A DNA stretch of 64,000 bases, taken from positions 124,001 to 188,000 of the forward strand of contig NZ_JAIQDE010000009.1 of the NCBI RefSeq assembly GCF_020037015.1, read 5' to 3'. Positions 1 through 64,000 of this stretch are shown piece by piece; position 1 is the stretch's first letter, and the number at the start of each line of letters is the position of its first letter. The notes beneath the pieces are model-generated. The model ran no database searches. It saw nothing but the letters and a program-made list of their open reading frames with translations, and was not told the DNA's origin. The stretch is from Corallococcus sp. AS-1-6. Its GTDB lineage: Bacteria; Myxococcota; Myxococcia; Myxococcales; Myxococcaceae. The translations under genes and the position numbers were made by a program.

Positions 1-515
1 TCATCCAGCGACACCGGCCCAGCCTGCTGGCGGTGGCGCGGCGGTTGTGCGCCCGCGGCGTCCTGGACCCGGAGGACCTGGTCCAGGAGGCCTTCGAGCG
101 GGCGTTGCCGGAGTTTGGCCACCTGAAGGACCGGACGGAAGCGGCGTGCGCGGCGTGGCTGTGCACGACGATGACGAACCGGTTCCTGGACCACTGCCGC
201 CGGCAGCGCACGGAGAGCCGGGGGCTGCCGCACCTGGCGCTGGTGCAGGACCTGCCGGTGACGGGGGATGGCGACCAGGAGAACTGGGAGCTGGTGGGCA
301 ACGACGCGTTCCAGGCGGCCATCGAGCAGCTCAAGCCGCACCTGCGGGACGCGTACAAGCTTCACGCCGAAGGCCGCCGCTATCAGGCCATCGCCGAACA
401 TTTCAACGTTCCCGTGGGAACCGTGGGTAGCTGGCTGACGCTGGCGCGCCGGGACCTGCGGGAACTGCTGCTTCCGAGCGTCGCCGTGGCCCGGGAGCGG
501 GGAGTCCAGTCATGA
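1..515 (+). CDS. ECF-type RNA polymerase sigma factor, 5' end outside window
   Basis: The reading frame is open from the first base (codon phase begins at base 3), so the true start lies upstream; the GTG at 33 is internal. The visible part carries sigma region 2 (DPEDLVQEAFERAL) followed by a region 4 helix-turn-helix (YQAIAEHFNVPVGTVGSWL) near the C-terminus, the two-domain plan of ECF sigma factors. It would direct RNA polymerase to a small regulon. The stop TGA (513-515) overlaps the ATG of the next gene (ATGA). That gene encodes a zinc-finger protein, so the pair is read as a sigma factor and its anti-sigma factor. The signal sensed cannot be read from sequence. Confidence 0.88.
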   Translation, partial: IQRHRPSLLAVARRLCARGVLDPEDLVQEAFERALPEFGHLKDRTEAACAAWLCTTMTNRFLDHCRRQRTESRGLPHLALVQDLPVTGDGDQENWELVGNDAFQAAIEQLKPHLRDAYKLHAEGRRYQAIAEHFNVPVGTVGSWLTLARRDLRELLLPSVAVARERGVQS

Positions 516-1345
516 ACGCGCATTGCACCCGGTTGCACCTCTTCATGGACGGCGAGCTGTCCGAGTCCGACGCCGAAGGGTTCCGGAACCACCTGCCGCG
601 CTGTGCCGCCTGCGAGGGGGGCCTGCGGGACCTGCTCCAGTTGGAGCTGCTGGCGGCGCGGGCCCTGGGCACGGGCGTGGCGGAGGCGCCGGCCGCGAAG
701 CCGGAGGGCAACGTGGTGGCGCTGGGCGCGTGGGTGCGCAGGAACGCGCGCGTGGTGGTGCCGCTGGCCATGGCCGCCAGCCTCTGCGCCGTCTTCGTGC
801 CGCGCATGATGCCCGCCGCGGGCGACGTGCCGGCGGTCGTCTTCCTGGAGAACCACACCACGCGCGAGCTGGAGGCCCGCCTGTCGGATCCGCGCGCGGA
901 CAAGTGGCGCCGCTACAGCCCCATGCTCGGTGACGCGGACACCGTGGAGGCCGGGAAGGGCACCCTGCCGCTGCGTCCGCTGGCGGAGATGGAGGAGCGC
1001 AAGGACTTCCGCGGCATCGTCGCGGCCTACGTGCTGCACGGCCAGTGGCAGCAGGCGCAGGCGGTGCTGGCGCGCGAGCCCGCGTCGGCGGCGCGCAACG
1101 TGGACCTGTCGGTGGTGGCGCTGCAGAACGGCCGCTACCAGGACGCGCTGTCGCTGTTGGATCCGGTGGTGCGCGCGGATCCGCGCCACCCGCAGGCGCT
1201 GTGGAACCGCGGGCTCGCGCTGAGCGCGCTGGGCCAGAAGGAGCCCGCCGCGCGCGACTTCGACCAGGTGGCCGCGCTGGGCGAGCCGGGCTGGAGCAAC
1301 GAAGCGCGCAAGCTGGCGGAAGAGCTGCGCGCCGCCGCCCGCTGA
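512..1345 (+). CDS. membrane anti-sigma factor with zinc-finger and TPR-like domain
   Basis: 277 residues. The N-terminus has the HxxxCxxC signature of zinc-binding anti-sigma factors (H27, C31, C34), which in this family clamps the partner sigma factor. One hydrophobic segment at about residues 74-92 should anchor it in the inner membrane. The C-terminal part (about 165-270) has degenerate helical repeats of TPR type and would face the periplasm. The ATGA overlap with the upstream ECF gene suggests translational coupling and matched stoichiometry. The function follows from motif and context; the stimulus is unknown. Confidence 0.83.
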   Translation: MNAHCTRLHLFMDGELSESDAEGFRNHLPRCAACEGGLRDLLQLELLAARALGTGVAEAPAAKPEGNVVALGAWVRRNARVVVPLAMAASLCAVFVPRMMPAAGDVPAVVFLENHTTRELEARLSDPRADKWRRYSPMLGDADTVEAGKGTLPLRPLAEMEERKDFRGIVAAYVLHGQWQQAQAVLAREPASAARNVDLSVVALQNGRYQDALSLLDPVVRADPRHPQALWNRGLALSALGQKEPAARDFDQVAALGEPGWSNEARKLAEELRAAAR

Positions 1346-1472
1346 AGCACGCGGGACTCCCCCCGCGCGTCATGAGCGTCCACCACCGGGCGCTTTCGCG
1401 CGGGGTTTCGCCTCACCGCCCGGGATGACGTGACAGGCTGCTGGGGTTGTCGGAACACTCCAGGAGCCGCCC

Positions 1473-3101
1473 ATGCCCGAGTCCCCATCCGCCGACTACG
1501 CGTCCACCCGCCGTGACTTCCGGTGGGAGCGGCCGGCGCACTTCAACTTCGCCACGGACGTCATCGACCGGCACGCGGCCGAGCGGCCCCAGGCCCCCGC
1601 GCTCCAGTGGTCCGACGAGTCCGGGCGCTCCCAGCGCTTCACCTTCCAGGACCTGAAGGAGCGCTCGCTGCACGCGGCGCGCTTCCTCACCGGGCTGGGC
1701 CTGAAGCGCGGCGACCGGGTCTTCATCCTGATGCCGCGCGTGCCGGAGTGGTGGTTCCTGGTGCTGGGCTGCATCCGCGCGGGCATCGTCTTCATGCCCG
1801 GCACGCCCATGCTCACCGCCAAGGACATCCGCTACCGGCTGGAGGTCTCCGGCGCGAAGGCCGTCCTCACCGACGCAAGCTGCCTGGACCGCTTCGAGGG
1901 CGTGCTCGGGCAGGCCCCCGGCGTGACGACGTGGGTGTCCACCGGCGACGCGCCTCCGCCGTGGACGCGCTATGCGCCGGAGCCGCTGGCGGAGTCCCAG
2001 GCGACGGCGTTCCCGCCCACGCGCTCGGAGGATCCGCTGCTCATCTACTTCACGTCCGGCACCACGGGCATGCCGAAGATGGTGCTGCACACGCAGGCCA
2101 GCTACGGCCAGGGGCACCTCATCACCGGCCGCTACTGGTTGGACCTGACGCCGGAGGACCGGCACCTCACGCTCAGCGACACCGGCTGGGCGAAGTGCGC
2201 GTGGGGCAAGCTCTTCGGCCCGTGGAGCGTGGGCGCGTGCAACGTCGTGTACGACTTCCGCGGCCGGTTCGACCCCATGGCCTTCCTGAAGGTGCTGGAG
2301 CGGGAGCGGGTGACGACCTTCTGCGCGCCGCCCACCGCGTGGCGCGCGCTGGTGCTCCAGGACCTGAAGGCGGTGGACCTGTCCTCGCTGCGCCACTCGC
2401 TGAGCGCGGGCGAGCCGCTCAACCCGGAGGTCATCCAGACGTGGAAGGAGGCCACCGGGCTGCACATCCGCGAGGGCTACGGCCAGACGGAGACGGTGGT
2501 CATCGTCGGCATCTTCCCCGGCATGGAGCCGCGCGTGGGCTCCATGGGCAAGCCGTCCCCGGGCTTCACCGTGGCCGTCATCGACGAGCACGGCGACGAG
2601 GTGGCGGACGGGCACGAGGGCGACATCGCCGTGCGCGTGAAGCCGGAGCGGCCGGTGGGCCTGTTCGCGGGCTACCTCCACGACGACGCGGCCAACGCCG
2701 CCAGCAGCCGGGGGGACTGGTACGTCACCGGCGACCGCGCGGTGCGCGACGCGGACGGCTACCTGTGGTTCGTGGGCCGCTCCGACGACGTCATCAAGAC
2801 GTCCGGCTACCGCGTGGGCCCCTTCGAGGTGGAGTCCGCGCTGATTGAGCACCCGGCGGTGGCGGAGTCCGCCGTCATCGGCGTGCCGGACGACAAGATT
2901 GGCCAGCGCATCAAGGCGTACGTGCTGCTCACGCCGGGCCACACGCCGTCACCCCAGCTCGCGCAGGAGCTGCAGGACTTCGTGAAGAAGACCACGGCGC
3001 CCTACAAGTACCCGCGCGAGATTGAATTCGTCGCGGAGCTGCCCAAGACGGTGAGCGGGAAGATCCGCCGCGCCGAGCTGCGCGCCACCCAGAAGAGGTG
3101 A
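1473..3101 (+). CDS. AMP-forming acyl-CoA synthetase (medium-chain/ACSM-like)
   Basis: 542 residues of the ANL superfamily: activates a carboxylic acid to an acyl-adenylate and transfers it to CoA. The P-loop-like signature YFTSGTTGMPK starts near residue 191. The adenylate-binding motif GYGQTET is in the middle, and the C-terminal catalytic lysine motif PKTVSGKIRR lies about ten residues from the end. Overall resemblance is to medium-chain acyl-CoA ligases rather than acetyl-CoA synthetase; the substrate is inferred. An AGGAG six bases before the ATG supports the start. It stands alone and converges with gnd with 22 bases between the stops. Confidence 0.87.
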   Translation: MPESPSADYASTRRDFRWERPAHFNFATDVIDRHAAERPQAPALQWSDESGRSQRFTFQDLKERSLHAARFLTGLGLKRGDRVFILMPRVPEWWFLVLGCIRAGIVFMPGTPMLTAKDIRYRLEVSGAKAVLTDASCLDRFEGVLGQAPGVTTWVSTGDAPPPWTRYAPEPLAESQATAFPPTRSEDPLLIYFTSGTTGMPKMVLHTQASYGQGHLITGRYWLDLTPEDRHLTLSDTGWAKCAWGKLFGPWSVGACNVVYDFRGRFDPMAFLKVLERERVTTFCAPPTAWRALVLQDLKAVDLSSLRHSLSAGEPLNPEVIQTWKEATGLHIREGYGQTETVVIVGIFPGMEPRVGSMGKPSPGFTVAVIDEHGDEVADGHEGDIAVRVKPERPVGLFAGYLHDDAANAASSRGDWYVTGDRAVRDADGYLWFVGRSDDVIKTSGYRVGPFEVESALIEHPAVAESAVIGVPDDKIGQRIKAYVLLTPGHTPSPQLAQELQDFVKKTTAPYKYPREIEFVAELPKTVSGKIRRAELRATQKR

Positions 3102-3123
3102 GCGGCGCGCAGGGGCGGCGGGA

Positions 3124-4551
3124 CTACTTCAGCCAGTCCGAGTGCACGAAGCCGGCGTCGGGCTTGTCCCGGCGCTGGTACGTGTGCGCGCCGAACGCGT
3201 CGCGCTGGGCCTGGGTGAGGTTCTGCGGCAGCTCCGGGCTGCGGTAGCTGTCCAGGTACGCCAGGCTGCTGCTGAACACCGGCACGGGGATGCCCGCCTT
3301 CGTCGCGACGCCCACGAGCTTGCGCCACGCCGGGGCCATCTTGTCCAGCACGGGCGCGAAGGCCTCCGACACCATCAGGTTGGGCAGCGTGGGCTGGCGC
3401 TGGAAGGACTCGCGCAGCGGGGTGAGCAGCTTCGCGCGGATGATGCAGCCGCCCCGCCAGATGCGCGCCATCTCCGCCAGCGACACGCCCCATTTGTACT
3501 CGTCCGACGCCGCCTGGATGAGCCGCATGCCCTGCGCGTACGTCACCACGCGCGCCGCGTAGAGCGCGTCATGCGCCCACTGCGCCAGCTCCTTCTTCTC
3601 CTCCGAGGACAGGGAGACGTCGGGGCCGTGGAGCTTCTGGCTGGCGGCCACGCGCTCGTCCTTGCGCGAGGACAGGTTGCGCGCGTCCAGCGCGGACGCG
3701 ATGGAGGGCACCGGCACGCCCAGGTCCAGCGCCACCTGCACCGTCCACTTGCCCGTGCCCTTCTGGCCGGCCTTGTCCAGCACCATGTCCACCAGCGGCT
3801 TGCCCGTCTCCGGGTCGCGCTTGCGCAGCACCTTGATGGTGGTCTCCAGGAGGAACGACTCGGCGATGCCCTCGTTCCACTTGCTGAAGAGGTCGGCCAG
3901 CGTCGCGGTGTCCAGGCCCAGGCCGCGGCGGAGCACGTCGTACGTCTCCGCGAGCAACTGCATGTCCGCGTACTCGATGCCGTTGTGCACCATCTTCACG
4001 AAGTGGCCCGCGCCCTCCGGGCCCACGTGGGTGACGCACAGGCCCTCTTCGCTGCGCGCGGCGATGGCCTCCAGCACCGGCTGCACCAGCGCGTACGCGT
4101 CCTTGGGGCCGCCGGGCATGATGGACGGGCCGTGGCGCGCGCCCTCCTCACCGCCGGACACGCCGATGCCCAGGAAGTGGAAGCCCTTCTCCTTGCACAG
4201 GGCCTCGCGGCGGCGCGTGTCCAGGTACCAGGAGTTGCCCGCGTCCATGATGACGTCGCCGGGCGACAGGAGCGGGAACAGCCGGCCCATCATCTCATCC
4301 ACGGGGGCGCCGGCCGTAATCATCAGGAGGATGCGGCGCGGGCGCTCCAGGCCGGCGACGAACTTCTCCAGCTCCGGGAAGCCCTGCAGGGCCTGCTTCG
4401 GGTTCTCCCGCAGGACCTTCTGGATGCTCTCCGGGTGGCGGTCCCATACGGCGACGCTGAAGCCGTGGTCCGCGATGTTGAGGGCCAGGCTCGCGCCCAT
4501 CACGCCCATGCCCGCCACGCCGAACTGCGCCGGCTTCGTCTGTGTGCTCAT
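3124..4551 (-). CDS. gnd: 6-phosphogluconate dehydrogenase (decarboxylating)
   Basis: 475 residues, normal length for the long-form enzyme that oxidises 6-phosphogluconate to ribulose 5-phosphate and CO2 with NADP+. The N-terminal Rossmann motif GVAGMGVMGASLALN binds the cofactor. The 6PGDH signature with the catalytic Lys and Asn (HFVKMVHNGIEY) lies near residue 185, preceded by the substrate-binding VSGGEEGAR segment. The C-terminal all-helical domain is complete, ending in HSDWLK. It is the last gene of the leftward zwf-pgl-gnd operon and starts 22 bases after pgl. Confidence 0.96.
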   Translation of the reverse strand: MSTQTKPAQFGVAGMGVMGASLALNIADHGFSVAVWDRHPESIQKVLRENPKQALQGFPELEKFVAGLERPRRILLMITAGAPVDEMMGRLFPLLSPGDVIMDAGNSWYLDTRRREALCKEKGFHFLGIGVSGGEEGARHGPSIMPGGPKDAYALVQPVLEAIAARSEEGLCVTHVGPEGAGHFVKMVHNGIEYADMQLLAETYDVLRRGLGLDTATLADLFSKWNEGIAESFLLETTIKVLRKRDPETGKPLVDMVLDKAGQKGTGKWTVQVALDLGVPVPSIASALDARNLSSRKDERVAASQKLHGPDVSLSSEEKKELAQWAHDALYAARVVTYAQGMRLIQAASDEYKWGVSLAEMARIWRGGCIIRAKLLTPLRESFQRQPTLPNLMVSEAFAPVLDKMAPAWRKLVGVATKAGIPVPVFSSSLAYLDSYRSPELPQNLTQAQRDAFGAHTYQRRDKPDAGFVHSDWLK

Positions 4552-4573
4552 CGTTCCCTCCAGAGGGGCCGCC

Positions 4574-5239
4574 TCACCCGTGGGCGGCGGGGTCCAACAT
4601 CCACTGCGTGTTCGTCACGTGCGACGCGGGCAGGGACATATCGCCCGCGAGGATTCGCCGCATGGCGTCCCGCTTGCCCTCGCCGGCCACCAGCCCCAGC
4701 ACCGCCCCCGCGCCCTGGAGCACGGGGAACGTCAGCGTCATCCGCCACGGCGGCGGCTTGGCGCTCTGCTCCACCGCCAGCACCCGCCGCGTGCGCTCCT
4801 GGAGGGCCGGGTGGCCGGGCATGAGGCTCGCGGTGTGGCCGTCCTCGCCCACGCCGATGAGCACCACGTCCAGCTTCGCGGGCAGCGTCTTCTCGTAGTC
4901 GCGCGCGGCGGCGTCGCGGTCCGTGCGCTCGCCCTGCATGCGGAACACCTGCGCGTCCGGCAGCTTCAGCGGCGCGAGCAGCGACTCCTTCACCAGCAGG
5001 TAGTTGCTGTCCTTGTGGTCCGGCGGCACGAAGCGCTCGTCCACGAAGTACACGTCCACGCGCTCCCAGGGGAGCTTGTGGTCCGCGAGCAGCCGGTACG
5101 CGGGCCTGGGCGTGTTGCCGCCCGACAGGGCCAGGCTCGCGCGGGGCTTCGTGGCGAGCGCCTCTTCCAGCTCGCGCGCCATCCAGTCCGCGGCCTCGCG
5201 GGCCAGCCGCTCCGGGGGGACGATGAGGGGCGGGCTCAT
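4574..5239 (-). CDS. pgl: 6-phosphogluconolactonase
   Basis: 221 residues. Hydrolyses 6-phosphogluconolactone, the middle step of the oxidative pentose phosphate pathway. Family landmarks are LALSGGNTPRPAY near residue 40, VYFVDERFVPPDHKDSNY, and GVGEDGHTASLMPGHPAL. The start ATG at 5239 is chosen because it overlaps the zwf stop (ATGA) and gives the usual protein length, although the frame stays open far upstream inside zwf. Confidence 0.94.
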   Translation of the reverse strand: MSPPLIVPPERLAREAADWMARELEEALATKPRASLALSGGNTPRPAYRLLADHKLPWERVDVYFVDERFVPPDHKDSNYLLVKESLLAPLKLPDAQVFRMQGERTDRDAAARDYEKTLPAKLDVVLIGVGEDGHTASLMPGHPALQERTRRVLAVEQSAKPPPWRMTLTFPVLQGAGAVLGLVAGEGKRDAMRRILAGDMSLPASHVTNTQWMLDPAAHG

Positions 5240-6777
5240 AGCGGGGACCACCGCCGGCCGTTCTTCGCGGGCAGCGCGTCCGCGGCGTCGGGGCCCTTGC
5301 TGCCCTTGGCGTAGGTGTGGACCGTGCCGCCCGCGTCCGTCTCCAGCGCCTGGAGGATGGGCGTGATGTAGCCCCACGCCTGCTCCACGCTGTCCTGGCG
5401 CGCGAAGAGGGTGGCGTTGCCGCGCATGCAGTCCAGCAGCAGCCGCTCGTACGCCTCCGGCACGGGCTTCTTGAAGCTCTCCGCGTAGTCCATGTCCATG
5501 GTGACGCCGCCGATGTTGACGTCCTCGCCGGGGATCTTGGACTCGAAGGACAGCGCGATGCCTTCGTGCGGCTGGATGCGCAGCGTGAGCACGTTGGGCT
5601 GCAGCCGCTGGCAGGTGGCGCCGCCGCCGCTGAACAGGCCGATGGGCACCGACTTGAAGTGGATGGACACCTCCGTCAGGCGCTTCTTCAGGTTCTTGCC
5701 CGCGCGCAGGTAGAAGGGCACGCCCTGCCAGCGCCACGAGTCGATGTTCATCTTCATCGCCACGTAGGTGGGCGTGCGCGAGCCCTTCTTCACGCCCTTC
5801 TCGTCCTGGTAGCCCTCGTACTGGCCCACCACCACGTGCTGGGGCACCTCGCCGCCCTCGACGGGGCGCAGCGCGCGGAAGACCTTGGTCTTCTCATCGC
5901 GGATGTCCTCCGCGGCGAAGGACACCGGGGGCTCCATGGCGCACAGGGCCAGCACCTGGAGCAGGTGGTTCTGCACCATGTCCCGGATGACGCCCGTCTC
6001 GTCGTAGAAGCCGCCGCGGCCCTCCACGCCAATGGCCTCCGCCGCGGTGATCTCGACGTGGTCGATGTGCTGGCGGTTCCAGAGCGGCTCGAAGATGGCG
6101 TTGGCGAAGCGGAACACCAGGATGTTCTGCACCGTCTCCTTGCCCAGGTAGTGGTCGATGCGGAAGATCTGCTTCTCGTCCAGCGCCGAGCCCAGCGTCC
6201 TGTTGAGGGCCTTCGCGCTCTCCAGGTCGTGGCCGAAGGGCTTCTCGATGATGAGCCGGCTCCAGGGCTTCTCTCCCGGCTGCTCCTCGCGATTGATCAA
6301 CCCCGCGCTGGAGAGGCTGTGGATGATCTGCGGGAACGTGGAGGCCGGCGTGGCCATGTAATAGAGCTTGTTGCCGTCCGTCTTGTGGCGCCGGGAGATG
6401 TCCTGGAGCTTCTGGCCCAGGCGCTTGAAGGCCTCCGGGTCGTCGTAACCGCCGGAGGCGGTCTCGATGGCCTGCGAGAAGCGCTTCCAGGTGGCCTCGT
6501 CGAGCGGCTGCGTGCGGGCGAACTTCTTGAGGCCCTCCTTCACGTGCTCGCGGAAGGACGCGTCCTCCAGCTTGGAGCGGCTGAAGGCGACGATGGCGAA
6601 GTGCTCGGGGAGCAGGCCGGAGCGGGCGAGCTCGAAGAGGGCGGGGAATAGTTTGCGTTCGGCCAGGTCGCCCGTGGCACCGAAGAGGACCAGGGTGCAG
6701 GGGTCCGGGCGCCCCGCGCTGAACACCGGTTCGCCCTCACGGGGATGGGTTTCGATGTGCACTCCCTGCGCGTCCAT
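5236..6777 (-). CDS. zwf: glucose-6-phosphate 1-dehydrogenase
   Basis: 513 residues, typical length. Oxidises glucose 6-phosphate to 6-phosphogluconolactone and makes NADPH. The nucleotide-binding motif LFGATGDLAERK is at residues 32-43. The active-site signature RIDHYLGKE (lysine near the end) and the EKPFGHDLESA substrate motif are both present. The start has a strong GGAGGGAG ribosome site. First gene of the zwf-pgl-gnd operon, overlapping pgl by four bases. Confidence 0.96.
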   Translation of the reverse strand: MDAQGVHIETHPREGEPVFSAGRPDPCTLVLFGATGDLAERKLFPALFELARSGLLPEHFAIVAFSRSKLEDASFREHVKEGLKKFARTQPLDEATWKRFSQAIETASGGYDDPEAFKRLGQKLQDISRRHKTDGNKLYYMATPASTFPQIIHSLSSAGLINREEQPGEKPWSRLIIEKPFGHDLESAKALNRTLGSALDEKQIFRIDHYLGKETVQNILVFRFANAIFEPLWNRQHIDHVEITAAEAIGVEGRGGFYDETGVIRDMVQNHLLQVLALCAMEPPVSFAAEDIRDEKTKVFRALRPVEGGEVPQHVVVGQYEGYQDEKGVKKGSRTPTYVAMKMNIDSWRWQGVPFYLRAGKNLKKRLTEVSIHFKSVPIGLFSGGGATCQRLQPNVLTLRIQPHEGIALSFESKIPGEDVNIGGVTMDMDYAESFKKPVPEAYERLLLDCMRGNATLFARQDSVEQAWGYITPILQALETDAGGTVHTYAKGSKGPDAADALPAKNGRRWSPL

Positions 6778-7026
6778 GCGGTTCTCCCTCCGGGTTCGCC
6801 GGGAACCTTAAGGCGCTAATCTGGCGGCCCTGCAAGCGCATTGCAGGAGAATGACGCGGGCCTGACGTCTTGCCTGCCCCGGCGCTCGGGCGCTCCCGCG
6901 CCCTCGTCAAGGCTCCTCCGGTGAGCGCACGGGCGGCCGGGCGTGAGGGGGCGGTGGGAACATGGTACTCCTCGCGGCGGACCTGACGCCTCCGGCGTCG
7001 CGCTGAACGGAGTCCTCCCCTCTCGC
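6778..7026. promoter_or_regulatory. divergent intergenic region with TGCAA-N5-TTGCA repeat
   Basis: 249 bases between the divergent zwf and plsC genes, so both promoters should be here. An inverted repeat TGCAA (6831-6835) and TTGCA (6841-6845) lies about 55 bases upstream of zwf, and a CCTTAAGG palindrome sits at 6806-6813. Either could be an operator, but no regulator gene lies beside them. No convincing -35/-10 pair was identified. Confidence 0.3.
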
Positions 7027-7749
7027 ATGCGCTACGTCGTCTCGCTGTGGTTCTTCGCGCTGTTCCTGGTCACCGCGCCCATCCTCTTCACGTTGGGCGC
7101 GGTGTTGTTCGTGGTGGCGTACCCGTTGGATCCGAACCGCCAGTGGCTGCACGTGCTGGTGTGCCGCTGGTGCTACGGGTTGTGGCTGCACGCGTCCCCC
7201 GGCTGGCGCGTGCGGGTGGAGGGACGGGAGCTGTTGCCCAGGGGGCCGTGCGTCTACGTCGTCAATCACCAGTCGTTCGCGGACATCCTCGCGGTGATGG
7301 GGCTGTTCACGCCGTACAAGTTCGTGGCGAAGGCGTCGCTGTTCCGCACGCCGCTGGTGGGCTGGATGATGACGCTGCTGGGCTACGTGCCCATCGTGCG
7401 CGGCAGCTCCACGTCCATGGAGCAGTTGCTGGGCCCGTGCCGCCGGTGGCTCCGCAAGGGCATCCCGGTGCTCATCTTCCCGGAGGGCACGTACTCGTCC
7501 GGGGAGCTGTTGCCCTTCAAGCGCGGCGCGTTCCAACTGGCGCTGGAGGAGCACGTGCCGGTGGTGCCGGTGCTGGTGCGCGGCACGCGGGAGCTGGTGG
7601 ATGGGGACGGGCCGTGGATGAGCCCCCGCGCCACCGTCACGGTGCGGGTGATGCCCGCGCTGCCGCCGGAGACGTTCGGGCCGGACTCGGCGGCCCTGGC
7701 CGCGCGCGTGCGCGAGCAGTACGTGGAGGCGCTCGCGCGGGTGGGCTGA
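7027..7749 (+). CDS. plsC: 1-acyl-sn-glycerol-3-phosphate acyltransferase (PlsC family)
   Basis: 240 residues from ATG 7027. Transfers an acyl chain to a lysophospholipid (phosphatidic acid synthesis) at the inner membrane. The catalytic NHX4D box is NHQSFAD (H81, D86), and the FPEGTYS box (about 151-157) binds the phosphate. A hydrophobic N-terminal stretch (residues 7-31) is the membrane anchor. The frame is open further upstream, but the segment before ATG 7027 is not protein-like and a GGAG at 7009-7012 supports this start. Converges with the next gene with only ten bases between stops. Confidence 0.9.
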   Translation: MRYVVSLWFFALFLVTAPILFTLGAVLFVVAYPLDPNRQWLHVLVCRWCYGLWLHASPGWRVRVEGRELLPRGPCVYVVNHQSFADILAVMGLFTPYKFVAKASLFRTPLVGWMMTLLGYVPIVRGSSTSMEQLLGPCRRWLRKGIPVLIFPEGTYSSGELLPFKRGAFQLALEEHVPVVPVLVRGTRELVDGDGPWMSPRATVTVRVMPALPPETFGPDSAALAARVREQYVEALARVG

Positions 7750-7759
7750 AGCGCCGCCC

Positions 7760-8443
7760 TCAGGCGTGCTCGGAGCCGGGCAGCTCCTCGTCCATCCGCG
7801 ACGCCTCCGCGTGCGGCGCGGCCTCCACCGCGCTCGTCGCGGGCAGCGCGGGGGCGGCCTCGGAGACGGCGCGGGCCAGGTCGTGGGGCGCGCGGAGCAA
7901 CGCCTCCAGCGCGGCGGCGCTCGCGGGGACGCCGCGCTGCTCCACCTGGAGCCAGCCGCCCTTGATGCTCACGCGGCGGTGGCCCTTGAGTCCCAGGAGG
8001 CGCTGGCGCACGCCCGGCTCCAACAGCACGGGGCGCGCCTCCGGGGCCAGCCCCTCCACCTGGAAGGCCGCGTCCAGCTCCGCGTCACCCAGCAGCTCCT
8101 CGCGCGGGGTGGCGGCGCCGGGGAGCTTGTCCTCGGGGCGCTCGTGCTCCAGCAGCAGGTCCGCGGGCAGCGCGCCCTCCAGGTCCAGCCGCAGCACCGT
8201 CACGGTGTGGCGCTTCTTGCCGCCCGCGCCGCGCTTGCCCGTGGCCAGCAGCAGCGGCCGCCCCTGATAGCGCCCCTGCACCTCCATCCGCCGCTCCGCG
8301 ATGGAGAGGCCGTGCGCCTTCGCGAACGCCTCCCACGCGGCGCGCTGGCGGCGCTTGAGCTGGAACAGCGTGGCGAGGACCAGGGCGCCCAGGACGAGCA
8401 GGGACGCGAGGATGCCGAGCGGGGAGAAGACACCGGAAAGCAT
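7760..8443 (-). CDS. membrane protein of unknown function
   Basis: 227 residues. One N-terminal transmembrane segment (about 8-28) is followed by a basic stretch (KRRQRAAW), which places the rest in the cytoplasm. The soluble part has a beta-rich segment (VQGRYQGRPLLLATGKRG) and an acidic, alanine-rich C-terminus. I do not recognise the family. Codon use matches the neighbours. The gene is monocistronic. Confidence 0.72.
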   Translation of the reverse strand: MLSGVFSPLGILASLLVLGALVLATLFQLKRRQRAAWEAFAKAHGLSIAERRMEVQGRYQGRPLLLATGKRGAGGKKRHTVTVLRLDLEGALPADLLLEHERPEDKLPGAATPREELLGDAELDAAFQVEGLAPEARPVLLEPGVRQRLLGLKGHRRVSIKGGWLQVEQRGVPASAAALEALLRAPHDLARAVSEAAPALPATSAVEAAPHAEASRMDEELPGSEHA

Positions 8444-8905
8444 GGCGGCGCATTGTGCACTGGCCCCGCGACGCGTGGACCATCAATCCGATCGCGGATG
8501 CACCTCCGCGCGCCGGGCAGGCTTGCGGCATGGGTGCGTGGACCTGGGGAAGGAACGCCGCGCGAGCGCAAACGTGTGGAATCCCACGTGGCTCGCGCTC
8601 CCGCGCGGCGCATGGCGCACGCGCTCCGTGTGGACCGCACGCATGGCGCAGGGGCCCCATGCCATGCGTGTGTCCTCGCGGGTGGGCCCCGGCCGCGGGC
8701 GGAGGCGCCGTGGCGCGTGGGGTGGGGAGGACGGGACGCGTCGGGCAGGCCACGGATGCAAGCGCGCGGAATGACGTCCTTTTTCGACAATGTCAGAGGG
8801 GGCGGGTAAGGGAGCGAGGGCTCGCCGCTTGGAGTCGGGGATGGGACCGGGGGAGGCTGCCCGGCCCGCACCCGCCACCGGGCCACGAGGGAGGGTGAAC
8901 GCCGG
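8444..8905. other. long intergenic region, no gene seen
   Basis: 462 bases between the divergent 7760-8443 and sbcD genes. Open frames here lack protein character. It holds a nested inverted repeat (8557-8609, listed separately), two direct copies of GCATGGCGC around 8608-8650, and a GACAATGTC palindrome near 8786. No tRNA or terminator with a T-run was seen. Confidence 0.5.
8557..8609. repeat. nested inverted repeat upstream of sbcD
   Basis: Three pairs of complementary arms nest around one centre: GCCGCGC/GCGCGGC (8557-8563, 8603-8609), CGCGAG/CTCGCG (8561-8566, 8592-8597) and ACGTG/CACGT (8572-8576, 8585-8589). It could fold as a long hairpin in RNA or a cruciform in DNA. SbcCD cleaves DNA hairpins, but a link between this structure and the neighbouring genes is only speculation. 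Confidence 0.45.
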
Positions 8906-10150
8906 ATGCGCCTGCTGCACACGTCGGACTGGCACCTGGGCCACACGCTGTATGACGTCTCACGCGAAGCGGAGCACGCCGCGTTCCTGGCGTGGCTGCT
9001 GGACACGCTGGAGTCCCAGGAGGTGGACGCGCTCCTGGTGGCCGGGGACATCTTCGACACGGCCAACCCCAGCGCGGAGGCGCAGGCGGCCTGGTACCAC
9101 TTCATCGCGCGCGCCCGGCGCACGCTGCCGAAGCTGGACGTGGTGGTGGTGGGCGGCAACCACGACTCCGCCGCGCGCCTGGACGCGCCGGATCCGCTGT
9201 TCCACGCCCTGGGCGTGCGCGTGGTGGGCGGCCTGCCGCGTCACCGGGGTGGGTTGGAGCTGGAGCGGCTGGTGGTGCCGGTGCATGACTCGCGCGGGAA
9301 GGTGGGCGCGTGGGTGGCGGCGGTGCCGTACCTGCGGCCCTCGGACCTGCCGTCCGTGCCGGACGGTGAAGGGGACCGGCTGGTGGAGGGCGTGCGCTCC
9401 GTCTACGCGGAGGTGCTGGAGGCGGCGCGCAGGCGGCGCCGGTCCGGGCAGGCGCTGGTGGCCATGGGCCATTGCTACATGACGGGCTCGGAGCTGTCGG
9501 AGCTGAGCGAGCGCAAGATTCTGGGCGGCAACCAGCATGCGCTGCCGGTGGACCTGTTCCCGGAGGACGTGGCGTACGCGGCGCTGGGGCACCTGCACAA
9601 GGCGCAGCGGGTGGGCGGACGCGAGGGCGTGCGCTACAGCGGCTCTCCCTTGCCGCTGTCGCTGTCGGAGGCGCACTACCGGCACCAGGTGCTGGTGCTG
9701 GACGTGGAGGACGGGGCGCTGACGCAGGTGCGGCCGCTGTCGGTGCCGCGCACCACGGACATGATGCGGGTGCCGGCCCGGGACGCGGCGCCGCTGTCGG
9801 AGGTGCTGGAGCTGCTCGCGGCGCTGCCCGCGTGCGAGCCGGGGGCGCCGGAGTCGATGCGGCCGTACCTGGAGGTCTGCGTGTCGCTGCCCCGGCCGGA
9901 GCCGGCGCTGCGCCACAAGGTGGAGAAGGCCCTGGAGGGGCGGGCGGCGCGGCTGGTGAAGCTGACGCCGTTCTACACGGGCACGGGCGGCGCGCTGGCG
10001 GACGTGCGGCCGGGGCTGTCCCTGCGGGAGCGCACGCCGGAGGACGTGTTCCTCGCCCGGTACGCGCGGGACTTCAAGGAGGCGCCCTCGCCGGGGTTGC
10101 TGGAGTCGTTCCACGCGCTGCTCACGCAGGTGCAGGAGGACGCGTCGTGA
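8906..10150 (+). CDS. sbcD: nuclease SbcCD subunit D
   Basis: 414 residues. Mre11-type metallophosphoesterase, the catalytic subunit of the SbcCD double-strand exonuclease and hairpin endonuclease. Metal-binding motifs appear in order: TSDWHLGH (residues 6-13), VAGDIFD, GGNHDS, and a later MGHCYM/LGHLHKAQ pair. The C-terminal capping domain follows. The stop overlaps the GTG start of sbcC (GTGA at 10147-10150), so the two subunits are translationally coupled. Confidence 0.95.
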   Translation: MRLLHTSDWHLGHTLYDVSREAEHAAFLAWLLDTLESQEVDALLVAGDIFDTANPSAEAQAAWYHFIARARRTLPKLDVVVVGGNHDSAARLDAPDPLFHALGVRVVGGLPRHRGGLELERLVVPVHDSRGKVGAWVAAVPYLRPSDLPSVPDGEGDRLVEGVRSVYAEVLEAARRRRRSGQALVAMGHCYMTGSELSELSERKILGGNQHALPVDLFPEDVAYAALGHLHKAQRVGGREGVRYSGSPLPLSLSEAHYRHQVLVLDVEDGALTQVRPLSVPRTTDMMRVPARDAAPLSEVLELLAALPACEPGAPESMRPYLEVCVSLPRPEPALRHKVEKALEGRAARLVKLTPFYTGTGGALADVRPGLSLRERTPEDVFLARYARDFKEAPSPGLLESFHALLTQVQEDAS

Positions 10151-13100
10151 AGATCCTGGCGATTCGCGGCAGCAACCTCACGAGCTTCGCGGGGGACTTC
10201 GCGCTGGAGCTGGACCAGGCGCCATTGGACCGGCTGGGGCTGTTCGCCATCTCCGGCGCGACGGGGGCGGGGAAGAGCACGCTGCTGGACGCGCTGTGCC
10301 TGGCGCTGTTCGACCGCACGCCCCGGCTGGGCGGGCCCAGCAAGGTGCTGGTGGGCCGCGCGGACGAGGACGAGGAGGCGCGCCTGTCCGCGTACGACGT
10401 GCGCGGCATGCTGCGGCGCGGGGCGGGCAAGGGGCACGCGGAGGTGGACTTCCTGGGCAAGGACGGGCGGCGCTACCGGGCGCGGTGGAACGTGTGGCGT
10501 GCGCGCGAGCGCGCGGAGGGGCGATTCCGGCCGCAGGAGCTGAGCCTGACGGACGTGGCCTCGGGGCAGGTGTTCGGCCGCACCAAGGGCGAGGTGCTCC
10601 ACGCCATCCAGGAGCGGCTGGGGCTGTCGTTCGACCAGTTCCGGCGCTCGGCGCTGCTGGCGCAGGGGGAGTTCGCGGCGTTCCTGCGCGCGGACGCGAA
10701 CGAGCGCGCGGAGCTGCTGGAGCGGATGACGGGCACGGAGGTGTACAGCCGCCTGTCCATCGCGGCGCACGAGAAGAACGCGAAGGAGCAGGAGGAGCTG
10801 AAGCGGCTGTCCCAGGGGCTCGCGGCCATCGCGCTGATGTCGGACGCGGACCGCGAGGGCGTGCGCGTCCAGTTGGGCGAGGAGGAGGCGGCGCGGGTCC
10901 GCGAGGAGACGCGGCTGCGCGAGGCGGAGGCGGCCCGGTCCTGGTACGCGCAGCGCGCGGAGTTCGTGGGGCAGGAGCAGCAGGCGGAAGGCGCGGTGGC
11001 CCGGGCGGAGTCGGAGCGGGAGGCGGCGGCGCCCCGTGAGGCGCTGCTGGAGTCGGTGCGCGCGGCGGAGGGCTTCCGCGCGGTGGTGTCCGCGGTGGAG
11101 GCGGCGGAGCAGGGGTGCGTGAGGGCGGAGGCCGAGCTGTTGGAGCGGGCCTCGCAGGCGGAGGCGGCGCTCGCGGCGGCGGCGGCGCAGCGGCAGGTGC
11201 GGATGCAGGCGGAGGCCGCGCGGGCGGCGGCGCTGGACGCGGAGGCGTCGGTGCGTCCGGCGCTGGAGGAGGCCGCGACCCTGGACACGCGCCGCGCGGA
11301 GGCGGAGCGCGAGGCCCGTGAGGCCGCGGAGCTGGCGAAGCAGGCGAAGCTTGCGGAGGCGTCGGCTCGGGATGCGCTGGGGCTGGTGCAGGCGGCGGAG
11401 GCGAAGGCCCAGGTGCTGGTGGACGCGGCCGAGGCGTGGCGCGCGTCGCATGCGAGCTGGGAGTCCCTGGCGACGGAGTGGCCTCGCTGGCAGCGCGAGT
11501 TGGAGCGCTTCGCCGTAGCGCTGAAGGAGGAGCAGGCTGCGGGCGCGGACGCGGACCGGTTGGGGAAGGACGCGGACCGCCTGGGCAACGAGGCCCAGGC
11601 GCGCCGCGAGGAGCACCAGGGCGCGGTCGAGTCGGAGGCGCAGGCGCAGGCCCTGGCGACGCACGCGGAGGCCGCGCTGGGCGAGGATGGCGGCGCGGCG
11701 AGGCGGGAGCTCCGGGAGGCGCTGCTGGCGCGGCAGGACGCGCTGGGGGCCCTGGCGCTCGCGGGCGAAGGGGCTCGGGCGGAGGGCGCTGCGGAAGGTG
11801 ACGCTGCGGCGGAGGTGAAGGCGCACCGCGAGGTTTCCCAGCGCGCGGCGGAGGAGGCGAAGGACGCGGCGGCGCGGCGGGCGACGCAGGAGGCGATGCT
11901 CCACGAGGCGCGCCGTGCGCAGTCGCGGGCGGAGGCGACGCAGGGGCTGGCCTCGCACCGGGCCGCGCTGCACGAAGGCGAGCCGTGTCCGCTGTGCGGC
12001 GCGCTCGAACATCCGTATGCCCGGGAGTCCTCCGCGCTGGAGGGGCTGGTCGCGGAGGCCGCGGCCCGGGTGCTGGAGCTGGAGACCGCGCGGGATGCCG
12101 CGGCCAAGCAGGAGGGCGCGGCGAGCGTGCGGCAGGCGACCGCGGACACGGCCGCGACCCAGGCCGAGGCGCGGCGCGACACGGCGGCCCGCAAGCGCAC
12201 GGCGCACCGTGAAGCCTGGCGCGCGGCGCGTGAACGGTGGACCCGCGTGGACCCCGCCGCACAGGATGCCAGTGCATCGCCTCCCGAGGACGCGGAGGAC
12301 CCCACCGCCCAGGCGTGGATCCGTTCAGCTCAAGAGGACGTGCGCGCGCGGCTCGCGACCCTTCGTGACGAAGAGGCTTCCGCGGAGGCCCGCGCCAGCG
12401 CCGCTCGCGAGGCCCGGGCTTCGCTGGAGACCCGGCGCACCCGGCGCGAAGGCGCGGCCGAGGCCCTTCGCAAGGCCGAGGACGCTCAGTCCCGCGCTTC
12501 CCAGTCCCACCGGGACGCGCTGCTTCGCCGGGACACCGCCCGTGACGCCCGCGAGCGCGCCCTCGCCGAAGTGTCCCCTCCGTTCGCCAGCGAGGAGGTC
12601 ACCTGGAAGGACAAGCTCGCCGCGGACCCCGCCCGCTTCCAGGGCCAGTGCCTGGCGCGCGTGACGAAGTGGCGCGAGAAGCTCGCGGAGCTGGAGACCT
12701 CTCGCAAGCGCCTGGAGGAACAACAGGGCCTGCGGGCCCGTGAAGAGGTCCGCCTCCAGTCCCGGATCGAGGACGCACAGACCGCCGCCCACCGCGCGGG
12801 CCTCAAGGACGCGGCCTTCCAGGATGCGTCCAGGGCCCGCGCCCGGCTGCTCCAGGGCCGCCCCACGCAAGAGGTGCGCGCGGAGGTCCAGGCGCGCATC
12901 GACGCCGCCCAGGCCACCTACGAGCGCGCCCGCGAGGACTCCGAAGCCCTCCAGCAGGCGGAGAAGGTGGCCACCGCCCGCGCCGAGGACGCCGTGCGCC
13001 TGCGCACCGAGGCCGCCCTCACCCTCGACCGCGCCCAGGCCGTCCTCTCGGAGCGCCTCGCCGGCCATGGCACCACCCTGGAAGCACTCAAGGCCCTGCT

Positions 13101-13944
13101 GTCGCGCGGCGCCGCCTGGTGCGACGCGGAGGCCCGCGCGCTCAACGCCCTGCGCGAGTCCGTGGCCCAGGCCCGCGCCATCCTCGTGGAGCGCCGCGAG
13201 CGCCGCGTCCGCCATGAGGCCTCCGGGCTCCCCACGCTCGCGGAGGCAGACGTCGCGGAGCTCCGCGAGCGCCTGCGCACCGACGTGGAGGTGCGCCGCC
13301 GCGCGGAGGCCCTGCTGCGCGCGAAGCTGGACCACGACGACGCCGCCCGCGCCCGCCATGGCGCGGAGGCCCGGGCCCTGGAGCAGCGCCGCGCCGACGC
13401 GGAGGTGTGGAAGACGCTGGGCGACCTCATCGGTTCGCACGACGGAAAGAAGTTCAAGGTCTTCGCCCAGAGCCTCACCCTGGACGCGCTGCTCCTGCAC
13501 GCCAACGCGCACCTGCGCGAGCTGGCCCGCCGCTACCGCCTGGAGCGCGTGCCCGGCCACGACCTGGACCTCCAGGTGGTGGACGGCGACATGGGCGACG
13601 AGGTCCGCAGCGTGGCCAGCCTCTCCGGCGGCGAGAGCTTCCTCGTGTCGCTCGCGCTCGCGCTGGGCCTGGCCTCGCTCTCGTCGGAGACGACGCAGGT
13701 GGAGACCCTCTTCATCGACGAGGGCTTCGGCACGCTGGACCCGGAGACGCTGGAGGTCGCGCTCGCCACGCTCGACGCGCTCCAGGCCACCGGGCGCCAG
13801 GTGGGCATCATCTCCCACGTGAGCGGGCTCGCGGAGCGCATCGGCGTGCAGGTGCGCGTGGTGAAGCAGGGCGGCGGCCGCAGCAAGCTCGTCGTCGAAG
13901 GCGACGCGGGGCTCGTCGTGCCCTCCAACCAGCAGGTGGCGTAG
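10147..13944 (+). CDS. sbcC: nuclease SbcCD subunit C (Rad50-like ATPase)
   Basis: 1265 residues from GTG 10147. SMC/Rad50-type ATPase that binds DNA ends with SbcD. Walker A GATGAGKST is at residues 37-45. A long Ala/Glu/Arg-rich coiled coil is interrupted near the middle by the zinc hook CPLC (C614, C617). The ABC signature LSGGES and Walker B LFIDEGFGTLD lie near 1155-1195. The start is set by the GTGA overlap with sbcD, because the frame is open upstream. It is longer than the E. coli protein; the extra length is coiled coil. Confidence 0.95.
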   Translation: MKILAIRGSNLTSFAGDFALELDQAPLDRLGLFAISGATGAGKSTLLDALCLALFDRTPRLGGPSKVLVGRADEDEEARLSAYDVRGMLRRGAGKGHAEVDFLGKDGRRYRARWNVWRARERAEGRFRPQELSLTDVASGQVFGRTKGEVLHAIQERLGLSFDQFRRSALLAQGEFAAFLRADANERAELLERMTGTEVYSRLSIAAHEKNAKEQEELKRLSQGLAAIALMSDADREGVRVQLGEEEAARVREETRLREAEAARSWYAQRAEFVGQEQQAEGAVARAESEREAAAPREALLESVRAAEGFRAVVSAVEAAEQGCVRAEAELLERASQAEAALAAAAAQRQVRMQAEAARAAALDAEASVRPALEEAATLDTRRAEAEREAREAAELAKQAKLAEASARDALGLVQAAEAKAQVLVDAAEAWRASHASWESLATEWPRWQRELERFAVALKEEQAAGADADRLGKDADRLGNEAQARREEHQGAVESEAQAQALATHAEAALGEDGGAARRELREALLARQDALGALALAGEGARAEGAAEGDAAAEVKAHREVSQRAAEEAKDAAARRATQEAMLHEARRAQSRAEATQGLASHRAALHEGEPCPLCGALEHPYARESSALEGLVAEAAARVLELETARDAAAKQEGAASVRQATADTAATQAEARRDTAARKRTAHREAWRAARERWTRVDPAAQDASASPPEDAEDPTAQAWIRSAQEDVRARLATLRDEEASAEARASAAREARASLETRRTRREGAAEALRKAEDAQSRASQSHRDALLRRDTARDARERALAEVSPPFASEEVTWKDKLAADPARFQGQCLARVTKWREKLAELETSRKRLEEQQGLRAREEVRLQSRIEDAQTAAHRAGLKDAAFQDASRARARLLQGRPTQEVRAEVQARIDAAQATYERAREDSEALQQAEKVATARAEDAVRLRTEAALTLDRAQAVLSERLAGHGTTLEALKALLSRGAAWCDAEARALNALRESVAQARAILVERRERRVRHEASGLPTLAEADVAELRERLRTDVEVRRRAEALLRAKLDHDDAARARHGAEARALEQRRADAEVWKTLGDLIGSHDGKKFKVFAQSLTLDALLLHANAHLRELARRYRLERVPGHDLDLQVVDGDMGDEVRSVASLSGGESFLVSLALALGLASLSSETTQVETLFIDEGFGTLDPETLEVALATLDALQATGRQVGIISHVSGLAERIGVQVRVVKQGGGRSKLVVEGDAGLVVPSNQQVA

Positions 13945-13945
13945 C

Positions 13946-14893
13946 TCAGCCCGTCACCGGCTCCGCGCCCATCAGGCCGCGCACCACCGCGGCCACGGCC
14001 AGCGGCGTCGCCACGCGGTCGTCGCTCAGCGCCGCCAGCGCCCGCGCGAACTGCTCCGCGGAGGAGAAGCGCTGCGCCGGGTGCGGCGCGAGCGCCCGGT
14101 CCAGCACCAGCGCCAGCGGATCCGACACCTCCGGCGCCACCATGCGCACGGGCGTCAACCGCAGGCCCCGGATGGAGGCCTCCACCTCCTCGGTCGTCCC
14201 CTCCTCATAGGGCGACTCCAGGGACAGCAGCTCGTACAGCAGCACCGCCGCCGCCCACAGGTCCACCGCCACGGAGACCTCGCCCGCCAGCAGCTCCGGC
14301 GAGCGGTAGTTCTGCTTGCCCACCCGCCGCGGGTCCACCGCCAGGCCCGCCCGCGAGCGGGCCACGCCGAAGTCCGCCAGCTTCACCTCTCCGCCGCGCG
14401 ACAAGAGCACGTTGTGCGGAGACACGTCGCAGTGCACCACCGCCAGCGGCAGGCCCTTGGAGTTGGTGGCCTGGTGCGCGTACGCCAGCGCCTCCAGCAC
14501 GTGGCGCACCATCATCACGGAGATGTCGATGGGCAGCTCGATGCGCCGGCGCCGGCACTGCGCCAGCACGCGCCCCAGGTCCGTGCCGTCCACCAGCTCC
14601 AGCGCCAGGTAGGGCCCGTCCGCCAGCTCCCCGTACTCCCGGAAGCCCACGATGTGCGGGTGGTCCAGGCACCGCGCCAGCTCCGCCTCGTGCAGGAGCT
14701 GCTCGCGCGCCTCCGCGTCCCGCAGGCGCTCCGGACGCACGCGCTTGAGCGCCACCTCCTCGCCCGCGTGCGGTCCCTGGAGCATCCGCGCGCGGAACAC
14801 CTCCGCGTTGCCGCCGCGCCCCAGCCGCGACAGCAACTGGAAGCGGCCCAGGTCGCGCGGCCACTCGGGGGTCTTGCCTTCCTCCAACGTCAC
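13946..14893 (-). CDS. serine/threonine protein kinase, HCD-type catalytic loop
   Basis: 315 residues from GTG 14893. A full Hanks-type kinase domain covers residues 17-290: glycine loop GRGGNAEV (25-32), ATP lysine K50, catalytic loop HCDVSPHN (154-161) with D156 and N161, and DFG at 174-176. The usual HRD arginine is a cysteine, making it a non-RD kinase, which often means no activation-loop phosphorylation requirement. There is no transmembrane segment, so it is cytosolic. Its start overlaps the stop of the PilZ gene (GTGA). It converges on sbcC with one base between the stops. Confidence 0.92.
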   Translation of the reverse strand: MTLEEGKTPEWPRDLGRFQLLSRLGRGGNAEVFRARMLQGPHAGEEVALKRVRPERLRDAEAREQLLHEAELARCLDHPHIVGFREYGELADGPYLALELVDGTDLGRVLAQCRRRRIELPIDISVMMVRHVLEALAYAHQATNSKGLPLAVVHCDVSPHNVLLSRGGEVKLADFGVARSRAGLAVDPRRVGKQNYRSPELLAGEVSVAVDLWAAAVLLYELLSLESPYEEGTTEEVEASIRGLRLTPVRMVAPEVSDPLALVLDRALAPHPAQRFSSAEQFARALAALSDDRVATPLAVAAVVRGLMGAEPVTG

Positions 14894-15687
14894 GCCTTCT
14901 CTCCGGCCAGGCTCGCCAGGTACCCGTCCAGCGTCGCCGAAAAGGTGTCGTCGTCACTCAGGAAGGCCAGCCCCACGCCTCCGGTGTACTGGTCATCCAC
15001 CACGTGCACCACCAGCGCCTCGCCCTGCAGCCGCTGGCCGTTGGGCAGCTTCACGTCCACCGTGACGACGCTGTCCTGGGGCGGGCGGTGCGCCGTGCGC
15101 ACGAAGAGTCCCCCGTTGCTGATGTTCAGCGCGTGCTCGCGCACGAAGTCCAGCTCCGTGCGGAACTCCATCTCCAGCTTCACCGCGAAGCGCCGGGCGC
15201 GGCGCTGGGACTCGTCACCCGGTGCCGGTGGCGCGGCGGTGGGAGCGGCCGGCGGCGCGGGCGGTGCCTCGGGCGGCGGCGGGGGCTTCGGCGCGGACGG
15301 GGCGGGCAGGGGGCCTCGCGCGGCCAGGGCCTCCAGGTGCTGCCGCAGCTCCTGCGCGGCCTGCGTGCGCTCGTCGCCGGTGAAGGGCGTGCCGCCCGTC
15401 AGCGTGCGCGAGCGCAGCGCGTCCCGCTCCGCCTTGGGCAGCCGCCACAGCTCCACGAACGTGCCGCCGCTCTTGCGCACCTCCTCGCCCAGCCGCTCCA
15501 CCGCCGCGCGCGGATAGCCGGGCACCTCCACCTTCACCTCCAGCGCGCCGGCCTCGTCGCGGAACGCCACCACGAGCTGCATCGACTGCGCGGACGGCAG
15601 GAGCGCGCCCAGGCCCTCCACGACGGCCGCCGCCTTCTCGGGCGAAGCCGCTTCCCCCCACACCGCCGCGAGACCGAACACAGGCAC
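14890..15687 (-). CDS. PilZ-domain protein with extra N-terminal domain
   Basis: About 265 residues. The C-terminal 100 residues form a PilZ domain of the type abundant in Myxococcus: an arginine-rich RRARR entry followed by NISNGGLFV, the two c-di-GMP contact regions. The N-terminal 130 residues form a separate alpha/beta domain I do not recognise, joined by a Pro/Ala-rich linker (about 145-170). The start is uncertain: GTG at 15687 or 15681 are the candidates, since the open frame further upstream runs into the next gene's leader. The stop overlaps the kinase start (GTGA), so the two are probably made together. Confidence 0.82.
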   Translation of the reverse strand: MPVFGLAAVWGEAASPEKAAAVVEGLGALLPSAQSMQLVVAFRDEAGALEVKVEVPGYPRAAVERLGEEVRKSGGTFVELWRLPKAERDALRSRTLTGGTPFTGDERTQAAQELRQHLEALAARGPLPAPSAPKPPPPPEAPPAPPAAPTAAPPAPGDESQRRARRFAVKLEMEFRTELDFVREHALNISNGGLFVRTAHRPPQDSVVTVDVKLPNGQRLQGEALVVHVVDDQYTGGVGLAFLSDDDTFSATLDGYLASLAGEKA

Positions 15688-15883
15688 GGGGCGGACGATA
15701 ACCGAGCCCTCCTGGCCCCCGTAAAGACAGTGCAGTCGGAAACAGGCGACAGCGGTGGACGCCAAGTTTACGAATCGCGATGCCACCTCCGTCCCGGGGG
15801 CGTACCTACATCGGCAGCGGGCGCGCATCCCTCTATGCTGCTGGTGTTCTCCGTTACCCCCCTTCCCGGAGTGCTGACCCGTT

Positions 15884-18800
15884 ATGCGCAATTGGATCCG
15901 ACTCTTCTCCGGCACGCTGCTCGCGGCCACGCTCATGGCGGGCTGTGGCGGCAGTGACCCGGACCCCGGCCCCGTTGATCCCCTCCCCACCGACGACGGA
16001 GGCGTCGACGCGGGCGTCGACGCGGGCTTCGACGCCGGCTACGTCGAGGACGCGGGCGTCATCGTCGACCCGGACCCCGACCCCGGTGAGGTCCCGACCA
16101 ACCCGTATGCCCAGGACAACGCCACCAGGGACTCGGACTGCGACGGCCTGACGGACCAGGAGGAGTTCTCCACGGTCTACGCCGGCGGCCTGAAGACGAA
16201 GGCGGGCGTGCGCGACACCGACGGCGACGGCATCCGCGACGGCGTGGAGGTGGGCCGCACGTCCAGCGTGGACCCCAACTGCTCCTTCTACCCGGACCTG
16301 GACCCCACCACGCGCACCTCGCCGGTGAAGGCGGACACGGACGATGACGGGCTGCCGGACGGCCTGGAGGACGCCAACCGCAACGGCAAGCGCGACCTCA
16401 CGGAGACGGACCCCAACACGGCGGACTCGGACGGTGACGGCATCCCGGACGGCGTGGAGGACGCGAACAAGAACGGCTCGGTGAGCCCCGGCGAGACGGA
16501 CCCCCGCCTGCGCGACACCGACGGCGACGGCCTGCCGGACGGCCTGGAGAAGCAGACGGGCACGGATCCGCTCAAGCCCGACACGGACGGCGACACCTGC
16601 GCGGACGGCGCCGAGGACGTGAACAAGAACGGCAAGGTGGACCCGGGCGAGACGGATCCGCGCAAGTCGGACTGCGCCGCGTCCATCCCGGACTCGGACT
16701 TCGACGGCATCCCGGACGCCGTCGAGCTCGCCACCGGCACCGACCCGAACAAGGCCGACACGGACGGCGACGGCGTGGCGGACGGCGTGGAGGACACCAA
16801 CAAGAACGGCCGCGTGGACTCCGGTGAGACGGACCCGCGCCAGACCGACACGGACTGCGACGGCCTCCAGGACGGCGCCGGCCGCGACGGCTTCCTCGGC
16901 GAGGACCCCAACTCCAACGGCCAGGTGGACCCCGGCGAGACGGACCCCACCAACCCGGACACGGACGGTGACGGCCTGCTGGACGGCGTGGAGCGCGGCG
17001 TGACCACGGCCGCGGCCCCCCGCAACAACTGCGGCTACGTGGGCGACGCGGACCCCTCCACGAAGACGGACCCCAACAAGGCGGACACGGACGGCGACGG
17101 CATCCCCGACGGCGCGGAGGACTCCAACCAGAACGGCCGCGTGGACCCGAACGAGCTCAACCCGCTGGACCCCAAGGACGGCGCGGCCACCACGCCCGCG
17201 GGCAAGGCGTGCAGCGTGCAGAACCTGCGCACGGTGACCTTCAAGGAGGACAGCGGCGCGGACATCCGGCTCGCGCTGCCCAACACGTTCAAGGACGCCA
17301 ACCTCCTCAACCTGAAGGCCAACGGCCAGACCGTGGGCGTGATGGGCTATGACGACACGAAGCAGGTGACGTTCATCGCGTACAAGCGCGCGCAGGTGGG
17401 CAGCTCCACCACGCCCTCGGGCGACGAGTCGGGCATCCGCGCCGGCACGGCGCTCCTGGCCCCGGCGGACGTGGAGTTCACGCAGACGTTCACCACCTGG
17501 GACGGCTTCCCCGCGGCGGTCTCCCGCTACGCGCTCGCCGGCACGACGGAGCTGAAGGCCTTCACCAACTCGCTGGCGCGCCAGTTGGTGCCCAACAGCA
17601 CGGAGACGCTCGGCGGCACGGCGGGCATCAACGGCCCGTTCAAGATCCAGGCGCAGTACGTGCACCGCTCCAACCAGAGCGTCGTGGTGGTGCTCGCCAT
17701 CACGCCGGCGGCCCGCTACAACGAGGCGGGCAGCCTCTTCACCACGGCGGACACGGCGGGCGGCTCCGCGCTGGCGCAGTTCGGCGACGCGGACGCGGTG
17801 CAGTGCGAGGTCTTCACCGGCAACACGGCCGTGGTGGACTTCCTCTTCGTGGTGGACGACTCCGGCTCCATGGCGTCGTCGCAGACGTCGCTGGCGAACG
17901 CGGGCACGGCGGTGGCCAACAAGCTGGGCAACGCGACGCTGGACTGGCGCGTGGCCATGGTCACCACCAGCTACACGGTGGGCACCAGCGCCAACCGCAA
18001 CGTGCTGCGTCCCTTCACCACCAACATCAGCCAGTTCAAGGCGTGGCTGACCCAGAACGCGGTGTGCAACAACAGCGTGTGCGCCGTGAAGGGCGGCACC
18101 ACCCAGAACCCCACGTACACGCCGCTGCCCAACACCACCTGCACGGCGGACACCAACTGCTGGGTGGGCCTGAAGGGCGACGGCAGCGAGCGCCCGCTGG
18201 AGGCGGCGCGCAAGGCCATCAACGACATGGCCGCGTCCACGGGCGGCGCGGAGACGAAGATCCGTCCGGGCGCCAAGGTGGTGGTGGTCATCCTCACGGA
18301 CGTGAAGGACCAGTCCACGGACACGGTGGCCAACTACTCCGCGTACTTCCTCAACAGCGGCACCACGTCCGGCACCACCAGCAACCCCACGGGCCAGCCC
18401 ATCCAGGTGCACGGCATCATCTGCCCGCCGGACGGCGGCCAGTGCTACTCGGGTGAGGACAACACGAACCCGCGCCACCTGGACGTCATCCAGGCCACGG
18501 GCGGCGTGTCCGGCAGCATCCGGGACAACACCTCCATCACCAACACCATCAACGCCATCGTGGACAGCGTCATCGCGTCGGTGGGTTACCGCACGCTGAA
18601 GCCGCCGATTGGCGCGTCGCTGAAGGTCGCGGTGGAGGCGGTGGTGGATTCGGCCGTCTGCCCGAACATCGGGGACCTGCCGCGCAGCCGCACCAACGGC
18701 TTCGACGTGGATGGCATCAACCGCACCGTGTCCTTCTACGGCGCGTGCCGTCCGAAGGAGTCCGGCAAGACGCAGGCGGCGCTGTCGTACCGCTACTGGA

Positions 18801-19282
18801 TCGACCGCACGGCCAAGCCGGACGGCAACCCGCCGCCGTGCTCGTCCGACACGCAGTACTACGACCCGAACGACCCGGACTTCTGCAAGGGCAAGCTCAC
18901 CTGCAACCGCACCACGGACAAGTGCGAGTGCCCGGCGGACTGCGGCGGCTCGGCGCCTCCGGGCCAGGTGTGCAACACGGACCGCGCGGTGTGTGACTTC
19001 ACCTGCGCCCAGGACTGCGGCGGCACGTGCGGCACCTTCGAGACGTGCAACACGAACTCCTGCTCGTGCAGTTGCGTGCAGTCCGCGACCTGCGCGGCGG
19101 GCTACAAGTTCGACAACAACGCCTGCGGTTGCGTCTGCGACACGGCGGCCCTCAACTGCGGCACCGGCTTCGGCGCCAACGCGGAGCTGTGCGCCTGCGT
19201 CTGCAAGCCGGACTGCGGCGGCTGCGCGCCGGGCTTCTCCTGCAACGTCAGCGCGTGCGTCTGCGAGAAGCCCATCGGCTAG
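15884..19282 (+). CDS. lipoprotein with thrombospondin type 3 calcium repeats, VWA domain and Cys-rich tail
   Basis: 1132 residues. Signal peptide with lipobox LMAGC (C21), so lipid-anchored. Residues 22-82 are an acidic Asp/Gly/Pro linker. Residues 83-430 contain eleven D-x-D-x-D-G units of thrombospondin type 3 kind, which bind calcium. A VWA-like domain begins near residue 645 with the metal-site motif DDSGSM. The last 160 residues are rich in paired cysteines (CGG, CxC patterns), resembling EGF-like knots. The plan suggests a calcium-stiffened surface adhesin or matrix protein; that role is inference. Perfect hairpins follow the stop. Confidence 0.9.
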   Translation: MRNWIRLFSGTLLAATLMAGCGGSDPDPGPVDPLPTDDGGVDAGVDAGFDAGYVEDAGVIVDPDPDPGEVPTNPYAQDNATRDSDCDGLTDQEEFSTVYAGGLKTKAGVRDTDGDGIRDGVEVGRTSSVDPNCSFYPDLDPTTRTSPVKADTDDDGLPDGLEDANRNGKRDLTETDPNTADSDGDGIPDGVEDANKNGSVSPGETDPRLRDTDGDGLPDGLEKQTGTDPLKPDTDGDTCADGAEDVNKNGKVDPGETDPRKSDCAASIPDSDFDGIPDAVELATGTDPNKADTDGDGVADGVEDTNKNGRVDSGETDPRQTDTDCDGLQDGAGRDGFLGEDPNSNGQVDPGETDPTNPDTDGDGLLDGVERGVTTAAAPRNNCGYVGDADPSTKTDPNKADTDGDGIPDGAEDSNQNGRVDPNELNPLDPKDGAATTPAGKACSVQNLRTVTFKEDSGADIRLALPNTFKDANLLNLKANGQTVGVMGYDDTKQVTFIAYKRAQVGSSTTPSGDESGIRAGTALLAPADVEFTQTFTTWDGFPAAVSRYALAGTTELKAFTNSLARQLVPNSTETLGGTAGINGPFKIQAQYVHRSNQSVVVVLAITPAARYNEAGSLFTTADTAGGSALAQFGDADAVQCEVFTGNTAVVDFLFVVDDSGSMASSQTSLANAGTAVANKLGNATLDWRVAMVTTSYTVGTSANRNVLRPFTTNISQFKAWLTQNAVCNNSVCAVKGGTTQNPTYTPLPNTTCTADTNCWVGLKGDGSERPLEAARKAINDMAASTGGAETKIRPGAKVVVVILTDVKDQSTDTVANYSAYFLNSGTTSGTTSNPTGQPIQVHGIICPPDGGQCYSGEDNTNPRHLDVIQATGGVSGSIRDNTSITNTINAIVDSVIASVGYRTLKPPIGASLKVAVEAVVDSAVCPNIGDLPRSRTNGFDVDGINRTVSFYGACRPKESGKTQAALSYRYWIDRTAKPDGNPPPCSSDTQYYDPNDPDFCKGKLTCNRTTDKCECPADCGGSAPPGQVCNTDRAVCDFTCAQDCGGTCGTFETCNTNSCSCSCVQSATCAAGYKFDNNACGCVCDTAALNCGTGFGANAELCACVCKPDCGGCAPGFSCNVSACVCEKPIG
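16130..17172 (+). repeat. tandem thrombospondin type 3 repeat coding region
   Basis: Eleven degenerate repeats inside the lipoprotein gene. Each encodes a core such as DTDGDGIPDGVED, often followed by a linker like NKNGxVxPGETDP. At DNA level the recurring GACACGGACGGCGACGGC core makes internal recombination and copy-number change likely. Not a CRISPR: spacing varies and the reading frame is maintained. Confidence 0.85.
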
Positions 19283-19297
19283 GCCGTGAATGAAGAC

Positions 19298-19328
19298 GCG
19301 CTCCCGGTGCCGCATGGACCGGGAGCGC
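19298..19328 (+). terminator. perfect 11-bp hairpin after the calcium-repeat lipoprotein
   Basis: Arms GCGCTCCCGGT (19298-19308) and ACCGGGAGCGC (19318-19328) are exactly complementary around a nine-base loop, 15 bases after the stop. There is no T-run, which is common in high-GC genomes. Confidence 0.55.
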
Positions 19329-19341
19329 GGCGGTGACCTCC

Positions 19342-19393
19342 GAAGCCCCCGCTCCGCGACGCCCCTTCAACGGGGAGGCGGGCCGGGGGCTTC
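19342..19393. terminator. second hairpin between convergent genes
   Basis: GAAGCCCCCG (19342-19351) pairs exactly with CGGGGGCTTC (19384-19393); the enclosed bases contain a smaller CCCC/GGGG stem. It lies between the convergent lipoprotein and M14 peptidase genes and could stop transcription from both sides. Confidence 0.5.
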
Positions 19394-19407
19394 TTGCTTC
19401 TGCCCTG

Positions 19408-21168
19408 CTACCTCCCCAGGTTCGCGGGCGCGCTGGCGGCGCGGTACACGGGGTAGAGGCCCAGGCGCTCGTCCCAGGCCGGGTGGCGCTCGGCGAAGAA
19501 GCGCAGGCGGGCGCGAGGGTCCCTGGCGAACGCGGGGTCCTTCAGGCGCTCCTCGAACGCGGCCTTCACGCCCGCGTCCTTCGCCAGCAGCTCGCGGGCC
19601 CAGGGCTCCAGCACGTAGTCCTCGATGTACTCCTTCTGCTCGAAGTGGGCGTTGAAGAAGCCCCACGCCAGCAGCGAGTCCGGCCCCGCGGGCTCGAAGA
19701 GGTGCGCCACCAGCTCCACGTTCTTCTGCGCCACCGGCACGTAGAGCGTCCCCGCGGGCAGGTCCTGCGTGTCCGGCCTCCACTCGCCCTTCGCGGTGAG
19801 GCCCTGGTGGCTCTCGTTGGAGCGGGCCTGGAACTGGAAGTCCTTCGAGCGGAACGACTCCACCTTCGCGGCGGGCACCGCGCGGGTGAGGCGCTGGAAC
19901 GCGATGCCGTGCGCGGCCAGCTTCGGCGCGACCCACGCGGCGTGCGCGGCGGACACCAGGTAGCCGCCCGTGGGCAGCGTCGCGGTGACGGCGGGCTGGA
20001 TGTCCGGCGCGTACGGCACCTTCCACGTCTGGGGCTTCGTGTCGTCGTAGCGGATGTGCGGCTGGCCGGAGATGTCCGACGGCAGGCGCTCGTAGGCGTA
20101 GCCCTTGAACTCCATCGATTCGCGCCGGGGCGCGCTCTCCCAGCCGAGCACCACCTCGCGCACCTGTCCGGCCACGGCCTTCTGGTCCTCCGCCTTCACG
20201 GCGGCCAGGAGCGCGGCGCCGTCGCGGGCCACGAGCTTCAAGAGGCCCTCCAGCACGTCGCGGGTGGCCTTCACGCGCTGGGCGTAGTCCTTCCAGGAGT
20301 GCGTCTCCACGAGCACGCCGAAGCGGTGGTGGACGGACCAGAAGGCGTGGCTGAAGCGCGGCGGGGGGACGCCGTAGGCGAAGCCGCTCGTGGGGTCGTC
20401 GTCCCGGAGGAAGGACGGGTAGAAGCGCAGCGGCTGGTGGCCCTGGGCGGTGAGGCCGGTGAAGAGCTCGTCCACCAGCTTCGCGCCCCGCTCGCGCAGC
20501 GCGGGCGGGCCGGACTTCTGCGGCTCCAGGCCCACGGACACGTCGGGTTCGAACTTCGCGCCGTCCGTGACGTGCAGGTCCACGTAGACGAGCGGGTCCC
20601 ACGCGTTGAGGTACTTGAGCAGCAGCACCATCTCCGGCGCGTCCGCCTTCACGTAGTCGCGGTTGAGGTTGAAGTTCTGCGCGGTGACGCGGAAGCCCAT
20701 CTCCTCCGGGCCCACCTGGTTGGGGCGGTGGTTGGGGTTGAAGCGCTCATGGCCGTCCACGTTGAGGACGGGGACGAAGACGGCGGTGACGCCCTTGAGC
20801 AGGTCCGGCACGGACGCGCGGTTCTGGAGCGCGTCGCGCAGCAGCCAGTAGCCGGCGTCCTTGCCGTCGATTTCACCCGCGTGGATGCCGCCCTGGAAGA
20901 AGACGACGGGCCTGCCCTTCCTGCGCGCGGCGTCCGCGGTGAGCGTGCCGTCCTGGCTGACGACGAGCGCCACCAGGGGGCGGCCCTCCGGCGTGGTGCC
21001 CAGCGTGTCGCAGCGGGCCTTGCCGGGGAACGCCTTGGGGAAGGCGCGGCACAGGCTTTCCGCTTCCGCGTAGCGGCCGGTGCGCTTCCAGCCGCTCTGC
21101 TCGGAGACGGTGGTGAGAGGAGGTGGAGCCTGCGTGAGGACCAGGGCGGCGAGGGTGGGCAGGAGCAT
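19408..21168 (-). CDS. M14 family zinc carboxypeptidase, exported
   Basis: About 586 residues from ATG 21168; a TTG six codons upstream is the alternative. A short hydrophobic N-terminus (MLLPTLAALVLTQA) looks like a signal peptide, so the enzyme is probably secreted or periplasmic. The zinc motif HAGE (H96, E99) sits in GGIHAGEIDGKD, and a later YVDLHVTDG segment supplies the third ligand histidine. This is the M14 carboxypeptidase-like fold that removes C-terminal residues or trims peptides; the substrate is unknown. A role in predatory digestion is inference. Confidence 0.88.
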   Translation of the reverse strand: MLLPTLAALVLTQAPPPLTTVSEQSGWKRTGRYAEAESLCRAFPKAFPGKARCDTLGTTPEGRPLVALVVSQDGTLTADAARRKGRPVVFFQGGIHAGEIDGKDAGYWLLRDALQNRASVPDLLKGVTAVFVPVLNVDGHERFNPNHRPNQVGPEEMGFRVTAQNFNLNRDYVKADAPEMVLLLKYLNAWDPLVYVDLHVTDGAKFEPDVSVGLEPQKSGPPALRERGAKLVDELFTGLTAQGHQPLRFYPSFLRDDDPTSGFAYGVPPPRFSHAFWSVHHRFGVLVETHSWKDYAQRVKATRDVLEGLLKLVARDGAALLAAVKAEDQKAVAGQVREVVLGWESAPRRESMEFKGYAYERLPSDISGQPHIRYDDTKPQTWKVPYAPDIQPAVTATLPTGGYLVSAAHAAWVAPKLAAHGIAFQRLTRAVPAAKVESFRSKDFQFQARSNESHQGLTAKGEWRPDTQDLPAGTLYVPVAQKNVELVAHLFEPAGPDSLLAWGFFNAHFEQKEYIEDYVLEPWARELLAKDAGVKAAFEERLKDPAFARDPRARLRFFAERHPAWDERLGLYPVYRAASAPANLGR

Positions 21169-21199
21169 GGCCGCTTGAGACCACAAGCCCCGCCAGCGC

Positions 21200-22135
21200 T
21201 CAACCGTGCCGCACGGTGTGTGTACCGCCCACGGGCAGCACGTGCACGCGGTCGCGCGGCCAGCCGCGGCGCAGCCACTCCGCGTCCAGGCGGGCAGGGG
21301 GCTCGTCCAGGGGCTCGTCCGTGAGCTTGAACGTGCCCCAGTGCATGGCGAAGAAGGCCAGCGCGCCCAAATCCTCGAAGGCCTGCACCGCCTCCTCCGG
21401 GTTCATGTGCTGAAGCTGCATGAACCACGCGGGGTCGTAGGCGCCAATGGGCAGCAGCGCCGCGTCCAGCTTGGGGAAGCGCGCGCCAATCTCCTTGAAG
21501 CCCTGGAAGTAGGCGGTGTCGCCGGAGTGGTAGACGCGCGCGCTGGAGCCCTCCACGACGAAGCCGCCCCAGAGCATCTGGTTGGCGTCGTGCAGGCCGC
21601 GGCGGCTCCAGTGCTGGGACGGCACGTAGTGCACGCGCACGGGCCCCACCTGCGTGGACTCCCACCAGTCCAGCTCCTGGAAGGGCAGGCCCTGGCCCTG
21701 GAACACCGGCGCGTGGCCCAGGCCGGTGACGACGCGGGCGCCCACCTGCTTGAGCGTGGGCAGGTCCAGGTGGTCGTAGTGGTTGTGGCTCACCAGGCTC
21801 GCGTCGATGCGCGGCAGCTTCTCCACCGGCACGCCGGGCGGCACGTTGCGGCGGATGATGACGTTGATGGCGTCGCGCAGCACCGGGTCGATGAGCAGCG
21901 ACACGCCATCCAGTTGCACCAGCCAGCTCGCGTGGCCCAGCCACGTCAGGCGGGCGCCCTCGCCCGGGGCGGGCGGGGTGGCGAGCACCGCCAGGTCCGG
22001 CTCCACGCGCGGCACGACCGCGCGCGCGGGCGAGCCGCGGCGCCTGCCCGCGAGCTTGTCCGTGACGGCCCACTTGAAGACGCGGGTGAAGGCCTGCGGT
22101 CCGCTGCCATCCAGGTTCTTGAAGCGCATCGCCAT
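21200..22135 (-). CDS. metallo-beta-lactamase-fold hydrolase (NAPE-PLD/UlaG-like)
   Basis: 311 residues from ATG 22135, chosen because AGGAG lies eight bases upstream; the frame itself is open further back. The zinc motif HNHYDH is in the ASLVSHNHYDHLDL segment, preceded by LTWLGHASWLVQLDG, and later ligands are in YHSGDTAYF and FAMHWGTF. This arrangement matches the N-acyl-phosphatidylethanolamine phospholipase D/UlaG branch of the superfamily. The substrate is unknown; phospholipid is one possibility. Confidence 0.87.
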   Translation of the reverse strand: MAMRFKNLDGSGPQAFTRVFKWAVTDKLAGRRRGSPARAVVPRVEPDLAVLATPPAPGEGARLTWLGHASWLVQLDGVSLLIDPVLRDAINVIIRRNVPPGVPVEKLPRIDASLVSHNHYDHLDLPTLKQVGARVVTGLGHAPVFQGQGLPFQELDWWESTQVGPVRVHYVPSQHWSRRGLHDANQMLWGGFVVEGSSARVYHSGDTAYFQGFKEIGARFPKLDAALLPIGAYDPAWFMQLQHMNPEEAVQAFEDLGALAFFAMHWGTFKLTDEPLDEPPARLDAEWLRRGWPRDRVHVLPVGGTHTVRHG

Positions 22136-22275
22136 GAGGGGCTCCTGGCAACCGGTGTCCCCCAAGGATGGGCCCGCGCCGCCTGGGCGAGTCATGCTCG
22201 GCCGGAGGGGAGGGGCGCAAGGGGAATGCGGCCGGACCGCCCGGGGCGGCCCCGCGCCGTATAAGAGGGCTTCCC

Positions 22276-23589
22276 ATGGGACCTGTCTCCAACACCACGA
22301 CCCGCAGGGTGTTGCTCGCCTTCGGCGCGCTGGTGGCGCTGTTCACGGCGGCGTCGGGCTATGCGCTCGGCCGGCTGGCGGACATCCACGAGGGCACGCG
22401 CGCGCTGCGCGAGGTGGGCGGCCGCGCGCGGGAGGCGCGGGAGCTGGCCACGGCGGTGCGGGACCAGTACGCGCACCTGGCGCACACCATCATCCTGGGC
22501 AACGACAGCCACCGGCGCTTCCACACGGAGGCCCGCGCCCGCGTGGAGGCGCTGACGCGGCGGCTGGCCGAGCACGCGCGCGACGCGGACGAGCGCGCGG
22601 CGGTGGCGGACATCCAGGCGTCCGGCGATGCGCTGGACACGCTCTACCGGGACACGCTGCTGCCCGCGGTGATGGCGAAGGACGCGGGCGCGGTGGAGGC
22701 GGCGCATGGCCGCGCGCTGGAGTGGGTGTCGCGCATCCAGGCGCGGGTGGACGCGCTGACGGCGGACTCGGACGCGTCCATGGAGGCCTTCGAGGCGCAC
22801 GTGGGCGCGGTGGAGCGCGACAGCTTCCGCTGGGCGCTGCTGCTTTTGGGCGGGGCCACGCTGTTCGCGGCCGGGGTGGGCGTGTACATCGGCAACGCGG
22901 TGGCGCGGCTCGTCCAGCACGAGAAGCTGGCGGGCATTGGCCGGCTGGCGGCGGGCGTGGCGCACGAAATCAACAACCCGCTGGGCGTCATCCTCGGGTA
23001 CGTGCGGCTGTTGCAGCGGCGGGCGGAGGGCCCGCTCGCGGAGGACCTGCGCGTGGTGGAGGAGGAGGCGGTGCGCTGCCAGGACATCGTGGAGGGGCTC
23101 CTGGACCTGGCGCGTCCGGGCCGCGGGCCCCGTGAGCCGGTGGCGCTGCGCGACGCGTGCGTGGAGGTCGTCTCCCGCCTGCGTGAGGCCACGCGCCTGG
23201 GCGCCGTGACGGTGGACGTGCATGGCGAGGGCACCGCGTGGGCGCAGGCGCCCCGGCTGCGGCAGGTGCTGCTCAACCTGGTGAAGAACGCGGCGGAGGC
23301 CGCGGGCGAGGGAGGACGGGTGGAGGTGCGCATCGCGATGGACGCGGACGGGAGCGCGCGCGTGGCGGTATCGGACTCGGGGCCCGGGGTGACGCCCGAG
23401 GCGCGCTCGCGGCTGTTCGAGCCCTTCTTCACCACGAAGCCCTCCGGCACGGGGCTGGGGCTCGCGGTGAGCCAGGCCATCGCGGAGGCGCACGGCGGCC
23501 GCATCGACGTGGACACCGGGGCCCTGGGCGGCGCGCGCTTCACGCTGTCGCTGCCCCCGCCGTCGCGCGAACAGGAGGCGGCGGCATGA
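22276..23589 (+). CDS. membrane sensor histidine kinase
   Basis: 437 residues from ATG 22276 (AGAGGG nine bases upstream). Two transmembrane helices (about 11-31 and 184-206) enclose an all-helical periplasmic sensor of four-helix-bundle type. No HAMP domain separates it from the HisKA domain, whose phospho-accepting H229 lies in GVAHEINNP. An ATPase domain with NLVKNAAEA, DSGPGV and GTGLGLAVS boxes follows. It overlaps the next gene by ATGA and is its obvious partner. The ligand is unknown. Confidence 0.92.
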   Translation: MGPVSNTTTRRVLLAFGALVALFTAASGYALGRLADIHEGTRALREVGGRAREARELATAVRDQYAHLAHTIILGNDSHRRFHTEARARVEALTRRLAEHARDADERAAVADIQASGDALDTLYRDTLLPAVMAKDAGAVEAAHGRALEWVSRIQARVDALTADSDASMEAFEAHVGAVERDSFRWALLLLGGATLFAAGVGVYIGNAVARLVQHEKLAGIGRLAAGVAHEINNPLGVILGYVRLLQRRAEGPLAEDLRVVEEEAVRCQDIVEGLLDLARPGRGPREPVALRDACVEVVSRLREATRLGAVTVDVHGEGTAWAQAPRLRQVLLNLVKNAAEAAGEGGRVEVRIAMDADGSARVAVSDSGPGVTPEARSRLFEPFFTTKPSGTGLGLAVSQAIAEAHGGRIDVDTGALGGARFTLSLPPPSREQEAAA

Positions 23590-25004
23590 GCGGCGCGAAG
23601 CCTTCTGTCCTTGTCGTGGACGACAAGGAGAACATGCTCAAGCTGTTCGCGCGCATCCTCGGGGACGCGTACGCGGTGACGACCGCGCCCGACGGCGCGC
23701 AGGCGCTGGCCCGGGTCTCCGAGCGCGCGTTCGACGTGGTCGTCACGGACATCCAGATGCCGGGCGCGGACGGCTTCACGGTGCTGCGCGAGGTGAAGCG
23801 GCGCGCGCCGGAGACGGAGGTCGTGCTCGTCACCGCCTACGCGAGCATCCCCAAGGCCGTGGAGGCCATCAAGGAGGGCGCGTACGACTACCTGTCCAAG
23901 CCCTTCGACCCGGACGAGGTGGCCCTGGTGGTGGCCCGCGCCCTGGAGCGCCAGCGCCAGCGCCGGGACGCGCAGGGGCTCGCCGCCCGCGTGGCGCGCA
24001 TGCCGGACTTCCACGGCCTGCGCGGCACCAGCCCCGCGCTCCAGAAGACGCACGCGCTGCTCGCGCAGGTGGCCTCGCGCGACCTCACCGTGGTGCTCAC
24101 CGGCGAGACGGGCACCGGCAAGGAATTGGCCGCCCGCGCGCTGCACCGCGAGAGCCCGCGGCGCGACAGGCCCTTCGTCGCGGTGAACTGCGGCGCGCTG
24201 CCGGCGGAGCTGGTGGAGAGCGAGCTCTTCGGCCACGCGAAGGGCGCCTTCACCGGGGCGACGGGCGCGAAGGCGGGCCTCTTCGAGGAGGCCCATGGCG
24301 GCACGCTCTTCCTGGACGAGGTGGGGGACCTGCCGCTGCCCGTGCAGGTGAAGCTCAACCGCGCGCTCCAGGAGAAGGAGATCCGCCGCGTGGGCACCAC
24401 CACGCCGGTGACGGTGGACGTGCGCGTGGTGGCGGCGACGCACCGGGACCTGGCGCGGGAGGTGGCCGAGGGGCGCTTCCGCGAGGACCTCTACTACCGG
24501 CTGGGCGGCGTGACGGTGCGGATGCCCGCCCTGCGCGAGCGCCGCGAGGACATCGCGCTGCTCGCCATGCACTTCCTCGCGGGCGCGAACCGGCCGGAGC
24601 TGGAGGGCTTCACGCCCCAGGCGCTCCAGGCGCTCACCGCCGCGCCCTGGCCCGGCAACGTGCGGCAGTTGCAGAACGCAGTGGCCCGCGCTGCGGCGGT
24701 GGCGGCGGGCCCCCGCATCACCCCGGAGGACCTGCCGCCCGAGCTCACCGCCAGTGCATCCGTGGCCCGTGGCCCCGAGGCCCCGGGGCCGCTGCCCGCG
24801 GAGGCACTGGCGAAGCAGCCCTACCGTGAAGCGGTGGACCGCGTGCGCGACGCCGTGTCGCGCGACTACCTCACCGCGCTGATGCAGGAGTTCTCCGGCA
24901 ACGTCACCCACGCTGCGGAGCGCGCGGGCATGGAGCGCGAGAGCCTGCACCGCCTGCTCAAGCGCTACGGTGTCCGCACGGAGGACTTCAAGCGCGGCGA
25001 CTGA
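23586..25004 (+). CDS. NtrC-family sigma-54 response regulator
   Basis: 472 residues. REC domain with phospho-acceptor D55 (VVVTDIQMPG). An AAA+ domain follows with Walker A GETGTGKE near 173, the sigma-54 contact loop GAFTGA near 220, and Walker B LFLDEVGD. A Fis-type helix-turn-helix closes the protein (NVTHAAERAGMERESLHRLLKRYG). It activates sigma-54 promoters when phosphorylated by the coupled kinase. A GG-N10-GC-like element occurs 500 bases downstream at 25504-25518, a possible target. Confidence 0.94.
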   Translation: MSGAKPSVLVVDDKENMLKLFARILGDAYAVTTAPDGAQALARVSERAFDVVVTDIQMPGADGFTVLREVKRRAPETEVVLVTAYASIPKAVEAIKEGAYDYLSKPFDPDEVALVVARALERQRQRRDAQGLAARVARMPDFHGLRGTSPALQKTHALLAQVASRDLTVVLTGETGTGKELAARALHRESPRRDRPFVAVNCGALPAELVESELFGHAKGAFTGATGAKAGLFEEAHGGTLFLDEVGDLPLPVQVKLNRALQEKEIRRVGTTTPVTVDVRVVAATHRDLAREVAEGRFREDLYYRLGGVTVRMPALRERREDIALLAMHFLAGANRPELEGFTPQALQALTAAPWPGNVRQLQNAVARAAAVAAGPRITPEDLPPELTASASVARGPEAPGPLPAEALAKQPYREAVDRVRDAVSRDYLTALMQEFSGNVTHAAERAGMERESLHRLLKRYGVRTEDFKRGD

Positions 25005-25010
25005 AAGGCC

Positions 25011-25475
25011 CTAGCGGGGCTCGTGCTCCGCGAGCACCTTGTCCAGCGCCTCCGCCTGCGCGCGGACGTCCGCGTCGGTGTCCTTCGCGGCCTTGGTCAG
25101 GTGCGCGCGGGCCTTGGCGGCCTCCGTCTTCGCCAGCGCCATGGCCATGCACAGGTTCGCCTTGGGGTGGTCCGGCGCCGCGTCCAGCGCGGGCTTGAGG
25201 ACGGCCGCGGCCTGGGCGTCTTCCTGCTTCTCCAGGTGGAACATGGCCAGGGCACAGGCCGGCTCCACCGCCGAGGGCTCCCGCTTCAGCGCCTCCTGGA
25301 GCAGCTCCGTGGCGAAGCCGCGCTGCTGGTGCGCGTCCATGGCGAACGCCATGGCCTGGAGCTCCTCCACGCTGGCGTCCCCCTGCTGCTTCGCCTGCTC
25401 CACCAGCCGCTGCGCGTTCTCGAAGTTGCCGGCGCGCAGTTCCTTGATTCCTTCGGAATACGGGTAGCTCTTCAC
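25011..25475 (-). CDS. small TPR-repeat protein
   Basis: 154 residues from GTG 25475, with GGGAG upstream. The protein is almost entirely paired helices with TPR spacing (SEGIKELRAGNFENAQRLV, then ALKREPSAVEPACALAMFHL and later repeats). No signal peptide, so it is a cytosolic scaffold or adaptor. The frame is open much further upstream, but only this part has protein character. It converges on the NtrC-type gene with six bases between. No specific function can be assigned. Confidence 0.75.
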   Translation of the reverse strand: MKSYPYSEGIKELRAGNFENAQRLVEQAKQQGDASVEELQAMAFAMDAHQQRGFATELLQEALKREPSAVEPACALAMFHLEKQEDAQAAAVLKPALDAAPDHPKANLCMAMALAKTEAAKARAHLTKAAKDTDADVRAQAEALDKVLAEHEPR

Positions 25476-25486
25476 GGTGTCTCCCA

Positions 25487-25518
25487 GTGCACCACGCGGT
25501 GCGTTGCACGCATTCTGC
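25487..25518. promoter_or_regulatory. palindrome and weak sigma-54-like element between divergent genes
   Basis: GCACC-ACGC-GGTGC (25488-25501) is a perfect inverted repeat flanked by GTGCA/TGCAC. On the plus strand TTGCACG-N4-CTGC (25504-25518) resembles the -24/-12 consensus TGGCACG-N4-TTGC, but the first G of the invariant GG is T. Interesting mainly because an NtrC-type activator gene lies upstream and a phospholipase-like gene begins at 25596. Confidence 0.3.
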
Positions 25519-25595
25519 GCGACTTTGGTCGGGGGGCCGCAACTTTGGGACGGCGGTTTCCGAAAAATCGAGAAGACTTCTCCCCCAGGCCCCCC

Positions 25596-26174
25596 ATGAT
25601 CATCCGCAACTCGCCCGTCCGCCAGCCGCAGACCTCCGGTACGGAGCCCACCGCCGCGCGCCCCGCCGCCCCCGCCGCGCGCAACGTGGTGAAGGACTCC
25701 TTCTCCTCCGGAACCACCGCCGCCCAGCGCACGGGCGCCATCAGCAAGGCGCCCCCGGGCGACCACGGCAAGCTGATGAACGAGTACCTCACCGGCGCGC
25801 GTCCGCCCCCGGCGGACTTCGAGCAGGTGATGGGCTACAAGCCCTACGCCATCCAGACGCCGCACGGACAGCGCATGCAGGATCCGCTCGGCTACGCCTC
25901 CGTCCCCGGCAAGATTGGCCCGGACCAGGAGTTCGACCCGGCGGCCAAGACGCACGACTACGGCTACGACCTGCTGCGTTACTACGACCGCAAGGGCACG
26001 CCGCTGAAGCCGGAGGCCCGCAAGGCCGCGGACGCGCAGTTCCGCCAGGACATGTTCGACTACGCCAACGACCAGAAGGGCACGATGGCGAAGTTCAAGT
26101 ACCGTGCGTGGGCGCAGATCTACGCCACCGCGGTGGAGCTGAACTCGCGCGTGCAGGGCTACGGCCCTCCGTAG
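25596..26174 (+). CDS. phospholipase A2-like protein, cysteine-free
   Basis: 192 residues. The first 75 residues are disordered (Pro/Ala/Thr-rich) with no Sec signal or lipobox. The C-terminal domain has THDYGYDLLRYY with H120-D121 and later Asp residues D146 and D152 in ADAQFRQDM. This order (His-Asp dyad on one helix, Asp plus a DM segment on the next) is that of prokaryotic phospholipase A2 of the Streptomyces type, which would hydrolyse the sn-2 ester with calcium. Unlike the secreted enzymes it has no cysteines, so no disulfides. The assignment is by motif pattern and needs a structural check. The sigma-factor gene follows after 16 bases. Confidence 0.6.
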   Translation: MIIRNSPVRQPQTSGTEPTAARPAAPAARNVVKDSFSSGTTAAQRTGAISKAPPGDHGKLMNEYLTGARPPPADFEQVMGYKPYAIQTPHGQRMQDPLGYASVPGKIGPDQEFDPAAKTHDYGYDLLRYYDRKGTPLKPEARKAADAQFRQDMFDYANDQKGTMAKFKYRAWAQIYATAVELNSRVQGYGPP

Positions 26175-26190
26175 TCGCGGAAGGAGTCGC

Positions 26191-26766
26191 ATGGAGGCTG
26201 AAGGGCCAGACGCGGGGCTGCCCCCGGACCGCGAGGACGTGGTGGCGGCGCTCCTGGCCCATCAGCGCCGCTTCCTCGCCTTCCTGGAGCGGCGCGTGGG
26301 CAGCCGGGCCGTCGCGGAGGACCTCTTCCAGGCGGCCTTCGCCCGCACGCTGGAGAAGGGCGGGGCGCTGAAGGACGGCGAGGGCGCGGTGGCGTGGTTC
26401 TACCGCCTGCTGCGCAACGCCCTGGTGGACCACCACCGCCGGCAGGCCGCGGAGGGACGCGCGCTGGCGGTGGAGGCGCGCGACGCGGACGCCGCCACCG
26501 AGGACCTGGAACTCCAGGGCGCGGTGTGCGCGTGCCTCGCGGACCTGCTGCCCACGCTCAAGCCCGAGTACGCCCGGCTCGTGCGCCAGGTGGACCTGGA
26601 GGGGCGCGCGGTGCCGGACGTGGCGCGCGAGGTGGGCATCACCCCCAACAATGCGGGCGTGCGGTTGCACCGGGCGAGGCTCGCGCTCAAGCGTTCGCTG
26701 GAGCGCGGCTGCGGCGCGTGCGCGGCGCACGGCTGCCTGGACTGCTCCTGCAAGCCGCGCCGCTGA
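26191..26766 (+). CDS. ECF sigma factor with cysteine-rich C-terminal tail (CorE-like)
   Basis: 191 residues, strong GGAAGGAG ribosome site. Sigma region 2 covers about 18-85 (VAEDLFQAAFARTLE, WFYRLLRNALVDHHRR) and region 4 about 115-168. The last 18 residues hold C174, C177, C182, C185 and C187 with a final CxC, a compact metal-binding tail; C113 and C115 lie between the sigma domains. Myxococcus CorE-type sigma factors have such tails and sense copper or cadmium/zinc directly, without an anti-sigma factor. None is encoded beside it. A copper ATPase and a copper-storage-like gene lie 2-5 kb downstream, supporting a metal role by inference. Confidence 0.82.
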   Translation: MEAEGPDAGLPPDREDVVAALLAHQRRFLAFLERRVGSRAVAEDLFQAAFARTLEKGGALKDGEGAVAWFYRLLRNALVDHHRRQAAEGRALAVEARDADAATEDLELQGAVCACLADLLPTLKPEYARLVRQVDLEGRAVPDVAREVGITPNNAGVRLHRARLALKRSLERGCGACAAHGCLDCSCKPRR

Positions 26767-26769
26767 AGC

Positions 26770-28668
26770 TCAGGGGCAGGTCGCCGCGTCGTCGTTCTGG
26801 TCGATGTTCACGCCCGCCAGCGGGTCGCCCTTGAACACGCCCGCCGCGAGCGCGGTGGCCCGGCACGTGGGCAGCTTCCGGTTGTCCACGACGACGAAGG
26901 CCTGCGACACGCGCGCGAGCTCCGCCATGCCGAAGTCCGTGAGCGCCGCGTTGCCCTGGAGGTTGAGGAAGTCCAGCTCACGCAGCCGCGCCAGGTCGCC
27001 CAGGTTCGTCAGCGCCGCGTTCCCCTGCACCTCCAGGGTGCCCAGCCGGGTCAGTTGCTGGAGGCCCTCCAGGTTCGTCAGCGCCGCGTTGCCCACCAGG
27101 GTCACCGCGGCCGCGTTGCGCAGGGACGGCAGCAGGTGCACGCGCTGGAGCTTCTCGTTGAACTTCACGGAGAGGCCCTCGGTCACGTGCGACAGCGAGG
27201 GCATGTCCCCCACGCTCAAGAGCGCCTTGTTGCCCTGGATGTGGATGCGGCCCGCGGTGGCGAGCCGCTCCAGCCCCGCCGTGTCCGGCAGCCGGGGGTT
27301 GCTGGAGATGATCAACTGCTCCACGGAGACGAGCTGGGCCAGCGGGTGGAGCACCTCCATCACCGCGTTGCCGTCCAACTCCAGGGTGCCGCCCACGTCC
27401 GTCAGGCGATCCAGGCCGAAGGGGCCGCTCAGCGCGGCGTTGTTCGCGATGCGCACGTCCCCGTCCACCCGGGTCAGTTGGATGAAGGGCGTCCGGTCCA
27501 GCCGGAGGTGGTCCGCGATGACGAGCGACCCGCGGAGCACGTGGACGTGCGGGAGCAGGCCGGGGTCCACCAACGCGTTGTTCGCGCGCAGGGAGATGCT
27601 GTCACCGGGCTGCACCGCCGCCAGCCCCTCCAGCGTGGGGAGCATGGGGTTGTCCTCCACCAGGAGGCTGCGCTCGACCACCAGCATGGTGTCCGGCGCC
27701 GTGCCCAGCGCGAGCGCGTCCAGCCGGGCATTGGAGAGCACCGCCGCGCTGCCGCCCACGAAGCGCAGGGCGGGCAGGGACAGCCGGCGCAGGCTGGCGT
27801 TGCCCCGCACGGTGAGGCCGCCCTCGATGACCGCCAGCGAGGGGAGGGACGCGTCGGTGAGCGTGGGCGCGGAGATGACCAGCTCGCCCCGCAGGTGGGT
27901 GACGCCCTCGAGCGCGACCATGTCCACGGGGCCCGTCACCGCGAAGTCTCCGTCATGCACGCGGGTGGCCTGGCACACGTAGACGGTCGCCGAGGCGCCG
28001 CCGCGGTCCACCTCGTCGTCGAGGTCCAGGTCCTGGAACGCGTCCACGCGCGTGCCACCGCGTGAGCAGTTCGGCCCCGCGGGCTCGGGCTGGTGGCGGA
28101 CCTTCAGGTCGGCCGGTTGCAGGCCACAGAAGAAGTGGGAGGCCTCCAGCTCGGACGTCGCGAGCGCGTCGTCCGCGTCCAGGTCCAGGCCCGCCTCCAG
28201 CGCCGTGCCGCCGCGGTCGTCGCCGTCGCACGGCGCGGTGAAGGCCGTCAGCGGGCGCAGGCGCGTCAGGACGGGGGCCATCACGTCGCAGGCGTACACC
28301 TCCTGGGCAATCTCCTCGTCCTCCAGCAGCCCGTTGCCATTGGCGTCATGGCCCGCGTGCGACACCTGTCCGCCCAGGAGGCACCGCTCGCCCGGCCCCA
28401 CCGGCCGCACGCGCAGGAGCACGTTGGCCACGGAGGAGTCGCAGACGTAGTCGGTGAGGGTGACCTCCGCGTCGTCCAGCACCCCGTCGCGGTCCAGGTC
28501 CAGGCCGGACTCCACGGTGTCCCCGCCGAACTCACAGTGCTCGCCAGGGGGCTCCGGGCGCACCCGGGTCTTCGCGTCGCGTTGGGTGATGTCCGCCAGG
28601 TCGATGGCATCACAGCCGCCGGTGAGGAGGGCCAGCAGCGCCCCCCAGGTCCCCCACATGCGTCGCAT
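26770..28668 (-). CDS. lipoprotein with DUF7151-like repeats and receptor L-domain-like repeats
   Basis: 632 residues from ATG 28668. Lipobox LTGGC (C19). Residues about 35-300 contain four copies of a two-cysteine module with a calcium-like centre (for example CEFGGDTVESGLDLDRDGV ending in YVC), like the DUF7151 modules of myxobacterial lipoproteins. The rest is a solenoid of short leucine-rich units with the recurring phrase GNAALTNL, resembling receptor L-domains. Probably a surface-exposed binding protein; ligand unknown. It converges on the sigma-factor gene with three bases between and diverges from the copper ATPase gene. Confidence 0.83.
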   Translation of the reverse strand: MRRMWGTWGALLALLTGGCDAIDLADITQRDAKTRVRPEPPGEHCEFGGDTVESGLDLDRDGVLDDAEVTLTDYVCDSSVANVLLRVRPVGPGERCLLGGQVSHAGHDANGNGLLEDEEIAQEVYACDVMAPVLTRLRPLTAFTAPCDGDDRGGTALEAGLDLDADDALATSELEASHFFCGLQPADLKVRHQPEPAGPNCSRGGTRVDAFQDLDLDDEVDRGGASATVYVCQATRVHDGDFAVTGPVDMVALEGVTHLRGELVISAPTLTDASLPSLAVIEGGLTVRGNASLRRLSLPALRFVGGSAAVLSNARLDALALGTAPDTMLVVERSLLVEDNPMLPTLEGLAAVQPGDSISLRANNALVDPGLLPHVHVLRGSLVIADHLRLDRTPFIQLTRVDGDVRIANNAALSGPFGLDRLTDVGGTLELDGNAVMEVLHPLAQLVSVEQLIISSNPRLPDTAGLERLATAGRIHIQGNKALLSVGDMPSLSHVTEGLSVKFNEKLQRVHLLPSLRNAAAVTLVGNAALTNLEGLQQLTRLGTLEVQGNAALTNLGDLARLRELDFLNLQGNAALTDFGMAELARVSQAFVVVDNRKLPTCRATALAAGVFKGDPLAGVNIDQNDDAATCP

Positions 28669-28851
28669 TCGATGCCCTCTCTGGTCGGGCCCCGACCTTG
28701 CTTCCCTGGCCATACGGCCCGAAGGGATTTTCCTGGCTGTTTCGCGGCGGGTCCTACCGGAAAAGACCCCGCGCGGACAAACCCGGGGCCCGCCTGGCGC
28801 CCTGCCTGGCAGTGGGAGGAGCGCGGGCGGCACGGGGTGGGGGCGGGAGGG

Positions 28852-28865
28852 TTACGCATGTGTAA
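28852..28865. promoter_or_regulatory. candidate operator upstream of the copper ATPase
   Basis: TTACgCATGtGTAA is a 14-base palindrome broken at one pair, centred 52 bases before the ATPase start in a 242-base divergent intergenic region. It stands out as AT-rich in a GC-rich stretch. A metal-responsive repressor or activator site is plausible; the cognate regulator is not evident. Confidence 0.4.
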
Positions 28866-28910
28866 GAGCGCGCCGGGTGCCGCGTTGGCCCGGGGAAAGG
28901 AGCCATCCCC

Positions 28911-31379
28911 ATGACGCATCCCCACCCGCATTCCCCCGTCCCGTCCTCGCCCCAGCCGCCGCCCCCCGTGGGCGGAGCGGGGCCCGCCATCGACCCCGTG
29001 TGCGGCATGGAGGTGGACCCTCGCGCGCCCCGGGGCGGGAGCTGGGAGCACGAAGGCCACACCTGGTTCTTCTGCAACCCGAAGTGCCGCCAGCGCTTCC
29101 AGGAGGACCCCGCGCGGTTCCTCCAGCCCGGGACGCCGCCACCCCCCGCCGCGCCGGGCGCCGTGTACGTGTGCCCCATGGATCCCGAGGTGCGGCAGGA
29201 CGCGCCCGGGGCGTGCCCGAAGTGCGGCATGGCGCTGGAGCCCGAAGCGCCGCCCGTCCTCCAGACGCGCGTCGAATACACCTGCCCCATGCACCCGGAG
29301 GTGGTGCGCGACGGGCCCGGCACCTGCCCCAAGTGCGGCATGGCGCTGGAGCCGCGCACGGTGATGGTGGAGGAGCCGCCGGATCCGGAGCTGCGTTCGA
29401 TGACGCGCAGGTTCTGGGTGGGGCTGGCGCTGAGCGTGCCGCTGATGCTGCTGGGCATGTCGGACATGCTGCCGGTGCGGCACGGGCTGTCGGCCTCGGC
29501 GCTCGTGTGGGCGCAGTTCGCGCTGGCGACGCCGGTGGTGCTGTGGGTGGGGGCGCCGTTCTTCCAGCGAGGCTGGGCGTCGGTGCGGAACCGGCACCTG
29601 AACATGTTCACGCTCATCGCGCTGGGCGCGGGCGCGGCGTACGTCTTCAGCGTGGGCGCCATGCTGTTCCCGCACCTGTTGCCCCAGGGCGCGCGCACGG
29701 GGCACGGCGGCACCGCGCCCGTGTACTACGAAGCGGCGGCCATCATCCTCACGCTGGTGGCGCTGGGGCAGGTGCTGGAGCTGCGCGCCCGCCACGCGAC
29801 GTCCGGCGCGCTGAGGGCCCTGCTGTCGCTGGCCCCCGCCACGGCGAGGCGCATCTCGGACGACGGCCATGAGGAGGACGTGCCGCTGTCCCAGGTGCAC
29901 GCCGGGTGGCGCCTGCGCGTGCGCCCCGGTGAGAAGGTGCCGGTGGACGGCGAGGTGCTGGAGGGCGCGAGCTCGGTGGATGAGTCGCTCGTCACCGGAG
30001 AGCCCGTGCCGGTGGAGAAGGGGCCGGGCGCGAAGGTGACGGGCGGCACGGTGAACGGCACGGGCACGCTCGTGATGCGCGCGGAGCGCGTGGGGAAGGA
30101 CACGCTCCTGTCGCGCATCGTCCAGCGCGTGGCCGAGGCGCAGCGCACGCGCGCCCCCATCCAGCGGCTGGCGGACCGCGTGGCCGGCGTCTTCGTGCCC
30201 GCGGTCATCGCGGTGGCGGGGGTGACGGCGGTGGTCTGGGGCGTGTGGGGCCCGGAGCCGAGGCTCGCGCACGCGCTGGTGAACGCGGTGGCGGTGCTCA
30301 TCATCGCCTGCCCGTGCGCGCTGGGCCTGGCCACGCCCATGTCCGTGATGGTGGGCACGGGGCAGGGCGCGCGCATGGGCGTGCTCATCCGCGACGCGGC
30401 GGCGCTGGAGCGGATGGCGGCGGTGGACACGCTGGTGGTGGACAAGACGGGCACGCTCACGGAGGGCAAGCCGCGCCTCGTGACGGTGGAGCCCGCGCCG
30501 GGCGTGGACGCCTCCGCGCTGCTGCTCCAGGCCGCGAGCCTGGAGCGCGGCAGCGAGCACCCGCTGGCCGCCGCCGTGGTGTCGGGCGCGAAGGAGCGGG
30601 GCGTGTCCCCCGGGCGCGTGGAGGACTTCCAGTCCGTGCCGGGGCAGGGCGTCCGGGGCCGCGTGGAAGGACGCGACGTGGCGCTGGGCAACGCGGCGTT
30701 GATGCGGAGCCTGGGCGTGGAGGTGGAGGCGCTGACGGAGCGCGCGGAGGCGCTGCGCCAGGAGGGCCAGACGGTGGTGCTGGTGTCGGTGGACGGCCGC
30801 GCGGCGGGGCTCCTGGGCGTGGAGGATCCGCTCAAGCCGTCCACGCCGGAGGCCCTGGCGAGGCTGCGGGCCGAAGGGCTGCGCGTGGTGATGCTCACCG
30901 GCGACAGCCCCACGACGGCGCACGCGGTGGCGCGCAGGCTGGGCATCACGGAGGTGCTGGCCGGCGTGCAGCCGGACGCGAAGGGCGACGCGGTGAAGGC
31001 GCTGCAGTCCCGGGGGCGCGTGGTGGCGATGGCGGGCGACGGCGTGAACGACGCCCCGGCGCTGGCGCGGGCGGACGTGGGCATCGCCATGGGGACGGGC
31101 ACGGACATCGCGATGGAGAGCGCGGGCGTGACGCTGGTGAAGGGCGACTTGCGAGGCATCGCGCGGGCGCGCGGGTTGAGCCAGGGCGTGCTGCGCAACA
31201 TCCGGCAGAACCTCTTCTTCGCCTTCGTCTACAACCTGCTGGGAGTGCCGCTGGCGGCGGGCGTGCTGTACCCCTTCCTCGGGTTGCTCCTGAGCCCCCT
31301 GTTCGCGAGCGCGGCGATGAGCCTCTCGTCCGTATCCGTCATCGGCAACGCCCTGCGGCTGCGGCGGCTGAAGCTCTAG
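28911..31379 (+). CDS. copA: copper-translocating P1B-type ATPase with YHS and two heavy-metal-binding domains
   Basis: 822 residues, ATG with AAAGGAG upstream. Instead of CxxC HMA domains the N-terminus has a YHS domain (DPVCGM at 28-33, later FFCNPKC) and two copies of the CPMxPEV...[10 protein letters not shown] metal-binding module (about 85-150). Transmembrane helices follow, then the ion-path motif CPC (about 466-468), phosphorylation motif DKTGTLT (D about 511), SEHPL, and GDGVNDAP (about 710). It pumps copper (or silver) out of the cytosol. The copper-storage-like gene follows 100 bases later. Confidence 0.93.
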
Positions 31380-31402
31380 CCCGGCGGCCGGCTGGTCGGT
31401 CG

Positions 31403-31440
31403 GGCACGCGGGGCGGGGTGGTTGCCGCTCCAAGCGTGCC
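31403..31440. terminator. 7-bp inverted repeat between copA and the Cys-rich gene
   Basis: GGCACGC (31403-31409) pairs with GCGTGCC (31434-31440) across a 24-base loop. It may be a weak terminator or attenuator between the ATPase and the next gene. No T-run. Confidence 0.3.
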
Positions 31441-31482
31441 CACCGTGAGGGGAGGACCCCGGGACCCGAAAGGACGCCCCCC

Positions 31483-31896
31483 ATGGCGAACGCGGAAGTG
31501 AACCGAAGCGATGACGACCTGCGCGAGTGCATCGACCACTGTCTGGCCTGTCACCGCGTCTGCATGGGGACGCTGGCGGACTCCCTGACGCGGGGAGGCC
31601 GGCTCGCCGAGCCGGGGCACCTCCGGCTGCTGATGGACTGCGCGGACATCTGCGAGACGAGCGCGCGGTTCATGCTGCGCGGCTCGGAGCTGCACTCGCG
31701 CACCTGCTTCGCCTGCGCGGAGGTGTGCGCCGCCTGCGCGACCGCCTGCGAGGCGATGGGCGACGAGGGGCGGATGAAGGCCTGCGCGGACGCCTGCCGC
31801 CGCTGCGAGGAGTCCTGCCGGAGGATGAGCGGTGGGGTGATGCCCCAGCCCCTCAACCCGGAGGCCGCCCAGCGCTTCGCCGACCTGCCCGCCTGA
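31483..31896 (+). CDS. four-helix copper-storage-like protein (Csp3/DUF326 type)
   Basis: 137 residues with 15 cysteines: C16, 20, 23, 27, 53, 57, 75, 78, 82, 85, 89, 101, 105, 108 and 112. They are spaced three or four residues apart along predicted helices, so they line the inside of a four-helix bundle. This is the pattern of bacterial copper-storage proteins, which hold many Cu(I) ions. There is no Sec or Tat signal, so it belongs to the cytosolic (Csp3) branch. A GGACG-type ribosome site precedes the ATG. Placement after the copper ATPase fits copper buffering. Confidence 0.86.
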   Translation: MANAEVNRSDDDLRECIDHCLACHRVCMGTLADSLTRGGRLAEPGHLRLLMDCADICETSARFMLRGSELHSRTCFACAEVCAACATACEAMGDEGRMKACADACRRCEESCRRMSGGVMPQPLNPEAAQRFADLPA

Positions 31897-31925
31897 AGGG
31901 GGCGTGCACGGAGGCCCGGGCCCAT

Positions 31926-31938
31926 TAGACTGGGCGCA
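31926..31938 (+). promoter_or_regulatory. -10-like TAGACT implying a leaderless start
   Basis: TAGACT at 31926-31931 lies seven bases before the ATG of the Rieske gene, and there is no ribosome site in the short gap. If it is the -10 box, transcription would begin at or next to the A of the ATG. The -35 region is not convincing. Confidence 0.35.
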
Positions 31939-33029
31939 TGAACGCCCGCGAGGAGGGGCGCACCCCAGGTGCGTCCCCCAGTCACATCTCCGTCGTCCGG
32001 CTTCCGCACTCCTGGTTCATCCTCTGCGCGTCGCGCGAGCTGGGGGACAAGCCGCTCGCCCGCACGCTGCAGGGCACGCCCCTGGTGCTCTTCCGGGGCG
32101 AGGGCGGCAGGCCCGGCGCCCTGATGGACCGCTGTCCGCACCGCAACGTGCCCCTGTCGCTGGGGCGCGTGAAGGACGGGCAGTTGGAGTGCGGCTACCA
32201 CGGGTGGCGCTTCGACACCGGAGGCCAGTGCCGGCTCATCCCCGGCCTGGTGGGCGAGCCCGAGGCCCGCTCCCGCTGCGCCGCGTCCTACGCGACGCGC
32301 GAGCAGGACGGCTTCGTCTGGGTCTACTCCACGCCCGGCGTGGAGCCCACGACGGAGCCCTTCCGCTTCCCGCTGCTGGACGCGGGGGACTACACCACCG
32401 TGCGCCGGGTGCTGCGCGCGCCCGGGTCGCTGCACGCGGTGCTGGAGAACACGCTGGACGTGCCGCACACGGCCTTCCTCCACGGCGGCCTGTTCCGCAC
32501 CGCGGAGAAGAAGAACGAAATCGACGTGGTGGTGCGCCGGAGCGCGGACCGCGTGGAGGCGGAGTACCTGGGCGAGCCCGCGCCCAAGGGGCTCGTCGGG
32601 AGGCTGCTCGCGCCGGGCGGCCAGGTGGTGCAGCACTTCGACCGCTTCCTGATGCCCTCCATCGCGCAGGTGGAGTACCGCATCGGGGACCGGAGCCACA
32701 TCCTGGTCAACTCCGCCATGACGCCGGTGAGTGACTGGGAGACGCTCGTGTACGCGGTGGTGACGGTGAAGCTGCCCGTGCCGCGCTGGCTGCTCCGGGC
32801 CGCGGTGCCCTTCGTGCTGCCCGTGGGCCTGCACATCTTCGGGCAGGACGCGCGCATCCTGGAGAAGCAGACGGACTCCATCCGCCGCTTCGGCACGGAG
32901 GCCTACGCCTCCACCGAAATCGACGTCCTGGGGCCCAGCATCCTGCGCCTGATGCGCGCCCAGGAGCGCGAGCGCGCCGCGCCGCCTCCGGACACGGTGC
33001 ACGAGACGCGCGTGCGCATGCGCACGTGA
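31938..33029 (+). CDS. Rieske non-heme iron oxygenase
   Basis: 363 residues. The Rieske [2Fe-2S] ligands are CPHRN and, 17 residues on, CGYHGW. The mononuclear iron site is in ENTLDVPHTAFLH (Asp and two His), and the C-terminal half is the oxygenase catalytic domain. It resembles the chlorophyll-degradation/pheophorbide oxygenase-like branch (monomeric-type alpha subunit). It would hydroxylate or demethylate a ring compound with an external reductase not seen here. The substrate is unknown. Confidence 0.88.
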   Translation: MNAREEGRTPGASPSHISVVRLPHSWFILCASRELGDKPLARTLQGTPLVLFRGEGGRPGALMDRCPHRNVPLSLGRVKDGQLECGYHGWRFDTGGQCRLIPGLVGEPEARSRCAASYATREQDGFVWVYSTPGVEPTTEPFRFPLLDAGDYTTVRRVLRAPGSLHAVLENTLDVPHTAFLHGGLFRTAEKKNEIDVVVRRSADRVEAEYLGEPAPKGLVGRLLAPGGQVVQHFDRFLMPSIAQVEYRIGDRSHILVNSAMTPVSDWETLVYAVVTVKLPVPRWLLRAAVPFVLPVGLHIFGQDARILEKQTDSIRRFGTEAYASTEIDVLGPSILRLMRAQERERAAPPPDTVHETRVRMRT

Positions 33030-33036
33030 GCGGCCT

Positions 33037-33996
33037 TCAGCCGGCCCTGGGCGCGGCCCGGGGCTGCACCAGCTCCGTGGAGAAGTAACGCTCCATGCGG
33101 TCCGGGAACACCGTCACCACCTGGGCCTGCGGGCCCAGCCGCTTCGCCGCCTCCACCGCCGCCGCGTAGTTGAGGCCGGAGGACGGGCCCACCGGGAAGC
33201 CCCGGCGGATGAGCGCCCGCGCGGTGCGCATGGCCAGGTCGTCCGACACGTCCAGCTCCACGCGGCCCGGCATGTCCGCCTCGCGGTACAGCCGCGACAG
33301 GCCGTCCACCACGCCCGGCACGCGCGCGCTGAAGCTGCAACACTCGATGTCGCAGCCCAGCCCGGCGATGGGCCGCGCCACGAAGGGCGTCACCGGACAG
33401 CCCGCCTCCGCGAACGCCTGGTACAGCCCCACGATGGTGCCGCCCGTGCCCACGCCGCTCACCACGCCGTGCACCAGGCCGCCAGGCACCTGCGCCAGGA
33501 TCTCCTGCCCCGTCCACACGCGGTGCGCCTCCGCGTTGTCCGGGTTCTCGAACTGGCGGGGCGCGAAGCCGCCGCGCTCCTTCGCCAGCGCCTCCGCCCG
33601 CGCGATGGCGCCCCGGATGCCCTCCGAGCGCGGCACCAGCTCCACCTCGCCGCCGTAGGCGCGGATGGCGATGAGCCGCTCCTCCGTCACGCCCTCCGGC
33701 ATCACGGCCGTGAAGCGGCAGCCCATCTGCGCGCTCGCCAGCGCCATGGCGATGCTGGTGGAGCCGCTGGACGCCTCCACCACGTCGCCGCCCTGGCACA
33801 GCTCCCCCAGCCGCCACGCCTTCTCCAGCATGTACCGGGCGATGCGGTCCTTGGTGCTTCCACTGGGGTTGAGGAACTCCAGTTTGCACCAGATGGTCGG
33901 ACCTTCCGGGTCCAGCCGCACGGGCACGAGCGGCGTGGGCCCCACGGCCTGGAGGAAGCGACCATCAGCGGGGAGCGGGCGGCAGGGAGGGCGCAT
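33037..33996 (-). CDS. PLP-dependent cysteine synthase family protein
   Basis: 319 residues of the cysteine synthase/cystathionine beta-synthase fold. The PLP lysine lies in NPSGSTKDR, the substrate loop in EASSGSTSIAMA, and the phosphate cradle in GVGTGGT. It probably makes cysteine from O-acetylserine (or O-phosphoserine) and a sulfur donor. The region SFSARVPGVVDGLSRLY differs from classical CysK/CysM, so the donor and acceptor are open. Converges on the Rieske gene with seven bases between. Confidence 0.87.
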   Translation of the reverse strand: MRPPCRPLPADGRFLQAVGPTPLVPVRLDPEGPTIWCKLEFLNPSGSTKDRIARYMLEKAWRLGELCQGGDVVEASSGSTSIAMALASAQMGCRFTAVMPEGVTEERLIAIRAYGGEVELVPRSEGIRGAIARAEALAKERGGFAPRQFENPDNAEAHRVWTGQEILAQVPGGLVHGVVSGVGTGGTIVGLYQAFAEAGCPVTPFVARPIAGLGCDIECCSFSARVPGVVDGLSRLYREADMPGRVELDVSDDLAMRTARALIRRGFPVGPSSGLNYAAAVEAAKRLGPQAQVVTVFPDRMERYFSTELVQPRAAPRAG

Positions 33997-34170
33997 GGGC
34001 CATCCCTATCGCGAAACGCGTTGGCGGGGGAGTCACCCTGTTGTCCAGCGAGCGGCGGCGGACGCCCGGTCCCCTGGCTGTTCTGTCGGAGAAGACATTT
34101 TCCCACGTGCAAGACTTGGCGCACCCGGTGGCAGCCATTACGAAGATGGGCCACGGTTCCATCCGCTCGC

Positions 34171-35631
34171 ATGCCCTCCGCGCCCATCATCCTCAACGTC
34201 AACGACGACCTGGCCAGCCGCTACGTCACCTCCCGCGTGCTGTCCCTGTCGGGCTTCCAGGTGCTGGAGGCGGGCACGGGCAGGGAGACGCTGGCGCTCG
34301 CGGACGAACAGACGGACCTGGTCATCCTGGACGTCCGCCTGCCGGACATGAGCGGCCTGGAGGTGTGCCGCCGCCTGAAGTCCTCCCCGCGCACGCGCAA
34401 CGCGCTGGTGCTGCACCTGTCCGCGCAGGCGGTGGGCCCCGCGGACCGGGCGCAGGGGCTGGAGCACGGCGCGGACGCGTACCTGGTGGCGCCGGTGGAT
34501 CCGGAGGAGCTGGTGGCCCAGGTGCACGCGCTGCTGCGCCTGCGCCGCGCCGAGCGCGAGGTGCGCGTCCTCTCCGACCAGGTGCAGCAGCAGCGCCGCC
34601 TGCTGGAGCTGGCCATGGGCTCGGCGGCGGACCCCATCGCGCTCTACGACGGTGACGGGACGCTCGTCTACGCCAACCAGGCGGTGGCCGCGTCGCGCGG
34701 CTCGCACCACGTGCACGTGCCGGGCAGGACCATGGACGCGCTGCGCGCGATGGACCCCCAACTGGAGTCCTTCGCGCAGTCGCTGGACGCGGCGCGGCGC
34801 ACGGGCCAGGTGCAGCGCGGCCGCATCACCCTGTCCTCGGACCAGGGCTCCCGGCACTTCGAGTACACCATGTCGCCCGCCACCGGCCCCACGGGCGCGG
34901 TGGAGGCCGTCATCGCCACCGGCCAGGACGTCACGGAGGCGCGCAACGCGGAGGACTTCCGCGAGCAGTTCATCGGCATCCTGGGCCACGACCTGCGCAA
35001 CCCGCTCAACGCGCTGTCCATGTCCGCGCAGCAGCTCCAGCGCCAGGGCGAGCTGTCCGACCGCCAGCGCGTCTTCACCGAGCGCATCCTCACCAGCGCC
35101 GAGCGCATGGAGCGGATGATCCGCCAGTTGCTGGACTTCGCGCGGGCGCGGCTGGGCGCGGGGCTGCCGGTGGTGCGCTCGCGGTGCGACCTGTTCGACG
35201 TGGTGCGCGGCGCGGTGGAGGAGTCGCGCGCCAGCCACCCCCACCGCGAGCTGCTGCTGGAGGTGCGGGGGGACGGGCGCGGCGCGTGGGACGCGGACCG
35301 GCTGGAGCAGGTGGTGGGCAACCTGCTGTCCAACGCGCTCAAGTTCAGCCCGCCGGACTCCCCCGTGCGCGTGAGCGCGGAGGGGCTGGACGGAGAGGCC
35401 GTGGTGCGGGTGCACAACCTGGGCGCGCCCATCCCGCCGGAGCAACTGCCGCACCTCTTCGCCGCGTGGCGCCGCGCCGGCCGCAGCGACCGGGAGCGCG
35501 GCGCGTCCGGAGGGCTGGGCCTGGGGCTCTACATCACCGGACAGATCGTCCGCTCCCACGGCGGCAGCGTGCAGGTGACCTCCACGGAGGCGCAGGGGAC
35601 GACCTTCACGGTGCGCCTGCCGCGAGGCTGA
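34171..35631 (+). CDS. hybrid sensor kinase: REC-PAS-HisKA-HATPase
   Basis: 486 residues from ATG 34171. An N-terminal receiver (ILNVNDDLASRY, acceptor Asp in VILDVRLPDMSG, about residue 54) is joined by a coiled coil (about 125-150) to a PAS domain. HisKA follows with its phospho-histidine in GILGHDLRNPLNAL, then an ATPase domain (NLLSNALKF, GGLGLGLYI). No transmembrane segments, so it is cytosolic. The N-terminal receiver means it is probably controlled by another kinase. The frame is open upstream but that part is not protein-like. Confidence 0.9.
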   Translation: MPSAPIILNVNDDLASRYVTSRVLSLSGFQVLEAGTGRETLALADEQTDLVILDVRLPDMSGLEVCRRLKSSPRTRNALVLHLSAQAVGPADRAQGLEHGADAYLVAPVDPEELVAQVHALLRLRRAEREVRVLSDQVQQQRRLLELAMGSAADPIALYDGDGTLVYANQAVAASRGSHHVHVPGRTMDALRAMDPQLESFAQSLDAARRTGQVQRGRITLSSDQGSRHFEYTMSPATGPTGAVEAVIATGQDVTEARNAEDFREQFIGILGHDLRNPLNALSMSAQQLQRQGELSDRQRVFTERILTSAERMERMIRQLLDFARARLGAGLPVVRSRCDLFDVVRGAVEESRASHPHRELLLEVRGDGRGAWDADRLEQVVGNLLSNALKFSPPDSPVRVSAEGLDGEAVVRVHNLGAPIPPEQLPHLFAAWRRAGRSDRERGASGGLGLGLYITGQIVRSHGGSVQVTSTEAQGTTFTVRLPRG

Positions 35632-35714
35632 AAAACCTACGGGTTTGACGACTCGTGGACGGATGCATTGCGTCCACCCTTCCGCATGCGCAGGGGCGAC
35701 TCCACCCTGGGGGC

Positions 35715-36323
35715 ATGGCCCCATCCGAAAAGCAAATCTTCGCCCAGAGCGTGGAAGCCCTCTTCGTGCGTGCGTTGGGGCCGTACCTGACGCGTGACGG
35801 GCGCCAGAAGCTGAAGGCCGCGGGCCTGAACCTCTCCGAGCCGCTGCGCCCCCACTACGCGCTGGAGCAGTGGCGCGTCTTCCTGGACATCGCCGCGCGG
35901 GACGTCTTCCCCGGCCAGCCGCTGGAGGCGGCCTACCTGGAGCTGGGGGCGCGCTACCTGAAGGGCTTCCAGCAGACGTCCGTGGGGCGGGCGAGCATGC
36001 AGCTCGTGACGCACCTGGGCCCGCGGAAGACGCTGGAGCGCGTGCCGTACAACCTGCGCGCGGGCAACAACTTCAACGAGGTCCGGGTGGAGGAGCTGTC
36101 GAAGCAGGACGCCACCCTGTGGGTGAAGGACGTGCTGGCGGACAACCCCTTCTTCGCCTGCGGCTTCCTGGCGGAGACGCTGCGCGCGTCGGGCGCGGGC
36201 TCACCGGAGGTGAGGCCCATCGCCTTCGACGGGACGGCGGCGACGTACCGGCTGACGTGGTCGCAGTCGCACGCGCAGCGGCCCGCGGGCACGCTGGCGC
36301 CGGTGCGCCGGCTCTACGGGTAG
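35715..36323 (+). CDS. DUF2378 (TIGR02265) family protein, myxobacteria-restricted
   Basis: 202 residues from ATG 35715. Matches the Myxococcales paralogous family by pattern: [18 protein letters not shown] at the N-terminus, [22 protein letters not shown], and [20 protein letters not shown]. Members are numerous per genome and have no known function. No signal peptide. The last ten bases overlap the convergent pirin gene. Confidence 0.86.
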
Positions 36324-37249
36324 CGCACGGGCGCGGGCGGATCCTCCGGCGGCAGGGGGATGAACTCCGTCTCCGTGGGGACGGGCGCGAAGCGGCCCTC
36401 CTTCCAGTCCGCCTTGGCGGCCTCCAGGCGCTCCTTGGAGGACGACACGAAGTTCCAGAAGAGGTAGCGCGGGCCGTCCATGGGCTCGCCGCCCAGGAGC
36501 ATCATCCGCGCGGAGGACTGCGCGTTGAGGATGATCTCGCTGCCCGGCTTGAACACGAGCAGCTCGCCGGGCTGGAAGCGCGTGCCCTCCACCTCCAGGG
36601 TGCCCTCCACGAGGTACAGGCCGCGCTCCTCGTACTCGGAGGAGAGCTTCAGGCGGGAGCCCGCCTCCATCTTCGCGTCCCCGTAGAAGAGGTCGGAGTG
36701 GGCGCGCACGGGGGATTTGCCGCCGTGCATCTGGCCCGCGATGACGGTCAGGTGGACGCCCTCGCCGTCGATGACGGGGAGTGTGTCGGCGGGGTGGTGG
36801 ACGAAGGCGGGGGCGACCTCTTCATGCTGCTTGGGGAGGGCGACCCAGGCCTGGATGCCGAAGAGGCGGCCGCCGGCGGCGCGGGGTTCGGGGGCGGTGC
36901 GCTCGGAGTGGGCGATGCCCTGGCCGGCGGTCATCCAGTTCACGGCGCCGGGGCGGATGGGCTGCACGAAGCCCAGCGAGTCGCGGTGGAGGATTTCGCC
37001 CTGGAAGAGATAGGTGACGGTGGACAGGCCGATGTGCGGATGGGGGCGCACGTCCAGGCCGTGGCCGGGGTCGAAGTCCGCGGGGCCCATCTGGTCCAGG
37101 AAGATGAAGGGGCCGACCATGCGGCGGCGCGCGGAGGGCAGGGCGCGCCGGACATGGAAGCCATCGCCCAGGTCGCGCACGCGCGGGACGATGAGCGTCT
37201 CCAGGGAGGGCGGGGGCTCACGGCCCTGCAGGTCTTCTTCCCAGCTCAT
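36314..37249 (-). CDS. pirin family protein
   Basis: 311 residues of double cupin. The N-terminal cupin carries the metal histidines in [18 protein letters not shown] and the later [11 protein letters not shown] segment. The C-terminal cupin is a separate beta barrel with [13 protein letters not shown]. Pirins bind iron; some have quercetin dioxygenase activity and others act as redox-sensitive cofactors. The specific role is not inferable. The tail overlaps the DUF2378 gene by ten bases. Confidence 0.9.
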
Positions 37250-37363
37250 GGTGTGGCTCCTTTTCCGAGGGGCGCAGTGTGCCCCGGTTCTGGCGGGAGT
37301 GCGCGGCCCACTTGCCGTGGAATGAGGCGCGATGTCGGGTGCCTGTACAGGGGCGGAACTGGC

Positions 37364-37990
37364 TCAGTGGACCGAGCCTGTGCGGGATTCGGGCACGACA
37401 GCGGCTTCGCGAAACATCACGTCGGACGGGCCCAGTGCCTCGATTGCTTCGACGAAGCGTTCGTTGACGAAGGTGAACGTCGTTCCGTTCGCGGGGCGGA
37501 AGATGTCCACATCGTGAGGGAGCACATCTCCGTCCAGCCAGGGCTCGGGCGAGATTCGTGCCTCGTACCCGCCGCATGTTGGGCACTTGGGGCCTGTCAG
37601 GACCGCGTCCCGGTGCAGAAGCCCGCGCAGGGGAAGCTCCAGCTCATACAGCACGACTCCTGAATCGAGCCCCTGCAACTCCGCGCGCACGGGAACGAGC
37701 CCTCGGATCCCCACGGTCTGGAGGTGCCGCGAAGCCTCCTGCGTGACCAGCACCTCCCAGCCGTAACGAGCGCTCAAGGGGCCGAAGGTTCCGCTCGCCG
37801 TGCCTCGAAGCGGGCCGAACTGCATGCCGGGTTCCGGACACAGACCGGCTGGGAGGAGCGGCTGCACATGGGACACAAGGCGAGCGTACTCCGCGTGGGG
37901 TTCGACACGTGGCTCTACAAGCAGGTCACGCTCGGGCAACGAGGATAGATCAACGCGGGGAAGCGCGAACTGGCCACTCCAGTCATGCAC
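37364..37990 (-). pseudogene. 5'-truncated SitI6-like double-CXXCG immunity protein
   Basis: 208 residues from GTG 37990. The body matches the myxobacterial double-CXXCG family (SitI6-type immunity): PRVDLSSLPE, FGPLRGTASGTFGPL, one CXXCG at C136-C139 (CPTCG), and a closing FVNERFVEAIEALGPSDVMFRE. The N-terminal part that normally carries the first CXXCG is missing; a TGA lies 14 codons before the GTG. No SitA-type toxin gene lies upstream. It is either a remnant or a shortened orphan immunity protein. Lower GC than the core genes. Confidence 0.68.
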
Positions 37991-38092
37991 GTTGATGCCC
38001 TTCGACTGTTGATAGGCACTGTGGACCCATCAAGTCCTGTTGTCGCTGGGGGCAATTGCGAGCAGGAACGTGGGGCGCATAGCCTCACGGAT

Positions 38093-38632
38093 ATGGAGGC
38101 GGTATGGGAAATCGTTGCTACGGAACTCGTAGCCGGATGTGCCACATCGTACCGGCCTCAAATGGAAACCCTGGCAGGTCTTCCTGGGCTCGGCATTCTC
38201 GTTGAGAAGATTCCCATCAATGCAGGCGTGACTCGAGCCGACGTTGTTGTCATGGCGGAACTCGCTCTCCGGCGGGCAGGAATTCGAGTCCTCACAGACG
38301 AAGAGGTCGTCAAATCAGTTGCTAGTGCGTACCTGCACATTGCCGTGGATGTCGGTGCCCTCGGCAGGCCGACGGACCTCAGACTTTACAATGGGAAACG
38401 AGCATACGGCGTCGTCACCTGGGAAACCGGCGGCCAGTACGGAGCTGTCCCTAACCGTGAGATAGAGTCAGTTGTTCGCATGGCGCTCGCACCTATGCTC
38501 GACAGAGTCTGCAATGACTTCCTGAAGGCAAATCCGCCGCCCCTTCCCGCCGCGCGGCCTGCGCCAAAGCGCCGAGACCCTGAGATTGAAGAAGTTGATC
38601 CACAGTCCGTGAGTGATTCGATGCCCCTGTGA
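38093..38632 (+). CDS. protein of unknown function in low-GC patch
   Basis: 179 residues from ATG 38093; the frame is open back to 37985. It reads like a small alpha/beta domain (VVVMAELALRRAGIRVLTDEE, then LRLYNGKRAYGVVTWE) with a Pro-rich, acidic tail (NPPPLPAARPAPKRRDPEIEE). An LVAGC sequence at residues 12-16 looks like a lipobox, but the preceding residues are acidic, not hydrophobic. A degenerate signal peptide or an N-terminal frameshift is therefore possible. Codon use is less GC-biased than in the neighbours. Confidence 0.6.
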   Translation: MEAVWEIVATELVAGCATSYRPQMETLAGLPGLGILVEKIPINAGVTRADVVVMAELALRRAGIRVLTDEEVVKSVASAYLHIAVDVGALGRPTDLRLYNGKRAYGVVTWETGGQYGAVPNREIESVVRMALAPMLDRVCNDFLKANPPPLPAARPAPKRRDPEIEEVDPQSVSDSMPL

Positions 38633-38699
38633 GCGATGCATGTACTGGTGCACTTGGCACGTTGCCGTTCGAGCCCACTTCCTTCTCGACTCTTCGTAG

Positions 38700-39254
38700 C
38701 TACGTTCCCTCATAGGTCGCTCTCAGGTCTTCCATCCTCACGAAGTAGCGCCGGGGCCACGACGCGGCCTCTGGCTCGGTGCGAATGAGGGCTGTGTAGT
38801 CATGTGCCTCGTAGAACGCCGCTGCGTGCGCGTTCTTCGCGTCCACGACGACGACGAGCCCTCCAATGTCCGTGTTGACGCGCAAGGCCCTGCGGTGGGC
38901 GTCATCGAGCAGATGCTCCCCGATGCCCATGCCCTTGCACCGCTCGTCGCGCGCAAGGCGCCCGATGAGGATGGCGCGGACCGGATAGTCCGGTAGCCGC
39001 CGGATGACGGGCGCAGGCAGGTTGCTGCGCTCCAGTTGGATCCAGGTGAGTGTGTAGAAGCCCAGCACCCAGGGCAGCTCAGGCCGTCCGTCGGGCCGGT
39101 GGAGCACCCAGGTCCGGTTCTCCTCGCGGCGCCCCTGCTGCGTAGCCTGTTGTTGGAAGAAGCGAGTGAGCGCCTCCTCCTCACAGCGGAAACCACTGGC
39201 AGCGTCCTTGCTGGTGATGGCGGTGAGCTCGGGAAACATCAGGGAGACCGTCAT
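38700..39254 (-). CDS. GNAT acetyltransferase toxin of a toxin-antitoxin pair
   Basis: 184 residues. GNAT fold with the acetyl-CoA loop in LARDERCKGMGIGEHLL and a C-terminal YEAHDYTAL segment. The order matches GNAT toxins of the TacT/AtaT group, which acetylate aminoacyl-tRNA and stop translation. The gene lies 30 bases after a small gene with the matching antitoxin tail, so the pair is a type II toxin-antitoxin operon. Target tRNA is unknown. Confidence 0.85.
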   Translation of the reverse strand: MTVSLMFPELTAITSKDAASGFRCEEEALTRFFQQQATQQGRREENRTWVLHRPDGRPELPWVLGFYTLTWIQLERSNLPAPVIRRLPDYPVRAILIGRLARDERCKGMGIGEHLLDDAHRRALRVNTDIGGLVVVVDAKNAHAAAFYEAHDYTALIRTEPEAASWPRRYFVRMEDLRATYEGT

Positions 39255-39284
39255 GACGGCACCCCCTTTCGTTTCTCCAAAACG

Positions 39285-39644
39285 TTAGCGGGCCTTCTTG
39301 CGCGCAAGCTTCCGAAGCCGGGGCAGCGGCTTCGCGGGCTTCTCCAACGCTTCCACGAGCCGGTCGAAGTCACTGTCGGGCAGCACGACGCGGCCTTCCT
39401 CTCGGGCGTTCCATTCCAGCCGGGTGAGGGATGGTGAGCTGTACTCAGCAAGCACCTGATGCTTCTCGTCCACGAAGGCGATGCGGCGGCCCAGGCTCGC
39501 CTCGAGCACGGCCTTGGCGAAGAAGCCCAACGCCTCCTTGATGACCTCGGTGTTGTCGATCTGGAGCTTGCTCCGAAGTTGCTCAAGCTGGGTTCCATAG
39601 GGCGCAGGAAGCGTTGCCTGCAGGCGGTAGGAGGAAGTCGTCAT
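39285..39644 (-). CDS. RHH-like antitoxin of the GNAT pair
   Basis: 119 residues from ATG 39644 (GGAG upstream). The N-terminal half looks like a ribbon-helix-helix DNA-binding domain (SYRLQATLP strand, LRSKLQIDNTEVIKEALGFFAKAV helices). The C-terminal DSDFDRLVEALEKPAKPLPRL segment is the typical toxin-wrapping tail of DUF1778-type antitoxins, followed by a basic RKLARKKAR end. It should neutralise the downstream GNAT and repress its own promoter, where a long palindrome is found. Confidence 0.78.
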   Translation of the reverse strand: MTTSSYRLQATLPAPYGTQLEQLRSKLQIDNTEVIKEALGFFAKAVLEASLGRRIAFVDEKHQVLAEYSSPSLTRLEWNAREEGRVVLPDSDFDRLVEALEKPAKPLPRLRKLARKKAR

Positions 39645-39722
39645 GGCGGGCACTCCGTTGCCAACGGCTTGAGGGGAGCAGGGTCTCTTCCGCGAGGGCA
39701 TTGATGTGCGAACGGATGCCCA

Positions 39723-39766
39723 CTGGAAATTCAGTAGAAATCTACTGACATTCCAGCCGCTTTCAA
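39723..39766 (-). promoter_or_regulatory. toxin-antitoxin promoter with overlapping palindromic operator
   Basis: On the minus strand TTGAAA (39766-39761), 16 bases, and TAGATT (39744-39739) form a good promoter. Over its -10 lies a long inverted repeat: CTGGAA-AT-TCAGTAGA-AA-TCTACTGA-CA-TTCCAG (39723-39756), with 14 of 17 positions per arm complementary. Repressor binding would block the promoter, the usual autoregulation of RHH antitoxins. The antitoxin ATG is about 80 bases downstream. Confidence 0.65.
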
Positions 39767-40001
39767 TCCGCCACCAGGGTCATGCACGGAACCGGGCGGC
39801 ACCGTGATGCGGTGTCCTGTGGCGAGGTGATAACTGCCCGCCTGGGTGCCCTGCGTCCTGCTGGGGAGACGAATCCGTCGACGGTTCGGGGGTATACGCG
39901 GGCCCTCCGACATCCCCCTGACCTGGGGGCAGGAGAGGGCACCGGGCGTCCGTTGACGGCGCGCTGTACCTGTGTTCAGGCTGGCTGTCTGGGAGCCCGC
40001 C
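39767..40001. other. leader of the Lhr helicase gene
   Basis: 235 bases between the toxin-antitoxin promoter and the helicase gene; no ORF with protein character. TTGACG at 39953-39958 with CAGGCT 18 bases later (39977-39982) is a weak promoter candidate for the helicase. The GC content rises back to the core level here. Confidence 0.35.
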
Positions 40002-44348
<4,347 letters not shown>

Positions 44349-44376
44349 CCCGCGCAGGACCGGGGCCGCTCGCGGC

Positions 44377-44655
44377 TTGAAGGCAGTTGGGGCGCAAGGG
44401 TGGAGTAACGCCCATGAGCCCCAGCATCCGGCACGGAAGACCTATGTCGTCTCCGAGGATGCACGGGGTGTTGGCACGGCGGAGGGGGCCGGCACTGGCG
44501 GCTCCGGCGCGGAGGCCTACTGCGGAGAAGTGCAGAAACAGTGCTTCGAGAAGTGTTGGAGGCGGAAACCTTCTATCTCCAGCATTCCGAAAAACTCGGC
44601 GATGCATCATCAGCACTGCACCACGCAGTGCCTCAAGGAAAGGCGTCGCCCTTGA
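44377..44655 (+). CDS. small Cys-rich ORF, possible C-terminal remnant of a toxin
   Basis: 92 residues if started at TTG 44377; the frame is open from 44344, so the N-terminus is not defined. After a Gly-rich linker (GAGTGGSGAEAYC) it has C49, C56, C60 then C81 and C85, in the pattern YC-x6-C-x3-CW ... H-x2-HC-x3-C. The stop overlaps the next gene by TTGA. The look is of the short C-terminal domain of a polymorphic toxin whose carrier part has been lost. It could also be a free-standing peptide. Family not firmly recognised. Confidence 0.5.
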   Translation: MKAVGAQGWSNAHEPQHPARKTYVVSEDARGVGTAEGAGTGGSGAEAYCGEVQKQCFEKCWRRKPSISSIPKNSAMHHQHCTTQCLKERRRP

Positions 44656-45035
44656 GCCAGAATCCAGAAGTCAAAGTGGAGGATGTCCTCGAAGTTCTAG
44701 GGGCCGCGATGGAGCAGGCTCCCAAGGGCTCTCGAGAGTGGAAGGCGTTCGAAGCCGCTGCGTTCTGTCTGCTGTATGTTCAGGAACACGACAAGCTGGA
44801 GGACTTCGCGCACTACTACCGCGAACGCCTCGACCCCAACTTCAAGATCAAGGTCGAACGGGACTTCGGTACGCGAGCTGAAGCAGAGGTGTGGCTCAAG
44901 AGCGGCGAGGCCCTCCACCGCATGCAAATCCGCATCGACGGCAAGGGCTTCCTCGTGGTCCAGCTCCCAGGGCGGCTCACCCTGATGAACAACCCATTGC
45001 CCGAAGAACTCGGTACGGATGACTCCGAGGACTGA
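44652..45035 (+). CDS. small acidic protein coupled to the Cys-rich ORF, possible immunity protein
   Basis: 127 residues from TTG 44652, chosen because AAGGAAAGG lies eight bases upstream and the TTG overlaps the previous stop (TTGA). An ATG at 44541 would give 164 residues but runs through the neighbour. The protein has a helical N-terminal half (EDVLEVLGAAMEQAPKGSRE) and an alpha/beta C-terminus (FGTRAEAEVWLKSGEALH then GKGFLVVQLPG). It resembles immunity-type proteins of myxobacteria in size and charge; function is inference. Confidence 0.6.
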   Translation: MSQNPEVKVEDVLEVLGAAMEQAPKGSREWKAFEAAAFCLLYVQEHDKLEDFAHYYRERLDPNFKIKVERDFGTRAEAEVWLKSGEALHRMQIRIDGKGFLVVQLPGRLTLMNNPLPEELGTDDSED

Positions 45036-45053
45036 CCCACGCAGGAGGTAGCG

Positions 45054-46199
45054 GTGATTCGATTCGGACCGTGGAGCACGACCCTGGGACTGGCCGCGGG
45101 CTTTGGCGCGCTCGTCTCCGTGCTGCTCCTGACGGCTTCCGGGAACCGCCCGGCGAACCGGCTCCTGGCCGCGTTGCTGGGCGTCTCCGTGCTGCGGCTG
45201 ATGCCCTATGTCCTGGGCTTCGCGGGCTTCTATGACGCGTATCCCTGGCTGTCCTTCGCGCCGTTCGACCTGGGCCTCGCGACCGGGCCGCTGCTCTATC
45301 TCTATGTCCGTCGCCTCGTGACGCCCACGCTGCCCGCTCGCGCGTGGCGGCACTTCGTTCCCGCCGGCGTCATGCTCGGCTACACGCTGTGCGCGTTCGC
45401 GCTGCCCCTGACGTGGAAGTCGCGCTGGAACGACTCCGTCCATGAGCCGTGGATCGCTCCCGTCGAATCCGCCGCGAACATGCTCTCGCTCGCGGCGTAC
45501 CTGGTGGCCTCCGTCCGCTTCCACGGCCGCTACCAGCGCTGGCTCCTGGAGCACGTCAGCGACCGGGACTCGCATCGCCAGCCATGGATCACGACCGTGC
45601 TCGTGTCGCTGGAGCTGGGGTGGACCGCGACCGTGGGCTTCGCGTTCGTGGACCGGTTCCTGACGCCCCTCAGCTACTACGACCGCTTCCCCCAATACCT
45701 GCTCTTCGCGGCCATCGTCCTGGGGCTGGGGCTGGAGGGCTGGCGCCATGCCGGACATCGCTTCCCCCAGTGGGCGCTCCGCGCCGACGGCGCCCCCGCA
45801 CCGGACCGCGACTGGGCCGCCCTGGCCGCTGGATGGGAGGCCCGCATCCAGAGCGCGGGCTGGTGGCGCGAGCCGGGCCTCACCCTCTCCGATGTCGCCC
45901 GCCGCCTGGGCACCAACGAGAGCTATGCGTCGCGCGCCTTCAACCGGGGACTGGGCCGCAACTTCAACACCGTCATCAACGCCATGCGCGTGGCCGCCGT
46001 GCAGCAGCGGCTGGCCTCCGATGACCCGACACCGCTGCTGACGATGGCGCTGGAGGCGGGCTTCGCCTCCAAGGCCAGCTTCAATCGCATCTTCCGCGAA
46101 CACACCGGCCTCAGCCCCTCCGCGTGGCGGACGGCTCAACAAACGAAAAACCGCGCGCCTCCAGGACTTGAGACGACGGAGGGGGATGTGCCGGCGTAG
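45054..46199 (+). CDS. AraC-family regulator with multi-pass membrane N-terminus
   Basis: 381 residues from GTG 45054 (AGGAGG upstream). The first 230 residues contain about six or seven hydrophobic segments (for example LGLAAGFGALVSVLLL and YLLFAAIVLGLGLEG). The last 110 residues are an AraC DNA-binding domain with two helix-turn-helix units (LTLSDVARRLGTNESYASRAF and LLTMALEAGFASKASFNRIF). This is the membrane-bound AraC architecture. It probably senses an envelope signal and may control the next gene, which it overlaps. Confidence 0.88.
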   Translation: MIRFGPWSTTLGLAAGFGALVSVLLLTASGNRPANRLLAALLGVSVLRLMPYVLGFAGFYDAYPWLSFAPFDLGLATGPLLYLYVRRLVTPTLPARAWRHFVPAGVMLGYTLCAFALPLTWKSRWNDSVHEPWIAPVESAANMLSLAAYLVASVRFHGRYQRWLLEHVSDRDSHRQPWITTVLVSLELGWTATVGFAFVDRFLTPLSYYDRFPQYLLFAAIVLGLGLEGWRHAGHRFPQWALRADGAPAPDRDWAALAAGWEARIQSAGWWREPGLTLSDVARRLGTNESYASRAFNRGLGRNFNTVINAMRVAAVQQRLASDDPTPLLTMALEAGFASKASFNRIFREHTGLSPSAWRTAQQTKNRAPPGLETTEGDVPA

Positions 46200-48129
46200 C
46201 TCTCCGGCCATGCTGCTGCCCGCGCTGGCCCTGACGCTGCTCCTCGCCGTCCCTCCGCCTCCCTCCATCACCCTGGACGCGACGAAGGCGCGTGCCGACG
46301 TCGCGCTCCTGCGCCGGGCGCTGGAGACCCTCCATCCGGGCCTCCACCGCTACCGCGACAAGGCCGGTACGCAGGCCGCGTTCGCCCGCCTGGAGGCGGC
46401 GGCGTCACGTCCCATCACCGACCTCGCGCTGTGGCGGGAGGTCTCGCTGTTGCTCGCCGGAATCCACTGCGACCACACCAAGGCGGAGCTTCCAGAAGCG
46501 CTGGAGGCGTGGCGCCGCGCCCAACCCACGCACCTGCCGCTGCGCTTCAAGCTCATCGAAGGACGGATGATCGTCGTGTCGAACGACGGTCAGCCCGGAG
46601 CCCCGCCTCCCGGCTCGGAGCTCGTCGCCATCAACGGCCTGCCCGTGCCCCGCGTGTTGCCCACCCTGGGCCGCACCGTCGCCTACGACGGGAGCACCGA
46701 CCAGGCCATCGCCGCGAAGCTGGCGTCGGACAGCGACCTCATGGGCGATGACTTCAACGAAGCCTGGCCCGCCTTCCACGGGTTCCCCTCGCGCTGGGAG
46801 CTCGATTGGAAGCGCCCGGGAGAGCGCCAGCCCACGCACGTCGCCCTGGAGCCCATCCCGTTCACGCGGTGGACCTCGCTGGCCTGGCCGGGGAGCCCCT
46901 ACCGCGACGAGTTCTACAAGGCCCTCCATTGGCGGCTCGACGGCAGGGTCGCCACGTTGCGCATCGACACCTTCGTGAACTACCGCAACCCCGTGCACCC
47001 CGAGGCCTTCCTGGGCGCCTTCTTCAAGACGCTGAAGGCCCGAGGCGTGGAGCACCTCGTGCTCGACCTGAGGGAGAGCGGAGGCGGTTCGGATGAGGTG
47101 GCGGTCGCGCTGCTGCGCCACCTGCTCCCGGAGCCCTTCGTCTGGTTGAAGCCCGCGCGGCTCAAGGCCATCCGCTACGGAGACCTTCCCCAGCACATCG
47201 AGAGCTGGGGCAACCGGCAGGAGCTCTTCGAGCCGCCCCTGGAAGACTTCCGCCGCATGAAGGACGGCACGTGGGAACGCTTGCCCCCGCCGGACGAGGC
47301 CGCGAGGCAGCCTCGGGAGCCCTCACCGGACCGCTTCACCGGAAGGCTGACGGTCCTCACCGGCCCCATGAACGCCTCGGGCGCGACGATGGCGATCGCG
47401 CACCTGAAGGAGCGCGGGGGCGCGCGGCTCGTGGGGGAGGAGAGCGCCGGCAGCGCGGAGGGCCCCACGGCGGGCCGCATCTTCCTCCTGACGCTGCCCC
47501 ACGGCGGCGTGCGGATCCGCATCCCCATTGCCTGGAACCGGACGAACATCGAGCACTTCGTCGCGGGCCGAGGCGTCCCCGTGGACGAGACCGTCATCCC
47601 CACGCTCCTCGACTTCGAGGCGGGACGGGACCGCGTGGCCGAAGTCGCGAGGGCCCCCGCGCCGCCCGCCGTCCCCTCCCTGGCCTCCGCGCTGGCGGGC
47701 GACTGGAGCGGCACGCTCGACTACCGCGACTTCGGAAGCGACCGGCGCGTCGTCCTCCCCACGCTCCTCACCGTGACAGGGGAGGGGGAGGAGGCCCGCC
47801 TCGCCTTCACCTTCGACGACGGCCCCGGCAAGACGGTCCGCGCATCGCCGGTCCTGCGGATCCGCGCGGGGCTCGAAAGTGAAGAGGGGCGCTCCACCGA
47901 ACGGATGCGCATCCTCGAACGCCGTGGAGGCCGCGACGCCCGCGAGCTGACCCTGGTGGCGGAGGGGACGGGGCACGAGAACGGAGCCCCTGTCGAAGTG
48001 CGCACGGTCCTGACCCGCCGCGGTGACGCCCTCTCGCTCAGCCGGCTCACGCGTCGCCCCGGGGAGCCGTTCCTGCTCCGCCACGTGTACCGGCTGGCGC
48101 CCCAGGAACCCCCTCCCCAAGGTCCGTGA
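46186..48129 (+). CDS. exported S41-family peptidase
   Basis: 647 residues from ATG 46186; TTG 46168 and ATG 46210 are alternatives, none with an ideal ribosome site. A hydrophobic segment (MLLPALALTLLLAV) is a signal peptide. The tail-specific protease domain has VLDLRESGGGSDEVA and the nucleophile serine in NASGATMAI (about 400), followed by GEESAGSAEGP. Family members cleave C-terminal or misfolded proteins; some are involved in self-resistance. The C-terminal 130 residues form an extra beta domain. It overlaps the AraC gene. Confidence 0.86.
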   Translation: MCRRSSPAMLLPALALTLLLAVPPPPSITLDATKARADVALLRRALETLHPGLHRYRDKAGTQAAFARLEAAASRPITDLALWREVSLLLAGIHCDHTKAELPEALEAWRRAQPTHLPLRFKLIEGRMIVVSNDGQPGAPPPGSELVAINGLPVPRVLPTLGRTVAYDGSTDQAIAAKLASDSDLMGDDFNEAWPAFHGFPSRWELDWKRPGERQPTHVALEPIPFTRWTSLAWPGSPYRDEFYKALHWRLDGRVATLRIDTFVNYRNPVHPEAFLGAFFKTLKARGVEHLVLDLRESGGGSDEVAVALLRHLLPEPFVWLKPARLKAIRYGDLPQHIESWGNRQELFEPPLEDFRRMKDGTWERLPPPDEAARQPREPSPDRFTGRLTVLTGPMNASGATMAIAHLKERGGARLVGEESAGSAEGPTAGRIFLLTLPHGGVRIRIPIAWNRTNIEHFVAGRGVPVDETVIPTLLDFEAGRDRVAEVARAPAPPAVPSLASALAGDWSGTLDYRDFGSDRRVVLPTLLTVTGEGEEARLAFTFDDGPGKTVRASPVLRIRAGLESEEGRSTERMRILERRGGRDARELTLVAEGTGHENGAPVEVRTVLTRRGDALSLSRLTRRPGEPFLLRHVYRLAPQEPPPQGP

Positions 48130-48165
48130 CGGACTGCGTCAGGAGCAGGGCCGAGACCGGAGAAG

Positions 48166-48188
48166 CCGTCAGGGGGCTGGCCTGACGG
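48166..48188 (+). terminator. hairpin after the S41 peptidase gene
   Basis: CCGTCAGG (48166-48173) pairs exactly with CCTGACGG (48181-48188) around a seven-base loop, 37 bases after the stop. The same bases also contain a TGG-N9-TTGC sequence that would fit a sigma-54 promoter (48178-48192); the hairpin is the simpler reading. Confidence 0.45.
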
Positions 48189-48275
48189 TTGCCGCCCAAA
48201 GCACTCCTGTCCGAACATCTGAGACTAAAGTGTCGGAATTTAGAGTTGATTGGTCGTTAAATATGTCATCGCTGA

Positions 48276-48304
48276 TTGAAACTAGCCCAGTCCGGACCTA
48301 CACT
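48276..48304 (+). promoter_or_regulatory. sigma-70-type promoter of amt
   Basis: TTGAAA (48276-48281), a 17-base spacer and TACACT (48299-48304) in an unusually AT-rich leader. Transcription would start near 48311, about 26 bases before the amt ATG. Short ATTTA/TAAAT arms (48238-48242, 48258-48262) just upstream could be a regulator site. Confidence 0.55.
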
Positions 48305-48336
48305 GCGTTGCGTCAGCTCTCTGGAGAGGTGCGGCG

Positions 48337-49731
48337 ATGCAGAAGTGGATGGCGATGGTCCTGCTGGTGGCGGTGGGGGTGGCGGGGCTGCTGGTGACCC
48401 CGGCGGCGCAGGTGAAGCAGGGCGGTCCCATCAACCCGGCGGACACCGCGTGGCTGCTCACCGCCACGGCGCTGGTGCTGCTGATGACGCCCGGCCTGTC
48501 GTTCTTCTACGGCGGCATGGTGCGGTTGAAGAACGTGGTCTCCACCCTGATGCAGAGCTTCATCGCCATGGCCGTCATCAGCGTGCTGTGGGTCGTGGTG
48601 GGCTTCAGCCTCTGCTTCGGCGACAGCTTCCACGGCCTCATCGGGGACCCGCGCACCTTCTTCATGTTCAGCGGCGTGGGCGGTGAGACGCACCCGGACC
48701 TGGCGCCCACCGTGCCGCTGCTCCTCTTCGCGCTCTTCCAGCTCAAGTTCGCCATCATCACCCCGGCGCTCATCACCGGCGCGTTCGCGGAGCGCGTGCG
48801 CTTCAAGGCGTACCTGCTCTTCATGGTGCTCTTCAGCCTCTTCATCTACGCGCCGCTCGCCCACTGGACGTGGCACCCGGAGGGCTTCCTGCGCCAGTGG
48901 GGCGTGCTCGACTTCGCCGGTGGCACCGTGGTGCACATGTCCGCGGGCCTCGCCGCGCTCGCGGGCGCCATCGTCCTGGGGCGCCGCCAGGTGCACCTGA
49001 CGCACGCCACGCACGCTCCCGCCAATGTCCCCTTCGTGATGCTCGGCACGGGCATGCTGTGGTTCGGCTGGTTCGGCTTCAACGCCGGCTCCGCGCTGTC
49101 CGCGTCGTCCCTGGCCACGCTCGCCTTCGCCACCACCAACACGGCCTCCGCCGCCGCGATGCTCGGGTGGATCGCCTTCGACTGGCTGCGCGGCCGCAAG
49201 CCCAGCGCCATGGGCGCCTGCGTGGGCGCGGTGGTGGGCCTGGTCGCCGTCACCCCCGCCGCGGGCTTCATCACCGTGGGGCAGAGCATCCTGGTGGGGC
49301 TGGTCGCCAGCTTCGTCAGCAACGCCGCCGTCCACTTCAAGAGCCGCACCGCGCTGGATGACACGCTCGACGTGTTCCCCTGCCACGGCCTGGGCGGCAT
49401 GGTCGGGATGATCCTCACCGGCGTGCTCGCCAAGGACGTGGGCCTCATCCACGGCACCACGCGCACCTTCTTCATGCACCTCCTGGCGCTGGTCGTCGTC
49501 TCCGTCTTCTCCTTCGTGGGCTCGTTCCTCCTGTACAAGCTCGTCGACCGCATCGTCCCGCTGCGCGTCACCCGCGAGCAGGAGGAGGAGGGGCTCGACC
49601 TGAGCCAGCACGGAGAGACCGTGGGCGAGGTCCCCACCGCCGCGCTCGCCGTCCCCACGCCGCCCGCGCCCGCCACGAGCGCGCCTGGCGCACCGGAGCA
49701 CGCCGCCCCGTCGGAGCCCGTGCCCGCGTAG
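48337..49731 (+). CDS. amt: ammonium transporter
   Basis: 464 residues, GGAGAGG ribosome site. Eleven-helix Amt/Mep/Rh-type channel for ammonium uptake. Signature segments: FFYGGMVRLKN, DFAGGTVVHMSAG and LGTGMLWFGWFGFNAGS. A leader helix (residues 5-25) may be a signal peptide. The C-terminal tail is long, acidic and Pro/Ala-rich (about 410-464), longer than usual. No glnK gene follows, unlike the common glnK-amt pair, so control must come from elsewhere. Confidence 0.94.
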   Translation: MQKWMAMVLLVAVGVAGLLVTPAAQVKQGGPINPADTAWLLTATALVLLMTPGLSFFYGGMVRLKNVVSTLMQSFIAMAVISVLWVVVGFSLCFGDSFHGLIGDPRTFFMFSGVGGETHPDLAPTVPLLLFALFQLKFAIITPALITGAFAERVRFKAYLLFMVLFSLFIYAPLAHWTWHPEGFLRQWGVLDFAGGTVVHMSAGLAALAGAIVLGRRQVHLTHATHAPANVPFVMLGTGMLWFGWFGFNAGSALSASSLATLAFATTNTASAAAMLGWIAFDWLRGRKPSAMGACVGAVVGLVAVTPAAGFITVGQSILVGLVASFVSNAAVHFKSRTALDDTLDVFPCHGLGGMVGMILTGVLAKDVGLIHGTTRTFFMHLLALVVVSVFSFVGSFLLYKLVDRIVPLRVTREQEEEGLDLSQHGETVGEVPTAALAVPTPPAPATSAPGAPEHAAPSEPVPA

Positions 49732-49758
49732 CGCTTCGTCCCCAGCGGTGCCAGCGCG

Positions 49759-49795
49759 CACGGGGCCCCTCGCCTTCACGCGAGCGGGCCCCGTG
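49759..49795 (+). terminator. strong hairpin after amt
   Basis: CACGGGGCCC-CTCGC (49759-49773) pairs with GCGAG-C-GGGCCCCGTG (49780-49795), a 15-pair stem with one bulged C and a six-base loop. No T-run follows. Confidence 0.6.
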
Positions 49796-50013
49796 GTGCC
49801 TTGGGGCAACGAGTGTGTGGGCCCCATGAGGCCGGAAACCTGTCGGGAAGGGGATGGGCAGGGCTCCCGCTGATCATTCGCGCGGGCAGCACCCTGTCAG
49901 GGGTCTGACGGTGCCCTGCCATGCATTGGACCTCCGTTCATGCACGTGCGCCTGCTGCGTTGAGACACGGCCAGTCATCGGATGACAGGGCTGGCTTCGC
50001 GTGGGGGGAGCAC

Positions 50014-52218
50014 ATGTCGCGGAAACGCAATGAATCGAGAGTCGCTGTCCTGGGAATCGTGCTCGCGGTGTGGGGGTGCTCGAAGGAGCCCGCACCCACG
50101 CCGCCCCCGCCGGTGCGGGAGGCTCCGGCGGCCGTGCAGGCCGCCGGTCCGGGAGCCTCCCGGAGCCTGGGGGAGCTGCCCGTCGTGGAGGGCGGCTCCG
50201 TCGCGAAGGTCTTCGCCCAGAAGCTGGCCCGGCCCACGTTCCTGGGCGAGACGACGGCGGTGCACGTGAAGCTGCCGCCTCCCATCAACCGGGGGCTCGC
50301 GGGCAGCCTGGTGCGCGTGGTCGGTGAGCCGTCAATGCCCACCGTCCTCTTCCACTCCGACACCCTGGCCCGGCTGGGGGTGATTCCGGCGAGCCCGGGC
50401 CCCGACTTCTTCACCCTCTTCGCGCGGCTCCCGGACTCGGAGGTCGACCGCCGGGGGGAGAACGAGCGGCGGCTGGCGTCGGGCGAGTTCGGGGCGCCCA
50501 CCCGGGAGACCGTCCTGTTCAACGGCCGCCACCCGGCCGCCCGCTACGAGGGGCTCCCCATGGACCCCAACGCCTTCGCGCGGGGCGCGCTCGTGCCCCA
50601 GACGAGCTGCCCCCAGGTGCCGGCCTCCACGGAGGCCTGGTGGGAGCGGACGCTGATGATCCGCGACCCGGCCGTGGTGCTCGACCCGGCGCGCACGTGG
50701 GACCCGTGCACGGGCGCGGGGACGAAGGGCGGCGTGTGGACCTTCGCGCACCTCATGCGGGAGATGGCCCAGGGCTCCGGCGTGAGCCCGGAGGCCTTCG
50801 TGCTGGAATGGCTGTCACTCTGGCTCAATGACTTCCAGTCCAACGGCGACACCGTGCCCGCGCGCCGCAAGATGTATGACGAGGTGATTGCCCCCTGGGC
50901 CGCCGCCAGCGGAGCGCTCTCGTCCCTCAAGTTCAACGCCTCCACGAACCGCTGGGAGGTGGTGCTGCGCAAGCCGCTGGACCTGGACATCGCGCCCTTC
51001 CGGCTGCTGGCCATCATCAACCGCATCGACCTGGGGGGCGGCACGGAGTACGGAGGCCGGTCCTCCAACCCGGGCGAGCTGCGGTTCATCTTCGGGCTGA
51101 CGCGCCCCTCGCCCTGGGGAGGCGGCACGGAGGCGACGTGCAACCTCAAGCCCTTCACCACCATCTTCGAATACGGCGTGCCGGGCGAGGGGTGCCGGGC
51201 CGTCACCCAGTGGGCAAGGCAGTGGGTGGGGTTGGGGATGTACCCCACCTTCAACGAGGCCTACCGGTCGCGGCTGCAGCGGATGACGGAGAGCGTCGTC
51301 CGGCATGGGCGGGCGCCCGGGAAGGGCAACCAGAGCGCGCTCAACCAACTGCGCACCAACGAGGTCGCCCTGGCGTTCCCGTGGGAGCTGCGGGAGTTCC
51401 ACCTGGCGGACGAGCACCCCGGCACCAGCAAGGACACCCCGTCCAACGGGCTGCTGCGCGTCCACACGCTGGCGCTGACCCCCAATGACGCGACCCACGA
51501 CTTCCGCACGGACCCCGACGTGGACTTCTTCGTGCGCACGCAGGTCAAGAACGGCGTCGAGCAGCCGGTGTCCATCCCCTCCCACTGCACCGCCCGCTTC
51601 TCGGTGCCCTCCTCCGTCAACGACAGGTTCTTCCTGGGCGCCAACGCGCAGGTGGCGCCGCCCACCCACTGGGAGGCCGTCTCCGCGGTCTCCACCAACG
51701 CCACGGAGGTCTGCGCGCGGAAGGAGTTCTCCAGCAACACCTGCAATGGCTGTCATTTCAAGGACACGGGCACCAACGACTTCACGGGCGTGGACAACCT
51801 CGCCTTCACGCACGTCAGCCCCACGTCCGGCATCCCGGCGCGGGAGTCCAGGTTCCTGACGGGCGGGGGCAATGGCTCCATGTATGTCGTGCCGGACGCC
51901 CAGTTCGGAGCGCAGGTGGCGTCGTGGCCGTTCGCGGACCTGCTGCGCCGCCACCAGCGGCTCCAGGAGCTGGCCCACTGCTCCACCTGTGGATGGTTCA
52001 TCGACCTGGACGCCGGCTACCTGAAGCGGATGGAGGCGCTCGCCGGGAGCGTGCCCCTGGACGTGCCGCCCGGCGCGCCCGGGTCGACGTTCACGGTGGG
52101 CCCCATCCTCGACGTTGGCGTGGTGCGGCAACTGCTGGAGCTGCGCCCCGGCCTCAGGCTCCGGTCACGGGACCTTCCGCTCGACTTCCTGGAGCCGCCC
52201 GCGGCCCGCGTCCACTGA
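50014..52218 (+). CDS. large lipoprotein with a CXXCH heme motif (copy 1)
   Basis: 734 residues from ATG 50014 (GGGGAG upstream); the frame is open upstream but not protein-like. Lipobox VWGC (C22), then a Pro/Ala linker and a long conserved region with LWLNDFQSNGDTVPARRKMYDEV and LLAIINRIDL. A single heme-c site CNGCH (C577, C580, H581) is followed by FKDTGTND. It is probably a lipid-anchored periplasmic or outer-membrane cytochrome-like protein; electron partner unknown. The heme is inferred from one motif. Confidence 0.82.
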   Translation: MSRKRNESRVAVLGIVLAVWGCSKEPAPTPPPPVREAPAAVQAAGPGASRSLGELPVVEGGSVAKVFAQKLARPTFLGETTAVHVKLPPPINRGLAGSLVRVVGEPSMPTVLFHSDTLARLGVIPASPGPDFFTLFARLPDSEVDRRGENERRLASGEFGAPTRETVLFNGRHPAARYEGLPMDPNAFARGALVPQTSCPQVPASTEAWWERTLMIRDPAVVLDPARTWDPCTGAGTKGGVWTFAHLMREMAQGSGVSPEAFVLEWLSLWLNDFQSNGDTVPARRKMYDEVIAPWAAASGALSSLKFNASTNRWEVVLRKPLDLDIAPFRLLAIINRIDLGGGTEYGGRSSNPGELRFIFGLTRPSPWGGGTEATCNLKPFTTIFEYGVPGEGCRAVTQWARQWVGLGMYPTFNEAYRSRLQRMTESVVRHGRAPGKGNQSALNQLRTNEVALAFPWELREFHLADEHPGTSKDTPSNGLLRVHTLALTPNDATHDFRTDPDVDFFVRTQVKNGVEQPVSIPSHCTARFSVPSSVNDRFFLGANAQVAPPTHWEAVSAVSTNATEVCARKEFSSNTCNGCHFKDTGTNDFTGVDNLAFTHVSPTSGIPARESRFLTGGGNGSMYVVPDAQFGAQVASWPFADLLRRHQRLQELAHCSTCGWFIDLDAGYLKRMEALAGSVPLDVPPGAPGSTFTVGPILDVGVVRQLLELRPGLRLRSRDLPLDFLEPPAARVH

Positions 52219-52423
52219 CGCACCACGCGATGCGTTGGGCCTCCATGCATGTGGACCCCGCGAGGCCGTGAGCCTGTCGGGAAGCAAATGGGCGGAGCCC
52301 CTGCTGTTCACTCGCACGGGCAGCCCTGTCCGGGGCGTGACGTCCGTCCATGCACTTCACTCCAGCGGCGTTGAGTCAATGCCAGCCATTCCAGGAAACG
52401 GCTGGCTTTGCCGGGGAGGATGT

Positions 52424-54622
52424 ATGTTGTGGAAGTGCGAGGAATTGAGAGTCGCCGTGGTGGGGGCCGTGCTGATGGTCAGCGGCTGCGCGAGGGAGCC
52501 CGCGCAGGAGCCTTCGCGGGAGCCGTCGTGGCAGGACGCCGCGGAGGAGTCGCGGGGGCGCAGCACGAGCCTGGGGGAGCTGCCCCTCGTGCCGGGCCTG
52601 TCCGTCGCCGGGACCTTCGCCCAGAAGCTGGAATGGCCCACGGCGCTGGGGGAGACGACGGCGGTGCACGTGAAGCTGCCGCCCCCGGCCAACCGGCAGC
52701 TCTCCGACAGCCTGGTGCGCGTGGTGGGTGACCCGGCGCGGCCCTCGGTCCTCTTCCACTCCGACACCCTGGCCCGGCTGGGCGCGATTCCGGCGAGCCC
52801 GGGCCCCGACTTCTTCACCCTCTTCGCGCGGCTCCCGGACTCGGAGCTGGAGCGGCGCCAGGAGAACGAGCGGCGGCTGGCGTCTGGCGAGCTGGGGACC
52901 ACCAGCCGGGAGTCCATCCTGTTCAACGGCCGCCACCCGGTGGCCCGCTACGAGGGGCTCCCCGTGAACGCGGCGGCCTTCGGGTGGGGGGAGCAGGTGC
53001 CGGTCACGAACTGCCCCCTGCTGCCCGCCTCCACCCAGTCCCAGTGGGAGCGGACGCTGATGATCCGCGACCCGGCCGTGGTGCTCGACCCGGCGCGCAC
53101 GTGGGACCCGTGCACGGGCGCGGGGACGAAGGGCGGGGTGTGGACCTTCGCGCACCTCATGCGGCAGATGGCCCAGGGCTCCGGCGCGCGGCCGGAGGCC
53201 TTCGTGCTGAGCTGGCTGTCGCTCTGGCTCAATGACTTCCAGTCCAACGGCGACACGGTGCCCGCGCGCCGCAAGATGTATGACGAGGTGATTGCCCCCT
53301 GGGCCGCCGCCAGCGGCGCGACGTCCTCCCTCCGGCTCAACCCCGCCACGACCCGCTGGGAGGTGGTGCTGAGCAGGCCGCTGGACCTGGACATCGCGCC
53401 CTTCCGGTTGCTGGCCATCGTCAACCGCATCGACCTGGCCAGCAGTTGGGACCACGCGGACCGGCAGTCCGACCCGGGCGAGCTGCGCTTCCTCTTCGGG
53501 CTGACGCGCCCCTCGCCCTGGGGCGGCGGCACGGAGGCCACCTGCAACCTCAGGCCCTTCACCGTCATCTTCGAATACGGCGTGCCCGGAGAGGGCTGCG
53601 CGCAGGTCGTCGCCTGGGCACGTCAGTGGGCGTTGCTGGGGAACATCCCGTCCTTCAACGTGGCCTACAAGGCGCAGCTCACGCAGATGACCCAGAGTGT
53701 CGTCCTGCGCGGGCGGGCGCCGGGGAAGGGCAACGACAACGCGCTCAATCAGATCCGCACCAACGAGGCCGCCCTGGCGTTCCCGTGGGAGCTGCGGGAG
53801 TTCCGGCTGGTGGACGAGCACCCCGTCAGCGGCAAGGACAAGCCCTCCGACGGGCTGCTGCGCGTCCACACCATGGCGCGGACCCCCGATGACGCGACCC
53901 ATGACTCCGAGGTGGATCCGGACATCGACTTCTTCGTGCGCACGCAGGTCAAGAACGGCGTCGAGCTGCCGGTGACCGTCCCCATCCGGTGCACCGCGAA
54001 CTTCACGGTGCCTCGCAAGGTCCGTGGCCGGCCCTTCGTGGGGGCCAACTCGCTGGTGGCGAAGCCCACCCACTGGGAGGGCTTCAGCGTGGACTCCACG
54101 GATGCCGCGGAGGTCTGCGCGCGGAAGGAGTTCTCCCTCAACACGTGCAATGGCTGTCACTTCAAGGACACGGGCACCAACGACTTCTCCGGCATGGACA
54201 ACGTGGCCTTCACGCACGTCAGCCCCACGTCCGGCATCCCGGCGCGGCTGTCCAGGTTCCTGACGGGCGGGGGCCCGGGCTTCATGTACCTCGTGCCGGA
54301 CGCCCAGTTCGGAGCGCAGGTGGCGTCGTGGCCGTACGCGGACCTGCAGCGCCGGCACCAGCGGCTCCAGGAGCTGGCCAACTGCACCCTGTGCGGATGG
54401 GTCCGGGGCCTGGACGCGGGCTCCCTGGCGCGGATGGAGGCGCTCGCCGGGAGCGTCCCCCTGGACGTGCCGCCCGGCTCGCCCGAGCCGGCGCTCACGG
54501 TGGGGCCCATCCGAGACGTCGGCGTGGTGAAGCAACTGCTGGAGCTGCGCCAGGACTTCACGGCGCAGCCCCGGGAGGTGCCGCTCGACTTCCTCCAGCC
54601 GCCCGCGGCCCTCGTCCACTGA
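52424..54622 (+). CDS. large lipoprotein with a CXXCH heme motif (copy 2)
   Basis: 732 residues from ATG 52424 (GGGGAGG upstream). Full-length paralogue of the preceding gene: lipobox MVSGC (C22), the LWLNDFQSNGDTVPARRKMY and LLAIVNRIDL segments, and CNGCH (C575, C578, H579). The most variable parts are the N-terminal linker and the stretch after the heme motif; the heme motif and FKDTGTND after it are unchanged. Converges on gltD with 13 bases between the stops. Confidence 0.82.
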   Translation: MLWKCEELRVAVVGAVLMVSGCAREPAQEPSREPSWQDAAEESRGRSTSLGELPLVPGLSVAGTFAQKLEWPTALGETTAVHVKLPPPANRQLSDSLVRVVGDPARPSVLFHSDTLARLGAIPASPGPDFFTLFARLPDSELERRQENERRLASGELGTTSRESILFNGRHPVARYEGLPVNAAAFGWGEQVPVTNCPLLPASTQSQWERTLMIRDPAVVLDPARTWDPCTGAGTKGGVWTFAHLMRQMAQGSGARPEAFVLSWLSLWLNDFQSNGDTVPARRKMYDEVIAPWAAASGATSSLRLNPATTRWEVVLSRPLDLDIAPFRLLAIVNRIDLASSWDHADRQSDPGELRFLFGLTRPSPWGGGTEATCNLRPFTVIFEYGVPGEGCAQVVAWARQWALLGNIPSFNVAYKAQLTQMTQSVVLRGRAPGKGNDNALNQIRTNEAALAFPWELREFRLVDEHPVSGKDKPSDGLLRVHTMARTPDDATHDSEVDPDIDFFVRTQVKNGVELPVTVPIRCTANFTVPRKVRGRPFVGANSLVAKPTHWEGFSVDSTDAAEVCARKEFSLNTCNGCHFKDTGTNDFSGMDNVAFTHVSPTSGIPARLSRFLTGGGPGFMYLVPDAQFGAQVASWPYADLQRRHQRLQELANCTLCGWVRGLDAGSLARMEALAGSVPLDVPPGSPEPALTVGPIRDVGVVKQLLELRQDFTAQPREVPLDFLQPPAALVH

Positions 54623-54635
54623 CGGGCCGCGGCGG

Positions 54636-56096
54636 TTAGAACGCGCAGTCCTGACCGCGCGTGGGCAGCACGGAGGCGGCGCCGGACAGCCAGGTGTCCA
54701 GCGCGCGCGCCGCCTCACGTCCGTCCGCGAGCGCCCAGACGATGAGGCTCGCGCCCCGGCTGGCGTCGCCCGCGCAGTACACGCCCGGCGCGGAGGTGGC
54801 GAACCGCGCGTCCACCTTCACCGTGCCGCGCGGCGACAGCGTCACGCCCAGCTCCTCCTCCAGCCGGTCCGTGTCCGGGCCGGTGAAGCCCATGGCCAGC
54901 ACGAGCAGGTCCACCTCGAACACCTGCTCGGAGCCCGGCAGCTCCACCAGCCTCGGCGCGCCGCCCGGCTCGGGCTGGACCTCCACGCGCACCGCGTGCA
55001 GCCGCTTCAACTGGCCGTTCTCGCCCTCCAGCCGCTTCGTCATCAGCGCGAAGGCGCGCTCGCCGCCCTCCTCCTGGCTGGTCGACGTGCGGAACACCAG
55101 CGGCCAGCGCGGCCACGGGTTCTCCTTCGCGCGCACCCGCGGCGGCGCGGGGAGGAGCTCCACCTGCGTCACGCTCGCAGCCCCCTGGCGCAGCGCCGTG
55201 CCCAGGCAGTCCGAGCCCGTGTCGCCGCCGCCCAGGATGATGACCCGCTTGCCCTTCGCCTCCAGGCGCGCGTCCGGCGGCGCTCCCGCCGTCACCACCC
55301 GGTTCTGGTGCTCCAGGTAGTCCATGGCCCGCACCACGCCGGACAGCTCGCGGCCCGGCACGTCCAGCTCGCGGGCCTTGCGCGCGCCCAGGGCCAGCAC
55401 CACGCCGTCGTACTGCTCGCGCAGCGCGCGCCAGCCCGGCGTGACGGCCACGTCCTCGCCCGTGCGGAAGACGATGCCCTCCGCCTCCATCAGCGCGAGC
55501 CGGCGGTCCAGCACCGCCTTCTCCAGCTTGAAGTCCGGGATGCCGTAGCGCAGCAGGCCTCCGGCGCGGGCGTCCTTCTCGTACACCGTCACGCTGTGCC
55601 CGGCCGCGTTGAGCTGCGCCGCCGCCGCCAGCCCCGCGGGGCCGGAGCCCACCACCGCCACGCGCTTGCCCGTGCGCCGCGCCGGAGGCCTCGCCTTCAC
55701 CCAGCCCTCCGCGAAGGCGCGCTCCGAAATCTCCTTCTCCATCTGCTCGATGGTGACCGCGTCCCGGTCGATGGCCAGCACGCACGCGGCCTCGCACGGC
55801 GCGGGGCACAGCCGCCCGGTGAACTCCGGGAAGGTGTTGGTGCGGCTGAGCACCTGGTACGCCTCCTTCCACTGGCCCCGGTACACCGCGTCGTTGAAGT
55901 CCGGGATGAGGTTCCCCAGGGGACACCCCTGGTGGCAGAAGGGGATGCCGCAGTCCATGCAGCGCCCCGCCTGCCGCTTCGCCTCGTCCGCGGCCAGCGG
56001 CAGGTGCAGCTCGCGCCAGTCCTCCAGGCGCTCCACCTTGTCCCGCTTGGGGGCGTGGACGCGCTGCCACTCCATGAAACCCGTGGGCTTGCCCAT
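54636..56096 (-). CDS. gltD: glutamate synthase small subunit
   Basis: 486 residues. FAD/NADPH subunit of glutamate synthase. The iron-sulfur cysteines of the N-terminal domain are C46, C49, C54 and C58 (CMDCGIPFCHQGCPLGN). FAD motif VVGSGPAGLAAAAQL and NADPH motif ILGGGDTGSDC follow. It starts three bases after the gltB stop, so the two are co-translated. Confidence 0.96.
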   Translation of the reverse strand: MGKPTGFMEWQRVHAPKRDKVERLEDWRELHLPLAADEAKRQAGRCMDCGIPFCHQGCPLGNLIPDFNDAVYRGQWKEAYQVLSRTNTFPEFTGRLCPAPCEAACVLAIDRDAVTIEQMEKEISERAFAEGWVKARPPARRTGKRVAVVGSGPAGLAAAAQLNAAGHSVTVYEKDARAGGLLRYGIPDFKLEKAVLDRRLALMEAEGIVFRTGEDVAVTPGWRALREQYDGVVLALGARKARELDVPGRELSGVVRAMDYLEHQNRVVTAGAPPDARLEAKGKRVIILGGGDTGSDCLGTALRQGAASVTQVELLPAPPRVRAKENPWPRWPLVFRTSTSQEEGGERAFALMTKRLEGENGQLKRLHAVRVEVQPEPGGAPRLVELPGSEQVFEVDLLVLAMGFTGPDTDRLEEELGVTLSPRGTVKVDARFATSAPGVYCAGDASRGASLIVWALADGREAARALDTWLSGAASVLPTRGQDCAF

Positions 56097-56099
56097 GGC

Positions 56100-60671
<4,572 letters not shown>

Positions 60672-60722
60672 CGTCGGAACCCCTTTCCCGCATGACGCGG
60701 GAAGCCAAGCTGTTGAGCATCC

Positions 60723-60752
60723 AGGCTAACGCGGCGTGTCGCGGCCCGTAAA
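60723..60752 (-). promoter_or_regulatory. candidate gltBD promoter
   Basis: On the minus strand TTTACG (60752-60747), 18 bases, TAGCCT (60728-60723). Transcription would start near 60715, 45 bases before the gltB start. The fit to sigma-70 consensus is moderate. Confidence 0.38.
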
Positions 60753-60757
60753 GACAG

Positions 60758-60781
60758 GGTGACTCAGGGGGTCGAGTCACC
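60758..60781. promoter_or_regulatory. perfect 8-bp inverted repeat between gltB and the heme oxygenase gene
   Basis: GGTGACTC (60758-60765) and GAGTCACC (60774-60781) are exactly complementary, separated by eight bases. It lies just upstream of the gltB promoter candidate and about 75 bases before the heme oxygenase start, so it may be an operator for either. Confidence 0.45.
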
Positions 60782-60854
60782 GCGTGCAGTGGTGCCGGGG
60801 AAACAGGCTCTCCGTGAAACCTCACGCTCCGTACGGCCCGCGCCGCGTGCAGGG

Positions 60855-61556
60855 ATGAGCGGCCAACATTCATCTGCGATGAACGGCCAACATTCAGCGC
60901 AATTGGTTCTTTTCAGCCGCCGGGACGCTTCCCATCCTCAAGGCAACTTGGAACTGCTTCAGCGGCTGAAGACGGAGACGCGCCCTCACCATGAGCGCAC
61001 GGAGGGCGTGGTGCGTCTGATGGACGCGGACCTGACGCCCGCGGGCTACCAGCGCCAGTTGGAGGCCTTCCACGGGCTCTACGCGCCGCTGGAGGCGCTG
61101 CTCGCCGCGCCCCTCACGGCCCTGGAGCCGGCGCTGGATTGGGAGGCGCGCTGGAAGACGCCGCTGCTGGAGGCGGACCTGCGCGCCATGGGGCATGACA
61201 CGGCCTCGCTCGCGCGGCTGCCGCGCGCCTCCTCGCTGCCGGCGCTGCCGGGGCTGGCGGAGGCGCTGGGCTGCGCGTACGTGCTGGAGGGCTCCACGCT
61301 GGGGGGCCAGCTCCTCCTGCGCCACCTGACGCGCCACTTCGGGGCGGACGCGCGCGTGGGGACCTTCGCCTTCTTCCGGGCCTACGGAGACCAGGTGGGC
61401 CCCATGTGGCGCGCGTTCGGTGAAGCGCTCACCCGGGCCTCCGCGCGGGCGGCGTCCGAGTCCTTCGACGCGGCCGTCGTGCAGGGGGCCCGGGACACCT
61501 TCGACACCTTCGCCGCCTGGTTGAAGCGGGAGCACGATGTCCCCGTCCGTCTCTGA
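60855..61556 (+). CDS. bphO: heme oxygenase (biliverdin-producing)
   Basis: 233 residues from ATG 60855; ATG 60879 (225 residues) is the alternative and the frame is open further upstream. The heme-ligand histidine is in LKTETRPHHERTEG, and the distal helix with its Gly-rich kink is YVLEGSTLGGQLLLRHL. It opens heme to biliverdin, the chromophore of bacteriophytochromes. Its stop is 20 bases inside the phytochrome gene, so the two are coupled: the enzyme supplies the bilin for the sensor. Confidence 0.88.
   Translation: MSGQHSSAMNGQHSAQLVLFSRRDASHPQGNLELLQRLKTETRPHHERTEGVVRLMDADLTPAGYQRQLEAFHGLYAPLEALLAAPLTALEPALDWEARWKTPLLEADLRAMGHDTASLARLPRASSLPALPGLAEALGCAYVLEGSTLGGQLLLRHLTRHFGADARVGTFAFFRAYGDQVGPMWRAFGEALTRASARAASESFDAAVVQGARDTFDTFAAWLKREHDVPVRL
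60860..60896 (+). repeat. 24-base tandem near-repeat at the heme oxygenase start
   Basis: CGGCCAACATTCA occurs at 60860-60872 and 60884-60896, 24 bases apart. Each copy follows an ATG (60855, 60879), so the protein starts with two near-copies of MxGQHSxx. It is either a tandem duplication of the start or a paired operator in the coding region. Confidence 0.55.
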
Positions 61557-63807
61557 TGCCGACCTCAGCGTCTGTGACCGCGAGCCCATCCACCTGCTGG
61601 GCGGCGTGCAGCCCCGGGGCGTGCTCGTCGCCTTCCACCCGGACACGGAGGCCATCGCGGTCGTGAGCGCGAACGTCCAGGCGCTGCTCGGCGCCGGGCC
61701 GGACGCGCTGCTGGGCAGGCCCCTGTCCGGCGTGCTTCCGCGCGGGCTGCTCGCGCGCGTGGAGGCGGGGCCGGGGCCCGGGCCCGTCACCGTGGAGGTG
61801 TCCGGCCAGCGCTGCTCCGCGCTCCTGCACGACAGCGACGGCCTGCGCGTGCTGGAGCTGGAGCCGCTGACGGACGAGGACGCGGGCGCGGAGGAGACCG
61901 CGCTGGGCGCGGTGCAGCGGCTGGTGTCGCCGCTGGGGCGCGCGAAGGGCACGGCCGCGCTGCTCCAGGAGGCCGCGGAAGCGGTGCGGGAACTCATCGG
62001 CTACGACCGGGTGATGGTCTACCGCTTCCACGCGGACTTCCACGGCGAGGTCGTGGCGGAGAGCGTGCGGGGGGGCGTGGACTCCTTCCTGGGCCTGCAC
62101 TACCCGGCGAGCGACATCCCCGCGCAGGCGCGCGCCCTCTACACGCGCAACCCCGTGCGCCTCGTCGCGGACGTGGACGCGCAGGTCGTGGGGCTGGTGC
62201 CGCCGGTGCTGCCCGGCACCCTGCGCCCGTTGGACCTCTCCGGCGCCGCGCTCCGGAGCGTGTCGGAGGTCCACCTGGAGTACCTGCGCAACATGGGCGT
62301 GGGCGCGTCCTTCAGCGTGTCGCTCCTGAAGGACGGGCAGCTCTGGGGGCTCATGGCCTGCCACCACCTGTCGCCCCGCGCGGTGTCCGCCGCGCGGCGG
62401 CAGGCGTGCGAGGTGCTGGCGCGGCTGCTGTCGCTCCAGCTCTCCGCGGAGGAGCGGAGCCTGGAGTCCGCCGCCCAGGCGCGCCGCGCGTCGCTGCTCA
62501 ACGCGCTGGTCGTCCCGAACCTGGGCGAGCGCAGCCCCGCGAAGGCGCTGGAGGCGCAGGCCCCGCTCCTGATGGAGCTCACGGGTTCGCACGGCGTGGC
62601 GCTGATGCTGGGCGCGAGCGCGGGCTCGGCGGCGTCGCCCCTCTTGCTCGGCACCACGCCGTCCGCGGAGGAGGTGCGCGCCCTGGTGGCGTGGCTCGCG
62701 GCGCGCGAGCTGCCGGATGACACCTTCCACGTGGACCGGCTGGGGGACGTGTACCCGCCGCTGGCCTCGCGCGCGGACGTGGCCGCGGGCCTGCTGGCGG
62801 TGCGGCTGGACCCCGCCGTGCCGCACTTCGCGCTGTGGTTCCGCCCGGAGGTGGCGCGCACCGTGGCGTGGGCCGGCAACCCGAACAAGCCCGTGCGTGC
62901 GGAGCCGGGCCATGCGCGGCTGCGCCCCCGCGCCTCCTTCGACGTGTGGCGCGAGGAGAGGAGGGGCGCCTCCACCCCGTGGTCCGCGCAGGACCTGGAG
63001 GCGGCGCGCGCGCTCCGGGGCGCGCTGGTGGGCGTGGTGCTGCGGCACGCGGAGGAGCTGGCCCGGCTGTCGCGGGAGCTGGCCCGCTCCAACGCGGAGC
63101 TGGACGCGTTCGGCGGCACCGTGGCGCACGACCTCAAGGAGCCCCTGCGCGGCATCCTCCAGTACAGCTCCTTCCTCCAGGAGGACTTCGGCCCCGCGCT
63201 GGGCGCGGACGGGCGCCAGCAACTGGAGGCCCTGGCGTGGCTGGCGAAGCGCACGCAGGAGCTGCTCGACAACCTCTTCGAGTACAGCCGCCTGGGCCGG
63301 CTGGAGCTGTCGTGGGAGCGGACGGATCAGCAGGCGCTGGTGGAGGACGTGCTCAAGACGCTGGGCGCGCGGCTGGAGGAGGGCAGGGTGGAGGTCCGCC
63401 TGCCCCGCCGGCTGCCCACGGTGGCGTGTGACGCCGTCCGCATCCGCCAGGTGTGGGCCAACCTCATCAGCAACGCGGCCAAGTACCAGACGGCCGAGCC
63501 TCGCTGGGTGGAGGTGGGCTTCGTGGGGCCCGGGGAAGCACGCCCGGAGGCGGCGCGGCACGTCGGCGCGTCCTACCTTTTCTACGTGAAGGACCCGGGC
63601 ATCGGCATCGCGCCGCAGTTCCACGAAGCCATCTTCGAGCTGTTCCGCCGCCTGCATCCCGCGCAGGCCTATGGCGGCGGCTCGGGGGCGGGGCTGGCCA
63701 TCGCGCGCCGGCTGGTGACGCTGCATGGCGGCGCGCTCTGGGTGGAGTCCGCGCCGGGGCGGGGCTCCACCTTCTATTTCACGCTGGGCGAGGGACCGCG
63801 TTCATGA
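61537..63807 (+). CDS. bphP: bacteriophytochrome histidine kinase
   Basis: 756 residues. PAS domain with the bilin-binding C13 (VCDREPIH), GAF domain with HYPASDIPAQAR and ACHHLSPR, and PHY domain with the tongue motif PRASFDVW (about residue 463). HisKA follows with the phospho-histidine in GGTVAHDLKEPLRG, then HATPase (NLISNAAKY). It senses red/far-red light. The usual PAS motif IHxPGxIQPHG reads IHLLGGVQPRG, a local change near the chromophore. The start overlaps bphO; the stop overlaps the next gene (ATGA). Confidence 0.94.
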   Translation: MSPSVSDADLSVCDREPIHLLGGVQPRGVLVAFHPDTEAIAVVSANVQALLGAGPDALLGRPLSGVLPRGLLARVEAGPGPGPVTVEVSGQRCSALLHDSDGLRVLELEPLTDEDAGAEETALGAVQRLVSPLGRAKGTAALLQEAAEAVRELIGYDRVMVYRFHADFHGEVVAESVRGGVDSFLGLHYPASDIPAQARALYTRNPVRLVADVDAQVVGLVPPVLPGTLRPLDLSGAALRSVSEVHLEYLRNMGVGASFSVSLLKDGQLWGLMACHHLSPRAVSAARRQACEVLARLLSLQLSAEERSLESAAQARRASLLNALVVPNLGERSPAKALEAQAPLLMELTGSHGVALMLGASAGSAASPLLLGTTPSAEEVRALVAWLAARELPDDTFHVDRLGDVYPPLASRADVAAGLLAVRLDPAVPHFALWFRPEVARTVAWAGNPNKPVRAEPGHARLRPRASFDVWREERRGASTPWSAQDLEAARALRGALVGVVLRHAEELARLSRELARSNAELDAFGGTVAHDLKEPLRGILQYSSFLQEDFGPALGADGRQQLEALAWLAKRTQELLDNLFEYSRLGRLELSWERTDQQALVEDVLKTLGARLEEGRVEVRLPRRLPTVACDAVRIRQVWANLISNAAKYQTAEPRWVEVGFVGPGEARPEAARHVGASYLFYVKDPGIGIAPQFHEAIFELFRRLHPAQAYGGGSGAGLAIARRLVTLHGGALWVESAPGRGSTFYFTLGEGPRS

Positions 63808-64000
63808 AGCCGCTGCTGCTGGTGGAGGACAGTGACCCGGACGCGGAGGCGCTGATGCGCATCGCGAAGCGGCTGCCCCTGCCCGTGCCGGTGGTGCGCG
63901 TGCGCGACGGCGAGGACGCCCTGGACTACCTCTTCCGGCGCGGGGCCCACGCGGAGGCGGAGCGCCCGGTGCTCATCCTGCTGGACCTGCACATGCCCGG
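63804..64000 (+). CDS. phytochrome-coupled response regulator (CheY-like), 3' end outside window
   Basis: The first 65 residues are visible: MKPLLLVEDSDPDAE carries the acidic pocket, and the phospho-acceptor Asp is in LILLDLHMPG at the window edge. It is the single-domain receiver that usually follows a bacteriophytochrome (Rcp1-like). The ATG overlaps the bphP stop (ATGA), and it should receive phosphate from it. The length beyond the window is unknown. Confidence 0.88.
   Translation, partial: MKPLLLVEDSDPDAEALMRIAKRLPLPVPVVRVRDGEDALDYLFRRGAHAEAERPVLILLDLHMP

What the first reader, a model, noticed from the sequence alone, without database searches (positions are those of the whole stretch)
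25596..26766. Cysteine-free phospholipase A2-like protein next to a metal-type sigma factor
The HD dyad, second Asp and DM segment follow the prokaryotic phospholipase A2 order, but all disulfide cysteines and the signal peptide are missing and the first 75 residues are disordered. The sigma-factor gene follows 16 bases later, so they may be co-transcribed. An intracellular or specially exported PLA2 would be unusual.
Basis: inference. Interest (0 to 1): 0.5.

Follow-up and report, generated by a model that had tools for sequence, protein, structure and literature searches.

The report
Leaderless phospholipase, likely predation weapon
This predatory bacterium encodes a phospholipase-like protein without the usual disulfides or export signal, and its gene carries the same kind of conserved switch as a prey-dissolving secretion machine and several other signal-less cell-digesting enzymes, which makes it a candidate for the machine's unknown cargo.

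Summary
Window 25596-26174 (+) encodes a 192-aa protein with no cysteine and no visible signal peptide; an ECF sigma gene starts 16 bases later. It is a divergent relative of prokaryotic/fungal (group XIV) PLA2s: Pfam PF09056 at E 8.7e-5, below Pfam's cut-off, and a predicted fold whose best four PDB entries are all such PLA2s. H120, D121 and D146 are invariant in 35 aligned sequences. The Nocardia relative keeps an apparent signal peptide and four cysteines where ours has A101, A117, A157 and Y169.

The sigma factor is a side issue: directly adjacent in 14 of 16 genomes of this genus, about 0.5 kb away in one other. What is conserved is a promoter, CGCAACT-N16-CGANAA, 29 bp before the ATG. 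The same class (spacer one base shorter) precedes the operon resembling the needleless type III system in 18 of 19 genomes, and many leaderless genes (LysM/PG-binding proteins, GH19, a lipase, M91 peptidase, nucleases). None of 328 sampled genes has it. Published work says this system is needed for prey lysis and its effectors are unknown. I read the protein as a lytic enzyme of that arsenal. Co-regulation is well supported; activity and export are inferred.

The parts
25596..26174 (+). PLA2-like gene, 192 aa, no Cys, no visible signal peptide
25538..25566 (+). Conserved ECF-type promoter CGCAACT-N16-CGAAAA, of the class also found before the type III-like operon and other leaderless genes
   Evidence: both blocks invariant, spacer N16, in 15 of 15 aligned loci; only site in window, 0.03 expected
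25596..25760 (+). Disordered leader (residues 1 to about 55)
   Evidence: low pLDDT; invariant positions in 22 rows before residue 50: D34, F36, Q44, R45
25695..25703 (+). D34-S35-F36, the D[GSTA]F motif that recurs at residues 30-55 in 9 of 29 product families of this promoter class
25953..25958 (+). H120-D121, catalytic His and adjacent Asp by homology
   Evidence: invariant in 35; aligned with HD of 7ygk and 4aup
26031..26033 (+). D146, second Asp of the His/Asp dyad by homology
   Evidence: invariant in 35; aligned
25011..25475 (-). Divergent small TPR protein (154 aa), the conserved neighbour
   Evidence: found in 29 of 30 genome-search loci that have upstream DNA; TPR by Pfam (the window copy is below the Pfam cut-offs, two orthologues are above)
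26191..26766 (+). CorE-like ECF sigma factor, directly adjacent only in this genus; probably not essential to the story

Best explanation
The gene encodes a divergent, disulfide-free phospholipase A2 of the prokaryotic/fungal (group XIV) fold that hydrolyses membrane phospholipids with a Ca2+/His-Asp mechanism. Its lineage probably lost signal peptide and cysteines. It is expressed from an ECF-type promoter of the class that also stands before the operon resembling the needleless type III secretion system (T3SS*) and before a set of leaderless, largely lytic proteins. It is probably exported unfolded, through its disordered N-terminus, by that non-Sec route and helps dissolve prey membranes during predation. 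SHOWN by computation: homology, fold, residue conservation, absence of Cys and signal, shared promoter class. INFERRED: enzyme activity, export, T3SS* as exporter, prey as target, and the direction of the Cys/signal change.
For: Fold and residues. Nocardia/Tsukamurella relatives with four Cys and an apparent signal peptide. Promoter footprint in 15 of 15 chosen loci. Pattern in 8 PLA2-bearing genomes: 80 sites, reversed-pattern control 33; in 8 same-order genomes without a FHIPEP match: 14 against 27 (those genomes are smaller and of other families). Downstream of 79 sites read: 69 coding-like ORFs, 29 families. Pfam for 20 of them: above cut-off LysM, PG_binding_1, Amidase_2, Amidase_6, GH19, PGAP1/Abhydrolase, RTX, Peptidase_M91, Endonuclease_NS, Endonuclease I; below cut-off CHAP, NlpC/P60, glucosaminidase, C39. 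Strong N-terminal hydrophobic segment in 1 of 29 families against 125 of 331 sampled proteins; D[GSTA]F in 10 of 29 against 25 of 331. Motif before the first gene of the T3SS*-like operon in 18 of 19 genomes, 15 of the 16 newly fetched for this test; in 0 of 328 sampled genes. T3SS* needed for prey lysis, effectors unknown: PMC10433427, PMC12075869.
Against: No activity, secretion or expression data. A shared promoter class shows co-regulation, not export by that machine; another leaderless route exists in this group (PopC/Oar, PMC6434023). The spacer differs by one base: N17 after GCAAC for the PLA2 gene, N16 for the T3SS*-like operon. FHIPEP occurs in 122 of 147 genomes, the PLA2 gene in 56, and some genomes of PLA2-bearing genera lack the gene (G030, G044, G045, G099, G105, G111, G125), so it is dispensable and co-occurrence says little. 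In three PLA2-positive genomes (G007, G015, G110) the best FHIPEP hit scores like the second, separate locus, so T3SS* itself is not confirmed there. The Ca2+-loop residue is not clearly conserved. D[GSTA]F is absent in 19 of 29 families. The TPR neighbour shows no specific resemblance to type III chaperones. Single scores are weak: Pfam below cut-off, Foldseek E 0.017 at best with none under 0.001, VIA Z 7.9.
Confidence: 0.5

Rival explanations
1. Leaderless but exported by another route: the PopC/Oar two-step pathway, outer-membrane vesicles, or release by lysis of a fraction of the predators. The promoter class would then mark a general predation or lytic regulon that also includes T3SS*.
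For: PopC of M. xanthus has no signal peptide, is enriched in the periplasm and leaves through the TonB-dependent transporter Oar (PMC6434023, passages); the leaderless LysM-GH19 enzyme C25GH19C of Corallococcus is predicted to be secreted non-classically (PMC10875029, passages).
Against: The promoter class stands directly before the T3SS*-like operon in 18 of 19 genomes; T3SS* is reported as required for prey lysis.
Confidence: 0.27
2. A cytoplasmic PLA2 that remodels the cell's own phospholipids, for example during development, and never leaves the cell.
For: No signal peptide, no disulfides, strong conservation (141-residue core 70 to 97 percent identical to ours), one intact copy per genome; the comparable TtaP was found cell-associated under the conditions tested (PMC11525133).
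Against: Its promoter class otherwise precedes wall-binding proteins, peptidoglycan hydrolases, nucleases and a lipase that have no obvious job in the own cytoplasm; an unrestrained cytoplasmic PLA2 would be expected to be harmful (inference).
Confidence: 0.17
3. A metal-stress enzyme: co-transcribed with the CorE-like sigma factor and acting in copper-linked membrane repair.
For: 16-base gap to the sigma gene; 14 of 16 own-genus genomes keep the pair; an ORF with the CPCALG motif of copper ATPases (motif recalled) lies nearby at 28911-31379.
Against: In G038, for example, the two genes are 3.9 Mb apart; seven PLA2-positive genomes lack a sigma match at E 1e-60 or better; the PLA2 gene has its own promoter in 15 of 15 loci aligned.
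Confidence: 0.04
4. A catalytically dead PLA2-fold protein used for binding.
For: Uncertain Ca2+ loop; no disulfides.
Against: H120, D121, Y124 and D146 invariant in 35 aligned sequences.
Confidence: 0.07

Closest known systems
Prokaryotic/fungal (group XIV) secreted PLA2s: 1faz (prokaryotic PLA2), Tuber borchii 4aup, Sciscionella marina 7ygk, Saccharothrix espanaensis 8k1w; Pfam PF09056
   Same: Fold, order of HD and second Asp, catalytic helices
   Different: No disulfide, no signal peptide, below the Pfam gathering score, four residues more between H120 and D146 than 7ygk, disordered leader of about 55 residues
TtaP, the PLA2 of the typhoid toxin islet (PMC11525133, passages read)
   Same: Cys-free, no overt secretion signal, His/Asp dyad, group XIV-like core; shown active by others
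   Different: Different lineage and setting; no disordered leader or shared promoter class mentioned in the passages read
Actinobacterial relatives: Nocardia farcinica L127:2680-3519 and Tsukamurella tyrosinosolvens WP_068521558.1
   Same: 40% identity over 121 aa for Nocardia, 36% over 81 aa for Tsukamurella; shared HD.GYDLLR, G.PL and AR blocks
   Different: Apparent signal peptide and four Cys in the domain; next gene annotated as, or resembling, an alpha/beta hydrolase
PopC of Myxococcus xanthus (PMC6434023, passages read)
   Same: Leaderless hydrolase that acts outside the cell
   Different: Subtilisin protease; leaves via periplasm and Oar
Needleless T3SS* and Kil of M. xanthus (PMC10433427, PMC12075869, passages read)
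   Same: The T3SS*-like operon carries the same promoter class and, in the own genome, three small TPR proteins
   Different: No substrate known in the passages read; this gene lies outside the operon; spacer one base longer

Membership tests
Group XIV / PF09056 PLA2 | Pfam PF09056 above the gathering score | tested here: not met
   23.5 bits against 29.4; all 22 homologues of A2 hit the family at E 0.1 or better, best 3.2e-5; 0 of 147 class genomes over the cut-off
Group XIV / PF09056 PLA2 | Catalytic HD plus second Asp | tested here: met
   H120, D121, D146 invariant, aligned to 7ygk
Group XIV / PF09056 PLA2 | PLA2 fold | tested here: met
   Core model pLDDT 85, pTM 0.81; the four best Foldseek rows are PLA2 chains of three entries, prob 0.99-1.00, E 0.017-0.036; VIA 4aup Z 7.9, rmsd 3.2, 102 aligned, then 8k1w 7.7, 7ygk 7.5, 1faz 6.9; best other row 6.3. 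These Z values are modest for a helical protein
Group XIV / PF09056 PLA2 | Two disulfides | tested here: not met
   No Cys
Group XIV / PF09056 PLA2 | Secretory signal peptide | tested here: not met
   Simple hydropathy scan only
Group XIV / PF09056 PLA2 | Ca2+-loop ligand | tested here: inconclusive
   D96 in one alignment, G99/Y100 in the other
Group XIV / PF09056 PLA2 | sn-2 phospholipid hydrolysis | not testable with these tools
   needs an assay
CorE-like sigma factors (26191-26766) | CXC in the linker and C-terminal Cys-rich domain | tested here: met
   sequence (five Cys at the C-terminus, CorE has six); definition from PMC8999054
CorE-like sigma factors (26191-26766) | Metal-dependent activity | not testable with these tools
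   needs an assay
Effector of the needleless T3SS* | T3SS*-dependent export | not testable with these tools
   needs a secretion assay
Effector of the needleless T3SS* | Promoter class shared with the T3SS*-like operon | tested here: met
   spacer differs by one base
Effector of the needleless T3SS* | Dedicated type III chaperone | tested here: inconclusive
   A divergent TPR gene is beside it in 29 of 30 loci, but it matches as a generic TPR

The most novel reading that the evidence does not exclude
The PLA2-like protein and about ten other leaderless proteins behind the same promoter class in this genome (among them a PGAP1-like lipase, an RTX-M91 peptidase, an endonuclease I-like and a LysM protein), with their counterparts in related genomes, are the unknown lytic effectors of the needleless T3SS*. 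They would be recognised by a disordered N-terminus, often with D[GS]F at residues 30-55. A type III export apparatus would thus have been turned into a prey-digestion machine whose cargo list can be read from one promoter.
Probability: 0.42. Interest if true: 0.9.

Novelty: new variant of a known kind. Interest (0 to 1): 0.72.

Why it matters
What leaves through the needleless T3SS* of predatory myxobacteria is stated as unknown in a 2023 review and still treated as hypothetical in a 2025 paper (passages). A promoter class that stands before both the machine and a set of signal-less, largely lytic proteins turns that into a short, testable candidate list, with this PLA2-like protein as its membrane-attacking member. 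It also offers a case where a secreted enzyme seems to have lost signal peptide and disulfides.

Tried and rejected
Leader similarity alone: an HMM of the PLA2 N-termini scored 14 of 15 alpha/beta-hydrolase N-termini above all 1,500 shuffles (best 12.7 bits against 8.4), but one of 331 background proteins reached 11.5 bits. By itself this is only suggestive; it became a lead when the promoter motif pointed at the same kind of gene.

Weak N-terminal HMM hits: 15 places were fetched and read; most look like chance or low-complexity matches. The G010 hit near 5801300 (L106) was later found behind the promoter motif (L147).

TPR neighbour as type III chaperone: profile searches gave generic TPRs, and a background protein of the window scored better than the T3SS*-like TPRs; single-sequence PDB search likewise.

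Mobile origin: no relative in phages; viral-contig scans confirmed none; one Nocardia and one Tsukamurella record in plasmids. PHROGs and NCBIfam gave nothing for the PLA2 protein up to E 1.

A second FHIPEP locus (35 kb of G000:C11) has no site of the relaxed pattern. CorE promoter sequences could not be compared: they are in a supplementary figure of PMC3107203, and the CorE2 paper is not held. PMC6627406 and PMC5442856 were read in passages and concern patatin and a reference only.

Limits: genes were called with my own rough caller. The 331 background proteins come from 464 kb of the own genome, and the PLA2 gene itself was called with a wrong start there. The 30-55 window for D[GSTA]F was set after looking. 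The 29 families merge LysM and PG_binding proteins by single linkage and include probable chance sites. The 79 sites are the 80 without the window's own PLA2 site; 10 of the 79 have no coding-like ORF. The 15 loci, the 35 rows and the 16 regions were chosen for spread. Of the 19 operons, three (G000, G022, G097) had suggested the idea. The 13 own-genome genes were sorted by eye from 28 sites. Motif D[GSTA]F was noticed before the promoter test in a slightly different form.

Full report
OBSERVATION. The ORF at 25596-26174 (+) is real and codes for 192 aa. The sigma ATG follows at 26191, 16 bases after the stop. The window lies in a 9.5-Mb genome; named relatives of the locus are mostly Corallococcus, Myxococcus, Pyxidicoccus, Archangium and Citreicoccus. 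A match occurs in 56 of 147 genomes of the class, in 7 of 48 genera, all in the own family, and in the same 56 of the 195 genomes of the phylum sample. There is one intact copy per genome; G015 also carries a short C-terminal remnant.

PROTEIN FAMILY. Pfam PF09056 (prokaryotic PLA2) matches residues 112-181 at E 8.7e-5, 23.5 bits, below the gathering score of 29.4. All 22 homologues scanned match it at E 0.1 or better, best 3.2e-5. The best PDB sequence match is a secretory PLA2, 7ygk, E 0.16, with HD and the second Asp aligned; the profile finds 4aup at E 0.24. AlphaFold2 of the whole protein gives pLDDT 74. The core (52-192, 35 sequences) gives pLDDT 85, pTM 0.81, with residues 102-107 poorly placed in both models. 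Foldseek ranks chains of 4aup, 7ygk and 8k1w first (E 0.017-0.036, prob 0.99-1.00; unrelated rows from 0.53; none under 0.001). VIA-align gives 4aup Z 7.9, rmsd 3.2, 102 aligned; 8k1w 7.7; 7ygk 7.5; 1faz 6.9; the best other row is 6.3 (whole-protein model 8.6, 7.8, 7.5, 7.9 and 6.3). Each score is weak alone; sequence, fold and residues agree.

RESIDUES. H120, D121, Y124 and D146 are invariant in 22 and 35 aligned sequences. The Ca2+-loop side chain is uncertain: one alignment puts D96 on the loop Asp of 7ygk, the one with the Nocardia protein puts the Cys-flanking residues on G99/Y100.

CYSTEINES. tblastn of the plasmid collection found one record, Nocardia farcinica (40% over 121 aa). With that protein as query a second, Tsukamurella, appeared (36% over 81 aa to ours). 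Both have an N-terminal hydrophobic stretch, by eye, and four Cys in the domain. In A4 the four Nocardia Cys fall on our A101, A117, A157 and Y169; in Tsukamurella three do and the fourth is one column off. The three Ala are invariant in 35 sequences. Because characterised group XIV enzymes also carry two disulfides (PMC11525133, passages), loss in the myxobacterial branch is the simpler reading; no tree was made. A Cys-rich PLA2-like protein with a hydrophobic N-terminus exists in G096 (L048), so the two kinds coexist in this group.

PRECEDENT. TtaP of Salmonella Typhi is a Cys-free PLA2 without an overt secretion signal, active in lysates, with a dyad mutant inactive (PMC11525133, passages). 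Being Cys-free and leaderless is therefore unusual but not new.

NEIGHBOURS. The sigma factor has a CXC linker motif and a Cys-rich C-terminus, the CorE-like pattern (PMC8999054). It lies directly downstream in 14 of 16 own-genus genomes, about 525-550 bp downstream in genus g18, and is not found in the held flanks elsewhere (flanks 1.5-6 kb). In G038 the two genes are 3.9 Mb apart. Seven PLA2-positive genomes (G007, G026, G107, G108, G123, G134, G136) have no sigma match at E 1e-60 or better. The constant neighbour is a divergent 154-aa TPR gene: 29 of 30 genome-search loci with upstream DNA (not found in L022).

PROMOTER. Aligning 15 PLA2 upstream regions showed two invariant blocks, CGCAACT and CGA.AA, with a spacer of 16 in 15 of 15, ending 29-37 bp before the ATG. 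AAC at -35 with a G in the -10 region 16-18 residues away is the criterion used for ECF promoters of M. xanthus in PMC3107203 (passage). In the window the pattern occurs once (0.03 expected). In eight PLA2-bearing genomes it occurs 80 times, against 33 for the reversed pattern. In eight same-order genomes without a FHIPEP match it occurs 14 times against 27; those genomes are smaller and belong to other families.

GENES BEHIND IT. Of 79 sites read, 69 have a coding-like ORF starting 10-120 bp downstream, in 29 families. Pfam of 20 products, above cut-off: LysM, PG_binding_1, Amidase_2, Amidase_6, GH19, PGAP1/Abhydrolase, RTX repeats, Peptidase_M91, Endonuclease_NS, Endonuclease I. Below cut-off: CHAP, NlpC/P60, glucosaminidase, C39 peptidase. 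Eight had no family at E 0.01 and one only a weak POTRA hit. A strongly hydrophobic N-terminus occurs in 1 of 29 families against 125 of 331 sampled proteins (Fisher 3.7e-5). D[GSTA]F in the first 130 residues occurs in 10 of 29 against 25 of 331 (1.1e-4; 4.1e-4 without the PLA2 family). At residues 30-55 it is 9 of 29 against 6 of 331, a window chosen after looking. A slightly looser pattern gives 28 sites in the own genome (control 19). By eye 13 of the 28 precede leaderless genes of this kind, among them the PLA2 gene, the first gene of the T3SS*-like operon, a LysM protein, an endonuclease I-like protein, the RTX-M91 protein and the PGAP1-like lipase; the other 15 look like chance or unrelated genes. 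The hydrolase whose leader resembles ours (DUF676 at E 0.0071, below cut-off) has CGCAACTTTT followed by a TGAGAA variant.

TYPE III LINK. In the own genome one site starts 99 bp before the first gene of a roughly 21-kb, by my rough calls mostly minus-strand cluster with FHIPEP/SctV, SctU, SctR, SctS and SctJ by Pfam and three small TPR proteins. This fits the published needleless T3SS* (IM platform, export apparatus, LcrH-like chaperones; PMC10433427); identity with MXAN_2434-2464 was not checked by locus tag. In 18 of 19 genomes the orthologous first gene has GCAAC-N16-CGATAA starting 91-106 bp upstream, in 15 of the 16 newly fetched ones; the exception (L261) has GAAAC. The PLA2 gene has N17 after GCAAC, one base more; both lengths occur among the other genes. 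Of 328 sampled own-genome genes none has even the relaxed motif within 200 bp upstream. All 56 PLA2-positive genomes have a FHIPEP match, but so do 66 others, and in G007, G015 and G110 the best match scores like the second locus.

READING. The gene belongs to a promoter class that covers the T3SS*-like operon and leaderless, largely lytic proteins. T3SS* is reported as essential for prey lysis, with effectors unknown in 2023 and hypothetical in 2025 (passages). Peptidoglycan hydrolases and nucleases without signal peptides need some export route. I therefore think it most likely that these are T3SS* cargo and that the PLA2 attacks prey membranes. A Cys-free fold and a disordered N-terminus would suit export in an unfolded state (inference). 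Export by Oar, vesicles or lysis remains open.

NOVELTY. Nine of ten allowed literature searches showed no description of this promoter class, of its gene set, or of identified T3SS* effectors in the listings and passages seen; most subscription papers are not held. The enzyme is a new variant of a known kind; the regulatory grouping is the new part.

Noticed in passing
L048 (G096:C1:3396543-3399755), minus strand: A Cys-rich PLA2-like protein with a hydrophobic N-terminus (by eye); its 71-residue core fragment matches Pfam PLA2G12 (E 1.8e-9). The same genome also has the Cys-free gene.
   Followed up: partly
L023 / L029:4540-4683: In G015 (same contig as C. llansteffanensis L029) a short C-terminal PLA2 remnant sits directly before the sigma gene, away from the intact copy, so the pair was split by a rearrangement or duplication.
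   Followed up: no
L045, BNCN01000004.1: A record titled Comamonas sp. KCTC 72670 carries a typical Myxococcus-type locus; the record is probably mislabelled or contaminated.
   Followed up: no
L127 and L128: In Nocardia and Tsukamurella the PLA2-like gene is followed by an alpha/beta-hydrolase-type gene and preceded by a divergent histidine kinase / response regulator pair; in the Nocardia record the stretch carries no listed annotation.
   Followed up: no
window 3-1345: Another ECF-type sigma gene (34% to the CorE-like one) with an adjoining 277-aa protein that matches the TPR profile.
   Followed up: no
L109:1054-2382 and L104: Lipoprotein-like family with a DAF/DTF motif near the N-terminus; it looks like the SitA type of transferred toxin (recalled, not tested).
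   Followed up: no
G038:C1:2854598, G097:C1:4219566: Further promoter-class sites inside or close to the T3SS*-like cluster, before small leaderless proteins of 124 and 153 aa that could be structural or exported parts.
   Followed up: partly
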